This document shows positions 1-64,000 of a DNA stretch of 64,000 bases, piece by piece. Source of the DNA: an uncultured bacterium (GTDB taxonomy: Bacteria; Bacteroidota; Bacteroidia; Sphingobacteriales; Sphingobacteriaceae); the NCBI GenBank assembly GCA_903828245.1, contig CAIKLP010000009.1:1-64000 (forward strand), written 5' to 3'. Numbering within the stretch: position 1 is the first letter of the stretch; each line of letters begins with the position of its first letter. The position numbers were made by a program, and so were the translations under genes. Under the pieces are notes generated by a model. It did no database searches. It was not told where the DNA came from and saw nothing but the letters and a program-made list of their open reading frames with translations.

Positions 1-563
1 ATTAATAAAAACACGAACAAATATATCCACAAAATGTCAATAAAGTGCCAAAATATGGTGCTTATTTCCATGCGGAATATATTTTTTGTTTGATTGATTT
101 TGCTGAAAATGCCAGTTAATGCAAATAATAAAAGCAGGATGCCGGCAATAATATGAAATGCATGAAATCCAGAAATGACATATAAAAAGGATTCTGCAGG
201 ATTACCAGCAAAATAAATACCATTTGCCACTAGTTGTTTCCAAGCAAAATATTGGCCAAGTAAAAACCCAAGGCCTAAAATGATGGTAATAACTAAATAA
301 TTTTTTTGCTTAGCTATTTGCCCTTTTTTTGCGTTCGTTAATGATAAATGCAAAGTTAAACTGCTTAATAAAATAAGTACAGTGGTATAATAAAATGCTT
401 GAGGCAAATCAAAAATTTTCCAGTTGCCTTCTGCTTTTCTCACAATATATGCGCTGGTTAAACCGGCAAAACACATTAAAGAACTGAGTACAAATAACCA
501 AGTGACAAACTTTTTAGGTTGGCTATTAAATGCTGCGTTAGGAGTTGTATTTTCTGCTATCAT
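1..563 (-). CDS. coxC: Cytochrome c oxidase subunit III (partial, 3' end cut by window)
   Basis: Subunit III of the heme-copper oxidase, a membrane subunit that stabilises subunit I. Read from an ATG at 563, the frame stays open for 187 codons to the window edge, so only the last few residues can be missing. The translation starts MIAENTTPNAAFNSQPKK and has several membrane helices, with the family motifs GFHAFHIIAG and, near the end, WHFIDILWIYLF. It follows ctaB by three bases and is the last visible gene of the respiratory operon. The family assignment is secure. The true stop lies outside the window. Confidence 0.93.
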   Translation of the reverse strand, partial: MIAENTTPNAAFNSQPKKFVTWLFVLSSLMCFAGLTSAYIVRKAEGNWKIFDLPQAFYYTTVLILLSSLTLHLSLTNAKKGQIAKQKNYLVITIILGLGFLLGQYFAWKQLVANGIYFAGNPAESFLYVISGFHAFHIIAGILLLLFALTGIFSKINQTKNIFRMEISTIFWHFIDILWIYLFVFLL

Positions 564-566
564 TGC

Positions 567-1460
567 TTATAATTTATCGATCAATAAAATAATTTGCACT
601 ACAGGTAAATAAATAAATGAACCAAACATTAATTCACGTGCAGCTTTTACCGAACACTCTTTATATAATTTCAGCGATTGCATAAAAAATGCAATTCCGG
701 CAAGCACAGAAATAATACCTAAGGTTGTACCCGCCATCCCAAATTTTATGGGCAATAAACTTACCGGAATTAATACCAGTGTAAACAACATGATTTGCAA
801 TGCACTGCTTTTGCCTCTACCTTCTTTCGATGGCAATAAAAATATATTCGCTCTTCTATAATCGTCATCTAATACCCAAGCAATTGCCCAGAAATGTGGG
901 AATTGCCATATAAATTGTATAGCGAACATAATGCCTGGTTCAAAACCGAATTGATTGGTATAAGCTACATAGCCCAATAGCGGTGGCATTGCTCCGGCAA
1001 TGGCACCAACAAAAACGGCAAAAGTAGATTTAAGTTTTAAAGGCGTATAAATAAAAGCATAAGAAATAATAGAAAATAAGCCTAAAATTCCGGTGATTAA
1101 ATTAAAGTAATAAGTTAAAATAAATATGCCTGCAACGCCTATGCTTATTGCAAATGTGAGCGCTTCGGTTGTGCTTAATTTATAAGTTGGCATCGGCCTA
1201 TTTTGCGTACGATGCATTAATTTATCGGTATCTTTTTCGATAATTTGATTGAGGCTATTAGCAGATCCAGTTGTTAGCATTCCACCCAATATCATCAATA
1301 ATAATTCCGACCATTTCAATTGCCCTTTTGCCGCATAAGCAAAAGTAATGGCAGCAGAAAACACAACGAGCAAGGTAAGTCTCAATTTAAGTAATTGAAC
1401 ATAACTGCCAATTCTAGCTTTCATTTGTAAGGATTCGATATTGATTTCTTTTGTGATCAT
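567..1460 (-). CDS. ctaB: Protoheme IX farnesyltransferase (heme O synthase)
   Basis: UbiA-family prenyltransferase that adds the farnesyl chain to heme B, giving heme O for the oxidase. At 297 residues it has the usual length, with a cytosolic N-terminus and about eight or nine membrane helices. The first Asp-rich motif is at residues 68-79 (NSLNQIIEKDTD, followed by HRTQNRPMP); the second conserved loop is DDDYRRANIFLLP near residue 200. Its ATG directly follows the ctaA stop codon, so translation of ctaA and ctaB is probably coupled. The product is the substrate for CtaA. Confidence 0.97.
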   Translation of the reverse strand: MITKEINIESLQMKARIGSYVQLLKLRLTLLVVFSAAITFAYAAKGQLKWSELLLMILGGMLTTGSANSLNQIIEKDTDKLMHRTQNRPMPTYKLSTTEALTFAISIGVAGIFILTYYFNLITGILGLFSIISYAFIYTPLKLKSTFAVFVGAIAGAMPPLLGYVAYTNQFGFEPGIMFAIQFIWQFPHFWAIAWVLDDDYRRANIFLLPSKEGRGKSSALQIMLFTLVLIPVSLLPIKFGMAGTTLGIISVLAGIAFFMQSLKLYKECSVKAARELMFGSFIYLPVVQIILLIDKL

Positions 1461-2561
1461 TTAAATTATTATAGCCATAGAAATACTTTTTCTATAGTTT
1501 ACTAAAAGTGCTAGTTGTAACATCCACGCGCCTATCAATAAACTTGCAAAAAACAAATGCAAGGTTTGCATAGCAGGCGGCAAATTAAAATAAGCCAGCA
1601 CAATGCCTGTAATTATCTGTAAAGCCATAATTGTTATAATAACAATTACATAGCTTATTAATCTTTTAATTTCTTTAAAATGTTCGAGCATATAACCCGA
1701 ACAAATTATGGTAGCTAAAGTAAGTAAGAAGGAAAAGCCTTTATGAATATTAAAAACCTCTCCGCTTAAAGTAACCCAAGAGCCTCTGTTGGTTTGATTC
1801 CAAAATGCGGCTTGCTGATCTACACTTTCTCTTAAGGCCGTACCAAATAATATTTGAGCAGTACACAAGGCCAAACATAACCAGGTAAACAATTCCGCAG
1901 ATCTTAATTTCTTGGCAGATAATTTTAAATCTGGTAAGTTTTTATACTTCACATTTTGATATGCCAATAAGACTAAACCTATAATCACTAGCGCTAAAAA
2001 CATGTGTACCGTTATTACCCAACTGGTTAAATTTGTAGACACTACCCAAGAGCCAATCCATGCTTGCAAAACAACCAATACTAATGAGCCTAAACAAATA
2101 GCAAATACGCTGCGGTTGTGTTTTCTAATCTTATAAGCACTTATCGTCATGGCTAACATGAACACGCCGGTAAGTGCACCAATCAAACGATTCACATATT
2201 CTGTATAAGTATTCCAAACATTAAATTGTTCAGACTTTAATACCGATTGGTCTTTTAAAATTCGATCTGCTTGTGCAGCAAATCCAATTTTACGCAACAG
2301 ATTTGCAAAACGGTTATTTTTTTCAAGCCTTTTATTGACGTATGCCTGCTCGTAGTTTGCAGGAAGCGCAGCAACAGTAGTTGGTGGCACCCATTGGTCA
2401 AAACATTTTGGCCAATCTGGGCAACCCATTCCTGAGCCCGAACTTCTTACTACTCCACCAGCAAGAATCAAAAGAAACAAAGAACAAATTGTATAAAAGG
2501 TAATCTTTAAAAACCTTTTTTCTTTTGATGAATACTCCGAAATATTTGCGGCATGATCCAT
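1461..2561 (-). CDS. ctaA: Heme A synthase (COX15/CtaA family)
   Basis: Membrane enzyme that oxidises heme O to heme A for the cytochrome oxidase encoded just upstream. The 366-residue protein has about eight helices and the family's conserved histidines in VNRLIGALTG, ITVHMF, FNIHKGF and QTLHLFF contexts. It also has a Cys pair in the first outer loop (GMGCPDWPKCF), as in the Cys-containing bacterial type. It lies 14 bases after coxA and abuts ctaB. The assignment rests on motifs and operon context and is secure. Confidence 0.95.
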   Translation of the reverse strand: MDHAANISEYSSKEKRFLKITFYTICSLFLLILAGGVVRSSGSGMGCPDWPKCFDQWVPPTTVAALPANYEQAYVNKRLEKNNRFANLLRKIGFAAQADRILKDQSVLKSEQFNVWNTYTEYVNRLIGALTGVFMLAMTISAYKIRKHNRSVFAICLGSLVLVVLQAWIGSWVVSTNLTSWVITVHMFLALVIIGLVLLAYQNVKYKNLPDLKLSAKKLRSAELFTWLCLALCTAQILFGTALRESVDQQAAFWNQTNRGSWVTLSGEVFNIHKGFSFLLTLATIICSGYMLEHFKEIKRLISYVIVIITIMALQIITGIVLAYFNLPPAMQTLHLFFASLLIGAWMLQLALLVNYRKSISMAIII

Positions 2562-2575
2562 ACTTTTTTTAATTA

Positions 2576-4390
2576 TTAATGATTTGCCTTTGAACCGTGA
2601 TGTGTTCCATAATCACCTGGCAAATTAGATGACATCGTTTCTGATAATGGTACATTTTGCGGAATAAAATCTTCGTCATGTCCTGGCTTACTGTAATCAT
2701 ATGGCCAACGATAAACCCAAGGAATTTCTCCTGGCCAATTGCCATGCATATGTTCTACTGGTGCCGTCCATTCTAATGTATTTGAATTCCAAGGATTTTG
2801 TGGCGCTTTCTTTCCTTTAAAAATACTTCTGAAGAAGTTGTATAAGAAAATAAATTGCGCAAGCGATCCTAAGATGGCAGCAATACTAATAAATCTATTA
2901 ACTGCTAACCATTCTTTCATGAAATCAAAACTAGTGAAAGAATAATATCTTCTAGGTACACCGTCTAATCCCATAAAGTGCATTGGGAAAAACACACAAT
3001 AAACCGCAATAAAAGTTAACCAAAAATGGAAATAACCTAAACGCTCATCCATCATTTTTCCAAACAAACGAGGATACCAATGATAAACTCCTGCAAACAT
3101 ACCAAACATAGCAGCACTACCCATTACAATATGGAAATGGGCTACTACAAAGTAAGTGTCGTGTAAGTTAATATCTAAAGAAGCGTTTCCTAAAAATATA
3201 CCAGTTAATCCTCCGGTAATAAATAAAGAAACCAAACCAATAGCAAATAACATGGCTGGTGTAAATTGAATATTACCTCTCCAAAGTGTAGCTAAATAAT
3301 TAAACGTTTTTACTGCCGATGGTACCGCAATAATTAAGGTAGTAAACATGAAGACCGAACCTAAGAAAGGATTCATTCCGGTAATAAACATGTGGTGACC
3401 CCAAACGATGAAAGATAAAAAGGCAATACCAATTAAAGAAATAATCATGGCACGGTATCCAAAGATTGGTTTTCTTGCATTCGTTGCAATAATCTCTGAA
3501 CTAATACCCAATGCTGGCATAATAATAATGTATACCTCTGGGTGACCTAAGAACCAAAATAAATGTTGGAATAATACAGGACTTCCACCATGATTAGGCA
3601 ATGCCTCGCCACCAATGAAAATATCTGACAAGTAAAAACTTGTTCCAAATCCCCTATCAAAAATTAATAAAATTACTCCTGCAAATAAAACAGGGAATGA
3701 TAATACACCTAATATCGCAGTTAATAAAAAAGCCCAAATAGTTAATGGCATTTTAGTCATCGACATACCTTTGGTACGCATATTTAAAACCGTACTGATA
3801 TAATTAATACCACCCATTAAAGCAGAAGCAACGAATATGGCCATCGAAATTAACCATAGTGTCATTCCTAGTCCTGAGCCTGGCATTGCTTTTGGTATCG
3901 CCGACAATGGAGGATAGATAGTCCACCCACCTGAAGCAGGACCACTTTCGATTAATAAGGACCAAGTCATGATTACACTTGACAAGAAGAAAAACCAATA
4001 AGAAAGCATATTGATAAATGGCGATGCCATATCTCTTGCACCTATTTGTAATGGAATTAATAAATTACTAAATGTTCCACTTAAACCTGCAGTTAATACA
4101 AAGAATACCATAATGGTTCCATGAATGGTTACCATTGACATGTAGAATGCTGGATCAATTCTTCCGCCTTGTGCCCATTTACCTAATAATTTTTCTAAGA
4201 ATGGGAAAGATTCATCTGGCCATCCTAATTGAATTCTAAATAATATAGAAAGCACCATTCCAATCACTGCCATAATAATACCCGTAATTAAGTATTGTTT
4301 TGCAATCATTTTATGGTCCATGCTGAACACATATTTTGAAATAAATGTTTCTTTGTGATGCTCCTCGTGGTGTGTTGTGTGATCTGACAT
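2576..4390 (-). CDS. coxA: Cytochrome c oxidase subunit I
   Basis: Catalytic subunit of a heme-copper oxygen reductase; it reduces O2 at the heme a3-CuB centre and pumps protons. The 604-residue protein has twelve or more helices. CuB-ligand motifs are visible: GHPEVY (with the cross-linked Tyr), GHHMF, and the heme-ligand segment HDTYFVVAHFHIV. The XGHPEV form with Glu points to an A1-type D channel (inference from family knowledge). The C-terminal tail has a run of Trp- and Pro-rich residues usual in Bacteroidota. It sits 20 bases downstream of coxB. Confidence 0.97.
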   Translation of the reverse strand: MSDHTTHHEEHHKETFISKYVFSMDHKMIAKQYLITGIIMAVIGMVLSILFRIQLGWPDESFPFLEKLLGKWAQGGRIDPAFYMSMVTIHGTIMVFFVLTAGLSGTFSNLLIPLQIGARDMASPFINMLSYWFFFLSSVIMTWSLLIESGPASGGWTIYPPLSAIPKAMPGSGLGMTLWLISMAIFVASALMGGINYISTVLNMRTKGMSMTKMPLTIWAFLLTAILGVLSFPVLFAGVILLIFDRGFGTSFYLSDIFIGGEALPNHGGSPVLFQHLFWFLGHPEVYIIIMPALGISSEIIATNARKPIFGYRAMIISLIGIAFLSFIVWGHHMFITGMNPFLGSVFMFTTLIIAVPSAVKTFNYLATLWRGNIQFTPAMLFAIGLVSLFITGGLTGIFLGNASLDINLHDTYFVVAHFHIVMGSAAMFGMFAGVYHWYPRLFGKMMDERLGYFHFWLTFIAVYCVFFPMHFMGLDGVPRRYYSFTSFDFMKEWLAVNRFISIAAILGSLAQFIFLYNFFRSIFKGKKAPQNPWNSNTLEWTAPVEHMHGNWPGEIPWVYRWPYDYSKPGHDEDFIPQNVPLSETMSSNLPGDYGTHHGSKANH

Positions 4391-4410
4391 AAAAAATCTA
4401 TCTAATTTTT

Positions 4411-5598
4411 TTATTCGTGAGTATTTAACGCTAATTTTTCTTCTTTTGCTTTGGCAACACTTGCTGCAGCTTCTTGAATTTGTTTAGCCATTTCTTCTGT
4501 ATAAAAAGGCTTCTTAGTAGTCAACCAAGTTGCATATTCGGTGTCGTTAACAACCACTATTTTTATTTGCATATTATAATGTGCACTGCCACAAACTTTC
4601 GCACATAATAATAGGTAATCAAATTTAGGGTCGTTTGTTTTTAAACGCATTTGCTCGGTGGTGATAGTTGGCTTAAACCAAAATGTAGTAGGCATGCCCG
4701 GCACACAATTCATTTGCGCTCTAAAGTGTGGCATATACGCAGAGTGAATTACATCTCTTGCATTGAAATTAAATTTAACCGGTCTGTTAACTGGTAAATA
4801 AATTTCGTTTACTAATAAATCGTCTTTTGCATTTTTATCATTAAAATCTACACCCGTTTCGTTAACATCATTTACTAATTTAAATGCTTTTGAACCTAAA
4901 GCGTTGTCGTTACCAGGGTAACGCACAATCCATGCGAATTGTTTTCCGGTTACATCGAGTGTCAAAGCTTCTTTGGGTGCTGGTGCCGTAATATTTGTCC
5001 ATGCTTTCCATCCAGATAAAACCATTACTGCTAAAACAATAGCTGGAATAATGGTCCAGTATAATTCTAACTTATCGTTGTGAGAATAAAAGAACGCTTT
5101 TCTTGTTTCTTTCCCTTTGTATTTAAAAGAGAAATAAAACAACAAAATATGGGTGATGATAAATACAATTCCTGTGATGATTGCAGTAATGTTAAATAAG
5201 TTGTCTGTGATTGCACCGTGCTCCGAAGCCGACTCTGGCAATACCATTCTGCCATGCGTAGTGAATTCGTAATACACATAACCTAAGAATAAAACCAAGA
5301 AAAAGATAAAGAATACACCATTTACTTTATTGTAAGTGTTTTTGATTTTCTTACCGTTTAATTCTTGTGTTAATTCTAACACTTTTAAAGTTTTATTGAT
5401 TACCGCGAAAGCAAAAACAGCAGCGATTAATAATAAAACATAAAACCAAAAAGTGATTCCAAGTTCTTGACTTGCAACATCAGTTGCCGCAGGCATAGTG
5501 GCTTGTGCAAAAGATATTGTTGAGGAAATCGTCAATAAAACGAATAGTAAGATTGCTTTAGTTGATGATTTTAATTGCTGTGCTATAGATATATTCAT
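4411..5598 (-). CDS. coxB: Cytochrome c oxidase subunit II
   Basis: Carries the CuA site that takes electrons from cytochrome c. The CuA motif CAKVCGSAHYNM (C-x3-C-x3-H-x2-M) and the upstream ligand region around HSAYMPHFRAQM are intact. There is no fused C-terminal cytochrome c domain. The N-terminal half is longer than in the textbook protein: a signal-like helix, then several membrane helices before the cupredoxin domain, as in other Bacteroidota. I prefer the ATG at 5598; an in-frame TTG at 5613 is possible. It follows actF closely, which couples ACIII and oxidase expression. Confidence 0.95.
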   Translation of the reverse strand: MNISIAQQLKSSTKAILLFVLLTISSTISFAQATMPAATDVASQELGITFWFYVLLLIAAVFAFAVINKTLKVLELTQELNGKKIKNTYNKVNGVFFIFFLVLFLGYVYYEFTTHGRMVLPESASEHGAITDNLFNITAIITGIVFIITHILLFYFSFKYKGKETRKAFFYSHNDKLELYWTIIPAIVLAVMVLSGWKAWTNITAPAPKEALTLDVTGKQFAWIVRYPGNDNALGSKAFKLVNDVNETGVDFNDKNAKDDLLVNEIYLPVNRPVKFNFNARDVIHSAYMPHFRAQMNCVPGMPTTFWFKPTITTEQMRLKTNDPKFDYLLLCAKVCGSAHYNMQIKIVVVNDTEYATWLTTKKPFYTEEMAKQIQEAAASVAKAKEEKLALNTHE

Positions 5599-5630
5599 AC
5601 GATTGATATTCAATTTGAATCGTTAATAAA

Positions 5631-6839
5631 TTAAATTTCGTGATGTAAACTTTCGTTTAAGAAAGGATGATTTTTAGGCACTAAAGGTTCTTTACTCAAT
5701 GAGTTCAACATCAAATAAGCAAATGTGCCGATAAAGCCAACGGTTGTGCCAATTTCAATAATACCGAAACCGCTATGCTCTCCCATTGTACCTGGCATGA
5801 TCATCATATAATAATCTAACCAGTGACCACATAAAATTACAATGGTAACGATTTTCATCATTTTGAAATTTCTTTTTGCATCGCGAGACATTAAAATTAA
5901 AACGGGCGCAACAAAATTAATGGCAATATTTAAACAGAACCAAATAAAATAATGATCGGTCCATCTCTCTTGGAAGTAAACAGATTCTTCTGGAAGATTG
6001 GCATAGTAAATCAATAAAAATTGAGAGAACCAAACATAGGTCCAGAAAATAGAAAATGCGAAAATAAATTTTCCTAAATCGTGCATGTGACTTTCGTTCA
6101 CCCAACCGAAATATCCTTTTTCTTTCAATAAAATAATTGTTAAAGCCATGGTAGCTAAACCACAAACCCAAAGTGCTGCAAAGTTATACCATGCAAACAT
6201 AGTCGAGAACCATTTTGCTTCTAAAGACATGATCACATCAAAAGCGAAAATGGCAGAACTAAAACCAAATACCACTAAAAATATAGCAGAAATTTTTATG
6301 CTCTTGTTATAGTTTAATAAACCGCCTACTAAATCTTCGTTTAAAGTATACTTTCTTAGTACGCGCATAAATAATGACCACACTAATAAAAAGCCAACTA
6401 TACGAATCATAAAGAAAGGTGTATTTAAATATCCTGATTTACCTTTAATTAATTCAGAAAATTCTGGGCTATTATGATCTGTTAAAGCTGGATTTGCCCA
6501 GTTTTGATACAGATGTCCTGTAGCTAAACCAGCGCCAACAACTGCAACTAAAATTAATCCTGCCCAAGGCAACACCGTACTAAAAGCAGAAGGCACTCTA
6601 ATTAAAGAGGTAGACCAACCTGCATTCGCAACAAATTGCACGGCTATAAAAAACAAACCAGCCACACAAATGCCGGTCATGTAATAGCTATTCAACAAAA
6701 GATTTGCGAAGGTACGGTCTGCATTACCAGACATTAAACCAAATGCAACTGTTGCAATACCTAATAAAATCATGATGATCGACCAGCGTTTTGCGCTAGA
6801 AGAAAATTCATATTTCTGAGTTAAATCGAAATTTGCCAT
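5631..6839 (-). CDS. actF: Alternative complex III membrane subunit ActF
   Basis: Quinol:cytochrome c oxidoreductase membrane subunit of the NrfD-related ActC/ActF type. The 402-residue protein is almost entirely hydrophobic, with about ten predicted helices and a short soluble C-terminus. In known ACIII structures ActF is the second large membrane subunit beside ActC. Recognition comes from its position after actE and before coxB and from overall character; individual catalytic residues were not identified. Ten bases separate its start from the actE stop. Confidence 0.9.
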   Translation of the reverse strand: MANFDLTQKYEFSSSAKRWSIIMILLGIATVAFGLMSGNADRTFANLLLNSYYMTGICVAGLFFIAVQFVANAGWSTSLIRVPSAFSTVLPWAGLILVAVVGAGLATGHLYQNWANPALTDHNSPEFSELIKGKSGYLNTPFFMIRIVGFLLVWSLFMRVLRKYTLNEDLVGGLLNYNKSIKISAIFLVVFGFSSAIFAFDVIMSLEAKWFSTMFAWYNFAALWVCGLATMALTIILLKEKGYFGWVNESHMHDLGKFIFAFSIFWTYVWFSQFLLIYYANLPEESVYFQERWTDHYFIWFCLNIAINFVAPVLILMSRDAKRNFKMMKIVTIVILCGHWLDYYMMIMPGTMGEHSGFGIIEIGTTVGFIGTFAYLMLNSLSKEPLVPKNHPFLNESLHHEI

Positions 6840-6848
6840 CAGTATATA

Positions 6849-7439
6849 TTATTGTAATTTTTGTAACTCGTGAACGTATAAAACAATTTTCCATCTTTCT
6901 GCTGGACTTAATTGTGCAGCATGTGAACCCATTAAGTTCACTCCATAAGTGATGGTATGGAATATTTTGCCATCAGTTAAATCTTTCATGGCGCCCCCTC
7001 TAGAAGAAGTGCCTGTAGCATATGCTGGTGGTGGTGGAAATTTACCAGCCAACACAATCGCGCCATCTCCTTTACCTTGCATACCATGGCATTGTGTACA
7101 GAAATTGGTATATAAATTTTTTCCTTCTGTTAAAGCAGCTGTATCGTTTGCAAATGGATTAACCAACTCTTTAGAAGCAGCTTCGTAACCCGCTAAACTA
7201 TTCTCGTAATGAAACTTGTTCCATCCCATTGGAATGGTTCCATCTACTGGATTTTGTGCTGCTTTGCCATCTTTAAAACTAGCAGTCGGTTGGTCTGGAT
7301 TAGGTGCCAATGCACGATACATATTCGGGGCATATTCATATCCAGGGTTTCTCTTACTGTGATAGCAAGAACTTAAAGAACCAATGGTCACAAAAGTGCC
7401 AACAGCGACTATAAAAATCTTGAAACTATTCTTCATCAT
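6849..7439 (-). CDS. actE: Alternative complex III monoheme cytochrome c lipoprotein ActE
   Basis: Small exported c-type cytochrome of ACIII. One heme motif, CTQCH followed by GMQGKGDG, is present, with a Met ligand candidate in the NLMGSH context further on. The preferred start, an ATG at 7439, gives a clean lipoprotein signal ending in LSSC. An in-frame ATG at 7460 and a TTG at 7475 would add residues ahead of the signal. The start overlaps the last codons of actD, suggesting translational coupling. It is probably anchored at the periplasmic face and passes electrons towards the CoxB CuA site. Confidence 0.92.
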   Translation of the reverse strand: MMKNSFKIFIVAVGTFVTIGSLSSCYHSKRNPGYEYAPNMYRALAPNPDQPTASFKDGKAAQNPVDGTIPMGWNKFHYENSLAGYEAASKELVNPFANDTAALTEGKNLYTNFCTQCHGMQGKGDGAIVLAGKFPPPPAYATGTSSRGGAMKDLTDGKIFHTITYGVNLMGSHAAQLSPAERWKIVLYVHELQKLQ

Positions 7440-7965
7440 AGCTAATGTATTTTCTTTCATTGTGTTTGATTTCAATTGCGCCAGCTTCTTTTAAAACGGC
7501 ATCAACTGAATTAATATCATTTAAACTTGCGTCAATTGCAATTACAAATCTGTCGTTAGTTGCTCTAAGATCCATTACTCTTGGTGCTCTACCTGGGAAT
7601 AAGTGATTTGCATAGAAGAAGGTGAATACCATTCCGTATGCCGCAAATAAAACGGTTAATTCAAACATGACAGGAATAAAATCTGGGAATGCAAATGCTG
7701 GCTTACCACCAATATTCATAGGCCAATCTACTACCAACATATAATAAATCATTACAAAAGCGGTAATGGTTCCTGTAATACCGAAGCAGAAAGCAGCGAT
7801 TGGTAACCTCGATCTTTTCACGCCTAATTTATTTTCAATTCCGTGAATTGGGAATGGTGTGAAAACATCTTCAATGGATATATTACTTTTTTGTAATTGA
7901 TCTATTCCCGACATCATCACATCTGGATCGTCAAAATGTCCTAAAATATATTTTACTTTACTCAT
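7426..7965 (-). CDS. actD: Alternative complex III subunit ActD (DUF3341)
   Basis: Small membrane subunit of ACIII, 179 residues. The N-terminal half is soluble and has a ferredoxin-like character, with FTPFPIHGIE typical of DUF3341 proteins. Two membrane helices follow around residues 55-110, and the family segment HLFPGRAPRVM comes before the C-terminal end. It lies between actC and actE as in other ACIII operons, and its 3' end overlaps the actE start. It binds no cofactor as far as I can see. Confidence 0.93.
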   Translation of the reverse strand: MSKVKYILGHFDDPDVMMSGIDQLQKSNISIEDVFTPFPIHGIENKLGVKRSRLPIAAFCFGITGTITAFVMIYYMLVVDWPMNIGGKPAFAFPDFIPVMFELTVLFAAYGMVFTFFYANHLFPGRAPRVMDLRATNDRFVIAIDASLNDINSVDAVLKEAGAIEIKHNERKYISYDEE

Positions 7966-7983
7966 CTCTTTTATCTCGTTAAT

Positions 7984-9429
7984 TTAGTTTTTAGCACTTG
8001 CTACTTCAATACTTCCATCGTAACCTTCAGGAAGTGCTGCGTGTCCATGCTCAATTAATTTACGTTTAGATTGTTCCGAAGAACCTTTCAATAATAATTT
8101 TACCTCTGCCATTGCAATTGCAGGTAATACCCTTAAGAACAATAAAAATAAGGTGAAGAATAATCCTAATGATCCAATGAAGATGGAAACATCAACCCAA
8201 GTTGGATAGAACATGGCCCAACTTGATGGTAAATAATCTCTGTGTAGTGAAGTTACGATAATTACGAAACGCTCAAACCACATACCAATATTTACGAAAA
8301 TAGAAAGGATCCAAGTTGCGGTTACACTGGTTCTGATTTTTTTAAACCAGAATAGTTGTGGCGAAATTACGTTACAAGTAATCATAGACCAATATGCCCA
8401 CCAGTATGGACCAGTAGCACGGTTAATGAATGCATATTGTTCATATTCTACACCAGAATACCAAGCAATAAAAAACTCTGTTCCATAAGCCACACCAACA
8501 ATTGAACCCGTTAGAATAATAATTTTATTCATTGATTCGATATGCGCCATGGTGATGTAATTTTCAAAACCCAACACTTTTCTAGCAATTAACAATAATG
8601 TTAATACCATTGCGAAGCCTGAGAAAATTGCACCTGCCACAAAGTATGGAGGGAAAATGGTTGTGTGCCATCCAGGTATTACGGAAGTAGCAAAGTCGAA
8701 TGATACAATGGTGTGTACCGATAATACTAATGGGGTAGAAACACCCGCTAAAATTAACGAGACTGTTTCGAAACGTTGCCATGTTTTTACCGAACCATTC
8801 CAACCAAATGACAGGATAGAATAAATTCTTTTTCTTAGTCCTTGTGCACGGTCTCTAATAGTTGCAATATCTGGCAATAAACCAGTGTACCAAAAAACTA
8901 AGGAAACTGAAAAATAAGTGGAGATTGCGAATACGTCCCAAACTAATGGAGAGTTAAAGTTTACCCATAAAGAACCAAATTGATTTGGCAATGGTAATGG
9001 CCAATAAGCAACCCAAGGACGACCCATATGCGCAACAATAAATGATGCCGCACAAATAACGGCAAAAATGGTCATTGCCTCTGCCGATCGGTTAATAGAG
9101 TTTCTCCAGTTTTGACGGAATAACAATAGAATAGCGGAGATTAAAGTTCCGGCGTGACCGATACCTACCCACCAAACGAAGTTGGTAATATCCCATGCCC
9201 AACCAACTGTTTTATTTAAACCCCAAGCACCTATACCATTCCAAAAGGTATAGCTTACTGCGATTATCCATAAAAGCAATCCGGCAACTGCAATACTGAA
9301 TCCGATCCACCAAGCTTTGCTTGGCATTCTTTCTACTGGGGCGCAAACATCTTCAGTAATTTGACTGTAGCTGATGGCTTTACCAGTAATTAACGGTTCT
9401 CTTATTATTGATTCGCTGTGTGATGACAT
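7984..9429 (-). CDS. actC: Alternative complex III membrane subunit ActC (NrfD/PsrC family)
   Basis: Quinol-oxidising membrane subunit of ACIII, related to polysulfide reductase PsrC/NrfD. The 481-residue protein has about ten helices. The conserved early stretch [14 protein letters not shown] and the following [10 protein letters not shown] segment are typical of ActC. It is placed directly after the iron-sulfur subunit actB, matching the usual PsrB-PsrC pairing. Assignment by motif and synteny is secure; the quinone-site residues were not individually mapped. Confidence 0.95.
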
Positions 9430-9454
9430 ACGATATAAATTTTATCCTTTTAAA

Positions 9455-12400
9455 TTATGATTCTATTGTATTTCTTACTTTGGTCATGTAACCAATTCCA
9501 GGTTGAACATTGATTTCTTCTAATACGAAATATGTTCTATCACCTTTAATTAATTTTGCTACTTCAGAATTTGGATCGTTTACGTCACCAAAAACAATTG
9601 CATTAGCAGGACAACCTTGCTGACAAGCGGTTACTACATCGCCATCTTTTAATGGACGGTGTTCGATTTTCGCTTTTAATTTTCCAGCTTGAATTCTTTG
9701 CGCACAGAATGAACATTTTTCCATTACTCCTCTAAAACGAGTGGTAACATCTGGGTTTAAAGCCAAGTAAGCTGCTTCGTTATGTAAGTAATTTGCAAAA
9801 CGATCATCGTTCCAGTAGTTAAACCAGTTGAAACGACGCACTTTGTATGGACAGTTGTTTGCGCAATAACGAGTTCCTACGCAACGGTTATAAGCCATTT
9901 GATTCAAGCCTTCTGAAGAGTGCATAGTTGCTAATACAGGACAAACTGTTTCGCAAGGTGCGTGATCGCAATGTTGACATAACATTGGTTGATGAATCAC
10001 TTTTACATTCTCGTAATTTTCAACTTGATTGTATTCTTTTTCTCTTGTAATTTCTTTACCTGCATTGTCTTCGAAAGTATAATAACGATCGATGCGAATC
10101 CAGTGCATTTCTCTACGACGACGCACTTCATCACGACCAACAACAGGAACGTTGTTTTCGGAATTACATGCTACCACGCAAGCGCCACAACCAGTACAAG
10201 CGTTTAAGTCGATGGTCATTGCCCAATGGTGATGACCATTCTTTTGGTACGCTGCCCATAAATCTGCATGGTGCTCGCCTTTACTTTCGGCATGTTCGCC
10301 AGATGCATGGTGCTCGCCTTCTGCAGCTGCTTCATGACCTGCATAAGCTGCTAAGGTTTTTTCTTTGATGATATCTCTACCTTCAATGGTATGATGCGTT
10401 TGTGTTTGTGCTAATTCGTAGCTGCCTTCTGCTTTTACTAATTCAATTGATGAATTGTAATTTTGAAAAGTTCCATTTACAGTAGATAAGAAAGGATACA
10501 TATTTACCCCAACATTTGAACCTGCTTTACCAGCAGCTGTTCTACCATATCCAATAGCAGCAGAAACCGTGCCCATTGCTTGGCCCGGTTGCATTAATAC
10601 TGGAAGCGTTACGGTATTGTTTGCAGACTTAATGGTAACCATGCTGTTTTCTGTTAAGCCCATTTCTTTTGCAAAAATTGGATTAATAGCCGCGTAGTTA
10701 TCCCAAGTTACTTTCGAAACTGGATCTGGCATTTCTTGCAACCAAGGATTGTTTGCATGCTCGCCATTTCTGATCGCAGTGTTTTGGTAAATGGCCAATT
10801 CAACTGCGCTTGTATTTTTGTTTGCATTGCGAATGGTATTCGCAACTGCGCTGATGTCTTTGTTGAATGCGTATGATTTTGCAACTTGTTGGTTAATCAC
10901 TACCGATCCACTTTGTAAACTTGCTTCCCAGAAATTAGTAAACGTTCCGGTATTTGCTACAGATGGATAAATATTTTTCTCCCAATATGCTTTGATATAC
11001 GCTAAATAATCTGAAGGTAAATCTGCCCACATTAATAATGATTGTGCAGCTGGTCTCGAATTATATACCGGTGCAATGGTTGGCTGAACTACACTGTAAA
11101 CGCCAGTTCTAGCAGAAACGTCATCCCATGATTCTAAGAAATGGGTGTTTGGTGCAATCACATCACAGCTAGCAGCTGTTTCGTTTGCTCTATCTGCAAA
11201 AGATACTTTCAATTTTACTTTTGCCATTGCATTTGTAAATGCAGTTGCTTGCGCAAAACTGTATGCAGGATTTGCACCTAAAATAAATAAGGCATCTACT
11301 TTACCCGCATTCATTTCAGCAAGTAAGTCTTGCATTTCTGCATCGTTACCTTGGTATTGATTTGATAAATTATCTAAATCGATGCTGCTACCATAGTTAC
11401 CTAAAATTGCATTGATTGCATTAATAACCACTTGAACAGAAACATCATTGGAACCAGAAATTACTAAAGAGTTTCCTTTAGCAGCCCATAGTTCTTTAGC
11501 GATGGCTGTTAATTTTTTGGCGAATGGCAATTCGGTTGCCGTTACTTTTGCAGCACCTGCTAAAGTCGCAAGCTCATTGTATAAAGCAATTACAGCGCTT
11601 CCATGTTGAGAAGGCTTGATCGCAATTCTTGCATCAGCATTGGTACCAGTCATACTCAAACCTGTTTCGATTTGAATGTGACGTGACATTTTTTTATTTT
11701 CTAAACTTTTATGATTTCTTAGAGAAACATATTGCTTAGTGAATTCTACAGGAGAAATCCAAGAACCTAAAAAGTCTGCATCAAAACTTACTACTACCGC
11801 AGCTTTGTCAAACTTATAAGATGGAATACCTGCTTTATCAAAACTGTTTTTATTAGCATTAATGATACCCGAATAAGAAGTAGCATCAAAAATTACTTGT
11901 TTAACATTTGCATATTTGCTTGAAAAATCTGCAATGACAGACTTAGTAGATGGAGACAAAATAGTATCTGTTAAAATCCTAATGTTGCCGCCTTTTGTTG
12001 CGATCTCTGCTAAACTTGCTTTCACTAATTTATCTGCAGCATCCCAATTCGAATCTACTCCTTTAACAACCGGATTTTTTAACCTAGCTGTATCGTATAA
12101 ATCTAAAACTGCAGCCTGCGCTTGAGCATCCGTACCACCCATAGCAATAGGATCGTTCGGGTTACCCTCTATTTTAATAGGGCGACCTTCTCTAGTTTTA
12201 ACCAAAATACCTAAGCCATTATAATTGGAAGTATAATAGTTAGGAATACCCGGTACAATTTCTTCTGGCTTAATTAAGTAAGGAATTGCCTTTTGCACTG
12301 GCGCTTCGTTACAAGCCGCCAAAGCAACTGCACCCATACCAAATCCTAAAGCTTTTAGGAAATCTCTACGAGGAGTTGGAGTATTTACTTTAGACTCCGT

Positions 12401-12520
12401 TAATAATTCATCAATTGGAAGTTCTTCTGCAAACTCGTTGCTTTTGTGCTTTACAAAGTCGGGACTTGCATGCAATTCCTCTAAACCTTTCCAATATTTT
12501 TTTTCGTTATTTTCCATCAT
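9455..12520 (-). CDS. actB: Alternative complex III iron-sulfur subunit ActB (molybdopterin-like/ferredoxin fusion)
   Basis: A 1021-residue periplasmic subunit. It combines an N-terminal molybdopterin-oxidoreductase-like domain (in this family lacking the cofactor, from established knowledge) with a C-terminal domain binding several FeS clusters. A twin-arginine signal, RRDFLKALGFGMGAVALAAC, lies near residues 52-71 and ends in a possible lipobox. Cluster motifs are CTGCGACVVAC, CQHCDHAPCETVCPV, CVGTRYCANNCPY, CSFCAQ and CQQGCPA. A His/Glu-rich linker joins the two halves. It passes electrons from ActC to the ActA hemes. Confidence 0.96.
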   Translation of the reverse strand: MMENNEKKYWKGLEELHASPDFVKHKSNEFAEELPIDELLTESKVNTPTPRRDFLKALGFGMGAVALAACNEAPVQKAIPYLIKPEEIVPGIPNYYTSNYNGLGILVKTREGRPIKIEGNPNDPIAMGGTDAQAQAAVLDLYDTARLKNPVVKGVDSNWDAADKLVKASLAEIATKGGNIRILTDTILSPSTKSVIADFSSKYANVKQVIFDATSYSGIINANKNSFDKAGIPSYKFDKAAVVVSFDADFLGSWISPVEFTKQYVSLRNHKSLENKKMSRHIQIETGLSMTGTNADARIAIKPSQHGSAVIALYNELATLAGAAKVTATELPFAKKLTAIAKELWAAKGNSLVISGSNDVSVQVVINAINAILGNYGSSIDLDNLSNQYQGNDAEMQDLLAEMNAGKVDALFILGANPAYSFAQATAFTNAMAKVKLKVSFADRANETAASCDVIAPNTHFLESWDDVSARTGVYSVVQPTIAPVYNSRPAAQSLLMWADLPSDYLAYIKAYWEKNIYPSVANTGTFTNFWEASLQSGSVVINQQVAKSYAFNKDISAVANTIRNANKNTSAVELAIYQNTAIRNGEHANNPWLQEMPDPVSKVTWDNYAAINPIFAKEMGLTENSMVTIKSANNTVTLPVLMQPGQAMGTVSAAIGYGRTAAGKAGSNVGVNMYPFLSTVNGTFQNYNSSIELVKAEGSYELAQTQTHHTIEGRDIIKEKTLAAYAGHEAAAEGEHHASGEHAESKGEHHADLWAAYQKNGHHHWAMTIDLNACTGCGACVVACNSENNVPVVGRDEVRRRREMHWIRIDRYYTFEDNAGKEITREKEYNQVENYENVKVIHQPMLCQHCDHAPCETVCPVLATMHSSEGLNQMAYNRCVGTRYCANNCPYKVRRFNWFNYWNDDRFANYLHNEAAYLALNPDVTTRFRGVMEKCSFCAQRIQAGKLKAKIEHRPLKDGDVVTACQQGCPANAIVFGDVNDPNSEVAKLIKGDRTYFVLEEINVQPGIGYMTKVRNTIES

Positions 12521-12553
12521 TTATATGACGATATTTTAAAATCTAATTTCTTA

Positions 12554-13828
12554 TTAATAATGACACTTTACGCACTCTAAACCACCTAACATGGCAACCG
12601 TAACTTTTTTGCCTTTTTTGATATCTTCATGCGCAGCAAGAATTTTATCGTAATATGCATTGCCTTTTGAGTTAACCTCTGTAGTTCTGTGACAGTTAAT
12701 ACACCAGCCCATAGTAAGCGGTGAATATTGATATACTTCTGTCATTTTTTCAACTGGACCATGGCATTGCTGACAAGCCAAACCTGCAACTTTAACGTGT
12801 TGCGAGTGATTGAAATAAGCGAAGTCTGGAAGGTTATGAATTCTTACCCACTCAATTGGCTTTGTATTTTTTCCGTAAATACGCGTATCTGGATTGTAAT
12901 CTAAAGCAGTATAAATCTTTTTAATTTCTGGAGAAATTTCGCCATTGTATTTTGCAGTTGCTTGTACATAATTATGGCAATTCATACAAACATTTAAAGA
13001 AGGAATACTTGCATTTTTAGATTTGAATGCACCAGAGTGACAATACTGACAATTGATTTGATTTACTCCTGCGTGTAATTCGTGAGAGAATGCAATTGGT
13101 TGAACTGGTTGGTATCCTGTATTCACATTGATACTTGCCATTTGATTCCAAGACCAAATACTAAATACAAAAATGAATAACATACCTGCATAAAATACTT
13201 TCTTCTTGTTTAATAAAACCCATTTGAAAGTTGATACTTTTTCTTTTATCGCATTAACGACCGCATCAACAACTTCGCCATTATTAATTCGAATTAATTT
13301 TTCTAAAGAATTAATTACTCTGTTTAAAACATAAACTACTAGAATTAAAACAGCAATTAATATCACCAAACCTATGATGGTATAATCATTTACCGCGCTA
13401 GCATTTGCTCCCGTTCCAGCTCCAGCTGCATCTGTTGGTGCTGCTTTTGGCTTGTCGCGTTCTGCTTTTACATAAGCAATAATACTTTTTGCATCATCAT
13501 CCGAAAATTGCGGAAATGAACTCATGATAGACTGGTTGTATTCATTAAAAATTTTAACCGCAGCAGGATCGCCAGCTTTCACAAGCGACTGCGAATTTTT
13601 AATCCATTTCACCATCCAAGTTTCGTCTTGCGCTTCGATGACATCTTTTAAAGCTGGACCAATTACTTTTCTGTCAATTGCGTGACAAGAAGTACAGTTT
13701 GCCTTGTAAAGACTTTCTCCTGCTTTTAAATCTTGCGCGTTTGAAAAACTAACACAAGCGATTGCAAAAAATAGCGTAAGGATTGCTTTTAATGAGTGAT
13801 TTTTTGTTAACGAGAAATTAAAACCCAT
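12554..13828 (-). CDS. actA: Alternative complex III multiheme cytochrome c ActA with fused N-terminal monoheme domain
   Basis: First gene of the operon. After a signal peptide (to about residue 31), a class I-like cytochrome domain starts with CTSCH at residues 45-49. A membrane helix lies near residues 150-170 and a second hydrophobic helix near 210-230. The pentaheme part then shows CQYCH, CMNCH, CQQCH, CINCH and CVKCH at the very C-terminus. That is six CxxCH motifs, one more than the five of the core pentaheme ActA. The extra domain may extend electron transfer towards the oxidase (inference). Confidence 0.93.
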   Translation of the reverse strand: MGFNFSLTKNHSLKAILTLFFAIACVSFSNAQDLKAGESLYKANCTSCHAIDRKVIGPALKDVIEAQDETWMVKWIKNSQSLVKAGDPAAVKIFNEYNQSIMSSFPQFSDDDAKSIIAYVKAERDKPKAAPTDAAGAGTGANASAVNDYTIIGLVILIAVLILVVYVLNRVINSLEKLIRINNGEVVDAVVNAIKEKVSTFKWVLLNKKKVFYAGMLFIFVFSIWSWNQMASINVNTGYQPVQPIAFSHELHAGVNQINCQYCHSGAFKSKNASIPSLNVCMNCHNYVQATAKYNGEISPEIKKIYTALDYNPDTRIYGKNTKPIEWVRIHNLPDFAYFNHSQHVKVAGLACQQCHGPVEKMTEVYQYSPLTMGWCINCHRTTEVNSKGNAYYDKILAAHEDIKKGKKVTVAMLGGLECVKCHY

Positions 13829-13931
13829 ATAAATTGATAATTAATATCTTATGAAAATGTTCAAGTATTTATTAAATTTTTACCTAAATAATTGCCGCTT
13901 AATTGAACCTAAAAAGCCTTATTTGGTGGCA

Positions 13932-13939
13932 CAAAAATA
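13932..13939 (-). promoter_or_regulatory. Candidate -7 promoter box for the actA operon
   Basis: On the minus strand the sequence reads TATTTTTG, fitting the Bacteroidota -7 consensus TAnnTTTG, about 100 bases upstream of actA. The same 15-base context (TCCTATTTTTGTGCC) also occurs upstream of the deoxyhypusine synthase-like gene. No good -33 TTTG was seen. Confidence 0.45.
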
Positions 13940-14012
13940 GGATTTTATTTCATTTCTATTATCATTTGAAGACATTATATTTTATTTCGAACGATTCTAA
14001 ATAGAATGAAAA

Positions 14013-14993
14013 TTACTGCCTTAAAATCCAAGCAAAAATTAATGGTGCAACAATCGTAGCATCAGACTCCACTATAAATTTTGGTGTGTCGATATCTAAC
14101 TTGCCCCAAGTAATTTTTTCGTTTGGAACTGCTCCAGAGTAAGAGCCGTAAGATGTAGTAGAATCAGATATTTGACAGAAATAACTCCAAAAAGGTACAT
14201 CATGCCATGCTAAGTCTTGGTACATCATGGGTACTACGCAAATTGGAAAATCTCCAGCAATACCACCACCAATTTGAAAAAAACCAACGCCTTTTCCTGC
14301 CGAATTAGCTCTATACCAATCTGTTAAATACATCATGTATTCAATACCAGATTTCATAGTAGCTGGGCTCAACTCATTTTTAATACAATAGGATGCGAAA
14401 ATATTACCCATGGTGGAGTCTTCCCATCCTGGACAGATAATTGGCAAATTGCGTTCTGCTGCAGCTAACATCCAAGAGTTTTTGGGGTCAATCTCGTAGT
14501 ATTGCTCCATGTCTTTAGAGAGCAAGAGCTTATACATAAATTCATGTGGCAAAAATCTTTCTCCTTGTGCCTCCGCATCTTTCCACTGCTTTACTATATG
14601 CTTTTGAATTCTGCGAAACGCTTCTTCTTCAGGAATACAAGTGTCTGTCACTCTGTTATATCCTTTTTCTAACAAATCCCATTCATCTTGCGGGCTTAAA
14701 TCTCTATAATTGGGAACGCGTTTATAGCTCTTGTGCGCAACCAAATTCATGATATCTTCTTCTAAATTGGCGCCGGTACAAGATATAATGTCCACTTTAC
14801 CTTGACGAATCATTTCCGCTAATGAAATACCCAGTTCTGCAGTACTCATTGCGCCAGCTAAAGTGATCATCATTTTACCTCCTTCGAGTAAATGCTTTTC
14901 GTAGCCTTTTGCTGCATCAACTAAAGCCGCTGCATTAAAATGCAAATAATTTTTTTCAATAAATTGTGAAATTGGACCGCGATTTGTGCTCAT
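14013..14993 (-). CDS. Deoxyhypusine synthase-like protein
   Basis: 326 residues, homologous in pattern to deoxyhypusine synthase, an NAD-dependent transferase of the spermidine aminobutyl group. GGKMMITLAGAMSTAELG near residue 38 and ISCTGANLEEDI near 90 match the NAD-binding part. The catalytic-Lys motif WGK is present (Lys about residue 298). Bacteria lack eIF5A, so the protein acceptor is absent. Related bacterial enzymes are thought to act in polyamine metabolism, for example making homospermidine (family knowledge; substrate here not provable). It is a single gene with its own promoter box. Confidence 0.88.
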   Translation of the reverse strand: MSTNRGPISQFIEKNYLHFNAAALVDAAKGYEKHLLEGGKMMITLAGAMSTAELGISLAEMIRQGKVDIISCTGANLEEDIMNLVAHKSYKRVPNYRDLSPQDEWDLLEKGYNRVTDTCIPEEEAFRRIQKHIVKQWKDAEAQGERFLPHEFMYKLLLSKDMEQYYEIDPKNSWMLAAAERNLPIICPGWEDSTMGNIFASYCIKNELSPATMKSGIEYMMYLTDWYRANSAGKGVGFFQIGGGIAGDFPICVVPMMYQDLAWHDVPFWSYFCQISDSTTSYGSYSGAVPNEKITWGKLDIDTPKFIVESDATIVAPLIFAWILRQ

Positions 14994-15013
14994 AAAAGAT
15001 TTAAATTAAGGCA

Positions 15014-15021
15014 CAAAAATA
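15014..15021 (-). promoter_or_regulatory. Candidate -7 promoter box for the deoxyhypusine synthase-like gene
   Basis: Minus-strand TATTTTTG (TAnnTTTG type) lies 21 bases upstream of the start codon, in the same TCCTATTTTTGTGCC context as the actA box. A short leader would result. Confidence 0.5.
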
Positions 15022-15043
15022 GGAATATTATAGAATATAAGGG

Positions 15044-15997
15044 CTAAATTTTTGTTTCAATTTTAGCCAGTTCGATATAGTCTGGGCGATCTGCAGAAGT
15101 GGTGTGTTTGAATGTTTGCAAAACAGCTCCTTTAAAAAGTAAAAATACCCCTGGCATTTGAAAAGGATCTGCATTTGGTTTTTCTGGAAAATTGCCTTTT
15201 ATTAAACCAGCTACTACGCCTCTTATAATTACGTTGAAACCTAGCAATTGCACAAAACTACCTCTTTGCAAACCAAATGCTTTGTACAGTTTTTTATCGG
15301 GATCGCTGATGCGGGGAAGATCTGCTATATGATATTTTTGGATTGCTGCTGCTGCTTCCAATTCGTCTACTAAATGCACTAAAATAATTTTGGTTCCTTC
15401 GGATTCGATTGCAGCCCTATTTTTTTTAATTTCTCGTAAAGCTTCTTTACAAAACGTACACCCAAAATGACGTAAAAAAATAAGCATAGTTGGTTGTTGA
15501 TCAGAATAGGAAGCCAAACTTAATCCCTGATTAGTAATAATGCTATCGAGCGATTTTAATTTTCTTTCGTGCATACTATATGCACTGAGTTCGCGATTAC
15601 ATTGTGCATTTTCAAATGCGTAATATAAAATGAGCGCGAATGGAATTATCCATATAATATCATTCGCTAAAACATGGGCAAATAAACTAAATGGCAATTT
15701 ATTTTGCCAGCAAAAATAAACGAAACCAATAGCAATGGTAGTTTTTAACAATAGCCCTAATAGTACGATGATCCAGTGTTTGAAGGGTTGTTTGCTTGCT
15801 AGTAAATATCCAAACCCAAATAAAATTTCGACCATGGCAATTCCCTGCCACATTACTAGGTAATTGGGTAACTGTAAATGCAAATTGTTGAATAATTGCT
15901 GAGGATTTAACAAAGTTGTAAAACCCCAAATCAGATTATAAATACTTGCTGCTATTAAAGTAATTTGCATCCAAGGACGCGTTACTACTAATTTCAT
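15044..15997 (-). CDS. Membrane-anchored SelL-like peroxiredoxin (DoxX-like helices fused to AhpC/TSA_2-type domain)
   Basis: 317 residues. Residues 10-130 form four membrane helices of DoxX-like appearance. Residues 140-317 are a thioredoxin-fold domain of the AhpC/TSA-like, SelL-related type. Its redox motif CTFC is at residues 180-183, inside FLRHFGCTFCKEALRE; in SelL proteins this position can hold a selenocysteine pair, but here both are Cys. The domain probably faces one side of the membrane as a thiol oxidoreductase or peroxiredoxin; the substrate is unknown. No neighbour suggests a pathway. Confidence 0.75.
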   Translation of the reverse strand: MKLVVTRPWMQITLIAASIYNLIWGFTTLLNPQQLFNNLHLQLPNYLVMWQGIAMVEILFGFGYLLASKQPFKHWIIVLLGLLLKTTIAIGFVYFCWQNKLPFSLFAHVLANDIIWIIPFALILYYAFENAQCNRELSAYSMHERKLKSLDSIITNQGLSLASYSDQQPTMLIFLRHFGCTFCKEALREIKKNRAAIESEGTKIILVHLVDELEAAAAIQKYHIADLPRISDPDKKLYKAFGLQRGSFVQLLGFNVIIRGVVAGLIKGNFPEKPNADPFQMPGVFLLFKGAVLQTFKHTTSADRPDYIELAKIETKI

Positions 15998-16085
15998 TGT
16001 TGTAAATTATCAATAACATAACCTATTAAAGGCTTAAGTGTTTTAATTTTTTAAAAAAACACAGAAAATGTGCTTCTGCTGTTGA

Positions 16086-16382
16086 TTATGGATGCTGTAA
16101 AACCCAAATAGCATCGGCTCTTAATTGTTGGATTAGGTTAAGCCGGTTGAGTATTGCCTTTTCCCGAACCGCTTGAAACCAGTTATGATTTGCTTCGGTT
16201 GCCATTAAAACAATTATATCGGCGCGATTTAAATAATCTGCAATTAAATCATCGTTGGGTGTGAGTGGCAACTCCTGATTAAAATCACAGATTGATTTAT
16301 TGTAATATAGAAAATGATATTCCTTGAAAATTTCTTTACTGATATAATTATTGTGCGCCAACCACCAATAGCTATCTGCTAG
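16086..16382 (-). pseudogene. 3' remnant of a duplicated AlgJ/AlgX-like gene
   Basis: The open frame from 16382 down to the stop at 16086 encodes a clear relative of the C-terminal third of the intact gene next to it (16421-17734). ADSYWW, YHFLYYN, DYLNRADIIVL and QQLRADAIWVL match the corresponding segments VADSYWW, YHFLYYN, DYVNKTDFVIL and QQLRDDAEWIL. An in-frame stop (16383-16385) sits just before the homologous part, and no ATG precedes it; only a TTG at 16361 could start. The 5' two thirds are missing, so this is most simply a decayed tandem copy. Confidence 0.8.
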
Positions 16383-16420
16383 CTACTTAAAAATAAGAAA
16401 CAAAAAATACCATAAGCCTA

Positions 16421-17734
16421 TCAAAGCGATTTCTTTTGCTTCAAAATCCATTCTGCATCATCTCTTAATTGTTGCTCTAACATAACATTATTTTTTTTTG
16501 CTTTTTCTTTTACTGAAATAAACCATGCTTCATCATTTTTTATTTCCGATATTATATCTTCCAACGCCTTTGAATAGGCTAAATTTTTACTTGCAAAATT
16601 TGGAGATAATATTTTTTCCAATTGCTCTGCAAAACCAAAAGGAAACATATGTAAATTGCGTTCCGTAACCAATAAAATTACAAAATCTGTTTTATTTACA
16701 TAATCATTAATTAATGACTCTGTCACAACTACATTTTCTTTGCCACTATTATTGAACACCGAATTATTATAGTATAAAAAATGATAAGTATTAAATTGAT
16801 TTGCTGGTATAAATGCATTATGAACTACCCACCAATAACTATCTGCTACAACAATAGTATTTGGCTTATATGAATCCGAAAGCTGCTTAAATACTGCTTT
16901 GGGGTAGGCCATTTTAAAACCTTTCAGCGGGAATAATAAATTTAAATCCAGCTCTAAATCATTGTCAACAAACCTAGCAGTATCGGTCAATTCGATGCCT
17001 TCATAAATTTTTTCAGGCAACTTTTTACCCATCATCATCCCCATTTTTTTTGTTAAGGAATCCATTGCTATATGCATTCCATATACAGACCAATGAATGC
17101 CATTTTTTCCAAATAATGGATATGGGGTAGTTGCTTTTAAAGCATTAAAATGGGCTAGGAAATCTATATAGTTAATCTTATTCTCTTCAAATGATTTTGT
17201 GTAGGCTTCATAATTATTTATCCCCACCTTTTTTTTGTATTGATATGGGATATACTCACTATAATAACTTGCCTTACCAGGGGCAAAAACTATGATTAAT
17301 TTTTTCCCTCTTTTTTCTAACTCTGTTTGAATAAACTTAAATCTTTTCGTTCTTTCTCGAATCAATTTATCCCCAATATATTCCTTTCCATTCAATTCAT
17401 TCATATATAATTCTTGAAACAGATAGTCTTCCTTTCCCACCTTGGCTTCATCTAAATACACTTCTCGAAACAAAGTGAACTGCAGTTGATTATGACTTTT
17501 CAAAAAATAAGACCTAAATGGTATTGCGTCATTAAAGTATAATGCATATTTTTCTTGAAATTCCCCATTCGTATAGCTCGCTTTTGAAAAAACAGGCTTT
17601 TCATTGGCGACAAATGATCCGTAAATTGGAAGCTCCTTTCTCTTTATGCTTTTCGAAACCACAATTGGTATTAATATAATTCCAAGAAGTATAATAAAAA
17701 TTGCATTTTTTAAATAATTACTTGCCTCTTTCAT
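16421..17734 (-). CDS. AlgJ/AlgX-like SGNH acyltransferase partner protein
   Basis: 437 residues: an N-terminal membrane anchor (about residues 10-28), then a periplasmic SGNH/GDSL-like domain. The likely catalytic Ser lies in VVADSYWW and the Asp/His region in GKNGIHWSVYGMHIA, the layout of AlgJ/AlgX proteins that complete O-acetylation of an exopolysaccharide. It follows the MBOAT gene by three bases, forming the usual MBOAT plus SGNH pair. The polysaccharide acted on is unknown, since no polymerase or export genes are in the window. A truncated copy follows immediately downstream. Confidence 0.82.
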   Translation of the reverse strand: MKEASNYLKNAIFIILLGIILIPIVVSKSIKRKELPIYGSFVANEKPVFSKASYTNGEFQEKYALYFNDAIPFRSYFLKSHNQLQFTLFREVYLDEAKVGKEDYLFQELYMNELNGKEYIGDKLIRERTKRFKFIQTELEKRGKKLIIVFAPGKASYYSEYIPYQYKKKVGINNYEAYTKSFEENKINYIDFLAHFNALKATTPYPLFGKNGIHWSVYGMHIAMDSLTKKMGMMMGKKLPEKIYEGIELTDTARFVDNDLELDLNLLFPLKGFKMAYPKAVFKQLSDSYKPNTIVVADSYWWVVHNAFIPANQFNTYHFLYYNNSVFNNSGKENVVVTESLINDYVNKTDFVILLVTERNLHMFPFGFAEQLEKILSPNFASKNLAYSKALEDIISEIKNDEAWFISVKEKAKKNNVMLEQQLRDDAEWILKQKKSL

Positions 17735-17737
17735 CTT

Positions 17738-19159
17738 TTAAAATCTAAAATATATAAACGGATTAAAATCAGAACTCAAAACAAAACTCAATGAAATTAG
17801 TAGCAATGAAATAATGAGTAATGAAACCCAAAAAAATGTAACTCTAGAATAATTTCCTTCGTAAAATTTCAGTTGTGCTTTTTCAATATTTTTACTAACT
17901 GCAGCAAATGCGAAAACAAATGCGATGATCAGCATAAAGTAAAAGTAATTGCTATGGTATTCTTCAGTATTTCTATTTTCTAAGCTGAACATGCTTTTAA
18001 TATAATCAATGGCATCAGTTAAAGAATTTGCTCTAAATAAAACCCAACCCAGTAAAGTAATTATATAAGTAATTAAAATACTTGGAAATTTTCCTATACG
18101 TTCATAGATCTTTAATAAAAATATCCTGTCTGCGATTAAAAATAACCCATGAAAAGCTCCCCAAATAATAAAATTCCAGGCAGCACCATGCCATAAACCA
18201 GAAACAATAAAAACAATCCATAAATTCAAATACATTCTGCTTTTAGAAAACTGATTGCCCCCTAATGGAATATATAAATAGTCGCGCATCCACCTACCCA
18301 AACTCATATGCCAACGTCGCCAAAATTCGGTAATGCTTGTGGAAGTATATGGGTTGTTAAAATTCTCGATGAATCGAAAACCCATCATTCGACCTAGTCC
18401 AATTGCCATATCTGAATAGCCTGAAAAATCAAAATATATTTGAAAGGAATAGGCAACAATTCCAACCCAAGCATTAAAAGCACTCAAAGTTCCGTCATTT
18501 ATGGCAAAACTTTCATCTGCAACTTTCGCCATCACATTTGCAATTAATACCTTTTTTGACAGTCCGATAACGAATCTAAAAAAACCTAATAACTTATTGT
18601 CAATAGTGTCCTCTTTACTTCTATCATTAATTTGATCTGCAATTTCGTGAAAGCGAACAATAGGTCCCGCAATTAATTTAGGAAACAATAATATGTAGGT
18701 ATAATAATCTAATACATTTTTTAATGGCTTATGTACCTTACGATACACGTCTATTGAGTAGGTGAGGGTTTCAAAAGCAAAGAAGGAAATCCCAATTGGT
18801 AAAATTACTTTCGTCCAAACAACAGATTTCACACCAAAAACGGCAAGAGCTTCATTTATGTTTTCAATAAAAAAATTAGCGTATTTAAAATAAGAAAGCA
18901 ATCCAATGTTAAGTAAAAGAGAAATAACCAGAAATAGTTTTCGTCTGCGGCCTACTGAAATGTGAATTTGATTTACAATATAAAAATCAACAAAAGTTAT
19001 AATTAATACTGTATAAACAAAAGTTGGGGCGCCCCATTGATAAAACAAAAAACTAAAAACTAAAATACAATAGTTTTTATGCTTTTTGTTTATTAAGAAA
19101 TAAACTGTAAAAAATATTGGTAGAAATCCGAATAAAAAAAGTGCGCTGCTAAAAACCAT
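17738..19159 (-). CDS. MBOAT-family O-acyltransferase (AlgI-like)
   Basis: 473 residues, polytopic. Membrane-bound O-acyltransferase of the AlgI/DltB type, which moves acetyl groups across the membrane for polysaccharide acetylation. Family motifs seen are FFDFSGYSDMAIGLGRMMGF-like text (here IYFDFSGYSDMAIG), FWRRWHMSLGRWMRDYLYIPLGG, and the catalytic-His region VSGLWHGAAWNFIIWG. It is paired with the AlgJ-like gene downstream and lies 22 bases after recG on the same strand, possibly sharing its transcript. Confidence 0.92.
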   Translation of the reverse strand: MVFSSALFLFGFLPIFFTVYFLINKKHKNYCILVFSFLFYQWGAPTFVYTVLIITFVDFYIVNQIHISVGRRRKLFLVISLLLNIGLLSYFKYANFFIENINEALAVFGVKSVVWTKVILPIGISFFAFETLTYSIDVYRKVHKPLKNVLDYYTYILLFPKLIAGPIVRFHEIADQINDRSKEDTIDNKLLGFFRFVIGLSKKVLIANVMAKVADESFAINDGTLSAFNAWVGIVAYSFQIYFDFSGYSDMAIGLGRMMGFRFIENFNNPYTSTSITEFWRRWHMSLGRWMRDYLYIPLGGNQFSKSRMYLNLWIVFIVSGLWHGAAWNFIIWGAFHGLFLIADRIFLLKIYERIGKFPSILITYIITLLGWVLFRANSLTDAIDYIKSMFSLENRNTEEYHSNYFYFMLIIAFVFAFAAVSKNIEKAQLKFYEGNYSRVTFFWVSLLIISLLLISLSFVLSSDFNPFIYFRF

Positions 19160-19181
19160 TATAATATATTAAATTTGATTA

Positions 19182-21284
19182 CTATGAAATTTGTTCCCAA
19201 TTAATTTGATTTGACTTTTGTAAGGAAAGATAAGTTCTTAGTCTACTATTGTCGACGCTTGTTAAGTTTACGTCTGTTGCTAAAATTTCTTGCGCGGCTA
19301 CCCTGGCCTCTTGTAAAATTCTTTGGTCCTTTGCAAGATCGGCAATGTGTAGGTCTAAAACTCCGCTCTGTTGGGTGCCCTGTAAATCACCAGGGCCACG
19401 TAATTGTAAATCAATTTCGGAAATTTCAAAACCATTACTGGTATTCACCATGGTTTGTAGCCTGGTTTTTCCATCGTTAGATAATTTATTACCCGACATT
19501 AAAATGCAATAAGATTTTTCGGACCCTCTGCCCACTCTGCCTCTTAATTGATGGAGTTGAGATAAACCAAATCGTTCCGCATTTTCAATGACCATGATGG
19601 AAGCATTCGGAACGTTCACTCCTACTTCTATCACCGTTGTGGCCACCATTATTTGGGTTTCTCCTTTTACAAATCGTTGCATTTCAAATTCTTTGTCGGC
19701 AGGTTTCATTTGGCCATGCACTACAGACACTTTATACTTGGGCAATGGAAATGCCCGTATTATACTTTCGTAGCCTTCCGTTAAATTTAATAAATCTAAT
19801 TTTTCCGATTCTTTTATTAAGGGATACACTACATAAACTTGTCTGCCCTTTTCAATTTCTTTCGCAATAAATGCATTGAGTCTTAGCCGTTGAGATTCGT
19901 TCTGGTGTACCGTTTCAATCGGCACTCTTCCTGCAGGTAATTCATCAATTACCGACACATCTAAATCTCCGTAGAGTGTCATGGCCAGTGTTCTTGGAAT
20001 TGGCGTTGCTGTCATGACTAACACATGCGGCGCTTGCGTATTTTTTTGCCAAAGTTTTGCCCTTTGCGCTACCCCAAATCGATGTTGCTCATCAATAACT
20101 ACCATGCCTAAATTTTTAAATTGAACGGTCTCTTCAATTAATGCATGCGTTCCTACCACAATATTACATTCACCCGAAATTAATTCGGCTAATATTTCTT
20201 TACGCGCTTTTGATTTGGCAGAACCTGTTAAAACTTTAATATTTACCGGTAAACCGCAGAGCAATTCTTTAAGCGATTGAAAATGTTGTTGGGCTAAAAT
20301 TTCGGTAGGCGCCATCAAGCAAGTTTGAAATCCGTTGTCTATTGCCAACAACATGGTTAACAGTGCAACCATGGTTTTCCCGCTGCCCACGTCTCCTTGC
20401 AATAGCCTGTTCATCTGCATTCCAGAAACAGTATCTGCTCTAATTTCCTTTACAACTCTTTTTTGTGCGCCCGTTAATTCGAATGGTATTTTTTCTTTAT
20501 AAAACTGATTAAATAAATCGCCAACTTTATTTAAAATAAAACCATGAGATTTTAATTTTCTGTTTGAATTAATTTTTAATAGCTTTATTTGAATTAAAAA
20601 AAGCTCTTCAAATTTTAACCTAGCGGTTGCACGCTGTAATTTTTTTGCGTCTGTTGGAAAATGAATTTCTGCAATGGCTTCTGCACGAGAAAGCATTTGA
20701 TATTTTAACAAAATGCTTTCTGGTAAATTCTCTTTAATTTCTTTTAAAGCAAGGGTTAACAATTGCTTCTGAATTTTTAAAAAACCTTTGCTATCTAAAT
20801 AAAATGACTTTAATTTTTCTGTTGTATTGTATACTGGCTGTAATGCGGTCGCTACTGTTTGATCGTGGTTAGCAACTGTTTCTATTTCCGGGTGAACAAT
20901 GTTCGCTTTAGCACCGAAGTAAGTTGGCTTACCAAACACCACATAACTTGTACCAATAATTAAGCTTTTGTCGGCCCATTTTAAACTCTGAAACCAAACA
21001 CATTCGATCATTCCGGTGGCATCTTCGAATTGTGCCACCAATCTTTTTCCTTGCCTTTCGCCAACTACTTGCTTGTTTGTTAATTTGCCAACAAACTGAA
21101 TAAAAGGTAAGTCGGAGGTAACTTCTTTTATCTGATAGTACTTTGTGCGATCTATATATCGAAATGGGTAATGAAACAATAGGTCTTGAAAAGTAAAAAT
21201 GCCCAACTCTTTTTTTAGCACATCGGCTTTAGTTGGACCAATTCCTTTCAAAAATTCGATTGGTGTTTCAAAAAAATTACTCAT
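19182..21284 (-). CDS. recG: ATP-dependent DNA helicase RecG
   Basis: 700 residues, normal length. RecG remodels stalled replication forks and Holliday junctions. The N-terminal wedge/OB part is recognisable (FLKGIGPTKADVLKKELGI, FHYPFRYIDRT). The helicase part has Walker A GDVGSGKTMVA, the DEQH box (VVIDEQHRFGVAQR), MTATPIPRTLAMTLYGDLD, and motif VI QLRGRVGRGSEKSYC. The start codon at 21284 is divergent from the EamA transporter gene, 68 bases away. Confidence 0.98.
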   Translation of the reverse strand: MSNFFETPIEFLKGIGPTKADVLKKELGIFTFQDLLFHYPFRYIDRTKYYQIKEVTSDLPFIQFVGKLTNKQVVGERQGKRLVAQFEDATGMIECVWFQSLKWADKSLIIGTSYVVFGKPTYFGAKANIVHPEIETVANHDQTVATALQPVYNTTEKLKSFYLDSKGFLKIQKQLLTLALKEIKENLPESILLKYQMLSRAEAIAEIHFPTDAKKLQRATARLKFEELFLIQIKLLKINSNRKLKSHGFILNKVGDLFNQFYKEKIPFELTGAQKRVVKEIRADTVSGMQMNRLLQGDVGSGKTMVALLTMLLAIDNGFQTCLMAPTEILAQQHFQSLKELLCGLPVNIKVLTGSAKSKARKEILAELISGECNIVVGTHALIEETVQFKNLGMVVIDEQHRFGVAQRAKLWQKNTQAPHVLVMTATPIPRTLAMTLYGDLDVSVIDELPAGRVPIETVHQNESQRLRLNAFIAKEIEKGRQVYVVYPLIKESEKLDLLNLTEGYESIIRAFPLPKYKVSVVHGQMKPADKEFEMQRFVKGETQIMVATTVIEVGVNVPNASIMVIENAERFGLSQLHQLRGRVGRGSEKSYCILMSGNKLSNDGKTRLQTMVNTSNGFEISEIDLQLRGPGDLQGTQQSGVLDLHIADLAKDQRILQEARVAAQEILATDVNLTSVDNSRLRTYLSLQKSNQINWEQIS

Positions 21285-21352
21285 TGTTTAAAAATAGAAA
21301 TAAATCTCAAAGACACGAAAATATATTTCTATTTTGCAGGCTGAAAAATTAT

Positions 21353-22243
21353 ATGTCGAAAATTAAACAATTCTTGCCCATTATATTGCTCATTGCATTA
21401 GCATTGATTTGGGGTAGCTCATTTATTTTAATGAAGAATGCCTTAAAGGTTTATAGCGCTTCACAAGTGGCCACTATGCGTATGTTTTTTTCTTTTCTCT
21501 TCCTATTGCCGCTAACCATTCGGAATTTTCATAAAGTTCCAGTAAAATTTTTACTCCTAATTACGCTGGTGGGTTTATTAGGAAATGGTCTTCCGGCCAT
21601 CCTATTTGCAAATGCACAAACAAAACTTTCGAGTTCTACTGCAGGAGTCCTTAACTCTCTTACACCGCTGTTTACCTTAATTATTGGCGTAGCATTTTTC
21701 AAACAATATTTTTCTTCTGCAAAAATTACAGGCATTGTAATCGGATTGATTGGCGCAATCGTATTAATTGTTTTCAAAGCAAATGGAAGCATTGAAACAA
21801 ATTATCAATATGGTTCTTATATTTTTTTAGCAACACTCTGTTATGCTTGGAGCGTAAATCTCATTAAAAATTATTTACACGAGCTACCTGCTATTGCTAT
21901 TTCTGCTATGGCGCTTTTATTTATTGGACCGGCATATGGATACTATTTATTCGCGCATACCGATTTTATATACACAACAATGCACGATGCTGGTGCAGGC
22001 CAAGCATTAGGATTTATTTTATTGCTGGCATTATTTGGTACTGCCATTGCGCTGGTGCTATTTAATAAACTTGTGCAAATTACCACCCCAGTTTACGCAG
22101 CATCGGTAACCTATCTAATCCCTATAGTCGCGCTGTTTTGGGGCTTTATAGATGGAGAGCCAATTAGTTACATTCAACTCATCGGTCTTGTTGGTATATT
22201 GCTTGGCGTCTATTTAGCAAATAAAAATTACACCAAATCTTAA
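21353..22243 (+). CDS. EamA/DMT-family transporter
   Basis: 296 residues from the ATG at 21353; an upstream in-frame TTG at 21233 would run back into recG and is unlikely. The protein has about ten membrane helices in two EamA repeats, each starting with the family signature (ALIWGSSFILMKNAL at the N-terminus; a second repeat from about residue 150). Members export amino acids or metabolites, or take up other small solutes; the substrate here cannot be told. Its stop codon abuts the end of the convergent parA-like gene. Confidence 0.88.
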   Translation: MSKIKQFLPIILLIALALIWGSSFILMKNALKVYSASQVATMRMFFSFLFLLPLTIRNFHKVPVKFLLLITLVGLLGNGLPAILFANAQTKLSSSTAGVLNSLTPLFTLIIGVAFFKQYFSSAKITGIVIGLIGAIVLIVFKANGSIETNYQYGSYIFLATLCYAWSVNLIKNYLHELPAIAISAMALLFIGPAYGYYLFAHTDFIYTTMHDAGAGQALGFILLLALFGTAIALVLFNKLVQITTPVYAASVTYLIPIVALFWGFIDGEPISYIQLIGLVGILLGVYLANKNYTKS

Positions 22244-22981
22244 TTACATTTTTCTTAAGAATTCGGACCACAATTGATGATAAGCGAGTGCCGCTTTTGA
22301 ATAAGTAGAATAAGAAACCAATGGCGCTTCGTATAGGCCCATTCGCTCTACATCTGTTGAGTATGGAATAGCAGCCTTAAAGAATCTCTTTTTGTTTTCG
22401 AACTCAGAAACAATATCGATGTGCATTTTTTTTCTAGCATCGTACATAGAAAAGAATGGTAGAATTTTATGCTTGTCTAAATTGTTCTGTTCAAAAAATT
22501 CAATAATCATATCGTAACTACGTACCGAAAGGGTAGTAGGAATCATCGGCATTAAAATATAATCTGCTGCATGAAAAATATTTTCGGATAACAAAGAAAT
22601 ACCTGGAGGCGCGTCGATAAATAAATTATCGTAAGTGCCTGCTAAATCTTTGATAGATTCTGCCAATTTCTTTTTAGCATTTTTACCTTCATCTAAATGA
22701 AAATCCATATTTCTAATGGAAAGGTCGGCCGGTATTAAATCTAAATTTTCGTATTCGGTTTCTTTAACTGCAGCTAAGATTTCAGAGCCTTTACCAACAA
22801 GCGTTTTAGCGCCGCCTTTAAACTTTGGTTTTACGCGATAGTAAAAAGAAGTAGAGCCCTGTGGGTCTAAATCCCACAATAAAGTGTTTTCGCCTTCTGA
22901 AGCAGCAATTGCTGCCAAATTTACTGCGGCTGCGGTTTTGCCCACACCGCCTTTTAAATTATAAACTGCTATCGTAATCAT
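22244..22981 (-). CDS. Orphan ParA/Soj-family ATPase
   Basis: 245 residues with the deviant Walker A KGGVGKTAAAVNLA near residue 9, the switch-type LLWDLDPQGSTSF, and FIDAPPGISLLSENI as Walker B. This is a ParA/MinD-like ATPase that usually positions DNA or cargo by ATP-dependent surface binding. No parB gene is adjacent, so chromosome partition is uncertain; cargo positioning is an alternative. It is divergent from the Nif3-like gene and convergent with the transporter. Confidence 0.88.
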   Translation of the reverse strand: MITIAVYNLKGGVGKTAAAVNLAAIAASEGENTLLWDLDPQGSTSFYYRVKPKFKGGAKTLVGKGSEILAAVKETEYENLDLIPADLSIRNMDFHLDEGKNAKKKLAESIKDLAGTYDNLFIDAPPGISLLSENIFHAADYILMPMIPTTLSVRSYDMIIEFFEQNNLDKHKILPFFSMYDARKKMHIDIVSEFENKKRFFKAAIPYSTDVERMGLYEAPLVSYSTYSKAALAYHQLWSEFLRKM

Positions 22982-23045
22982 GGATTAAATATATAAAAAA
23001 AATTATTTTTCGCACCTTTACTTTAAATCTTAGCTATTATCAACA

Positions 23046-24140
23046 ATGAAAATAAAAAACATTTGTGATTTTTTAGAATCTTATGCGCCCTTGGCTTATC
23101 AAGAAGATTATGATAACTCAGGACTGATAGTCGGTAATCCGGAAATGGAGCTTACCAAAGGGCTGGTTTGCTTAGACTGTACCGAAGCAGTGGTGAATGA
23201 AGCTATTGAAACTGGTGCAAATATTATTATTGCACACCACCCCATTGTTTTCAGCGGAATCAAACAATTTCAAGGCAAAACCTATGTCGAAAGAGTGGTC
23301 ATGAAAGCCATTCAACACCAAATTGCCATATATGCCATACATACCAATCTAGATAACGTCAAATTAGGCGTAAATAAAACCATTGCAGATAAGCTTGGCT
23401 TAGTTAACTCTGAAATTTTATCACCTAAAGAAGGCACGCTTCGAAAATTACAATGTTATTGTCCGAACGAGCAGGTTGGCGTGCTGAGAGATGCCCTGTT
23501 TGCCGCTGGCGCAGGAAATATAGGCAACTATGCAGAATGTAGCTTTGTGAGTACTGGCGAAGGCACATTTAAACCAGGCCACAAAAGCAAAGCCTATATC
23601 GGCGAAAAGGGAATTAGGCATTACGAGCTCGAAACCTGCATCGAGGTGATTTTTCCGCAACACCTGCAAGCCGACATTATTAAAAACATGATGGATCACC
23701 ATCCTTACGAAGAGGTTGCTTATCAAGTTTTTCAAATTGATAATCCAAATCAAGCGATAGGAGCTGGAATGATTGGTATTTGGGAAGCATCTGGCGATTT
23801 AAATGCTTTTTTAGCTCTCTGTAAAAAACAATTTAACACAGGAGTGATTAAACATACAGCAGACTTAGGAAAATCCATCCATAAAGTGGCTATTTGTGGT
23901 GGTTCTGGTAGTTTTTTAACCAAAAATGCGATTAAACAGGGAGCAGATGTGTTATTGACCTCAGATTTTAAGTACCACCAATTCTTTGATGCAGAGGCTA
24001 AAATCGTATTAATTGACATTGGACACTATGAAAGTGAGCAGTTTACGATGGATCTCTTATTAGAAATAATTCGAAATAAATTTCCTACATTTGCACTCTC
24101 CTTAACTAAAATTAATACTAACCCAGTATTCTACTATTAA
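23046..24140 (+). CDS. Nif3-like dinuclear metal-centre protein
   Basis: 364 residues, the long form of the NIF3/YqfO family, with a PII/CutA-like domain inserted between the two metal-binding halves. Metal-site residues are in IIAHHPIVFSG, AIHTNLDNV and the C-terminal DIGHYESEQ. Members form toroidal hexamers; they have been linked to GTP cyclohydrolase type 1-like activity by annotation, but the true substrate is uncertain. It is probably transcribed together with the zinc-ribbon gene 21 bases downstream, a common pairing in Bacteroidota. Confidence 0.92.
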   Translation: MKIKNICDFLESYAPLAYQEDYDNSGLIVGNPEMELTKGLVCLDCTEAVVNEAIETGANIIIAHHPIVFSGIKQFQGKTYVERVVMKAIQHQIAIYAIHTNLDNVKLGVNKTIADKLGLVNSEILSPKEGTLRKLQCYCPNEQVGVLRDALFAAGAGNIGNYAECSFVSTGEGTFKPGHKSKAYIGEKGIRHYELETCIEVIFPQHLQADIIKNMMDHHPYEEVAYQVFQIDNPNQAIGAGMIGIWEASGDLNAFLALCKKQFNTGVIKHTADLGKSIHKVAICGGSGSFLTKNAIKQGADVLLTSDFKYHQFFDAEAKIVLIDIGHYESEQFTMDLLLEIIRNKFPTFALSLTKINTNPVFYY

Positions 24141-24161
24141 AAGGCAGATTATTAAAGAAAG

Positions 24162-24899
24162 ATGGAAGCAACAATAGAACAAAAATTAAAGGCTTTATAC
24201 GAACTGCAAACAATTCATTCTGAAATTGACAAGATTCGCATTGTAAGAGGTGAACTTCCAATGGAAGTTGCCGATCTGGAAGATGACGTTGCGGGTTTAG
24301 AAACTCGTATTCATAAAATCAAAGAAGAGATTAACGAACTAGAAGACGAAATCGTTAATCGTAAAAATACCATGAAACAAGCGGCAGCTGCAATTAAGAA
24401 ATATGAAGAGCAGCAAAACAATGTTAAAAATAATCGTGAATACGAAGCGCTTTCAAAAGAAATTGAAATTCAAGGCTTAGACATTCTAGTTTCTGAGAAA
24501 AAAATTAAAGAATATACTTTTGAAATTGGCAACAAAACAAGAGTATTAGAAGTTGCAGAAGCTTCCTTAGTAGAAAGACATAAAGATTTAGATCTTAAAA
24601 AATCTGAACTAGACGTGATTACTAAAGAAACAGAAAAAGAGGAAGATGCTGTCATGAAAAAAGCAGCTAAAGCAGAGAAGTTAATCGAAGAGCGTTTGTT
24701 AATTGCTTATGAAAGATTAAGAACAAATGCAAAAAATGGATTAGCGGTCGTGACCGTTTCTAGAGATTCTTGTTCGGGCTGTTTTAACAAAATTCCACCT
24801 CAAAGACAATCAGATATCAGACAAGGAAAGAAAATTATTGTTTGTGAGCATTGCGGTAGAATACTTGTAGACGATAGATTTGTAAAAGCAGAAGCTTAA
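24162..24899 (+). CDS. Coiled-coil zinc-ribbon protein (C4-type, CdsZ-like)
   Basis: 245 residues. Residues 1-185 form a long charged coiled coil (EELxx/K repeats). The C-terminus has a C4 zinc ribbon: CSGCFNKIPPQ and CEHCGRIL. The architecture matches the widespread DUF164/C4-type zinc-ribbon family, implicated in nucleic-acid binding and, in chlamydia-like bacteria, effector handling. The specific role is unknown. It is followed by a strong intrinsic terminator and pairs with the Nif3-like gene. Confidence 0.87.
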   Translation: MEATIEQKLKALYELQTIHSEIDKIRIVRGELPMEVADLEDDVAGLETRIHKIKEEINELEDEIVNRKNTMKQAAAAIKKYEEQQNNVKNNREYEALSKEIEIQGLDILVSEKKIKEYTFEIGNKTRVLEVAEASLVERHKDLDLKKSELDVITKETEKEEDAVMKKAAKAEKLIEERLLIAYERLRTNAKNGLAVVTVSRDSCSGCFNKIPPQRQSDIRQGKKIIVCEHCGRILVDDRFVKAEA

Positions 24900-24924
24900 T
24901 TTTATAGAATATTCATCAAAATAG

Positions 24925-24960
24925 AAAAACGATTCCTATCTTCATGGAGTCGTTTTTTTT
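24925..24960 (+). terminator. Intrinsic terminator after the zinc-ribbon gene
   Basis: A stem of about 11 pairs (AAAACGATTCC with GGAGTCGTTTT, one G-U pair), a nine-base loop and eight T residues. The T-tract ends exactly where the next ATG (24961) begins. Confidence 0.85.
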
Positions 24961-26449
24961 ATGTCAAAATTCCGCCTTCTATTACTTTTTTCTTTGTCAT
25001 TTTTCAGTCGAACTGCAAATGCGAATTTTGTATTCAACGAAAACTGTATCAAGGCCTATAAAAATATTTTATCCTTAAAGTTTAATGAAGGAGCCTTGCA
25101 AATTGCGCAAGAGAAAAAAACAAACCCTAATAACAAAATCCCCGTTTTACTAGAAAATTATATCGATTTTTTAAAAGTTTTAACTACGGAGAATAATGCA
25201 AGTTTTGAAAATTTTAAATCAAATAAATCGGCGCGCATTTCCATTATCGAAGACGACGACAAACGCTCTCCTTGGTATTTATATGCTGCAGCTGAAATTA
25301 ATCTACAAAGTTGTATTAATAGATTTAAGTACTTAGAATTTGTAAGCGGCGCATATGAACTGCAAAAGGCCTATAAATTATTAGAAGAGAACCAGAAAAA
25401 ATTTCCTGAGTTTCTTCCAAATAAAAAAAGTTTAGCCCTGCTCTATGGTCTAATTGGATTAGTTCCTGAACAATATAAATGGGCGCTATCTTCGATTGGT
25501 CTTAAAGGAAATACAGAACAAGGAGCGGCAATGCTCGAAGACTTAACACAAAAATTACCTAAATCAAACTACGCTTACTTTTATGATGAATCGGCATTTT
25601 TTCTCAGCTTTATTTATTTAAGCAAAGAAGGTGATCCTGCGATTTACGATAAAGTGAAATTAGTTTGTGATGCAGTACCAAAAACAAATTTATTAGGCGT
25701 TTATGTTAAAGCGCTTGCTGCAAGTAAAACTGGACATACAGATGATGCCATTGAGATTTTAATGGAACGGCCCAAAACGCCTAATTACGGAGCTTTCTAT
25801 CACCTCGATTATTTGTTGGGGCTTTGCAAACTCAATCGATTTGATAACGATGCAGTTGTTTATTTTGAAAATTATTTAAAAAATTACACTGGCAATTTTA
25901 ATATTAAAGATGCTTATTTAAAAATTGCATGGTTTTATTTATTGCGCGGAAATATCGATAAATACAACGCCTATATTGCGCTTTGCAAGATTAGAGGTAA
26001 GACAATTTCTGAAAAAGATAAAGATGCGCAAAATTTTATGCTTGCAAATTTATCCACCCGATATTGCTTTGTTAAAAGCACGATTGTATTTTGATGGCGG
26101 TTATTATGACAAAGCAGTGTTTGCATTAAAAGATAAAAAAGTAAGCAGTTTTTCGTTAACAAAAGAGAAGTTAGAATACTTTTATCGTATGGGCAGAATA
26201 TGCCATCAACAAAATAAAATAGACCAAGCAATCGTGTTCTATACAGCTACCATTAGCACCGGCATCGGACTTCCATATTATTTTGCAGCAAACGCCGCTT
26301 TACAATTAGGCTATATTTATGAGCTTAAAAAAAATTATGCAAAAGCCAGCTATTACTACAAACGTTGCGATCAGATGAAAAACGAAGAGTATAAAAATAG
26401 CATAGAAACAAAAGCAAAAGCTGGCTTAAGAAGAATTGCTAAACTTTAG
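24961..26449 (+). pseudogene. Secreted TPR-type protein, interrupted by a frameshift
   Basis: Two overlapping frames make one protein. Frame one (24961-26094) starts with a signal peptide ending near TANA, runs through helical repeat-like sequence, and goes out of register at about 26047-26056. The natural continuation (PPDIALLKARLYFDGGYYDKA, then TPR-like segments to RRIAKL, stop at 26447-26449) is one frame over. Removing one base there would give a continuous protein of about 496 residues. Whether this is a real mutation or a sequence error cannot be told. Function unknown; it resembles periplasmic TPR proteins of Bacteroidota. Its 3' end overlaps the convergent MFS gene by 11 bases. Confidence 0.8.
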
Positions 26450-27704
26450 CTTGAGCTTGAGCGGCTCTTTCCGCGTTTTTTCGATTCACAATTTTACTCA
26501 GCCTATACACCATTAAAATATTAATTGCAGACAGCACTAATATTAAATAGCCTAAAATATTATAATTTTCGATAGGGCTAGTTTTAGTTTGTTGCACGAC
26601 AACCATGCCGCCAATGGCTGCAGCTATGCCTCCGGCAAATTGTTGTAAAGAAGAATTGACACTCATGAATGCACCTCTATCTTGCATTTCTGGTAATGCA
26701 GAATTTAAAGCCATAGCCGGAATCATTCTGCTCATAATGCCAATCATCATGGCTACATTCATGATCAGAATAAAATAAAATGGAACAGCAGACATATTCG
26801 TATATATCACAACTACTGTTGCCATCCAAATACTTGCGTAAGTAAACACTTTTAATTTTTCGAAGCGGTCGCTTAACCTGCCAATTAAAGGCATAATAAT
26901 TAATGAGCTTAGCCCACCAACCATAAACATAATGGGCAATTGGTTAGGGCTCACCTTTAAATTATTAATCGCAAATGCGCTTCCCCATGGCATCATCATA
27001 AAACCACCAAGCGACAATAATGCGGTGGTTAAAAATCCAACGCGGTATTCTCTTTTGGCAATAGTATGCCATAAATGAAGAAAGGCGTTTTTATCTGATT
27101 TAATTAAAAGATGTTTATTAATTGGCTGGAGTTTCCAAGCAATGAACAACCAAACAATAACCGCAAAAATTACAATCATCATAAATGGCGCTTCCCAATT
27201 CCAATAGTTTGCTATGTATAAACTAATTGGAATACCTAACACTTGACTAGCGCCAAAACCCATTTGCAAATAGCCCATCACCCTTCCTCTTTTTTGAATA
27301 GGAAATAAATCGGCCACAATGGCTAGCGAAATAGATCCGATTACCCCACCAAATAAACCGGTTACTATTCTTGCCGTAATTAACATGCTGTAGTTTGTCG
27401 CTAAGCTGCACATTAAAGTACCTATGATAAAACCGATATAGAAAAATAATAATAATTTTTTTCTATCGAATTTATCGGCAAAGCCTGCTGTTAAAAAGCC
27501 TGCAATAGCGGCACTAAAAGCGTAACTCGAAACAGCAAAACCAAATTGCGAAGTAGTTAAATCCATCGATTTCATCAGCATATCTCCAAGTGGAGACATA
27601 ACCATAAAATCAAGCACAACCGTAAACTGCGTAAGTGCAAGTATAACGATAGTGATCACTTGATATTTATTAAATTTTTCTACTACAGGCGGGTGTGGAG
27701 TCAT
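26439..27704 (-). CDS. MFS transporter
   Basis: 421 residues, twelve predicted helices, Major Facilitator Superfamily. The loop 2-3 signature appears as GFADKFDRKKLL, and loop 8-9 has GRLSDRFEKLK. The start MTPHPPVVEKFNKYQVITIVILALTQF fits DHA-type drug or metabolite efflux proteins (PrfC-like sets), so export of a small compound is likely; the substrate cannot be inferred. Single gene, with no regulator next to it. Confidence 0.88.
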   Translation of the reverse strand: MTPHPPVVEKFNKYQVITIVILALTQFTVVLDFMVMSPLGDMLMKSMDLTTSQFGFAVSSYAFSAAIAGFLTAGFADKFDRKKLLLFFYIGFIIGTLMCSLATNYSMLITARIVTGLFGGVIGSISLAIVADLFPIQKRGRVMGYLQMGFGASQVLGIPISLYIANYWNWEAPFMMIVIFAVIVWLFIAWKLQPINKHLLIKSDKNAFLHLWHTIAKREYRVGFLTTALLSLGGFMMMPWGSAFAINNLKVSPNQLPIMFMVGGLSSLIIMPLIGRLSDRFEKLKVFTYASIWMATVVVIYTNMSAVPFYFILIMNVAMMIGIMSRMIPAMALNSALPEMQDRGAFMSVNSSLQQFAGGIAAAIGGMVVVQQTKTSPIENYNILGYLILVLSAINILMVYRLSKIVNRKNAERAAQAQAKV

Positions 27705-27760
27705 GCTTTTTATCTAAGCCGCAAATATGCTAAAAATTAGGCGGTATTATTTTTTTGATA

Positions 27761-29179
27761 CTATAAAGCGTCGAATGTGCCCTGAGCAAGACCACTAGCG
27801 TCGCTAATTTGATAAAAATAATGCCCAGTGGCTAAGTGTATTGGAAAGGAAATAGTGCTGCTTGTAGGAAATGCTTTTTGTGTTGCTATAAGTTTTCCTA
27901 CTTGATCGAAGATTCGTAAAGTTACTTGGCCAGTTAAAGTACTGCTTTCGAAATTTAAAATTTGGGCTACCGGATTTGGGTACTGTTTAATAGTAAGCAC
28001 CCTGTTATTTTCAATACCCGTTGTACTACCGGTAGTAAAATAAAGTGCAGTGGCATTGAGCCCCGAAATACCGTTTACTTCCGTCGCAACTCTCCAATAA
28101 TATTTTCTGTTTGTTAATGAAAAGTTAAAATTTAAAAAAGTATCGATAATGCCTGCAGAATCTAATTTAATGGCCGATGTAGTAAATGCCGGCGTGGTGG
28201 ATACTTGTATACGATAAGCATTTGCTTGTGCAACTTTTCGCCATTCAAAATGTGTTTGCGTAGACATTCCAATTGATGCATTTGCTGGCAATAATAATTG
28301 AGGTGCGTCAAGGCCAGTATAAATAACCCTTGTGTCGCTAGCAGGACTTTTAAAGCCCCCATTATTAGCATACATTCTCCAATAATATTTTACTTTTCCA
28401 ACGGCTAACTCGCTAATAGCAATACTTAAGGCCGCGGTTGATTTTCTTAAAACAATATTTTGAAATAAGCTATCACTTGCAAATTCTAAATTGTAAATTA
28501 ATGCGCCGGGGACTGCTTTCCATTTAAAAAGAAAATTACTGCTGATGCCAGCTAAATTATTTAAAGGCTGAATAATTTCTGGAACAGAATCTATTGTTGT
28601 GGGGTCTACTATTCCTCTTGTAACAAACATCTCAATTTTTTGTAATGGACTATCGTTTGCATCTCTTGCAGAAGAAACTATATTATCAACGAATGATAAA
28701 CCCGCAACTACTTTTCCATAGGCAGTATAATTATTATCTAAACTTGTTGCCGCTGCAACGCAAATAAAAAATTGAGAGTTTGCAGAATTAATATTATTAT
28801 CTCTGGCAGCAGATAAGACCCCGCGCTGATGAGAGATGGGATTGAACTCTGCAGGGATATCGGTTTGATTGGTATTTCCCATTCCCCAGGTACTTTTTGG
28901 ACCATGCCTAGAATTTGGATCACCACCTTGAATGACAAAACCAGGAACGACCCGATGAAAGGCAGTCGTATCAAAAAAATGGGCCGCAACTAAACTGTCG
29001 AAATTTCGAACATGCTTAGGTGCAATGCTTGGATACATTTCCACTTCTACAGTTCCTATTTTTGTTCCTGCTCTATAAGTATCAATTAAATAATGTGGTT
29101 TACCTTGGTAAGCGCCAATTTGCGCAATACCAATAATACTATAAAAAAACAGGGCACTCAATAGCAGAATTTTTCGCAT
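27761..29179 (-). CDS. Secreted cyclophilin-type peptidyl-prolyl isomerase with T9SS C-terminal domain
   Basis: 472 residues. Signal peptide to about residue 19 (SIIGIAQ). Residues 25-190 are a cyclophilin domain with FHRVVPGFVIQGGDP, GVLSAARDNNINSANSQFFIC and NYTAYGKVVAG. Two Ig/FN3-like modules follow, containing FKWKAVPGALIYNLEF and FEWRKVAQANAYRIQV. The last 75 residues are a type A T9SS sorting domain (KQYPNPVAQILNFES ... GHYFYQI). It is therefore probably secreted through the outer membrane and kept at the cell surface. Surface substrates are unknown. Confidence 0.92.
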   Translation of the reverse strand: MRKILLLSALFFYSIIGIAQIGAYQGKPHYLIDTYRAGTKIGTVEVEMYPSIAPKHVRNFDSLVAAHFFDTTAFHRVVPGFVIQGGDPNSRHGPKSTWGMGNTNQTDIPAEFNPISHQRGVLSAARDNNINSANSQFFICVAAATSLDNNYTAYGKVVAGLSFVDNIVSSARDANDSPLQKIEMFVTRGIVDPTTIDSVPEIIQPLNNLAGISSNFLFKWKAVPGALIYNLEFASDSLFQNIVLRKSTAALSIAISELAVGKVKYYWRMYANNGGFKSPASDTRVIYTGLDAPQLLLPANASIGMSTQTHFEWRKVAQANAYRIQVSTTPAFTTSAIKLDSAGIIDTFLNFNFSLTNRKYYWRVATEVNGISGLNATALYFTTGSTTGIENNRVLTIKQYPNPVAQILNFESSTLTGQVTLRIFDQVGKLIATQKAFPTSSTISFPIHLATGHYFYQISDASGLAQGTFDAL

Positions 29180-29188
29180 CGCAAATTT

Positions 29189-29725
29189 TTAAAATTCGTT
29201 TTTAAACATCATACTTTCTACTGGCTTTACTGTTTTGCCATTGTATTTTGCATTGCCTTTGGAATTGTACATTACTTCTACTTCGCCTTCTACAACAAAA
29301 TAAATTAATTGTCCAATGGGCATACCGTGATATATGCGTACAGGTTGCGTACTAGAAATTTCTAATGTCCAAGTATTACAAAAGCCTACGTCTCCTTTAC
29401 CAGCAGTGGCATGAATGTCGATGCCTAATCTGCCTGTACTCGATTTGCCTTCTAAAAATGGAACATGCGCATGTGTTTCGGTATATTCTAAGGTTACGCC
29501 CAAATACAGTGTATTGGGTTGTAAAACAAAACCCTCCGGTGGAATTTCAAAATGCTCAATGGTATTGTGTTTTTTAGCATCTAATACCCTGTCTTTATAA
29601 ACTGCTAGGTATTTACCCAAATGCACATCGTACGAATTGGTGCCTAAACATTTTTGATCATATGGCTCAATTACGATTGTGCCCTTTTCTATTTCTTCTA
29701 AAATTCTTTTATCCGATAAAATCAT
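29189..29725 (-). CDS. dcd: dCTP deaminase
   Basis: 178 residues, the usual length of Dcd, which deaminates dCTP to dUTP for dTTP synthesis. Motifs include NSYDVHLG near residue 30, the nucleotide-binding stretch EGKSSTGRLGIDIHATAG, and DVGFCNTWTLEI. The conserved Arg/Glu catalytic elements (SSTGR, TLEI) are intact. It lies just upstream (minus strand) of the cyclophilin gene and is divergent from the phosphopantetheinyl transferase gene. Confidence 0.95.
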   Translation of the reverse strand: MILSDKRILEEIEKGTIVIEPYDQKCLGTNSYDVHLGKYLAVYKDRVLDAKKHNTIEHFEIPPEGFVLQPNTLYLGVTLEYTETHAHVPFLEGKSSTGRLGIDIHATAGKGDVGFCNTWTLEISSTQPVRIYHGMPIGQLIYFVVEGEVEVMYNSKGNAKYNGKTVKPVESMMFKNEF

Positions 29726-29737
29726 CGCGCGTTTATT

Positions 29738-29745
29738 TACTTTTG
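29738..29745 (+). promoter_or_regulatory. Candidate -7 promoter box for the phosphopantetheinyl transferase gene
   Basis: TACTTTTG fits TAnnTTTG and lies about 40 bases upstream of the start codon at 29786, in the short divergent region shared with dcd. Confidence 0.45.
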
Positions 29746-29785
29746 TCTAAATTAATAATTTTTTCTAAAATTCTGATTCGAAATT

Positions 29786-30421
29786 ATGCCAATCGTTTGG
29801 TCAAAAAACTTAGCTGAAAAGGGTAAAATAGCCATTTGGGAGATTTCCGAATCGGATGAGGAGCTATATAGCATGCTGCAACTCGACGAAAATGAACAGC
29901 AGCATTTTCAAACACTTAGCAAAGCGCGTCAAAAACAATGGCTTGGCAGTCGGGTATTGTTACGCACCTTATTGCAAACCGAACAACATATCGAATTAAC
30001 TATAGACGAACATCGCAAACCTTTTTTAAATAATTTTCCTTTTGAAATCGCCATTTCGCACGCCAATCATTTGGCTGCTGTCTTAATTTATGAGGGGAAA
30101 AAAGTAGGTGTTGATATTGAAAAAATTTCGGAGCGTATTCTTAAAATTAAAAATAAATTTTTAAGCTCCGAAGAATTAAACTTTATATCAGCATCAAACG
30201 AACTCGAGCAATTACATGTTTGTTGGGGAGCCAAAGAATCTCTTTTTAAATTATACGGAAAAGGTAGTTTGCCTTTTATTGATGGTATTAGAATTGCTGC
30301 TTTTGAATATGGTAAAACAGCCGAAATAGCTGCTAGTATTAATCTTCCAGCCTATCATGCAAATTTTAATGTGCAATATTTAAAATACGAAGATTTTATG
30401 CTGACTTGGGTGATAGCCTAA
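29786..30421 (+). CDS. 4'-phosphopantetheinyl transferase (Sfp type)
   Basis: 211 residues. It transfers phosphopantetheine from CoA to carrier proteins. Mg-binding motifs are VGVDIEKIS near residue 108 and WGAKESLFKLYGKG near 150, both typical of Sfp-type enzymes; the upstream ISHANHLAAV matches the SHS region. Carrier targets could be fatty-acid ACP or secondary-metabolite carriers; no such genes are nearby. The stop is four bases from the end of the convergent dnaG gene. Confidence 0.93.
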   Translation: MPIVWSKNLAEKGKIAIWEISESDEELYSMLQLDENEQQHFQTLSKARQKQWLGSRVLLRTLLQTEQHIELTIDEHRKPFLNNFPFEIAISHANHLAAVLIYEGKKVGVDIEKISERILKIKNKFLSSEELNFISASNELEQLHVCWGAKESLFKLYGKGSLPFIDGIRIAAFEYGKTAEIAASINLPAYHANFNVQYLKYEDFMLTWVIA

Positions 30422-30425
30422 ATTT

Positions 30426-32366
30426 TTATTTCAAAACTACTAAACCCAATTCTTTTTCAATGAACTTGATTTGTTCGCGCATGGCCATATGGGTTTGCAG
30501 ATACATGGTAGTTTCTTCTTCCGATAAGTTTTCTTTTAGGCGCTCACCAATTTCAAAAAATAACTTTTTTGATTTATTTAATCGTAAATGATTAAGGGCA
30601 CTTTTTACCACTTTTTCTAAAATTTTTTCTTCTTGTGGAATAAAAATATCGTGTTCTTTCCATCGTTCACTTAAATTATGTGGCGATGATAATAATACAG
30701 CGGCAAGTGTTGCGGTAATTTGATTTGAATGATTACTAAAGAAAGTTTGTGATGGTGCGATTCGGTTAGCTACGGCTTGTTGAATAATCCCTAGCATTTG
30801 CACATATGGCTCGTTGACAAAGCTGAGTTGCTCCTGTTCAATCACTTGCAATATATATTCTGCCACGCTAAACGATACAGGCGCTCCCGTTTCGTCTGCT
30901 AACGTAATTTTTTGCTCGGCATAATTCACTAAAATTCTAATGATTTCTTTTTCCTGTGAATCATTTGGCCTATTTTCTATTGCATCAGGTGACGCATAAA
31001 TATCGTTTTCAATACCAATTGTGCTAAGCTCTTCTTGGTTGTTTGCTTTTTTAACTTTCTTTAAACTAAATTTATTTAATTCGGAAAGCAATAAGCGCTC
31101 GTCCATATCCATCAACTTGCTACACTCTTTAATAAATAGGGAAGCTTTTATAGCATCTGGAATTTTTGAAATACTTTCAACAATATCTCTAATTAAATCT
31201 GCTTTTTTAATTGGGTCGTTATGGATATCTGCTAATAATAAATTTGTTTTGAAAACAATAAAGTCGGACTGCGTTTTTAAAACATATTCTTGAAATGCAT
31301 TTCCGCCAACTTCGCGAACATAAGAATCTGGATCATGCCCATCTGGGAATAAAACAATTTTTACATTTAAGCCCTCTTCTAAAATCATATCAATTCCTCT
31401 TAAAGAAGCTTTGATACCTGCAGCGTCTCCATCGTAGAGGATGGTAATGTTTTTGGTGAACCTTGCAATTAACCTAATTTGTTCGGTGGTTAAAGAAGTA
31501 CCAGAAGATGCGACTACGTTTTCGATACCCGATTGATGCAAAGAAACAACATCGGTATATCCTTCTACTAAAAAACAATTATCAAATTCTCGAATCGCTT
31601 TTTTGGCAAAATAAATTCCATAAAGCACATGGCTCTTGTGGTATATTTCACTTTCTGGCGAATTAACATATTTTGGACTATTCGGATTTGTTGCTAAAAT
31701 TCTTCCACCAAAAGCAATTACTCTTCCGGTAATATTGTGAATGGGAAACATGACTCTATTTCGAAAACGATCGTAAACAGATTTTTTTTCTTCGTTGAAA
31801 ATACTGAGCCCTGTTTCGATTAAATAGCGTTCGTCGAAGCCTTCTTTTTTTGCCGCATCCGTTAAGCCAGACCATTCTTGAGGGCTAAATCCTAATTCAA
31901 ATTTCTTAACAATATCTTCTCTAAAAGCGCGCTCTTTAAAATAAGTTAAACCAACTGTTTGGCCATAAGCTGTATTCCAAAGTGTTTCTGCAAAAAATTT
32001 CTTTGCAAAATCAGAAGTCAACATTAAACTTTCGCGGTGATTATATTTTTCTCTGTCAAGGTCCGAAATGGTTTCATCTTCCTCGATAGCGATATTGTAT
32101 TTTTTAGCTAACTGTCTTAATGCATCTGGATAGGTTAGTTTTTCATGCTCCATGATAAAATTAACCGAGTTGCCCGCTTTGCCGCATCCAAAACACTTAT
32201 AAATACCCTTCGTTGGCGATACGGTGAATGAAGGAGTTTTTTCGTTATGGAATGGGCAATTACCTAATAAGTTCGCACCACGCTTTTTTAAATTCACAAA
32301 ATCGCCAACCACCTCTTCGATAGCCGCTATTTCAAAAATTTTATCAATGGTTTCTTTGCGAATCAT
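30426..32366 (-). CDS. dnaG: DNA primase
   Basis: 646 residues, normal for DnaG, which synthesises RNA primers at the replication fork. The CHC2 zinc finger is at the N-terminus (CPFHNEKTPSFTV, then CFGCGKAGN). The TOPRIM core shows VEGYTDVVSLHQSG and LYDGDAAGIKAS. The RNA-polymerase-like motif FGGRILATNPNSPKY is present, followed by a DnaB-binding-type C-terminal helical region. Its start codon overlaps the stop of the upstream secreted-protein gene. Confidence 0.97.
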   Translation of the reverse strand: MIRKETIDKIFEIAAIEEVVGDFVNLKKRGANLLGNCPFHNEKTPSFTVSPTKGIYKCFGCGKAGNSVNFIMEHEKLTYPDALRQLAKKYNIAIEEDETISDLDREKYNHRESLMLTSDFAKKFFAETLWNTAYGQTVGLTYFKERAFREDIVKKFELGFSPQEWSGLTDAAKKEGFDERYLIETGLSIFNEEKKSVYDRFRNRVMFPIHNITGRVIAFGGRILATNPNSPKYVNSPESEIYHKSHVLYGIYFAKKAIREFDNCFLVEGYTDVVSLHQSGIENVVASSGTSLTTEQIRLIARFTKNITILYDGDAAGIKASLRGIDMILEEGLNVKIVLFPDGHDPDSYVREVGGNAFQEYVLKTQSDFIVFKTNLLLADIHNDPIKKADLIRDIVESISKIPDAIKASLFIKECSKLMDMDERLLLSELNKFSLKKVKKANNQEELSTIGIENDIYASPDAIENRPNDSQEKEIIRILVNYAEQKITLADETGAPVSFSVAEYILQVIEQEQLSFVNEPYVQMLGIIQQAVANRIAPSQTFFSNHSNQITATLAAVLLSSPHNLSERWKEHDIFIPQEEKILEKVVKSALNHLRLNKSKKLFFEIGERLKENLSEEETTMYLQTHMAMREQIKFIEKELGLVVLK

Positions 32367-33298
32367 TAGTTAAAGTTATAATGTTTAATGTCAAAGGTAC
32401 AGATTTCTCTTTTTTTAAATGGTATATCCCAGTCTCCATCATAAGAAATATGGGTGGGAACCAGCGTTTCTTCGTTTAAATAACTCAATTCAATGTTCAT
32501 TTTTACATGAAAATCGAAAGGAATAGAAGCGTATGCCATGTCGATATATCTCCCTAAAATTTTCATGTTTTTAGCATCAAAAATAGTGGTGAGTTCTTTA
32601 ATCATCGTGTCGTCTTTGTTCCACCAACTAATGCCCTCTTTTAATTTACATTTGAAATAATAAACCGGTATATCTCCTTGGTAAGTAGCATAATAAAAGC
32701 TGTACTGGTAATACTTTGCTAGCTCGGGACTAAAAATGGCTGTTTTGTCACTTATCAGCGGCACGCCTTTTATGGGCTTACCTGGTGTAAATAGTAAAGT
32801 TTTTAATTTTTCTTTATACGCTTCTTCAGCCGTTTCTTTTTTGCTTACTTTTTTATCTGCTAAAAAATCGGTGTTTTTTTCATTCATAAAAATATAAGAA
32901 AACATGCTAACGGTAAATAAATCAAAATCGCCATTATATTTTGTTACTCTTCCGCTATCTTTTTTTTCAATGAACTCTTGATGATATCGAAGCCCTTCGT
33001 TCACATGTTTTATTTTTCGATAAATTTTTCCTGTTTGTTTTTGTGTCTCATCATAAGTCTTAATTTTATTTTCCGCAATAAAAGTATATTTCTTTAAAGC
33101 TTTAAATGCTTCATAAAATAAAGTGTCTTGAAGCATTACGGAAGTAAAATCGTTGATGCTTAATCCCCTTTTGGCAGTAATTGCCATAGCCGAATCAATA
33201 TTAACAGAACGCAAGGTGTCTGAAAAAATTTGCTTCTTACTTTGTGCCAGCACAAAAGTATTTTGTAAAATAAAAAATAAAAAAAATAGTTTTTTCAA
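32366..33298 (-). CDS. Secreted protein of unknown function
   Basis: 310 residues with a clear signal peptide (MKKLFFLFFILQNTFVLAQ). The rest is predicted periplasmic or outer-membrane associated, rich in beta segments at the C-terminal half (FHVKMNIELSYLNEETLVPTHISYDGDWDIPF). It resembles Bacteroidota proteins of the type that bind lipids or resemble outer-membrane lipoprotein-sorting proteins, but I do not recognise it for certain. It abuts dnaG and is preceded by the pnt hairpin. Confidence 0.7.
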   Translation of the reverse strand: MKKLFFLFFILQNTFVLAQSKKQIFSDTLRSVNIDSAMAITAKRGLSINDFTSVMLQDTLFYEAFKALKKYTFIAENKIKTYDETQKQTGKIYRKIKHVNEGLRYHQEFIEKKDSGRVTKYNGDFDLFTVSMFSYIFMNEKNTDFLADKKVSKKETAEEAYKEKLKTLLFTPGKPIKGVPLISDKTAIFSPELAKYYQYSFYYATYQGDIPVYYFKCKLKEGISWWNKDDTMIKELTTIFDAKNMKILGRYIDMAYASIPFDFHVKMNIELSYLNEETLVPTHISYDGDWDIPFKKREICTFDIKHYNFN

Positions 33299-33315
33299 AT
33301 TTATAATTGGCTGTA

Positions 33316-33352
33316 AACAACAAATTCTTGCTTAGGGCAAGAATTTGTTGTT
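33316..33352 (-). terminator. Perfect 16-bp hairpin downstream of pntB
   Basis: AACAACAAATTCTTGC and its exact complement flank a five-base loop. It lies 19 bases after the pntB stop, so it probably ends the pnt transcript or protects its 3' end. It lacks a clear T-tract on the minus strand. Confidence 0.6.
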
Positions 33353-33370
33353 GGAAATACTTTCCTATAA

Positions 33371-34768
33371 TTACATTGTTTTTAATTCTGCCACTAAAGC
33401 TGTTAAAGCTTTTTTTGCATCTCCAAAAAACATACTTGTTTTTGGATCGTAAAACAATAAGTTCTCAATGCCAGCATATCCAGCACTCATAGAGCGTTTG
33501 TTTACAATAATATGCTTCGCTTTTTCTACATCTAAAATGGGCATACCATAAATTGGTGAACTTGGATCTGTTTTAGCTGCAGGATTTACCACATCATTTG
33601 CGCCAACAACCAGCACCACATCCGTTTGTTCAAATTCTGAATTGATTTCGTCCATCTCCACCATTTTACCATAATCAACATTTGATTCGGCTAATAAAAC
33701 ATTCATATGACCTGGCATACGACCCGCAACCGGATGAATGGCGTACTTCACTTCCACGCCGCGCTCTTCTAATAATAATTCTAACTCATGAATAATATGT
33801 TGTGCTTGCGCAACTGCTAAACCATAGCCAGGCACAATCACTACACGCTTAGAATAATTCATTAATACCGCCACATCGGTTGTTGATATATCTTTAATGG
33901 AACCCGCTACTTCGGCTCCATCTGCAGCAGCAGTAGTGCCTCCAAAGGATCCAAAAATTACACTAAACAAAGAACGGTTCATGGCTTTACACATTACAAT
34001 GGTTAATAATGTTCCGGCAGATCCTACTAAAATACCACCTGTTAACATTACTTTATTGTCGTATAAAAATCCACCGAAAGCAGCAGCTAAACCTGTAAAA
34101 GAATTCAATAATGAAATAACAACCGGCATATCTGCTCCGCCAATTGGAATCACAAATAATATTCCGTAAAACAATGCAGCCGCAAATAATAAATATAACA
34201 TTGTACTGCTATCTGTTCCGCTTACTACAACATAAGCTGCAAAAGCAAATAAAGCAAACATCACAATGGTGTTGATAATATTGTATTTTGGCAAACGAAT
34301 TGGTTTTGCCATGGCGCCATTTAATTTAAGGTAGGCAATAATACTACCCGAAAAAGAAACGCTACCAATAATCATACCCGCTAAAACTGTTATCATAGTG
34401 GAGGTTTGACCTACGCTATGGTGAAATTCCATTAAACCAATTAAAGCCGCACAAGCACCGCCCATACCATTAAACATCGATACCAATTCTGGCATTTTTG
34501 TCATTTGAACTTTTTTAGCCGTTAACCAGCCAATAATGGTGCCGGTTGCAATACCAGCAAATATTAAAATCATTTTAATATTATCACGAGAAGTAAGTCC
34601 TTCTTTTGAATAAAGAAAAATGGTGCCGATAATAGCAATCGTCATACCTGCCGCCGCAATTAAATTTCCTTGTCTTGCTTTTTTAGGATTACTCATCATT
34701 TTTAATCCAATAATAAAAGTAATGGATGCGATGAGGTAAGCTATTTCTAATATATATTGTGTCATCAT
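33371..34768 (-). CDS. pntB: NAD(P) transhydrogenase subunit beta
   Basis: 465 residues, the usual size. PntB supplies eight or more membrane helices and the NADP(H)-binding domain III (VIVPGYGLAVAQAQH, then HPVAGRMPGHMNVLLAE and NDVVNPAAKTDPSSPIYGMPI). The complex uses the proton gradient to make NADPH from NADH. The last gene of the three-gene pnt operon, 15 bases after pntAB. Confidence 0.97.
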   Translation of the reverse strand: MMTQYILEIAYLIASITFIIGLKMMSNPKKARQGNLIAAAGMTIAIIGTIFLYSKEGLTSRDNIKMILIFAGIATGTIIGWLTAKKVQMTKMPELVSMFNGMGGACAALIGLMEFHHSVGQTSTMITVLAGMIIGSVSFSGSIIAYLKLNGAMAKPIRLPKYNIINTIVMFALFAFAAYVVVSGTDSSTMLYLLFAAALFYGILFVIPIGGADMPVVISLLNSFTGLAAAFGGFLYDNKVMLTGGILVGSAGTLLTIVMCKAMNRSLFSVIFGSFGGTTAAADGAEVAGSIKDISTTDVAVLMNYSKRVVIVPGYGLAVAQAQHIIHELELLLEERGVEVKYAIHPVAGRMPGHMNVLLAESNVDYGKMVEMDEINSEFEQTDVVLVVGANDVVNPAAKTDPSSPIYGMPILDVEKAKHIIVNKRSMSAGYAGIENLLFYDPKTSMFFGDAKKALTALVAELKTM

Positions 34769-34783
34769 AATTTTCTTTGAGAT

Positions 34784-35089
34784 TTATTTCTTTTTAAACA
34801 TATCAAGCATTCTGTCGGTTACTACAAAACCTCCAACTACATTTAAGGTTCCAAGTATAACGGCAACCGTTCCAAGTGTTAAGGAAACATAATTACTTGC
34901 GTCGGTATCTAGCATCACAATAATTGCGCCTACAACCACCACGCCGTGAATTGCATTCGCGCCAGACATAAGCGGGGTGTGTAATACAGAAGGCACATGC
35001 CCAATTACTTCAACGCCAACAAAAACGGCTAATATGATAAAATAAATCATCTCTCGATGCGTACTAATAAATGATAATATCTGTTCCAT
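34784..35089 (-). CDS. pntAB: NAD(P) transhydrogenase membrane subunit alpha-2
   Basis: 101 residues, a short membrane protein that corresponds to the C-terminal helices of a full-length PntA. It contains VFVGVEVIGHVPSVLHTPLMSGANAIHGVVVVGA, the conserved helical motif of the alpha-2 subunit. Split alpha subunits are normal in many bacteria. It lies between pntAA and pntB with short spacers. Confidence 0.95.
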   Translation of the reverse strand: MEQILSFISTHREMIYFIILAVFVGVEVIGHVPSVLHTPLMSGANAIHGVVVVGAIIVMLDTDASNYVSLTLGTVAVILGTLNVVGGFVVTDRMLDMFKKK

Positions 35090-35098
35090 GATTATTTT

Positions 35099-36217
35099 TT
35101 ATTTAAGAATTGATGGATGAACGGGTGTTCCGTTATGAACAATTAATGAACCTTTGGTAATGTCTTCTGCTAAATCCCAATTAAATTTTTCGTGAGTAGC
35201 TAAATGCACTAAAAGCGTTTGGATATTTTTAGCATAAAGTTCACTTGCGTTCATTGGCAATAAACTTGGAATATTACTTTCACCAATTATGGTTACGCCA
35301 TTTTTCTGAATTGTTTTATTGATTTCGCTTCCGATTACGTTGCCGCCTTGTTCAACAGCCATATCTAAAATTACCGAACCAAATTTCATGCTTGCAACCA
35401 TTTCTTCGGTAACCAATACCGGCGCTTTTTTCCCGGGTATTAAGGCAGTTGTAATTACAATGTCGGCTTCTTTAATGTGTTTCGAAACAAGCTCTTGTTG
35501 CATTTTCAAAAACTCATCTGAAACACCTTTAACATAACCGCCTTCCATTTTTATACTATCATCGCTTTTTACTTCAATGAATTTACCGCCTAATGAGGCA
35601 ACTTGTTCTTTTGTTTCTGGGCGAATATCACTTACTTCTACAACTGCGCCTAACCTTTTAGCAGTTGCAATTGCCTGCAATCCTGCAACACCTGCTCCAA
35701 AAATTAACACTTTAGCAGGGCGAATGGTACCCGCGGCTGTAGTCATCATGGGTAAAATTTTACCCATTTCGTTGGCAGCCATTAAAACGGCTTTATAGCC
35801 TGCTAAGTTTGCTTGAGAACTTAAGGCGTCCATTTTTTGAGCACGAGAAATACGCGGTACGGCATCCATCGAAAATGCAGAAATACCTGCACTTGCACAG
35901 GATTCAACTAATGTTGGATTAGTAGCTGCCCACATAAAAGAAATTAAAACTGCTTCTTTTTTCATGCTCGCAATTTCTGCAGCATTTGGTGCATTCACTT
36001 TTAAGATCACATCTGCATCCGCATATATTTTTTGTGTATCTGCTAGGATACTTGCTCCAGCTGCTTGATAGCTTGCATCATCAAAATAAGATTTTAAACC
36101 AGCTCCGGTTTCTACGCAAACTTCGTAGCCTGCTGTTGTTAATTGTTTCACCACCGAGGGTGTTAAAGCCACACGATTTTCGCGCTCTTTATTTTCTTTG
36201 GGTACACAGATTTTCAA
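35099..36217 (-). CDS. pntAA: NAD(P) transhydrogenase subunit alpha-1
   Basis: 372 residues, soluble NAD(H)-binding domain I. The N-terminal alanine-dehydrogenase-like start (KICVPKENKERENRVALTPS) and the Rossmann motif VLIFGAGVAGLQAIATAKRLGA are clear, as is the later DIVITTALIPGKKAPVLVT. It is the first gene of the pntAA-pntAB-pntB operon. No membrane helices, consistent with a split alpha subunit. Confidence 0.96.
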   Translation of the reverse strand: MKICVPKENKERENRVALTPSVVKQLTTAGYEVCVETGAGLKSYFDDASYQAAGASILADTQKIYADADVILKVNAPNAAEIASMKKEAVLISFMWAATNPTLVESCASAGISAFSMDAVPRISRAQKMDALSSQANLAGYKAVLMAANEMGKILPMMTTAAGTIRPAKVLIFGAGVAGLQAIATAKRLGAVVEVSDIRPETKEQVASLGGKFIEVKSDDSIKMEGGYVKGVSDEFLKMQQELVSKHIKEADIVITTALIPGKKAPVLVTEEMVASMKFGSVILDMAVEQGGNVIGSEINKTIQKNGVTIIGESNIPSLLPMNASELYAKNIQTLLVHLATHEKFNWDLAEDITKGSLIVHNGTPVHPSILK

Positions 36218-36282
36218 AACGTATCGAATTAATTATGGTTAAATATACTATGCCTACACATAAGTATCAATTTTTATTTCTT

Positions 36283-37360
36283 TTAAAATTCCATCAAATA
36301 AGCCTTAATGAACGGGTTCAATTCTCCATCTAAAACCCCCTGTGCATTAGAGGTTTCCATGTTTGTTCTCAGGTCTTTTACTAATTTATAAGGATGAAGT
36401 ACATAGTTCCTAATTTGAGATCCCCATTCGATCTTCTTTTTAGTGCTTTCTACGGCTTGTTTGGCTTCGTTTTTCTTGCGCAATTCCAATTCGTATAATT
36501 GGGATTTTAACATTTTTAATGCTTTTTCTTTGTTTTGATTTTGCGAACGCTCTTGTTGACATTCTATGATGATGCCAGAAGGTGCATGTTTTAAACGAAC
36601 GGCTGTTTCTACTTTATTTACATTTTGTCCGCCTTTACCACCGGCTCTAAAAGTATCCCAACTTACATCTGCTAAATTGATATCAATTTGAATCGAATCA
36701 TCTACCAAAGGATATACATACACCGAAGCAAAAGAAGTGTGTCTGCGCGCATTCGAATCGAAGGGCGAAATTCTAACCAATCGATGTACACCTGATTCAC
36801 CTTTTAAATAACCGTAAGTAAATGCGCCTTCAAACTCTAAGGTGCAAGATTTAATACCTGCGCCTTCTCCGGCTTGGTAATCTATTTCTTTTACTTGATA
36901 CCCATTTTTTTCGCCCCACATAATATACATACGCATGAGCATTGCTGCCCAATCACAACTTTCTGTTCCACCTGCGCCTGCATTAATAGTGAGTACTGCG
37001 TTGAGTTGGTCTTCTTCGCCACTCAACATGTTTTTAAATTCGAGTTCGTCGAGTGCTTTCCAAGCAACGCCCATCTGGCTAAGCATTTCGGGCTCTTGCG
37101 CCGCGCCATCTTTATAGAATTCATAAAGCACAATGGTGTCTTCGACTGTTGCATTTACCAGCGTAAAGGCTTCGGTCCAAACTTTTTTGGCTTTTATATG
37201 ATGTAAGATTTTCTCTGCTGCTTTTTGGTCTTCCCAAAAATCTGCTGCAAGTGTTTGAGCCTGTTCTTGCTCAATCTCCACTAGTTTTTGATCGATGTCA
37301 AAGATGCCTCCTCAGAGATGTAATGCGATCTCTTAAATCCTTGATTTGTTCGTTGGTCAT
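36283..37360 (-). CDS. prfB: Peptide chain release factor 2 (programmed +1 frameshift)
   Basis: RF2 releases peptides at UGA and UAA. The main frame (36283 up to 37299) holds the GGQ motif in [16 protein letters not shown] and the class-specific [10 protein letters not shown]. The true start is an ATG at 37360: a 20-codon leader ([20 protein letters not shown]) ends in UGA at 37300-37298. The slippery CTT-TGA-C follows a Shine-Dalgarno-like GAGGAGG (37313-37307). Skipping one base continues as [11 protein letters not shown]. This is the classic autoregulatory frameshift: low RF2 favours reading through. Confidence 0.96.
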
Positions 37361-37416
37361 GAAACAAAAATAAGAAATTAATTGCTATTGTGAATTGCAG
37401 ACCCGAATTATTGTCT

Positions 37417-37773
37417 CTAAAAAAAGGCGTCTTCGAAATGTTGTAGCTCTTTGAAAACTTGGTCTTCTTTTAAAATGGCGATGATATCGAATCTAACTTC
37501 TCCTTGATGAGAAACAGTAGCTAAATAAGCTCGTGCAGCTCTTTTTAGGTATTTTCGCTTTTCTTTATTCACAAAGTTTTCGGGGTAACCATATTTGGTA
37601 CTTCCCCTTGATTTTACTTCTACAAAAATTAATTGGTTTCCTTTTCTAACAATGAGGTCTATTTCTACATGACTAAATTGAAAGTTTTCTGCTAATAGCT
37701 GATATCCCGACTTAATCAAATAGGCCTTGGCTATTTTTTCCCCTTCTTTTCCAAAATCATTATGTAAGGCCAT
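37417..37773 (-). CDS. YraN-family putative endonuclease (UPF0102)
   Basis: 118 residues, normal length. Restriction-endonuclease-like fold inferred from the family motif EIDLIVRKGNQLIFVEVKSR (the D-ExK nuclease signature), with GEKIAKAYLIKSGYQLLAENF at the N-terminus. Its cellular role is unresolved for the family. Divergent from lipB, with 56 bases between the starts. Confidence 0.92.
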   Translation of the reverse strand: MALHNDFGKEGEKIAKAYLIKSGYQLLAENFQFSHVEIDLIVRKGNQLIFVEVKSRGSTKYGYPENFVNKEKRKYLKRAARAYLATVSHQGEVRFDIIAILKEDQVFKELQHFEDAFF

Positions 37774-37777
37774 GTGG

Positions 37778-37807
37778 TTTGTTCAGTCTATAAAGTTTGT
37801 AACTTTG
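37778..37807 (+). promoter_or_regulatory. Candidate promoter for lipB
   Basis: TTTG (37778-37781) and TAACTTTG (37800-37807), separated by 18 bases, match the Bacteroidota -33/-7 pattern (usual spacer about 19-21). It lies about 23 bases upstream of the lipB ATG. Confidence 0.6.
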
Positions 37808-37829
37808 AGGCTTACCATCAATTGCTTTT

Positions 37830-38558
37830 ATGCAAGATTTAATATCATCTGAAACAAAAAAAATACGGGTCGAATTCCAAGATTGGGGCACGATAGATTA
37901 CCAAGAAGCTTGGGATAAACAAGAAGCTTTGTTTTCAGAAATTGTAAATATTAAATCTGCTAATCGAACCAACAACACCGAAAATAGGACAAAAAATTAT
38001 TTGATTTTTTGTGAACATCCTGCCGTTTATACTTTAGGGAAAAGTGGTAAAATGGAACACTTGCTTTTAGACGAAAAAGGTTTGCTTGATAATCATGCAC
38101 GATTTTATAAAATCAATAGAGGAGGTGACATTACCTATCATGGACCAGGACAATTAGTTGGTTATCCAATATTAAATTTAGATTATTTTTTTACTGATAT
38201 TCATAAATATTTAAGACTCTTAGAAGAGGCCGTAATATTAACTTTAGCAGATTACGGAATTACAGCAGGTAGATCTGAAGGCCAAACTGGGGTATGGTTA
38301 GAGAGTGACAACCCTTTTAAAGCAAGAAAAATTTGTGCCATGGGTGTTCGCTGTAGCCGTTGGGTAACTATGCATGGATTTGCCTTTAATGTAAACACTA
38401 ATTTAGCCGATTTTAAAAATATTATTCCTTGTGGAATCGACGACAAAGCGGTTACATCGATGGAAGCAGAACTAGGCGAAAAAGTAAATATTGAATCTGT
38501 GAAATTAAAACTAATACAACATTTAGCAGAATTGTTTAACATGGAAATTAACAAATAA
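37830..38558 (+). CDS. lipB: Octanoyltransferase
   Basis: 242 residues. LipB moves the octanoyl group from ACP to lipoyl domains. Motifs: RGGDITYHGPGQLVGYPIL, the catalytic Lys in KICAMGVRCSRWVTMHG, and the catalytic Cys in IIPCGI. All conserved residues I can check are present. The TAA stop shares one base with the next ATG (TAATG), so the following serine hydrolase is probably translationally coupled. Confidence 0.97.
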   Translation: MQDLISSETKKIRVEFQDWGTIDYQEAWDKQEALFSEIVNIKSANRTNNTENRTKNYLIFCEHPAVYTLGKSGKMEHLLLDEKGLLDNHARFYKINRGGDITYHGPGQLVGYPILNLDYFFTDIHKYLRLLEEAVILTLADYGITAGRSEGQTGVWLESDNPFKARKICAMGVRCSRWVTMHGFAFNVNTNLADFKNIIPCGIDDKAVTSMEAELGEKVNIESVKLKLIQHLAELFNMEINK

Positions 38559-39688
38559 TGAAGAAGAAAATTATTCAATTTAGTATTGCTTTTTTATTGA
38601 TTTTAAATTTGGCAATTTGGGCAACAGGTACCACTTATATTTACAAAGCGCTTTTGCATCTGCAAGCCAACATAGACGATTTAGCCATTTTTGATTATAA
38701 CCTAGTTCAAAATAATGGGAAAGGCAGCCCTTGGCTAACAACAGCTGATAAAAACAAAAAGCCACTATCCGATTCTTTAAGAAAAACGCTGGAAACAACG
38801 GAAACGGTTGCCTTTTTGGTCATAAAAAACGATTCTATTTGTTATGAAGAATATTGGGATGGGTATACCGATAGTTCCTATTCTAATTCTTTTTCAATGG
38901 CAAAAAGTATCATCAGTATTTTAGTTGGGGTTGCCATTGATGAAGGAAAAATTTCGAGTGTGAAAGATCCGGTTGGTAAATATATTCCCGAATATGCAAC
39001 TGGCGAATTAGCAAAAATAACTATCGAAGATTTATTAAGAATGGCTTCCGGTTTAAACTTTCATGAATCTTATGCAACACCTATCAACCAAACAACAGAT
39101 GCTTATTATGGAAATAATTTAAGAAAATTAATGTATTCGTTAAAGGCCGAAAAGCCTGCAGGTATTGAGTTTAAATACAAGAGTGGCGATACGCAATTGT
39201 TAGGCTTAGTGTTGAGCGCCGCTACTGGTAAATCAAATTCGGCTTATGCATCAGAAAAATTATGGTCAAAAATTGGCGCGGAGCACGATGCAAAATGGAG
39301 TGTTGATCATGCAGGTGGTGATGAAAAAGCTTTCTGTTGTTTTTACAGTAATGCCCGAGATTTTGCAAGGATTGGAAAATTATATTTACAAAAAGGGCGT
39401 TGGGAAGGAGCACAAATTGTGGATAGCAATTGGGTCAATCAATCTATTTCGTCAAATGGATTAAATGACGAAAATGGCAACAAAACCGATTACTATGGCT
39501 ACCAATGGTGGGTATTGAAAAATGTGAATTTCCCAGCCTATTATTGTAGGGGTATTTTAGGCCAATACATCGTAGTGATTCCGAGTAAAAACACCATCAT
39601 TGTGCGTTTGGGCAAAAAAAGGGGGACTCAAAAGCTGAATAATCACCCTTTAGAAGTTATTCAATATATAAATGAACTCGCTTTATAG
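38558..39688 (+). CDS. Serine hydrolase (class C beta-lactamase-like)
   Basis: 376 residues with an N-terminal membrane or signal helix (residues 5-25). Beta-lactamase fold of the class C/esterase type: SxxK in FSMAKSIIS, the second motif as YKSGD (Y-x-S rather than Y-x-N), and the third region near YYCRGILGQYIVV. It probably acts as a periplasmic esterase or peptidase rather than as a true beta-lactamase (inference). Overlaps the lipB stop by one base. Confidence 0.87.
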   Translation: MKKKIIQFSIAFLLILNLAIWATGTTYIYKALLHLQANIDDLAIFDYNLVQNNGKGSPWLTTADKNKKPLSDSLRKTLETTETVAFLVIKNDSICYEEYWDGYTDSSYSNSFSMAKSIISILVGVAIDEGKISSVKDPVGKYIPEYATGELAKITIEDLLRMASGLNFHESYATPINQTTDAYYGNNLRKLMYSLKAEKPAGIEFKYKSGDTQLLGLVLSAATGKSNSAYASEKLWSKIGAEHDAKWSVDHAGGDEKAFCCFYSNARDFARIGKLYLQKGRWEGAQIVDSNWVNQSISSNGLNDENGNKTDYYGYQWWVLKNVNFPAYYCRGILGQYIVVIPSKNTIIVRLGKKRGTQKLNNHPLEVIQYINELAL

Positions 39689-39727
39689 CCTTATTTAGCC
39701 GATTTCTTGAATAGAAATAAATATTAT

Positions 39728-39735
39728 TAGCTTTG
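39728..39735 (+). promoter_or_regulatory. Candidate -7 promoter box for the lipoprotein gene
   Basis: TAGCTTTG fits TAnnTTTG. Transcription would start near 39742, which favours the ATG at 39769 over the one at 39745. Confidence 0.5.
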
Positions 39736-39768
39736 TGCTTATAAATGAGTTATAAAAAATTATACAAA

Positions 39769-40329
39769 ATGAAAAAAACTTTACTCCATAGCATCATTGC
39801 TGGAACGATCTTATTAGGAGCTACTTTTTTAGTTTCTTGCGGAGACTTAGGTGTTACAGTAACCATCCCTTATTCTCAAGAAGTGAGATTTGAATTTGAC
39901 CAAGTAGATAGTACTGGTGCCTTAGATACTTCAGGTGTGATTACATCGAATCTTAATTCTATTTTAACTGCGAACAATGCAGATAGAGATAACTTAGAAT
40001 CAATAACTTTAACAGAATTGAAATTAACCATGGTAGATTCTGCAGGAAATACTTTCCAAGGTGGGAACTTTAATGCAATTAATAACATGACAGCTGCCAT
40101 TGCAAAAGACACTGTTGGTGCAATGTTTCAAAACATTGCTAGTTTAAATCCAGTGCCGCAAAACACCCCATCAATTAACTTGGTAGTAGATACTACAGTA
40201 GTGAACATTGTGCCTTACCTTGCTAACGAAAAATTCAAAGTAAGATTGACTGGTGGCGTAAATACAGGCATCAATACTAAAACATATGTTAAAGCAAAAA
40301 TTAGTTTTAACGTTAGAGTAGTTTTATAA
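39769..40329 (+). CDS. Lipoprotein of unknown function
   Basis: 186 residues from the ATG at 39769; an upstream ATG at 39745 would lengthen the N-terminus by eight residues. Lipoprotein signal ending FLVSCGD. The mature part is beta-rich with repeated short VDST-type segments and no cofactor motif; I do not recognise a family. Single gene, ended by the bidirectional terminator shared with groEL. Confidence 0.75.
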   Translation: MKKTLLHSIIAGTILLGATFLVSCGDLGVTVTIPYSQEVRFEFDQVDSTGALDTSGVITSNLNSILTANNADRDNLESITLTELKLTMVDSAGNTFQGGNFNAINNMTAAIAKDTVGAMFQNIASLNPVPQNTPSINLVVDTTVVNIVPYLANEKFKVRLTGGVNTGINTKTYVKAKISFNVRVVL

Positions 40330-40350
40330 TTTTAAACAACTATTCGAAAC

Positions 40351-40386
40351 AAAAAAAGTCCTCATCTTTCGATGAGGACTTTTTTT
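40351..40386. terminator. Bidirectional intrinsic terminator between the lipoprotein gene and groEL
   Basis: AAAAAAAGTCCTCATC and GATGAGGACTTTTTT pair around a TTTC loop; the A-tract and T-tract allow termination from both sides. Confidence 0.9.
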
Positions 40387-40410
40387 ATGCTTTCATTATT
40401 GGCAATTGGC

Positions 40411-42066
<1,656 letters not shown>

Positions 42067-42079
42067 TTATATCGTTTAA

Positions 42080-42355
42080 TTAAATAATTGCGTAAATATC
42101 AGACTCGCGCATGATTAAATATTCTTTTCCTTCGTAAGTAATTTCTGTACCAGCATACTTTCCGTATAAAACTTCGTCGCCCACTTTAACCGTTATAGGC
42201 TCTTCTTTTTTACCATCGCCTACAGCCACAACTGTACCTCTTTGAGGTTTTTCTTTTGCAGTATCTGGAATAAAAATTCCTGAAGCTGTTTTTTCTTCTG
42301 CAGGTGCAGGTAATATTACCACTCTATCTGCAATTGGTTTAATACTAATTCCCAT
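42080..42355 (-). CDS. groES: Co-chaperonin GroES
   Basis: 91 residues. GroES caps the GroEL chamber. [23 protein letters not shown] includes the mobile loop, and the remainder [15 protein letters not shown] is standard. First gene of the groES-groEL operon. No CIRCE element (TTAGCACTC inverted repeat) was seen upstream; a short CACA-AGC-TGTG quasi-palindrome lies at 42397-42407. Confidence 0.98.
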
Positions 42356-42513
42356 ATTTTTTATAATTAAAAGTTTAACAATTTACCCCTATCTATCACA
42401 AGCTGTGCCAAGTCTATTTTTGTTTGAAATATTGGCAAAAAGCGACAAATTTTCATTTTCAAAAGCCTTTATTTTCGTTTTTAGGGCTATAAGTGTGACA
42501 GCATGGCACCAAT

Positions 42514-42544
42514 AAAAAAACCCCCGCATGTTGCGAGGGTTTTT
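42514..42544 (-). terminator. Intrinsic terminator after secG
   Basis: On the minus strand CCCTCGCA and TGCGGGGG form an eight-base stem (one T-G pair) around ACA, followed by seven T residues. It begins 19 bases after the secG stop. Confidence 0.85.
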
Positions 42545-42562
42545 AAAAATATTTTTGTTGAA

Positions 42563-42919
42563 TTACTTCGTAGTGTCTGCCGCTGCAGGTGCTGCCGAAG
42601 TTGAATTTGCAGGCATATTTGTAGGCGCTTGTGGTGCAGTTGATGCATTATCAATTTGCTCTTGTACTGCAGATTGCTCAGTAGCACCTTCTTCTGCGCT
42701 TGGTTTTACCATATTGATGACTAAACAAACCACCAATAATGCAATGGCAAGTGTCCAAGTAGCCTTTTCAAGAAAATCGGTTGTTTTTTTAACCCCCATT
42801 ACTTGATTAGATGATGAAAAGCTAGAGGATAATCCACCGCCTTTAGGGTTTTGAACCAAAACCACTAAAATTAATAAAACACTGATAATTAGGGCAATTA
42901 CTATTAAAAAAGTATACAT
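42563..42919 (-). CDS. secG: Preprotein translocase subunit SecG
   Basis: 118 residues. Two membrane helices (about 3-25 and 53-72) joined by the conserved LVQNPKGGGLSSSF-type loop, then a hydrophilic Ala/Pro/Ser-rich tail, as usual in Bacteroidota. Part of the SecYEG channel. Last gene of the miaB-to-secG block, followed by a terminator. Confidence 0.94.
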   Translation of the reverse strand: MYTFLIVIALIISVLLILVVLVQNPKGGGLSSSFSSSNQVMGVKKTTDFLEKATWTLAIALLVVCLVINMVKPSAEEGATEQSAVQEQIDNASTAPQAPTNMPANSTSAAPAAADTTK

Positions 42920-42930
42920 TTTATGCTATT

Positions 42931-43869
42931 TTATTTGTTAATCTCTGATTTAATTTCTTCTATAAGGGAAGCAAAGTAAGCCTTTTTTTCGGGATATTTC
43001 AAACTTAATTTTACATAGGCTTCTATTCCTTTGTTAAAAAGTTTCTGTTTTACATATATTGAAGCTAAAGTTTCGCTTACGGGTATTTGCGTGTCGATGG
43101 CGCTTTTTCTAGCTTTGTTCTCCAAGTTCACCACCTTTTCATCTTTATTTACCTTGATTACTTTTGGATGCTCCGAGTGAATAAAGCTTTCGATTAAGGC
43201 TACTTGTTTTTGATTACCCACAATTGGTTTTTTTGCTAAAGCGGCGTCGCTTGCAAAATATCCCTCACTAAATACATTGCCTAAAATTAATTCCCCAATT
43301 TCATCTTGAATGAGCGATTTAATTTCTTCTGAGGTATCTAGTCGAATGTTTGTTTTAGTTACTGGATTTTGAACTACTATTACTGGAGGTGTTTTACCAG
43401 ATTTTTTTTGAAGCCATTGTGTAAATGAAAATACACCTTCTTCGGGTGGTGTTATTTCGGATGGTTCGGTTTGCGGTTCGGCATTTACCGGCTCCGAAAT
43501 ATTTTCTGCAAGCGCAATGCTATTTTCCTGCGCTATATCTGCGAAGGCTTCGCTTTGCAACGCTACTGCGGCTTCAAATTCAGCTTCGATAACCGGTGCT
43601 TGCTCAACTACAGCAGGAATAGACCTTACAGCAGCATTGTGTTGATGAATTAAATAATATAATACTTTTCTATTAGCGGCATACGCTGCAGTTTGTCGAA
43701 GTGTTGTATCAAACATAATTTCATTGGTGTTGTGTTGCGCTTTAGCATTCAACAAATGAAAAGTTTGACAATAAGGATATTTTGTTATTAAGTCTTGCAA
43801 AATAGGCAAGGCCGATTGATCCATTTGTTCTGGATGGTCTATATAAGAAATTATTTTTTCGGATTCCAT
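42931..43869 (-). CDS. Conserved protein of unknown function with C-terminal TPR-like repeat
   Basis: 312 residues. The N-terminus (DHPEQMDQSALPILQDLITKYPYCQTFHLLNAKA) and the C-terminus (SETLASIYVKQKLFNKGIEAYVKLSLKYP) look like tetratricopeptide helices. The middle is Glu/Pro-rich and probably disordered. No signal peptide, so cytosolic. The gene is regularly found with lptE and secG in Bacteroidota; a role in envelope biogenesis is only inference from context. Confidence 0.8.
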   Translation of the reverse strand: MESEKIISYIDHPEQMDQSALPILQDLITKYPYCQTFHLLNAKAQHNTNEIMFDTTLRQTAAYAANRKVLYYLIHQHNAAVRSIPAVVEQAPVIEAEFEAAVALQSEAFADIAQENSIALAENISEPVNAEPQTEPSEITPPEEGVFSFTQWLQKKSGKTPPVIVVQNPVTKTNIRLDTSEEIKSLIQDEIGELILGNVFSEGYFASDAALAKKPIVGNQKQVALIESFIHSEHPKVIKVNKDEKVVNLENKARKSAIDTQIPVSETLASIYVKQKLFNKGIEAYVKLSLKYPEKKAYFASLIEEIKSEINK

Positions 43870-43870
43870 A

Positions 43871-44371
43871 TTACCAGTTTACAAATGCTTTGTTAAAAAT
43901 ATCATCTATTAATTGCGTAGTTATAATTTTGATGAGTTCACCTTCTACATCGGGTAGGTTTTTAGTGCCTGGAAAATCGGCATACCTGGTAAAAGTATAT
44001 TCAAAACTTTTTGCGTCTTCTTTTTTATTCGTATATTTTACTTTAACAGATATACTTAATCTATTTTGAGAAGTTACATTATTGCCTTGTACAGTCATTG
44101 GCCTTACGCTATAATCTATAATTTTGCCGTCGAACTCAATATCAGCCGTGCTTCTAGTTAATTGTAAATTGGTTTGGGTAACAATTCTGTCTTTTAATGA
44201 TTCTGTGATTGTTTGGCTTAATGTTGGAACAACTAAATTCGCATTGTTTTGAAATAAGTATACGGCTACTGTTTTTGTTTCGGGCGATATAGATGCGCCA
44301 GTAAAAGAATAAATTCCGCAAGCACTCATCATCAATAGCAAAATCGACATGCTTAATAATTTAAACTTCAT
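43871..44371 (-). CDS. lptE: LptE-like LPS assembly lipoprotein
   Basis: 166 residues from the ATG at 44371, which gives a typical lipoprotein signal (MKFKLLSMSILLLMMSAC); an upstream ATG at 44410 would put 13 hydrophilic residues in front. The mature part follows the Bacteroidota LptE-type pattern: SPETKTVAVYLFQNNANLVVPTLSQTITESLKDRIVTQTNL. LptE plugs LptD and helps insert LPS into the outer membrane. It lies between the sigma-54 activator and the TPR-like gene. Confidence 0.87.
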   Translation of the reverse strand: MKFKLLSMSILLLMMSACGIYSFTGASISPETKTVAVYLFQNNANLVVPTLSQTITESLKDRIVTQTNLQLTRSTADIEFDGKIIDYSVRPMTVQGNNVTSQNRLSISVKVKYTNKKEDAKSFEYTFTRYADFPGTKNLPDVEGELIKIITTQLIDDIFNKAFVNW

Positions 44372-44414
44372 GATAAAGCTGTTGTTGAATTTAGTTTTTT
44401 GTTGCTGCATGTGC

Positions 44415-45695
44415 TTAAAGATTGATGTCGTATTCTTTAATTTTTCTGTACAATGTTCGTTCCGATATGCCTAATTCTTGTGCGGCCAATTTTCGTTTTC
44501 CTTTGTGTTTCTTTAATGCTTTTTTAATATAGTCTATCTCTTTATCCTCTAAAGATAAAGTTTCTTCCACCTCTTCTATGGGTGCGTCTAATTTATAAGG
44601 ATTGCTATGAAAATTATTTGGCTGAAACGAGCTATTTGATTGACTTGTAGGGTTTACTTGCATAGGCATTTGAAAACCTGTGTACTCCAAATTTGTTGGA
44701 TTTATTTCTTGCACTAGTTTGTTGATAATATTAGTATTGTCTGCGATAAACTCATTGGCTGCGCCAGAATTTTGCAATAAATCCAAGACCACTTTTTTTA
44801 AATCGGTGAGGTCTTTTTTCATATCAAACAACACTTTATATAAAATATCTCTTTCCGAAAAATCATTATCGGCATGCTGTCCTAATTTTGCAGGCAAACC
44901 ACTCATAGGTTGTTCAAATGGTAAATATTTGATCAGTTCTTGGGCATCCATTTCTTGTTGCCCATTTTGCAATACAGAAATTTGTTCCGCCACATTTTTT
45001 AATTGCCTGATATTTCCTGGCCAAGTATAATGCGCTAGAATAGCTCTCGCTTCTTCGTTTAGCTGAATATTTGGGCTTCTGTATTTTACCGAAAAGTCGG
45101 AAATAAATTTTCTGAATAATAAATAAACGTCTTCTTTACGTTCTCTTAGTGATGGCACTTTTAAAGGAACTGTATTTAATCGGTAGTATAAATCTTCTCT
45201 AAATTTCCCGCGTTGTACTGCTTCGTAAACATTTACATTGGTTGCTGCAACAATTCTCACATTTGTTTTTTGCACTTTCGATGAACCCACTCGTAAATAT
45301 TCGCCGGTTTCTAAAACGCGCAACAGCCGTGCTTGAGTACCAATGGGTAACTCTGCCACCTCATCTAAAAATATAGTGCCGCCGCTTACTACTTCGAAGT
45401 AACCTTTTCTGGCTTCGTGCGCCCCTGTAAATGAACCTTTTTCGTGACCAAAAAGCTCCGAATCTATTGTACCTTCTGGTATTGCGCCGCAGTTAACTGC
45501 AATAAATGGACCGTGTTTACGTGCACTTAATTGATGAATAATTTGCGAAAACACTTCTTTACCACTACCACTTTCTCCGGTAATTAAAACAGAAATATCG
45601 GTAGGCGCTACTTGTGTTGCAATGTCTATGGCTCTATTCAATAATGGCGAATTGCCAATTATTCCAAATCTATTTTTAATAACTTGTAATTCCAT
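44415..45695 (-). CDS. Sigma-54-dependent transcriptional activator
   Basis: 426 residues: an AAA+ domain from residue 5, no N-terminal receiver or sensor domain. Walker A is GESGSGKEVFSQ, the sigma-54 contact loop is GSFTGA (Ser for the usual first Ala), and Walker B is GGTIFLDEVAELP; an Arg finger region follows. The C-terminus is a Fis-type HTH (KRKLAAQELGISERTLYRKIKEYDINL). The lack of a receiver means control is by another means. It lies between miaB and lptE, a conserved Bacteroidota arrangement, possibly linked to envelope gene control. Confidence 0.93.
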   Translation of the reverse strand: MELQVIKNRFGIIGNSPLLNRAIDIATQVAPTDISVLITGESGSGKEVFSQIIHQLSARKHGPFIAVNCGAIPEGTIDSELFGHEKGSFTGAHEARKGYFEVVSGGTIFLDEVAELPIGTQARLLRVLETGEYLRVGSSKVQKTNVRIVAATNVNVYEAVQRGKFREDLYYRLNTVPLKVPSLRERKEDVYLLFRKFISDFSVKYRSPNIQLNEEARAILAHYTWPGNIRQLKNVAEQISVLQNGQQEMDAQELIKYLPFEQPMSGLPAKLGQHADNDFSERDILYKVLFDMKKDLTDLKKVVLDLLQNSGAANEFIADNTNIINKLVQEINPTNLEYTGFQMPMQVNPTSQSNSSFQPNNFHSNPYKLDAPIEEVEETLSLEDKEIDYIKKALKKHKGKRKLAAQELGISERTLYRKIKEYDINL

Positions 45696-45698
45696 TTA

Positions 45699-47165
45699 TT
45701 AAATTTTTACAATTTTACCAATCAGCGTAGCTGATGTGCAACTTTCAATTAGTACTTGAACGTAATCCCCTTTTTTATATGAATCTACTATTGGAAAAAC
45801 GACTACTGCATTTTGATCATTCTTACCGGCAAAATCATTTGCTGATTTTTTAGAAAACCCTTCGATTAATACTTCATGCGTTTGGCCTACAAATTCTTTT
45901 AATTTTTCTAAACTATGGCCTCTTTGTAAGGCTATCACTTGATCTAGTCTTGCAGCTTTTGTAGCATCATCAACATCATCCTTCATTTTCTTTGCTGCAG
46001 GCGTACCAGGCCTTTCAGAATAAGAGAATTGATAAGCGTAATTAAATTTCACAAGCGCCATCATGCTTAAAGTATCTTTAAATTCCGCTTCTATTTCGCC
46101 ACAAAAACCAGTAATAATATCGGTTGAAATTGCGCATCCAGGAATAATTCTTCTAATGGCATCAATTCTATTTAAATACCACTCTCTAGAATAATTTCTA
46201 TTCATGCGATCTAAAACCGTTGTGCTTCCAGATTGAACAGGTAAATGAATTGAATTACAAATATTAGCATGATCGGCAATGGTTTGTAATACTTCGTCGG
46301 TAATATCTTTTGGATGTGAGGTAGAAAATCGAACACGCATGAATGGATTTACCTTTGCAACAAGCGCTAATAATGCAGCAAAATTGGTAAGCTCTTGCGT
46401 GGTTTCATCTAACCATTTATAAGAATCTACATTTTGTCCTAATAAAATTACTTCGCGATAACCATTCGAAAACAAATCAACTACTTCTTTAATAATCGAA
46501 TTCACATTTCTACTTCGCTCTCTACCCCTTGTAAATGGGACCACACAGAAGGAACACATATTGTCACAACCACGCATAATAGAAACGTAAGCATTTACAC
46601 CATTGGTATTTAATCTAAGTGGAGTAATATCTGCGTAGGTTTCTTCTCTAGATAATAATACATTGATCGCCTTTTGGCCATCATCTGCTTGAGATAATAA
46701 TAATGGTAAATCTCTATATGCATCTGGACCAATTACTAAATCAACTAATTTTTCTTCTTCAATAAATTTTGCTTTGAGTCTTTCTGCCATGCAACCTAAT
46801 ACACCAACAATGGTGCTTGGCTTGGCAATTTTTTGTGCCCTAAAGTCGGTTAGTCTTTTACGAATTCTTTGCTCGGCATTTTCGCGAATAGAACAGGTAT
46901 TGATAAAAACAACATCGGCTTCTTTATAATCTGAAGTTGTTTGAAATCCCATTTCTAACATGATTGATGCAACCACTTCCGAATCGGCAAAGTTCATGGC
47001 ACAGCCATAACTTTCAATATAGAAGTATCCTTTATGGCCAACTTGTTGATTATCAGATAGTTTACTATTTTCTGATGGGGTATAAAAAGGGTCATAAACA
47101 TTGTTATTGTTTGAATCAGAACTTACTAACTCGTTGTTTTTCAATGTTTTATCTAATTCGTTCAT
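45699..47165 (-). CDS. miaB: tRNA-2-methylthio-N6-dimethylallyladenosine synthase
   Basis: 488 residues. Radical-SAM methylthiotransferase that modifies A37 of tRNAs. The N-terminal MTTase domain holds [22 protein letters not shown] and GCMAERL; the radical-SAM cluster motif is CDNMCSFC in [19 protein letters not shown]; a TRAM domain follows at the C-terminus. The start lies only 17 bases from the candidate left end of the integrated element, so its original upstream region has been displaced. Confidence 0.97.
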
Positions 47166-47181
47166 TTTGGCTTGTTATAAA

Positions 47182-47194
47182 TATTATTTTATAA
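47182..47194 (+). repeat. Candidate left attachment site (direct repeat copy 1)
   Basis: TATTATTTTATAA, identical to the copy at 56008-56020 and in the same orientation. It lies 17 bases upstream of the miaB start. Confidence 0.35.
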
Positions 47195-47388
47195 TTCTAC
47201 TTTTTACATTTTATACCCAAATAATGGGTACAAAATATTCGTACGAAATTACAACCTTTTAATGAATCTGACAATTTGTCCCACTTTATCTAAAGAGGCT
47301 GATGAAAATTATTGGATTGAGTGATTATTTGTACAAATTCTAGCATATACAATCTATCAAATTGTGGGAATATATATGTATTTACAGG

Positions 47389-47583
47389 TTACTCTGTAAT
47401 TAACCTCTCCTTATGTTTATTTTCCCATTCAATCAAATCATCTATTCTAATATACTTTGAATGTGATGATATTTCAATGATGGGTAAACCATGGTTTTTT
47501 CTCCAATTTTCAATTGTAGCCCTATCCACTCCAAAAATGTTTTCAAGTTCTTGTTTACTTATTCTTTTATCAATGTTTAACAT
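47389..47583 (-). CDS. Excisionase-like helix-turn-helix protein
   Basis: 64 residues. The whole protein is one winged-HTH-like domain of the MerR/Xis or DNA-packaging type (KQELENIFGVDRATIENWRKNHGLP, then YIRIDDLIEWENKH). Such small proteins commonly direct integrase to excision or control element genes. Last of three genes read leftwards from 48338, 19 bases after the preceding stop. Function as excisionase is inference. Confidence 0.65.
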   Translation of the reverse strand: MLNIDKRISKQELENIFGVDRATIENWRKNHGLPIIEISSHSKYIRIDDLIEWENKHKERLITE

Positions 47584-47602
47584 AGTTTGTAGATTTTATA
47601 TA

Positions 47603-47893
47603 TTAATTGTGTTTTCGCCTTTGTTTCTTAATAGTGTGTAGAATATCAGTTAATGATACACTATCTGATTTTACTTGCTTTGTTTCAATTTGTGTATCAG
47701 ATACAGGATGATACATTGAATATGTTTTCATTTGTTTTACAACATTATTTAGATTTCCGTGCAATTCACCCAGTTTTTCAAGGAAATCAGATAATGTGTC
47801 AGGGTCAATTGTATCCCATTTTTGAATGATTGTATGTAATATCTTTTTATATAACAACAAATCAGTTTTACTTAAAAATTGTTCTAATCCCAT
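47603..47893 (-). CDS. Small protein of unknown function
   Basis: 96 residues, predicted mostly helical (residues 1-60, FLSKTDLLLYKKILHTIIQKW and LSDFLEKLGELHGNL), with a basic C-terminus ending KKQRRKHN. No family recognised; the size, charge and place between the HUH protein and the HTH protein would fit an accessory DNA-binding or mobilisation protein, but this is guesswork. Four bases after the HUH gene, so the two are probably co-translated. Confidence 0.55.
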   Translation of the reverse strand: MGLEQFLSKTDLLLYKKILHTIIQKWDTIDPDTLSDFLEKLGELHGNLNNVVKQMKTYSMYHPVSDTQIETKQVKSDSVSLTDILHTIKKQRRKHN

Positions 47894-47897
47894 ATTC

Positions 47898-48338
47898 TTA
47901 ATTTTGAATTATATCCCATACTATATCTGATTTTGTAAGGGTATTGATATTGAAATGTTTTGTGATGTACATACCAGCATTATAATTGTTTTTAATATCC
48001 TCAATATGTACTAAATCAGCTTTATTGCACTTTTTATAGTTATTCAAACCTTTTAATAGTATTTCTTTATCCTTACCATCTATAAGTATATGTAAATGGT
48101 AGTTATTATAATCAACAGAATCTCGTTCTCCAACATAAACAACTCTATTAAATGATTCTAAACTTTTGATAACTTTCTTAGCTGTATTCCTTACTACTGT
48201 GCTATTTGTTTTATAATTCTTTCTAATTGTAACCATATATTCCCAATTCATTCTTCCTATCCAATCTCCATAATCTTTAGAATTGTTTCTCTTATAGGAT
48301 TCAGCTTTGTTCTCATTTTTTGTTTCTTTTAAGTTCAT
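47898..48338 (-). CDS. Miniature HUH-type protein (Rep/relaxase-like)
   Basis: 146 residues. Three motifs of rolling-circle HUH endonucleases appear in order: motif I as EYMVTIRK (residues 33-40), the HUH motif as YHLHILID (His81 and His83) and a YxxK motif as GMYITKHF (Tyr124, Lys127). The single tyrosine would nick DNA and form a covalent link. It is shorter than most Rep or relaxase proteins and has no helicase part. It is the first gene of a leftward operon facing the ParB-domain gene across a 198-base region holding a hairpin that could be its target. Assignment is by motif only. Confidence 0.6.
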   Translation of the reverse strand: MNLKETKNENKAESYKRNNSKDYGDWIGRMNWEYMVTIRKNYKTNSTVVRNTAKKVIKSLESFNRVVYVGERDSVDYNNYHLHILIDGKDKEILLKGLNNYKKCNKADLVHIEDIKNNYNAGMYITKHFNINTLTKSDIVWDIIQN

Positions 48339-48536
48339 ATTTGTTCATTTTTAGATATAACAATAGTAGATAGGGTAGATTTTCTACCCATTTTCATAAC
48401 CTATTCGTGATTATAAGTATATGGTTGGATTCCCAAACAGCTAAAAATGTGATACAAAATGAAAAAAAATGGGAAAAGATTAAATTTTGGAAAAAATCGG
48501 GTATTTTAGGATGAACAAAATTGTTCATTTAAGAAT
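48339..48536. promoter_or_regulatory. Divergent control region with hairpin and palindrome
   Basis: Separates the HUH gene from the ParB-domain gene. It holds a TTGTTCA half-site next to the HUH start (48341-48347), a 7-bp perfect hairpin with a TTT loop (GGGTAGA/TCTACCC, 48373-48389), and the 16-bp palindrome TGAACAAAATTGTTCA (48512-48527), nine bases before the ParB-domain ATG. The hairpin could be a nick site for the HUH protein; the palindrome looks like an operator (inference). Confidence 0.5.
48512..48527. promoter_or_regulatory. 16-bp palindrome, candidate operator or ParB-type site
   Basis: TGAACAAAATTGTTCA is a perfect inverted repeat (7+2+7) nine bases before the start codon of the ParB-domain gene. 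It recurs at 54214-54229 (centre TT) and, with one mismatch, at 51211-51226 (centre TA). Confidence 0.55.
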
Positions 48537-50741
48537 ATGGATTACAACGAAAGAAAGAAAATAAGGCAGGAATTCTCCAATTTCAAGAAGAAAATGGATA
48601 AGAAGGGTGTAGAAATGTTGCTAAATCGTTCAGGTAATGAAGATATTAAGCTCAAATTGGAAAATGGTACAATTACCTCACAAGAGGCCGAGGAGTTCCT
48701 TAAATCAAGATTAAATGGTGTTACAAGCATCAAACTAAAAGGTAAGGGTAGATTTGTTGAACCAAATGAACATGCAATTTCTATGGCTAAACATAATTTA
48801 TCATTAGGTAATGAAAACAACCTAATTAAGATAATTGAAGAAATTGAGGGTGGAATCAGTACAGGAGATGATACCAAAGATTCTGGTGTACAAATAGTTG
48901 ATATTGTTAAACTTAAACCTCATCCACATAATTACAAGATTTATGAGCCATTTTCCGATGAAGATGAGAAATTAAAGAGGGATTTCATTAATTCAATTGA
49001 AACTTATGGGATTTTAGAACCTATCGTAGTTAATGAAAATTATGAAATAATATCAGGACATCGTAGATTCTTCGCTTGTTTGGATTTAGGTATCTCATCA
49101 GTACCTATTAGGATAAAATCATTTGAAAATGAAATCATAGCTATCATTCATTTCAATAAACAAAGGGAGAAAAGTGGTACTATCATCAGAAATGAGTTTA
49201 ATGAGTTAGATAATTTGTTATTTAAAAAACTTGGTGGTAGAGGTAAAAAGAATGAGGGGATTGATATTTACAATACGATTTCAGAAATATTTAATATTAG
49301 TAGGGGTTCTGCAACTAAATTATATAAGATATTTCAAGAGGATAAGGAGTTGTTTATTAAGGTTAAACTACCTCAAAATCCAAATGGTACATTATCCATT
49401 GATAAAGCATATTTCTCCTTAAAATCAGTTAAAACATTATCGGTTTCCAAAAAAGTAACTGAAAAGAATCATGTTACTTTAGTTAGAAACTCAATATCAA
49501 ATTTATCAAGCGAAGAACTATTTTCTATTTTAAAAACAACTTACCCATTCTCTTTAATGGGAGATTATAACTCAAATGAGGGATACACTAATATCAGCCT
49601 CAATCAATCCAAATTTGAAACATTTGATAAGAAAAGAAAAGAATTAGTAGATGATTTAGAGTTCAAAAAATCACTTACAACAGAAGAATTATTGATGTTT
49701 GAAAAGTTAGATGAAATACAACGAACAAAGATTACTAATGAGATAAAAAAACAAGTTATTGATGATTTGTGGAGGCCAACTGATATTACAAATGAGAAAC
49801 TCACTATTAGTGAAATAGAAAATATTACTCCAGTATTAGTACTTACTAATGGGGATGAGTATTTCAATGCTATAAGAGTTTATACTCATTCTTTAAGTTG
49901 GAGTCCCAATGTAGGAAGGAATCTCAAATATGTAGTTCATGATAAGAATACTAATAAGATATTAGGTTGTATTGTTATTGGTTCTGATGTACTTCATTTG
50001 GAAGGTAGGGATACTAAAATTGGATGGAATACAGATACTAAAATCGGTAAGAAAAAGATTAACCACATAGGAATGGCCACTACAATTCTACCTACTTTTC
50101 TGTTAGGTTATAACTTTTTAGGAACAAAGTTAATTGCCAGTTTAGTACAATCTAAAGTAATTGAAAATGATTGGAAAGATAGGTATGGAGATGTTTTAGT
50201 AGGTATAACTACTACATCTTTATATGGTTCATTTAGTAGTTATAATGGTATCCCAAATTGGAATAAATGTGGCTTATCAAAAGGTAAGGTTATCTTAAAT
50301 CCTTCTAACCATTTATATAAGTTTTGGTATAATTGGTTAAAAGAAAACCATCCCGATGATTTCAATAAATCAACAATAACGGAGAACAATACAATTGTAA
50401 GCGGACCCAAACAGAAGATTATCAAATCTATATTCAGTTTGTTGAATCTAAAACAAACTGAATATTATCATATGCACCAAAGAGGGGTATATTTTTACTC
50501 TATCTATGAGAACACCATAGAGTTCCTAAATGATAAAATAGGAGAAAATGAACTAATCCCAAAGAAGGTAAAAGAAGATTCTTTTTTAAAGTGGTGGAAA
50601 CCCAAAGCAATAAATCGTTATCAAAAGTTATTAAAAGAGGATAGAATTGAGAAAGATTTCTATTGGTATGAAAAGATGAATGAAAAGGAATTAAAAGATT
50701 GGTTAATGAACAGAGGCAAGAATATTCTATTAAACGATTAA
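48537..50741 (+). CDS. ParB-domain protein fused to a DruA/Mom-like C-terminal domain
   Basis: 734 residues. Residues 1-110 are charged and helical. Residues 118-300 form a ParB/Srx-type domain: VDIVKLKPHPHNYK, YGILEPIVVNE, ISGHRRFFACLDLGISSVPI (GHRR at 174-177), then an HTH-like part (ISEIFNISRGSATKLYKI). Residues 425-610 (RDTKIGW ... ILPTFLLG ... KDRYGD ... YNGIPNWNKCGLSKGK) resemble in layout the DUF4338 domain of Druantia DruA and the Mom-like acyltransferases. This pairing is unfamiliar to me. The stop overlaps that of the convergent glycosyltransferase gene. ParB assignment fairly firm; C-terminal call tentative. Confidence 0.7.
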   Translation: MDYNERKKIRQEFSNFKKKMDKKGVEMLLNRSGNEDIKLKLENGTITSQEAEEFLKSRLNGVTSIKLKGKGRFVEPNEHAISMAKHNLSLGNENNLIKIIEEIEGGISTGDDTKDSGVQIVDIVKLKPHPHNYKIYEPFSDEDEKLKRDFINSIETYGILEPIVVNENYEIISGHRRFFACLDLGISSVPIRIKSFENEIIAIIHFNKQREKSGTIIRNEFNELDNLLFKKLGGRGKKNEGIDIYNTISEIFNISRGSATKLYKIFQEDKELFIKVKLPQNPNGTLSIDKAYFSLKSVKTLSVSKKVTEKNHVTLVRNSISNLSSEELFSILKTTYPFSLMGDYNSNEGYTNISLNQSKFETFDKKRKELVDDLEFKKSLTTEELLMFEKLDEIQRTKITNEIKKQVIDDLWRPTDITNEKLTISEIENITPVLVLTNGDEYFNAIRVYTHSLSWSPNVGRNLKYVVHDKNTNKILGCIVIGSDVLHLEGRDTKIGWNTDTKIGKKKINHIGMATTILPTFLLGYNFLGTKLIASLVQSKVIENDWKDRYGDVLVGITTTSLYGSFSSYNGIPNWNKCGLSKGKVILNPSNHLYKFWYNWLKENHPDDFNKSTITENNTIVSGPKQKIIKSIFSLLNLKQTEYYHMHQRGVYFYSIYENTIEFLNDKIGENELIPKKVKEDSFLKWWKPKAINRYQKLLKEDRIEKDFYWYEKMNEKELKDWLMNRGKNILLND

Positions 50742-51874
50742 CCTAATAAATGTTGTTTTAATTCATCATATTGGGAGTTATTAGATAACACCTTAGCGTG
50801 ATTGATAGAATTTATTACCCATTTATGATAGAAAATTTCATCATCCAATAATCTATCTAAAATCTCAAATAGTTCAGTTTGGTTCTTATAGAATAGCCCA
50901 TTGGGATAGATTTCCCTATAATTCTCACATTCTTCAAATATTACGGGAGTACCTCTCATTAAACTATCAGTTGCGGATATATTCCAACCAAAATGTGAAT
51001 CAGATGGAACAATAGTTACCCAACATTGGGAAATACTCTTGTAATAATCGGATTTGTCAACTGAATGTGTATCAATCCATTTTTCATTGAATTGTATGCA
51101 ATATTTATCAGCTTGTGAAATCCATACATTGAAATCAGTTCTTAATTCTCTGTATTTGAATATTTGTTTAACAAATGTATGATAACCTTTATCATGGGTA
51201 CATCTGTGATTGAACAATATTGTTCGTTCTCTTTTTTGGGGTATTTGTTTTATTATTAAGTTTTCGGGTATTGATAGATAAAATGGTTGAATAATCTTTT
51301 CCAACTCATTCAATATTCTATCATTGAAAACCATACTAGCCTCATCAATAATGTGTTTTTTTTGAGTTTTAGTATTAACATAGAGGATTTTCATTTGTAA
51401 AGCCCCCAAAATTTCTCGTTCAAAATTTAGAAAATTGTTAAGATTTGATTTACCATTACAAAGTTCCATTTCCCACCAATGGGCATATCCAATGATGGAT
51501 TTATTATTGGGTACAAATCTCCTTATGTTCCAATCCGGTAGGTGTGAATAAACTACATCATATTTTACCCAAAAATCATTCGTTACTTTGTTTGGTGATA
51601 GAGTAGAACTTTGTAAAAGTTTAATCATATCAATTGGAAAAGATACTCTCATATGAAACATATTGCCACTCAAATTGATTGGAATTTGTTTCACATTGGT
51701 TTTATCGGATAGAATTTTTACAGGCTTAATAACTGGAATGTACCAATAGAATTCATTACCTAAATTCGTTATTTGCTGGTTTAAAACATCAAAAAAAGAA
51801 TCCATTTCAGGATTCTTTGAATTTGTAATATTAGGAATTACAAGGATATTACGGTAGTTATTTACGATTGGCAT
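50738..51874 (-). CDS. GT-B glycosyltransferase-like protein
   Basis: 378 residues from the ATG at 51874; a TTG at 51880 is also in frame. The C-terminal half has the GT4-type nucleotide-sugar-binding pattern: FNHRCTHDKGYHTFVKQI, then SDSHFGWNISATDSLMRGTPVIFEECENYREIYPNG, where D replaces the usual E before the LMRGTPV segment. No membrane segment, so cytosolic. Lying in an element beside a ParB/DruA-like gene, it could glycosylate DNA or another intracellular acceptor rather than a surface polymer (inference). Convergent overlap of four bases with the ParB-domain gene. Confidence 0.65.
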   Translation of the reverse strand: MPIVNNYRNILVIPNITNSKNPEMDSFFDVLNQQITNLGNEFYWYIPVIKPVKILSDKTNVKQIPINLSGNMFHMRVSFPIDMIKLLQSSTLSPNKVTNDFWVKYDVVYSHLPDWNIRRFVPNNKSIIGYAHWWEMELCNGKSNLNNFLNFEREILGALQMKILYVNTKTQKKHIIDEASMVFNDRILNELEKIIQPFYLSIPENLIIKQIPQKRERTILFNHRCTHDKGYHTFVKQIFKYRELRTDFNVWISQADKYCIQFNEKWIDTHSVDKSDYYKSISQCWVTIVPSDSHFGWNISATDSLMRGTPVIFEECENYREIYPNGLFYKNQTELFEILDRLLDDEIFYHKWVINSINHAKVLSNNSQYDELKQHLLG

Positions 51875-51970
51875 AATCAATTAGAACAAAGTTATAGATA
51901 CACCACTTAATCTTTCATTTGTAACCTTCATTCGATACCTAATTGAGATAGAATATTCTCCTATCAAAGT

Positions 51971-53170
51971 TTATTTTTGATGGTTAATCATTCTAATTCC
52001 TTCTTTTATAAATTCGTCTTCGATGTCATCATTACATACTACTTTATATTTTGGTACAAATTTTTCTCTTGGATAACCTGTAATGTGTAAAACCTCAATA
52101 TAAGAGTATTGATAACCATAATTAAAATTAGAGAACTTATAACTTTTAGTTGCACCTGCTAATTTCAACATTTCTGTACCAACTATTTTTCCAATACCGG
52201 TTCCATCAAATCCAGATGCTAAACCTTCTCCTACACTACCAGTCCATCTCCCAACTAAAACAATTAATGGTTTGTTGTATTTAGGTTTTGTAGTTTTTAT
52301 ATAATCATCAAAATTTTCTTGTTTGTTAATGTACTTCTGAAATATCATTTTTTTATTTGTGAAATGTCCTGCAATTGGATATGCTATATTTGTGTTTCCA
52401 CCGTCTACTGTGTTTCGTAAGTCCAAAATAATACCATTAGTTTCTTCTAATTTGTTTAGGGCTTGTTTAAATTCTTTTATAGTTTTTGTTTCTCCCAATG
52501 AATTATTTAAACGGATAACTCCAATATTGTCAATAATTTTGTAGGACAATAAATTGGTGTCTTTTCTAATCTTGATTTTATCAATATCTAATGTTTCTAT
52601 TTTACCTGCTTTGGTTTTTAAAGTAACTATTCTCGGTTCATTTCGTCTTCCTGAAAGTATTTTATTCGAAATCCAAGTTCTTATCTCATTATTGTTTTTA
52701 TTTTGACAATGTGTTGGGAATTTTTCAATTAACTCATTGAAATTAACTCCGTTAAATGATAGTATCTCAGCATTAGTAATATTGATGTTCAATCCACTTT
52801 CTATTTGGTCTTTCCAAGTACTAGAAATTTCAGTTTTATCTCCTATTGTTGAAACAAAAATTGGACTGTAAAGCCTATAAGAAAATTTGTTTGAAGTATT
52901 CAAATGAAGATGTGAGTCATAAAACTCATCCAATATGTATTCAAAAAATAACAACACTTCTGTACTGTTTTTTATGCTGTCAATTTTTTGACTGTAATAG
53001 TTTTTAATACAATTTAAATCTACATCTTTCGTGTTATAATAAACATAGTTTGTTTCCAAATTTGACATTAATTTCTCAAAATCTTGTCTAACTTTTAATT
53101 TGTCAACAATATTAGTTTGTCCCAAAGCAACATTTCCTAATAGTAGAAAAAAGAGTATTAATCTGTTCAT
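51971..53170 (-). CDS. Secreted S41-type (C-terminal processing) peptidase
   Basis: 399 residues with a signal peptide (MNRLILFFLLLGNVALGQ). The C-terminal half has the S41/tail-specific protease fold: IILDLRNTVDGGN, then the catalytic Ser in GRWTGSVGEGLASGF and a downstream Lys (TEMLKLAG). No PDZ domain is evident. A periplasmic or surface protease is likely; its presence in the element is a passenger trait of unknown value. It has its own 407-base upstream region shared with the serine recombinase. Confidence 0.8.
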   Translation of the reverse strand: MNRLILFFLLLGNVALGQTNIVDKLKVRQDFEKLMSNLETNYVYYNTKDVDLNCIKNYYSQKIDSIKNSTEVLLFFEYILDEFYDSHLHLNTSNKFSYRLYSPIFVSTIGDKTEISSTWKDQIESGLNINITNAEILSFNGVNFNELIEKFPTHCQNKNNNEIRTWISNKILSGRRNEPRIVTLKTKAGKIETLDIDKIKIRKDTNLLSYKIIDNIGVIRLNNSLGETKTIKEFKQALNKLEETNGIILDLRNTVDGGNTNIAYPIAGHFTNKKMIFQKYINKQENFDDYIKTTKPKYNKPLIVLVGRWTGSVGEGLASGFDGTGIGKIVGTEMLKLAGATKSYKFSNFNYGYQYSYIEVLHITGYPREKFVPKYKVVCNDDIEDEFIKEGIRMINHQK

Positions 53171-53577
53171 ATTTTGTTTTCAGAGTCGTTCCATTAATTC
53201 GAACTTAAATCGAAAATTTAGGAAATCTTTTATTTTGACCTGTCTCAAATATATTATATCATTTAAATATTACCTAATAGTTAGTATATCAATATTTCCC
53301 TAGTAAAAAAATCGCCTCACGATTCGTGGGTATCCGATACAGTTATTGGATAGTTGAAAAGTTCCAGCTACAAGAAACTGGTCCGGCATGTTTAATTATC
53401 TTACCCTTTTGGGTTGTATTGAAGTGTATTCTAACAAGTATTCTTTTATAAAAATGAACATTACCGCCTCCTCATTCAATTAAAGAACTCACAATTTTAA
53501 GTACACTATAAAATAGGAGAGTCATTTTCTAAAATAACCTGTTAAATAGTTGCCTGAATCAGGGATTTTTCACAGAT
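53171..53577. other. 407-base divergent intergenic region with hairpin cluster
   Basis: No ORF I can support. The outer parts are AT-rich. The middle (53311-53414) is visibly richer in GC and has four hairpins in a row: CACGA-T-TCGTG (53318-53328), TATCCGATA/TATTGGATA with a CAGT loop (53331-53352, one G-U pair), CCAG/CTGG (53364-53381), and ACCC-TTTT-GGGT (53403-53414). On the minus strand the first is followed by a short terminator-like AATCG-TGAGG-CGATTTTTTT. It may hold a structured RNA or recombination sites for the neighbouring serine recombinase. Confidence 0.5.
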
Positions 53578-53598
53578 TTGAGGTATAAATCATACCAC

Positions 53599-54213
53599 AT
53601 GAAAAATATGAGTAAAAAGGTAATTAGATACAATCGTATCAGTACTATCCAACAAAATTTAGATAGGCAGCAACAAAAGAATAGTGAGTTTGATATGGTT
53701 TTTGAAGATAGGTGTAGTGGAACTATACCATTATTTGAAAGGCCATTTGGAAAAGAGATTAAATCTGTAATTGAAAGTGGTGAAGTTGGTGAAATCAGTA
53801 TTCATTCAATAGATAGGTTGGCTCGTAATCTAAAGGATTTATTAGGTTTAATTGATTTCTTTCACCTATATGGAGTTTGTGTAAGTATTGAAAATTTAGG
53901 TTTAAAAACCCTAGTAGATGGGAAAATGAACTATACCATAAAGATGTTGATTTCGGTGATGGGTGGATTTGCAGAGATTGAAAACGAAATTAGAAAGGAG
54001 AGGCAAGTTGAGGGTATCCAATTAGCCAAAATGAAAGGAATCTATAAGAACCGAAAACAAAGAGGTAAAGAACCTATTATGAAGTTTCTATCAAAACATG
54101 AGAAACCATTACAATTATTACAGAAAGGTTATAAAGCCTCCGAAGTTTCTAAAATATGTGGAATACACCCCAATACATTAACTAAAATCAAAAAGATAGT
54201 GGAATTGGTATAA
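53599..54213 (+). CDS. Small serine recombinase (resolvase/invertase family)
   Basis: 204 residues from the ATG at 53599; an in-frame TTG at 53578 and an ATG at 53608 are alternatives. Catalytic Ser15 lies in YNRISTIQQNLDRQQ; the other active-site Arg residues are in SIDRLARNLKDLL, with EIENEIRKERQVEGIQLAKMKG forming the long helix E region. The C-terminal HTH (KASEVSKICGIHPNTLTKI) completes the resolvase/invertase layout. It could resolve multimers or invert a segment of the element. Convergent with the integrase, 16 bases between stops. Confidence 0.9.
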   Translation: MKNMSKKVIRYNRISTIQQNLDRQQQKNSEFDMVFEDRCSGTIPLFERPFGKEIKSVIESGEVGEISIHSIDRLARNLKDLLGLIDFFHLYGVCVSIENLGLKTLVDGKMNYTIKMLISVMGGFAEIENEIRKERQVEGIQLAKMKGIYKNRKQRGKEPIMKFLSKHEKPLQLLQKGYKASEVSKICGIHPNTLTKIKKIVELV

Positions 54214-54233
54214 TGAACAATTTTGTTCATTAT
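54210..54233. promoter_or_regulatory. 24-base perfect palindrome between the two recombinase genes
   Basis: An 11-bp stem (ATAATGAACAA with its complement) around a two-base centre, overlapping both convergent stop codons. Its core TGAACAATTTTGTTCA is the 16-bp element palindrome. It could end both transcripts or bind a protein; no T-tract follows. Confidence 0.6.
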
Positions 54234-55879
54234 GATTTTAGAATATCCCTCAATTTGGATTTTTGAAGGGTATTTCGTTTACTTTCCTCACTAACTCTTG
54301 TATAATACCTCATCATTGTATTCAGATTGTGGCCGGTGATTTCGCATACATCTAAAGGTAGAACCCCTTTTTTCCTTAACATATAACTAATGAAAAAGGC
54401 TCTTAAATGATGTGATGAATTAATACCATAGGTATTCCAACCTAATCCACCATCTGATACATCATTTACTATCTTTTCTTTAAATAGATTCAAATAATAG
54501 GTAGTTGAGTATCCTTTATCCTTTTTCGTGTAAAAATTAGGTGATGGAAATGTAAGTGCGGATTTTGGAAACAAAGCGAATATCACATCTATTATGTTGG
54601 TTTCATAATGGATTTCACCTTTGGTATTGGTTTTAGTAACACATTTAATTCCAAATGGTGGTTTATGCCAACTCCATATTGTTTCTTCAATTGGAACAGA
54701 ACGATTCTTTAACTTACTATTTCTTATTTCTAATACATAATAATATTCATCTCCATCAGAAACATTTCTAAAATAGCTACTCTGTGTATTGTTATGTTTA
54801 TTGGATTCCCAACTTTCTTTATCACGATAGGAGTGAAGTATTTCAGATATTCTGAATCCATACCTTAATTGTAATAAGCCAATGAAATATACAATATCAC
54901 TCATTATAATAGAATTCTTTGGCTGATTCTTCTGTATAGTTCCTAATATTCCACCATCTTTAGTTTTGTGGGTATAAGATAATCGTTGTTCTCTAATTGG
55001 TTCTAAATCTCCTTCGTTTTTACAATACTCAATCCATACATCCCTTATTAATGTTGCTGTTTCTTTTACACAGGTATCGTAGTTTGATTGTTTGAAATCA
55101 ATATAATCTAGTTTAGAATTAACCTCACCTACAATTGATTTAATTAGATGTGTTTGATATTCTAATGTTATAAGGTGTTCTTTAAACAATTCTCTACCAT
55201 CTTCTTCAACCGGTTTTACAAGCCAATCCAAAAAGTATCTACAATTCTGTATAAATGATTTGATTGTACCTCTAACTAAATTAACCCCATCATCACTTAT
55301 ACTGCCATCAATTTTCCTTCTGTTTCTATTCTTTAGAAAAATAACAAAATCCTTAATATGGCCCTTCATCTCTCTATGTGGTACTATTCCTACTTTAGTT
55401 TTATTAATATCACAGAACTTTCGGAATTCGGTTATAAAGAATAGTTTATTTCGGATTGAAGTTGAGTTTTTTATAAGGTTATTATCTTCTGTTCTTACCC
55501 AAGCATCGTATTGAATTGAACCTCTGGTTCTGTTTTCCTTTTTCCACCCACCAATTTTACATAAGTGTTCTATATACTCATCAATGTATTTAACAATAGG
55601 AGTATCATTTACTTTAATATTCTGAAATGATGATTTTATTTTCTTTTTGAGTAATTCAGATGCGTAATCAAATGATGTACCATCATAGTTTTGAATATCA
55701 ATCTCACACTTACATAGGTACTTTAATCTATTTGATTTGTGTGAGCTAAGTTTAAAATACCAGTACCATATATCACTCACTTTCATAATAGTGAATGTAC
55801 CGGCATTATCTATGAACAAATCCTTGTTGTATTTTTTAAATAATTCTTCAGATTCGGAACTCCATCCGAATCCTTGCAT
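54230..55879 (-). CDS. Tyrosine recombinase (integrase)
   Basis: 549 residues from the ATG at 55879; an in-frame TTG at 55915 would add 12. The catalytic domain has Arg I in LQLRYGFRISEILHSY, the HxxR motif as HHLRAFFISYMLRKKG, His/Trp in CEITGHNLNTMMRYY, and the nucleophile Tyr near the end (RYYTRVSEES). The N-terminal 250 residues form a long arm/core-binding region, longer than in phage lambda-type integrases. It lies at the right end of the element, next to the candidate right att copy, as expected for an integrase. Confidence 0.9.
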   Translation of the reverse strand: MQGFGWSSESEELFKKYNKDLFIDNAGTFTIMKVSDIWYWYFKLSSHKSNRLKYLCKCEIDIQNYDGTSFDYASELLKKKIKSSFQNIKVNDTPIVKYIDEYIEHLCKIGGWKKENRTRGSIQYDAWVRTEDNNLIKNSTSIRNKLFFITEFRKFCDINKTKVGIVPHREMKGHIKDFVIFLKNRNRRKIDGSISDDGVNLVRGTIKSFIQNCRYFLDWLVKPVEEDGRELFKEHLITLEYQTHLIKSIVGEVNSKLDYIDFKQSNYDTCVKETATLIRDVWIEYCKNEGDLEPIREQRLSYTHKTKDGGILGTIQKNQPKNSIIMSDIVYFIGLLQLRYGFRISEILHSYRDKESWESNKHNNTQSSYFRNVSDGDEYYYVLEIRNSKLKNRSVPIEETIWSWHKPPFGIKCVTKTNTKGEIHYETNIIDVIFALFPKSALTFPSPNFYTKKDKGYSTTYYLNLFKEKIVNDVSDGGLGWNTYGINSSHHLRAFFISYMLRKKGVLPLDVCEITGHNLNTMMRYYTRVSEESKRNTLQKSKLRDILKS

Positions 55880-56007
55880 TATTTTCAGCTTATCCTTATT
55901 GATTAATCTTTTCAATTTGAACTAATTTCTATTCAAATTTAAAATAGAAAACTGAACTAAAAAATTAAATGGGGTATAAATGGGGAATAAAATAAAATAA
56001 CTGAATT

Positions 56008-56020
56008 TATTATTTTATAA
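56008..56020 (+). repeat. Candidate right attachment site (direct repeat copy 2)
   Basis: TATTATTTTATAA, identical to 47182-47194, between the integrase start and the 43-residue ORF. Confidence 0.35.
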
Positions 56021-56049
56021 AGTATTGTAAATCAATAAGTTACGGAAAT

Positions 56050-56181
56050 TTAGTAACAACCATAACATTCAATATATAACTTTCTCGCTGCAGCATTTGC
56101 AATGGTTGGCTCTATCATGATCGCCTCACCTTGCCTAAGCTCATCGTGCTCTTTTTGAAATATCCCTTTTATGCTTTCCAT
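56050..56181 (-). CDS. 43-residue small protein of unknown function
   Basis: ATG at 56181, stop at 56050. The protein begins MESIKGIFQKEHDELRQG and ends KLYIECYGCY; it is soluble, with a Cys/Tyr-rich tail. A TATTTTTG box (56192-56199, minus strand) lies just upstream. If the element is removed at the 13-base repeat, the ORF would end 58 bases before miaB on the same strand, so it was probably the gene ahead of miaB. I do not recognise the family; coding status is likely but unproved. Confidence 0.5.
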   Translation of the reverse strand: MESIKGIFQKEHDELRQGEAIMIEPTIANAAARKLYIECYGCY

Positions 56182-56191
56182 AATTATTAAA

Positions 56192-56199
56192 CAAAAATA
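56192..56199 (-). promoter_or_regulatory. Candidate -7 promoter box for the 43-residue ORF
   Basis: Minus-strand TATTTTTG, fitting TAnnTTTG, ten bases from the ATG; transcription would be nearly leaderless. Confidence 0.35.
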
Positions 56200-56294
56200 C
56201 TAAAAATATGAAAAAATGTCAGCTTTTAATTTTTATCAATTTGCTCAAAAAAACAAGTAAATAAGCCTATATTAGTATATTATACATCGGATTA

Positions 56295-58028
56295 ATGCAT
56301 TTAAACAAAAAAACGGGGCGTCTTTTATTGCAAATTTTGGCAGTATTTTTTACTGTGCTCCTGCTTTTTGCATTTTCTCTAGCCTGGTATTGGAAACCAA
56401 CCATTGCGCAAGCCATTCGCAAAAACATCGAATCGGCGACCAATAATTTATACAGCGTAGAATTTAAAGACCTTCATATCAATTTCCTAACCGGCAATTT
56501 TAGCATTGACAGTTTAAGGCTAAAACCAAATGTGATTGTTTACAAAAAACTAGATCAAAACAATCAAGCCCCGCTCTATTTATTTAGTATTATTATTAAA
56601 AAATTAGAAATAAAAAATACACACCCCATTCAATACTATTTTAACAAAAAATTGTATATCAATAAACTACTTGTAGATAAGCCAATTATAACAGTTTATT
56701 ATAATGAATTAAGAGCTAAAAAAAACAAGCCTACAATAAATAAATATCAAAATCCGTATGAGTTAATCAAAAAAACGATGACTTGTTTAAATGTGAAAGA
56801 TATTGTTTTCAAAAATGCAACGTTATGCATTCAGTTAGATAGTGCAACAAATAAAAATAGGCAATTTGTTTTTCTTTCGAATTTTTATGTAAAAAACTTA
56901 ATGGTAGATGCCGCTTCTCAAACAAATCATCACCCATTTTATGCAGATGATATTGGCCTAAGCATTAGAGATTTTAGCTTTACAAATAAGGATAGCACTT
57001 ATCACTTTAAAATTGAGGAGTGCACGGCAAGCACTGCTTCTAATAGCTTTTCGGTCTATAATTTAGCGATTAGGCCCAAATTTCCCGAACAAAATTTCTG
57101 CGATAAATATGGATATCAAAAAACCAGGTATGAGTTTAATTTTAAAAATTTAACTTTTAAAAAATTCGATTTCGAAGAATTTATTTATCATCAAGTTTTT
57201 CATTCCGAATTGCTTGAAATAAATAAAATGAAAAGCAATATAAATTTAAATAAAACATTTAAAATAAATCCATTTAGAGAGCGTAAGTTTCCGCAACAAA
57301 TTCCATTTGAACTTGCCTTGCCTCTAAGCATTAATAAAATTAAGGTAATTAATTCGGAGATCAATTACTCCGAAATATTGCCACAAAATAATTTACGATG
57401 GCATGTTTCCTTTAATAAATTAAAGGGCGAGGTTGATAATTTTACCAATGAAAAAAAAGAAATAAATAAAAATAAATTATTGAAAATTGATTTCGATTTT
57501 TTACTTAACAACGAGGCCAAAACTAATTTATCATTGGGGCTGTTTTATGCCGATTATAAAAAATCTTTTTATTGCAATGGAGAAATGGGTGCATATAATC
57601 TGGCAAAGTTAAATGCTATTTTAAAGCCCATTACCAAAATTGAGATTGCCAATTGTAAGTTAAAACAGCTACAAATTAAACTGAAAGGTGATAAAATGGG
57701 GGTAAATGCCCGTATTTCAATGGAATATAAAAATTTAAGGGTAAAGGTATTAGCCATAGATAGCCGCGATAAGCAATTAAAACATCAAAAAATGTACTCT
57801 TTTTTAGCAAACGTAATGCTACTTTCCAACGATAACCCAACGGTATACGGTAAATTCGTGCAACCTCAATTTTATTTGGCTCGCAAGCCTCAACAGGGTT
57901 TTTTCAACCTTATTTGGAAGTCCGTATTAAAAGGATGCAAAGAAAGCATTGGCTATTCCGAAAAAATAGAATTAGTAATGAAACAAAAGACTAAAAATTA
58001 CAAAGGTTTGCCGCATGGCGAGCAATAG
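56295..58028 (+). CDS. AsmA-like envelope protein of unknown function
   Basis: 577 residues: one N-terminal membrane helix (about residues 10-32), then a long beta-rich periplasmic part without further helices. SVEFKDLHINFLTGNFSIDSLRLKP near the start resembles the first strands of AsmA/DUF748-type proteins, which help move lipids or control outer-membrane assembly. The C-terminal end has FFNLIWKSVLKGCKESIGY, which also recurs in that class. Assignment by appearance only. Confidence 0.6.
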   Translation: MHLNKKTGRLLLQILAVFFTVLLLFAFSLAWYWKPTIAQAIRKNIESATNNLYSVEFKDLHINFLTGNFSIDSLRLKPNVIVYKKLDQNNQAPLYLFSIIIKKLEIKNTHPIQYYFNKKLYINKLLVDKPIITVYYNELRAKKNKPTINKYQNPYELIKKTMTCLNVKDIVFKNATLCIQLDSATNKNRQFVFLSNFYVKNLMVDAASQTNHHPFYADDIGLSIRDFSFTNKDSTYHFKIEECTASTASNSFSVYNLAIRPKFPEQNFCDKYGYQKTRYEFNFKNLTFKKFDFEEFIYHQVFHSELLEINKMKSNINLNKTFKINPFRERKFPQQIPFELALPLSINKIKVINSEINYSEILPQNNLRWHVSFNKLKGEVDNFTNEKKEINKNKLLKIDFDFLLNNEAKTNLSLGLFYADYKKSFYCNGEMGAYNLAKLNAILKPITKIEIANCKLKQLQIKLKGDKMGVNARISMEYKNLRVKVLAIDSRDKQLKHQKMYSFLANVMLLSNDNPTVYGKFVQPQFYLARKPQQGFFNLIWKSVLKGCKESIGYSEKIELVMKQKTKNYKGLPHGEQ

Positions 58029-58074
58029 CATAAATTCAAGAAAACAAAGGGATTAGAAAATCGTTATATAAGAT

Positions 58075-58641
58075 ATGAAAATATTTATACCACTGCTTAC
58101 TTTATTAACCTCTTGCTTAGGGTTTAACCAAGTAAAAAGCAAACCAGCCAATTTAAAAATGAAAAACACCATTAATTTTTATTCATTTAATATGAAATCA
58201 ATAGACGGAACGCTAATTGATTTTGCTGTTTACAAAGGGAAAAAAGTGCTCATCGTGAATACCGCTTCTAAATGTGGGTTTACGCCACAATACGAAGCGC
58301 TAGAAGCCTTACACAAAAAATATGGCCAACAATTAGTTGTATTGGGTTTTCCTGCGAATAATTTTGGAGGGCAAGAGCCTGGATCAAATAATGACATTGC
58401 CGCTTTTTGTCAAAAAAATTACGGTGTTAGCTTTCAGCTTTTTGAAAAGGTAGATGTGACTGGAGATAAAGCATGCGATTTGTTTAAATGGTTAGCCAAT
58501 AAAGACGAAAACGGATGGAATAGCCAACAACCCAATTGGAATTTCAATAAATATTTAATTGATGAACAAGGTGATTTGATCAAATATTTCCCATCTACAA
58601 CCAAACCATTAAGCGAAGAGCTACTCAATAGCATCAAATAA
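58075..58641 (+). CDS. Glutathione peroxidase family protein
   Basis: 188 residues. N-terminal signal of possible lipoprotein type (LLTLLTSC). The GPx fold is clear: catalytic Cys67 in VNTASKCGFTPQYEALE, Gln in GFPANNFGGQEPGSN, and Trp/Asn in PNWNFNKYLI. It is the Cys form; bacterial members usually use thioredoxin rather than glutathione (family knowledge). It probably removes peroxides in the envelope. Followed by an intrinsic terminator. Confidence 0.93.
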   Translation: MKIFIPLLTLLTSCLGFNQVKSKPANLKMKNTINFYSFNMKSIDGTLIDFAVYKGKKVLIVNTASKCGFTPQYEALEALHKKYGQQLVVLGFPANNFGGQEPGSNNDIAAFCQKNYGVSFQLFEKVDVTGDKACDLFKWLANKDENGWNSQQPNWNFNKYLIDEQGDLIKYFPSTTKPLSEELLNSIK

Positions 58642-58666
58642 TACATCCATTCTATCTAATTTCTTT

Positions 58667-58700
58667 AAAAAAGGCCGAAATATTAGTTTCGGCCTTTTTT
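58667..58700. terminator. Intrinsic terminator after the glutathione peroxidase gene
   Basis: GGCCGAAA and TTTCGGCC pair around TATTAG, with A residues before and six T residues after. Confidence 0.9.
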
Positions 58701-58701
58701 A

Positions 58702-58709
58702 TATATTTG
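58702..58709 (+). promoter_or_regulatory. Candidate -7 promoter box for the DUF1844 gene
   Basis: TATATTTG fits TAnnTTTG and lies 17 bases before the ATG at 58726, right after the terminator. Confidence 0.45.
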
Positions 58710-58725
58710 TTTAAATATTTTCGAC

Positions 58726-58983
58726 ATGGAAAAAGACGAACAACTATTTGCCTCGCTAATTTATCTGTTTCACTCAACTGGAATGCAAGGTTTAGGAAAA
58801 GTAATGAATCCGATGACCAATGCGATCGAAAAAAATATAGAGCAGGCGCAACAAGCAATTGATATGCTTGATATGTTAAAAAACAAAACCAAAGGCAATA
58901 TCAGTGTAGATGCAGAAAAATTGTTAACACAGTTTTTATCTGATTTACGCTTAAACTATGTTGATGAAATTGCCAAAAAATAA
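58726..58983 (+). CDS. DUF1844 family protein
   Basis: 85 residues, all helical, no signal peptide. FASLIYLFHSTGMQGLGKVMNP and AQQAIDMLDMLKNKTKGNIS follow the DUF1844 pattern, a small conserved cytosolic protein without known function. Eleven bases ahead of the coiled-coil gene, with which it is probably co-transcribed. Confidence 0.8.
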   Translation: MEKDEQLFASLIYLFHSTGMQGLGKVMNPMTNAIEKNIEQAQQAIDMLDMLKNKTKGNISVDAEKLLTQFLSDLRLNYVDEIAKK

Positions 58984-58994
58984 TTTTAAAAAAA

Positions 58995-59909
58995 ATGGAA
59001 AATAACCCAAACGCAGAAAAAGACACTAAAAAAGTTTACGTCCTTTTAGTTGTAATCGCATTGTTAATAGCAACAAATGTTTTTCTCTGGTTGCAAAAAA
59101 ATAAATCGGAAACCAAATTTGAACAAACAAGCGATGAGAAATCTAAATTACAAACCGAACTCGATCAGTTAGAGGTCGATTTAAATACCGCTACTGCAAA
59201 CGCCGATACGCTTAATCAAAATTTAATTGCTAAAGATGAAGAGTTAAAAGGCAAGGTGGCAGAATTGCAAGCTGCACTCAAAAGAGGGAAAATGAATACT
59301 GCACAGCTTTCTAAGGCTAAAAATGAAATTGATCAGTTGCGTTATTACATCAATAAATACCAAGAGCAAATTGCTGCATTAAAAAAAGAAAACGAAGATT
59401 TAACGAATGAGAATTCTGGATTAAAACAAACAGTTGAATCAGAACAAAAAAAATCAAGCGATTTGTTAAATAAAAATATTTCGCTTTCCAATAAAGTTGC
59501 GGTAGCAGAAATCTTAAAGCCAACAAGTTTAATTGCCACTGGTATTAAATTTAGATCTAATGGAAAAGAATCAGCAACAGATCGCGTAAAAAGTTTAGAA
59601 AAAATTAAAATCAATTTTACACTAGCAGATAATCAAGTAGCCGCTACCGGAAATAAAGATTTCTACATTAGAATTATTAATCCAGAAAATAAAGCCGAAG
59701 TGGTAACAGATGCAAGCGAAAGTAAATTCAATGCAAATGGCGAATCATTACAATACTCGATAAAAAGAAGTTTTGATTTTCAAAACAACCCAAACCAAGA
59801 ATATAGTATTTACTGGACTAAGGGCTCTAGTTTAAACCCTGGAGATTACACCATTATGCTTTACGCAGACGGCACTTCTATCGGTAAAACAATTTTAAAG
59901 CTAAAATAA
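58995..59909 (+). CDS. Membrane-anchored coiled-coil protein of unknown function
   Basis: 304 residues. One membrane helix (about 14-32), a coiled coil over about 40-165 (heptad-like KSKLQTELDQLEVDLN and later KKENEDLTNENSGLKQ), then a beta-rich C-terminal domain (GIKFRSNGKESATDRVKSLEKIKINF to the end). The layout recurs in Bacteroidota; no activity is known to me. Convergent with the outer-membrane gene, eight bases between the stops. Confidence 0.75.
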   Translation: MENNPNAEKDTKKVYVLLVVIALLIATNVFLWLQKNKSETKFEQTSDEKSKLQTELDQLEVDLNTATANADTLNQNLIAKDEELKGKVAELQAALKRGKMNTAQLSKAKNEIDQLRYYINKYQEQIAALKKENEDLTNENSGLKQTVESEQKKSSDLLNKNISLSNKVAVAEILKPTSLIATGIKFRSNGKESATDRVKSLEKIKINFTLADNQVAATGNKDFYIRIINPENKAEVVTDASESKFNANGESLQYSIKRSFDFQNNPNQEYSIYWTKGSSLNPGDYTIMLYADGTSIGKTILKLK

Positions 59910-59917
59910 AAAGGCGA

Positions 59918-62900
59918 TTAAAAAAATGCTCTTGCCTGCACACTTCCAATATTGATTGTGGGAGCTGATGCCGATGCCCTACCATCATAAATAATATTTA
60001 ATTGAATCCCTGATCCAAAGTTTCTTTGAAACACTAAGTTCCAGGTATAATTATTTCCTATTTGCAAACCATCTAACATTTCGTAGGCGATAGCATTATT
60101 TTCGACCGCGTTATAACGATTTTTAATAAGGCTGCATTTGCTTGTCAAACTAAAACTTCCAGCAGCATTATAACTTGTTTCTACATTAAAGCTTAATCGA
60201 CGTGATTGCTCTTTTAAAATACTATTGTTTTGTTGCGTAGCATAACTTGCCGCCGTGGTGATTCGCCAAAAATAATTAATTTGGCAAGTAAGCTCTGGTT
60301 TAAATTCAAAGTAGTCTATGTTATAATTTTTTTCTTTGAAATTCAATGATTGATAGGCTTTCGAGCCATATTTAATAAGGCCATTGCCTAAATAATTTTC
60401 TAAAAATATAGCGCGTACTTGCCAAATATGTTCCGACTTGTTTTTATTGTCGTAGCCATTGACTAATAAATTTTTATTATCAACTAATTGAATAGTATAA
60501 TCAAATCCAAATGCAGGATTAGCTCTATTAACATATAATGTATTTCGAATAGCATTGGAATAGCTAACAAGGTTTGTGTCATTTTTATTAACTGCAAAAG
60601 GATTGATATCAAAACTAGCGGCATCTGCTACTTTTTTATCAATTTTTAATGTTAATTGATTGCTAAATAATCTCCCAACTTTTCCAATGATGTTATTCGC
60701 TGAAAAATATTTAGCAGGATCTATTAGAATGTTTTCGGTGATACTGGTCGACTTTGTTCTCACAAATTCGGTAGAAAGCAGACTTACTTTTAGGTAATTG
60801 GCTTCATAAGAAAATTTGGCTAATTCGAATTCGTTTAATTCTTTGATCCCATTACCATTATAATCTTTATATATGTAAATACCTTGCCCTAAAGGCACTT
60901 CCACAAAGGTAAATGCCCTTTTAGGCTCTTGGCCAGAACCAATTTCGTAAAATGTAGTGCTAGTGAACATGCCTTGTAAAAAATTGCCTTCATGTTTTAT
61001 TCTGGCAATATTATTTTCATCGTTTTTTAAATTGACATTTGAACGCATCACTTCTAATTTTCTATATAAATAATTGACAGACCACATGGAATTTTTATTT
61101 CCATTAAAATCGGCATTAAAATTAAATGAATTTGCATTGGTACTGGTTGCTAAATCATTTAAATACGGATTCTTATCTAATCTATGATTATAAGCCAATT
61201 GAATTGTCTTGTTAATGTTTGTGCTATTTTTAATATAAATACCGATATCGCTAAATGCAAAACTATTTTGTTTAAGCGAATCCTTTAAATTAAAATTACT
61301 TTGATTATTTTCTAATTCTTGCGTAAGCCCAATATTAATAAATTTAAAATTACGCTCTACATTCGATTTTTGGTTAAAGTAATTTGTGCTTGTAAAGTCG
61401 TATTGTGATCGGCTAAGCATTAGCGAAGTGCTGTTGTTTAGCTTCCAATCTTTATTTAAAAAACTCCCTAAAACTAGATGTTGTATTGCATTGTATTGAT
61501 GCTGTTGATTTAAAAAATTTGCTTTATATTCTAAATAATTATACTCATTTTTTAAAAGCTTAGTATTGTAAGTAATCCAAATTTCGTTTGTTTTAATGGC
61601 AGGAATTAAACTATATATCCTTGCAAATTGAATTGGTCGATAATTCTCTACTGCATTAAAATGCTTATCTGTCAATTCTATCGCAATCGAATTAATTAAT
61701 TTTAAACTATTGCTAGTGTCGGCACTTAAATTTATTTGATTCCGAATAATCGTTTTGTTTGCAAATCCAATATTGTCTTTGTCGCCAATAGTTGAATACA
61801 AATTTAAATCTCTATTACTAAAAGCCATTTCGTTAGAAACAAACCAATTTCTTTTGGGCGAATAAGAAAAGCCAATGCTCATTTGTTCTTGTTGCTTTGG
61901 TGTAATGAGCTTTACAATTGGCTCAAAATTACCCTGCGGTATACCCGATATGGGCTGCACCCATTTATAAACACGTCCATTTGCACTGTTATTTAGTAAA
62001 ATATAATTACCCGCATTGGGGCCCACATCTGTAAATGCAAGTTTAAATTGCTGACCAGTATATTTAGGATTGTAGACATAAATGAGATAGCCTAAGCTGT
62101 CTTTTTTTTGATACAAAATTTGGTTTGGATTTAAATCTGTGCTGTCGGCAGAGCTATAAAAAGCCTGATCTAATTGATCGCCTATGCTACTTAAAAATAA
62201 TTTTTGATCGCTAGAAAGGTTTTGTAAAAAATTAATATTCTTATTATCTTTTTCGTTATAATAGTTAAGTGTAAAATCAATTTTTTTTGATTTAAAATTT
62301 GCCTTGGCAATATTAACCGTTCTACTATAACTTCTTTCAGAATATTCAAACTCTATAATTATTCTAGCATAAGCCGTAATCATTTTTCTATTAGTAAAAA
62401 TAATTTCTGCTGTATTGTAATCTATTGTATAGTCTTGGTTCTCTCCTCTTTTTAATAACTCGCCATCAATGTACACTCTTTCTGTACCTGCCATAACAAT
62501 TAAATAAGATTCGTTATTGGGTCCTTTAATCTTATAGGGCCCTTGACTACCTTCGGTTCCAAGGAATTCATATTTAAAATACTTTCCTTTTGCAATGGCA
62601 GACCCTATGGTTAGATCATAATTATTTTGTTGGGTGCTTAGCAGTACTCCTTTTCCTTTTTTTAAATAATTTAAAAAATAACTCTCTCTGCTTTTTAATT
62701 CAAAATCTCCTGCAATTAATTTACTATTTGTATTATTCACCTGAATAAACACCCTATCAAATTCTTGTAGTTGTTGGGTATTGCCTTCTGCTTGCACTGG
62801 TATATTATCATCCGAAATAACAGCCAATAAATCTATTTCATTATTGAGCTTTCCAGCTAATTGTAAATTAAAAGAAGACAATACACCTAAATCTTGTGCA

Positions 62901-63178
62901 TTGCCAATGCTAATCGATCGAGCAATACTACCAGACTTTGACAAGCCATTGTCTATAGTCAAAGTTGATGCCGATTGCGTAGTCATTAAAAAAGGATCTG
63001 CAATGATTGCTTTTCTTTGAAATAAGGAAAGGCTGTCTTTGTGAAAATACTTTTTAGTTAAGAATGAAGGCGGAACGGTGCTAGTTTTGATTGAATCAGG
63101 GCCTATTTGATCGGTGCTGGCAAAAGCATTTGCCCCAGTTATCAATAAAATAAATACAATAAAGCCCTTAAAGTGCAT
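59918..63178 (-). CDS. Large outer-membrane-type protein of unknown function
   Basis: 1086 residues with a signal peptide (MHFKGFIVFILLITGANAFA). The mature part alternates beta strands and turns and ends in an aromatic residue (QARAFF), as outer-membrane barrels do. One segment (MAGTERVYIDGELLKRGENQDYTIDY) resembles a motif found in SprA-like and related surface-barrel proteins of Bacteroidota. A large transmembrane barrel is likely; the cargo or role is unknown. It lies two bases from the histidine kinase gene upstream, on the same strand. Confidence 0.65.
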   Translation of the reverse strand: MHFKGFIVFILLITGANAFASTDQIGPDSIKTSTVPPSFLTKKYFHKDSLSLFQRKAIIADPFLMTTQSASTLTIDNGLSKSGSIARSISIGNAQDLGVLSSFNLQLAGKLNNEIDLLAVISDDNIPVQAEGNTQQLQEFDRVFIQVNNTNSKLIAGDFELKSRESYFLNYLKKGKGVLLSTQQNNYDLTIGSAIAKGKYFKYEFLGTEGSQGPYKIKGPNNESYLIVMAGTERVYIDGELLKRGENQDYTIDYNTAEIIFTNRKMITAYARIIIEFEYSERSYSRTVNIAKANFKSKKIDFTLNYYNEKDNKNINFLQNLSSDQKLFLSSIGDQLDQAFYSSADSTDLNPNQILYQKKDSLGYLIYVYNPKYTGQQFKLAFTDVGPNAGNYILLNNSANGRVYKWVQPISGIPQGNFEPIVKLITPKQQEQMSIGFSYSPKRNWFVSNEMAFSNRDLNLYSTIGDKDNIGFANKTIIRNQINLSADTSNSLKLINSIAIELTDKHFNAVENYRPIQFARIYSLIPAIKTNEIWITYNTKLLKNEYNYLEYKANFLNQQHQYNAIQHLVLGSFLNKDWKLNNSTSLMLSRSQYDFTSTNYFNQKSNVERNFKFINIGLTQELENNQSNFNLKDSLKQNSFAFSDIGIYIKNSTNINKTIQLAYNHRLDKNPYLNDLATSTNANSFNFNADFNGNKNSMWSVNYLYRKLEVMRSNVNLKNDENNIARIKHEGNFLQGMFTSTTFYEIGSGQEPKRAFTFVEVPLGQGIYIYKDYNGNGIKELNEFELAKFSYEANYLKVSLLSTEFVRTKSTSITENILIDPAKYFSANNIIGKVGRLFSNQLTLKIDKKVADAASFDINPFAVNKNDTNLVSYSNAIRNTLYVNRANPAFGFDYTIQLVDNKNLLVNGYDNKNKSEHIWQVRAIFLENYLGNGLIKYGSKAYQSLNFKEKNYNIDYFEFKPELTCQINYFWRITTAASYATQQNNSILKEQSRRLSFNVETSYNAAGSFSLTSKCSLIKNRYNAVENNAIAYEMLDGLQIGNNYTWNLVFQRNFGSGIQLNIIYDGRASASAPTINIGSVQARAFF

Positions 63179-63180
63179 CC

Positions 63181-64000
63181 TCAGTTTACAATTGGAAGTA
63201 AAACGAAGAAAGTAGTGCCTTTATTGGCTGAACTTTCAAACCAAATTTCGCCATCAAGGGGTAGCAAATTATTTTTAACTATGGCCAGCCCTAAACCCAT
63301 GCCACTATTTTTGGTTGTAAAACTTGGTTCAAAAATATTTGCTTGAATCGCTTCGGGTATACCAATGCCATTGTCTTCCAATTTTATCAATAACTTGTTG
63401 GAGGAAATAGCTAAATGCAGCTGAATGATTGGATGTTCGATTTGGTCAACTGCTTGAATCGCATTTCGAAATAAATTATTAAAAATACTGATAAAGTTAT
63501 CTTTGTTTCCTAAAACCTTAAGGTCATTGGGTGTTTCATCATTGATGATAAATTTTACATTTGCCGAGTGCTTGAATAAATCAAAAGAAGCCCAAAGCGC
63601 ATCTTTAATAGCAAGCGCTTCTGTTTTATGATTCGGCATTTGTGCGTAGTTTGCAAATTCATTTGCAATATTAGTTAAGTTGTCTATTTGCTGAATAAAT
63701 GTTTTAGCAAAATTTTCGAATTTTTCTTTAAAGTTTTCGTCTTGGGCTTGGTGCGCTCTCTCTAATAGCTGCAAGCCTAGTTTCATTGGGGTTAATGGGT
63801 TTTTAATTTCGTGTGCCACTTGCTTTGCCATCTCTTTCCATGCACTCTCTCTTTCGGATTTTGCTAATTTATTTGCGCTTTCTTCTAAATCGAGGATCAT
63901 TTTATTATACGCTTTAATCAAGGAACCTATTTCGTCATTTCGATTCCAATTAATCGTTTTCATTTTTTGACCAAGTTTAATTTTAATAAGTTGATCTTGA
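63181..64000 (-). CDS. Sensor histidine kinase (partial, 5' end cut by window)
   Basis: The frame is open to the window edge; the first 12 codons visible read QDQLIKIKLGQK and join MKTINWNRNDEIGSL, a HAMP-type linker. The HisKA box is VAHEIKNPLTPMKL (His phospho-site) and the HATPase_c motifs are NNLFRNAIQAVDQ, EDNGIGIP, SGMGLGLAIVKN and GTTFFVLLP. The missing N-terminus should hold membrane helices and a sensing domain. No response regulator is visible in the window. Confidence 0.93.
   Translation of the reverse strand, partial: QDQLIKIKLGQKMKTINWNRNDEIGSLIKAYNKMILDLEESANKLAKSERESAWKEMAKQVAHEIKNPLTPMKLGLQLLERAHQAQDENFKEKFENFAKTFIQQIDNLTNIANEFANYAQMPNHKTEALAIKDALWASFDLFKHSANVKFIINDETPNDLKVLGNKDNFISIFNNLFRNAIQAVDQIEHPIIQLHLAISSNKLLIKLEDNGIGIPEAIQANIFEPSFTTKNSGMGLGLAIVKNNLLPLDGEIWFESSANKGTTFFVLLPIVN

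Follow-up and report, generated by a model that had tools for sequence, protein, structure and literature searches.

What kind of element brings together an HUH protein, a ParB-DruA fusion, a glycosyltransferase and both a tyrosine and a serine recombinase at miaB, and what might these genes do? In the window (the whole analysed stretch, 64,000 nucleotides long), a direct-repeat search and alignment with same-genus miaB genes delimited an element of 9,055 bp, core to core, between two TTCAATATA cores. The first-pass annotation had proposed a small integrating element at 47182-56020, between miaB and host-like genes. Site-specific integration is borne out by the att sites and by empty sites in same-genus genomes. 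The block is real and so is its association with miaB, but its true ends are the att cores, which makes it larger than proposed, and it lies inside miaB. The borders are as follows.

47013..56076, no strand: whole integrated element (direct repeat; alignment to the uninterrupted same-genus miaB genes)
47013..47021, minus strand: attL core, TATATTGAA on the miaB strand, within miaB at the YIESYGC codons (same-genus miaB alignment)
56068..56076, minus strand: attR core (same-genus miaB alignment)
45699..47165, minus strand: miaB with element-supplied start and N-terminus (47022-47165) (ORF list; same-genus alignments)
56053..56181, minus strand: displaced native miaB 5' end, MESIKGIFQKEHDE...KLYIECYGCY* (translation; identity to uninterrupted miaB)

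The element's two ends recombined within the 5' end of miaB, at a core of 9 bp; four same-genus genomes have this gene uninterrupted. The native start now lies beyond the right end of the element. This displaced 5' end is 98% identical over 43 residues to a query built on the displaced start, and the same query matches the uninterrupted miaB genes of the genomes G395 and G399 at 97% and 95% identity, respectively. The gene is still readable because the element brings a replacement start. With its direct att repeats, an interrupted target that is intact in relatives, and a new 5' end, the element has the features of a 5'-end-replacing integrative element. The attP junction (CTTCTATATTGAATGTTATGG) was found neither in the own assembly nor in IMG/VR.

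Comparable insertions are known. SXT integrates in the 5' end of prfC, and the gene gets a new start from the element. Likewise, dusA-associated islands (PMC4482086) target the 5' end of a gene and supply its new start, and both targets, dusA and miaB, encode tRNA-modifying enzymes, although integrase and target in these islands and in SXT are other than those described here. In the one paper found, the MiaB-like target is rimO in Polaromonas, not miaB. The 5' end of miaB appears to be an addition to the known integration sites.

All genes named at first pass were confirmed by Pfam, PHROG or readable motifs, and three further ones (genes for an excisionase-like protein and an S41 peptidase, and an ORF of 96 aa) were added, giving the following content.

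47389..47583, minus strand: HTH_17 protein, 64 aa, excisionase-like (Pfam 3.3e-6; PHROG excisionase 5.4e-6)
47603..47893, minus strand: 96-aa ORF without assigned family (ORF list, Pfam, PHROG)
47898..48338, minus strand: HUH-type protein, 146 aa, candidate replication initiator (motifs; homologues in G088 and G288)
48537..50741, plus strand: ParB_N-DruA (GNAT-fold) fusion, 734 aa, one ORF (ParB_N Pfam 1.6e-9; DruA PF14236 1.4e-26)
50738..51880, minus strand: GT-1-type, phage-type glycosyltransferase, 380 aa (PF00534 2.7e-6)
51971..53170, minus strand: S41 peptidase with signal peptide-like start, cargo (PF03572 3.5e-18)
53578..54213, plus strand: serine recombinase of the resolvase/invertase family, 211 aa (PF00239 3.5e-19; PHROG DNA invertase 1.3e-32)
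54230..55915, minus strand: tyrosine recombinase (integrase), 561 aa (PHROG integrase 9e-7; no Pfam match)

The R, HxxR, GH and Y motifs of the tyrosine recombinase are readable, and no relative of it was found at E<=1e-5 among 400 other genomes of the family. The HUH protein matched no Pfam or PHROG family; its motif order (YMVTI / YHLHILI / YITK) can be read in the sequence, and its two remote homologues retain HxH and YYxSK (Y-x-x-K). Upstream of the serine recombinase, a search for res-type repeats gave nothing convincing, and the S41 peptidase was absent from 40 relatives at E<=1e-10. A decayed element was rejected because no main ORF is interrupted and the catalytic motifs of the recombinases can be read. 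As for element type, neither relaxase nor type IV secretion genes of an ICE were found. Integrase, Xis and replication initiator of a PICI-like satellite are present, Xis and HUH by remote similarity or motif only, while capsid-remodelling and packaging genes are absent by Pfam and PHROGs. A close parallel in gene set is provided by defence-carrying, satellite-like integrase-Xis-HUH elements (PMC12458937), which likewise have integrase, excisionase-like and HUH genes and share tRNA att sites with relatives of our element. Unlike them, the elements described here measure about 9-13 kb and have a phage-type modification payload and a serine recombinase, with no recognisable phage satellite or anti-restriction genes.

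The N-terminal part of the fusion has the ParB_N motifs GxRR (as GHRR) and N-x-Q-R (as NKQR) and adopts a ParB/Noc fold (Foldseek to ParB/Noc structures, prob 1.0). In the AF2 model of the DruA domain (pLDDT 88), GNAT-type acyltransferases made up most of the top 50 PDB matches, the best with prob 0.99 and none at E<=0.001; DUF4338 has independently been called a GNAT domain (PMC10853773). GNAT enzymes also acylate proteins or small molecules, protein acylation being one reading in PMC10853773. Mom, the protein known from phage Mu, also belongs to the GNAT superfamily (PMC7824862). The proposed DruA/Mom-like C-terminus holds at the level of this common fold, but not as homology: profile comparison of DruA with Mom gave no match, Pfam found no Mom family (PF25680) in the fusion, and DruA as a Mom homologue was rejected. 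The proposed link to Druantia-type defence was not supported. PF14236 is common to our protein and Druantia type I DruA, and the domain matches PADLOC DruA1 (5.6e-20), but DruE helicase and further Druantia genes are absent among the eight element proteins, and a Druantia system was rejected. In the tree, the DruA domain belongs to the type that large aquatic phages carry in their replication modules; both Nitrosococcus DruA and the homologue in G302 fall outside this phage-type clade (support 100/100, with a single annotated Druantia DruA in the tree). ParB-DruA fusions form a single clade (97/93), with two other loci carrying the fusion. A plasmid search found no such fusion, only single-domain matches, and a phage search returned, among the matches listed, DruA-type proteins without the ParB part. 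Close matching against IMG/VR gave no relatives of the integrase, the HUH protein, the glycosyltransferase (as a single sequence) or the full fusion.

DruA relatives were found in 597 IMG/VR stretches, with identity at best 38-41%. The same DruA lineage is present in T4-type phages of marine and fresh waters, among them the Pelagibacter phages Mosig and HTVC008M and phages of Synechococcus (the DUF4338/DruA-like proteins of the latter were noted in PMC12774648), and the same glycosyltransferase family is encoded near DruA there. Phage DruA is a stand-alone ORF of ~400 aa in a replication module with PolB, clamp and clamp loader, whereas DruA here is fused to ParB on a 9-kb integrated element. 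The glycosyltransferase, upheld as a GT family member, is 43% identical to phage glycosyltransferases. Of 80 DruA loci, 18 contain its family (P0002), with the genes arranged in several different orders. DruA lies near it, usually adjacent, in 24 of 27 well-flanked phage loci, which are not independent because many phage contigs are near-copies, and Mom is nearby in 21 of 27 well-flanked phage glycosyltransferase loci. In one phage locus (L069), Mom, ParB, GT, DruA and PolB genes are consecutive. The nearest glycosyltransferase relatives (L124 and L125, 48%) lie in a phage structural region without DruA. The element has the same gene pair as phages in which Mom genes lie close to DruA and the glycosyltransferase, and this supports the earlier impression that the pair recalls phage DNA-base modification. 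Outside phages, phage-type DruA recurs with integrase and resolvase in three loci: L204, which also bears the fusion, L207 and L211. The L207 element measures 12.8 kb and has a 44-bp att at tRNA-Glu; that of L211 measures 11.8 kb, and its 50-bp att lies at tRNA-Met.

With moderate confidence, we read the block as an integrative element that resembles a plasmid or satellite and encodes a DNA-modifying enzyme guided by ParB. Integration and excision would be the work of the tyrosine recombinase together with the HTH_17 protein, the excised circle would replicate via the HUH protein, and the serine recombinase would resolve multimers or invert a segment. Homology suggests that the element's genes modify DNA: the ParB domain (CTP-clamp-type) would bring the fusion to DNA, the GNAT-fold DruA domain may acylate a base or a group linked to a base, and the acylated product may then be the substrate of the glycosyltransferase, a scheme also suggested for the pair in phages. 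The literature consulted demonstrates no chemistry for DruA.

The element further contains three copies of a palindrome, GAACAANNTTGTTC, of which the whole genome has four; 0.01 copies would be expected in the window.

48513..48526, no strand: palindrome site 1, GAACAAAATTGTTC, 10 bp upstream of the ParB-DruA start
51212..51225, no strand: palindrome site 2, GAACAATATTGTTC, within the glycosyltransferase gene
54215..54228, no strand: palindrome site 3, GAACAATTTTGTTC, directly 3' of the serine recombinase stop codon

On a circle of 9,055 bp, the intervals between the sites are nearly equal (p about 0.012). A chromosomal operator reading was rejected because the genome has a single further copy, which lies near a citrate synthase-like gene. 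No repeated palindromes were found in L204, L205, L207 or L208, even though L204 bears the fusion; L211 contains two TTTCGANNTCGAAA, whose cores differ, and this case was considered weak. Most speculatively, the three palindromes could be ParB loading sites, and the element would therefore mark its own DNA. The clamp would load there, slide and deliver the fused base-modifying domain, so that only site-linked DNA would be marked and then glycosylated, mimicking modified phage DNA. Such a mark might protect the element from host restriction or from nucleases of phages with the same DNA mark. We regard this self-marking scheme as rather doubtful.

A serious rival to the ParB-site reading, although unlikely in itself, is that the serine recombinase uses the palindromes as its crossover sites. 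The 5.7-kb segment 48511-54230 would then be invertible, and a promoter left of site 1 would drive ParB-DruA or, after the flip, the peptidase/glycosyltransferase side, resulting in phase variation. Serine-invertase sites are inverted repeats with a 2-bp core, and sites 1 and 3 have this geometry, repeating each other exactly over 19 nt in inverted orientation with an AA/TT core; site 1 separates the presumed promoter region from the start of ParB-DruA, site 3 starts directly after the recombinase stop codon, and the recombinase itself matches the PHROG DNA invertase. On the other hand, the TA core of site 2 is unable to pair with AA/TT, the flanks of sites 1 and 3 diverge outside 19 bp, less than a 26-bp site would need, the arms are perfectly palindromic like those of operators or parS, and the assembly shows one orientation only.

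The two remaining explanations concern the cargo. An anti-phage cassette, with fusion and glycosyltransferase on a mobile element and directed at the DNA of invading phages or serving as a Druantia-like sensor, seems distinctly unlikely: the DruA domain is shared with Druantia, and integrase-Xis-HUH integrative elements often bear defence genes (PMC12458937), but our element encodes no other Druantia gene, nuclease, helicase or restriction component, and its DruA lineage and glycosyltransferase are phage genes, not defence-island genes. We give least credence to plasmid-type maintenance with passengers, in which ParB-DruA would serve in partition or regulation and acylate proteins through its GNAT domain, surface sugars would be altered by the glycosyltransferase, and the pairing of the two would be a relic of phage origin. 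The ParB fold with palindromic sites, HUH protein and resolvase do resemble a plasmid kit, the GNAT domain in DndF has been proposed to act on proteins (PMC10853773), and the L124 glycosyltransferase stands alone. Nevertheless, Pfam found no ParA partner in the element, and the glycosyltransferase-DruA linkage survives differing gene orders in phages and element, beside Mom.

The phage gene pair and the ParB fusion together suggest that the element marks DNA chemically, and perhaps its own DNA. DruA/DUF4338, an uncharacterised and widespread phage family, is tied to Mom and to one particular glycosyltransferase as its partner, and its suspected role in DNA modification is therefore testable. 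The family enters bacterial chromosomes on small integrase-resolvase elements, and in one lineage it has become fused to a DNA clamp. If this clamp targets modification in cis, DNA would be marked by molecule and not by sequence context.

A 9,055-bp element is integrated within the 5' end of miaB, between att cores at 47013-47021 and 56068-56076. A 29-nt imperfect repeat (47001-47029 and 56056-56084) falls on the miaB codons for YIESYGC, and past the right end the minus strand translates as MESIKGIFQKEHDELRQGEAIMIEPTIANAAARKLYIECYGCY, followed by a stop. The residues of this displaced start are closely similar to the miaB start in four genomes of the same genus (G395, G396, G397 and G399), where it runs straight on into further miaB residues (a 10-letter stretch). 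DNA alignment with same-genus miaB located the crossover within TATATTGAA: to the left, the element supplies the miaB start of the window, and to the right, the displaced native start runs out into element sequence. Complete miaB is restored by the element, the same manner of insertion as that of dusA islands (PMC4482086), where the target gene is also made complete again. In G397, the assembly breaks inside miaB: contigs C77 (L216) and C166 (L215) overlap by 141 bp and diverge precisely one base away from the att core, a hint of variation at this site within the population. The genome assembly contained no circle junction.

All genes named in the first-pass annotation were present in the block:

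47898-48338, small HUH-type protein
48537-50741, ParB_N-DruA fusion
50738-51880, glycosyltransferase
53578-54213, serine recombinase
54230-55915, tyrosine recombinase

Besides these, the element encodes an excisionase-like HTH_17 protein, an ORF of 96 aa and, as cargo, an S41 peptidase (51971-53170) with no relative at E<=1e-10 among 40 related genomes. The HUH-type protein, which matched no profile library, is recognised by the motifs YMVTI, YHLHILI and YITK and by two remote homologues from other genomes of the class, in which HxH and YYxSK are kept. Near one HUH-type homologue in the class (L226, 8465-8857), a small ORF resembles a phage packaging protein.

AlphaFold2 models were obtained for the full fusion and for the DruA part alone (pLDDT 88). 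Structure matches to the first part of the fusion model were ParB/Noc, while most PDB matches of the DruA model were GNAT-type acyltransferases (best probability 0.99, none below E 0.001); DUF4338 was independently annotated as GNAT in PMC10853773. Profile comparison gave no direct link between DruA and Mom. Among BFVD matches of the predicted model, the giant viruses Faunusvirus, Yasminevirus and Dasosvirus encode DruA-fold proteins (best E 1.8e-19).

The DruA and glycosyltransferase of the element are a phage-type pair. The DruA part had 597 related stretches in IMG/VR and matched Pelagibacter phages at 1e-38, whereas its identity to a DruA from a plasmid was 27.6%. Phage proteins are thus much nearer to it than those of Druantia. 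On phage contigs, the DruA gene belongs to the replication module, with the genes for DNA polymerase, clamp and clamp loader as neighbours. The glycosyltransferase family was present in 18 of 80 phage DruA loci, in varying gene order (directly adjacent to ~3 kb apart); in the reverse search, DruA occurred in 62 of 80 loci fetched by the glycosyltransferase family, <=42 bp away in 40, and among the 27 loci whose flanks both reached 6 kb or more, DruA was found in 24 and Mom (PF25680 in Pfam, 'Mom-like DNA modification protein' in PHROG) in 21. These figures carry the caveats that sequences linked to DruA were among the seeds of the search profile and that many of the phage contigs are near-copies. 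One locus (L069) has the order Mom, ParB, glycosyltransferase, DruA, DNA polymerase. From this, we infer that the pair functions in DNA modification. As a further caveat, the nearest glycosyltransferase relatives (48%; L124, 9959-11110, and L125) have no DruA within ~10 kb; each stands alone, facing a phage tail/structural region encoded on the other strand. A Thermoplasmata MAG includes phage-like contigs with two tandem DruA paralogues (L209, 2280-4705; L213, 969-3475), and a Verrucomicrobium DruA protein of 733 aa (L212, 9026-11224) has a long N-terminal part other than ParB.

The ParB-DruA fusion lineage is carried on elements. Matching loci numbered 11 in all among 84,980 species genomes, and the window's integrase had no phmmer match among their ORFs. 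They included:

L204, 7.6 kb: serine recombinase, ParB-DruA fusion, tyrosine integrase, tRNA-Thr, HUH-like protein
L205, contig of a Nitrospinota MAG: ParB-DruA split by a frame break, adjoining tRNA-Arg
L207, 12.8-kb element flanked by 44-bp exact repeats at tRNA-Glu: integrase, DruA, serine recombinase
L211, 11.8-kb element flanked by 50-bp exact repeats at tRNA-Met: integrase, DruA, serine recombinase

The L204 contig belongs to a 'Pacearchaeota' MAG yet carries bacterial-type mobile genes, and may be mis-binned. In L205, the protein after ParB-DruA (1623-2534) weakly matches HhH-GPD DNA glycosylase (E 0.011). L208 contains a stretch that matches parts of the L207 element at 94% and 87% identity. 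In the DruA tree, the three ParB-DruA fusions form one clade (support 97/93) and L207 and L211 fall separately; phage-type DruA has therefore moved into elements of this kind on at least two occasions, though long branches leave exact placements unsure.

The element holds three copies of the palindrome GAACAANNTTGTTC, at 48513, 51212 and 54215 (sites 1, 2 and 3), against 0.01 copies expected in the window. There is one further copy in the whole 1.95-Mb genome and none in the fetched loci, which total 1.97 Mb; in L204, no palindrome is repeated. Sites 1 and 3, each with a 2-bp core, are exact inverted repeats, and one of them adjoins the serine recombinase stop codon; if they were recombination sites of that enzyme, they would invert 5.7 kb, a reading that site 2 does not fit. 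On the excised circle, the gaps between palindromes would be 2699, 3003 and 3353 bp, evener than random (p about 0.012). If the palindromes were ParB sites, the clamp would be loaded evenly across the element. In L211, two palindromes TTTCGANNTCGAAA (6784 and 11644) share arm and spacer lengths with the sites of the window and differ in their cores. We can only speculate that the element marks its own DNA.
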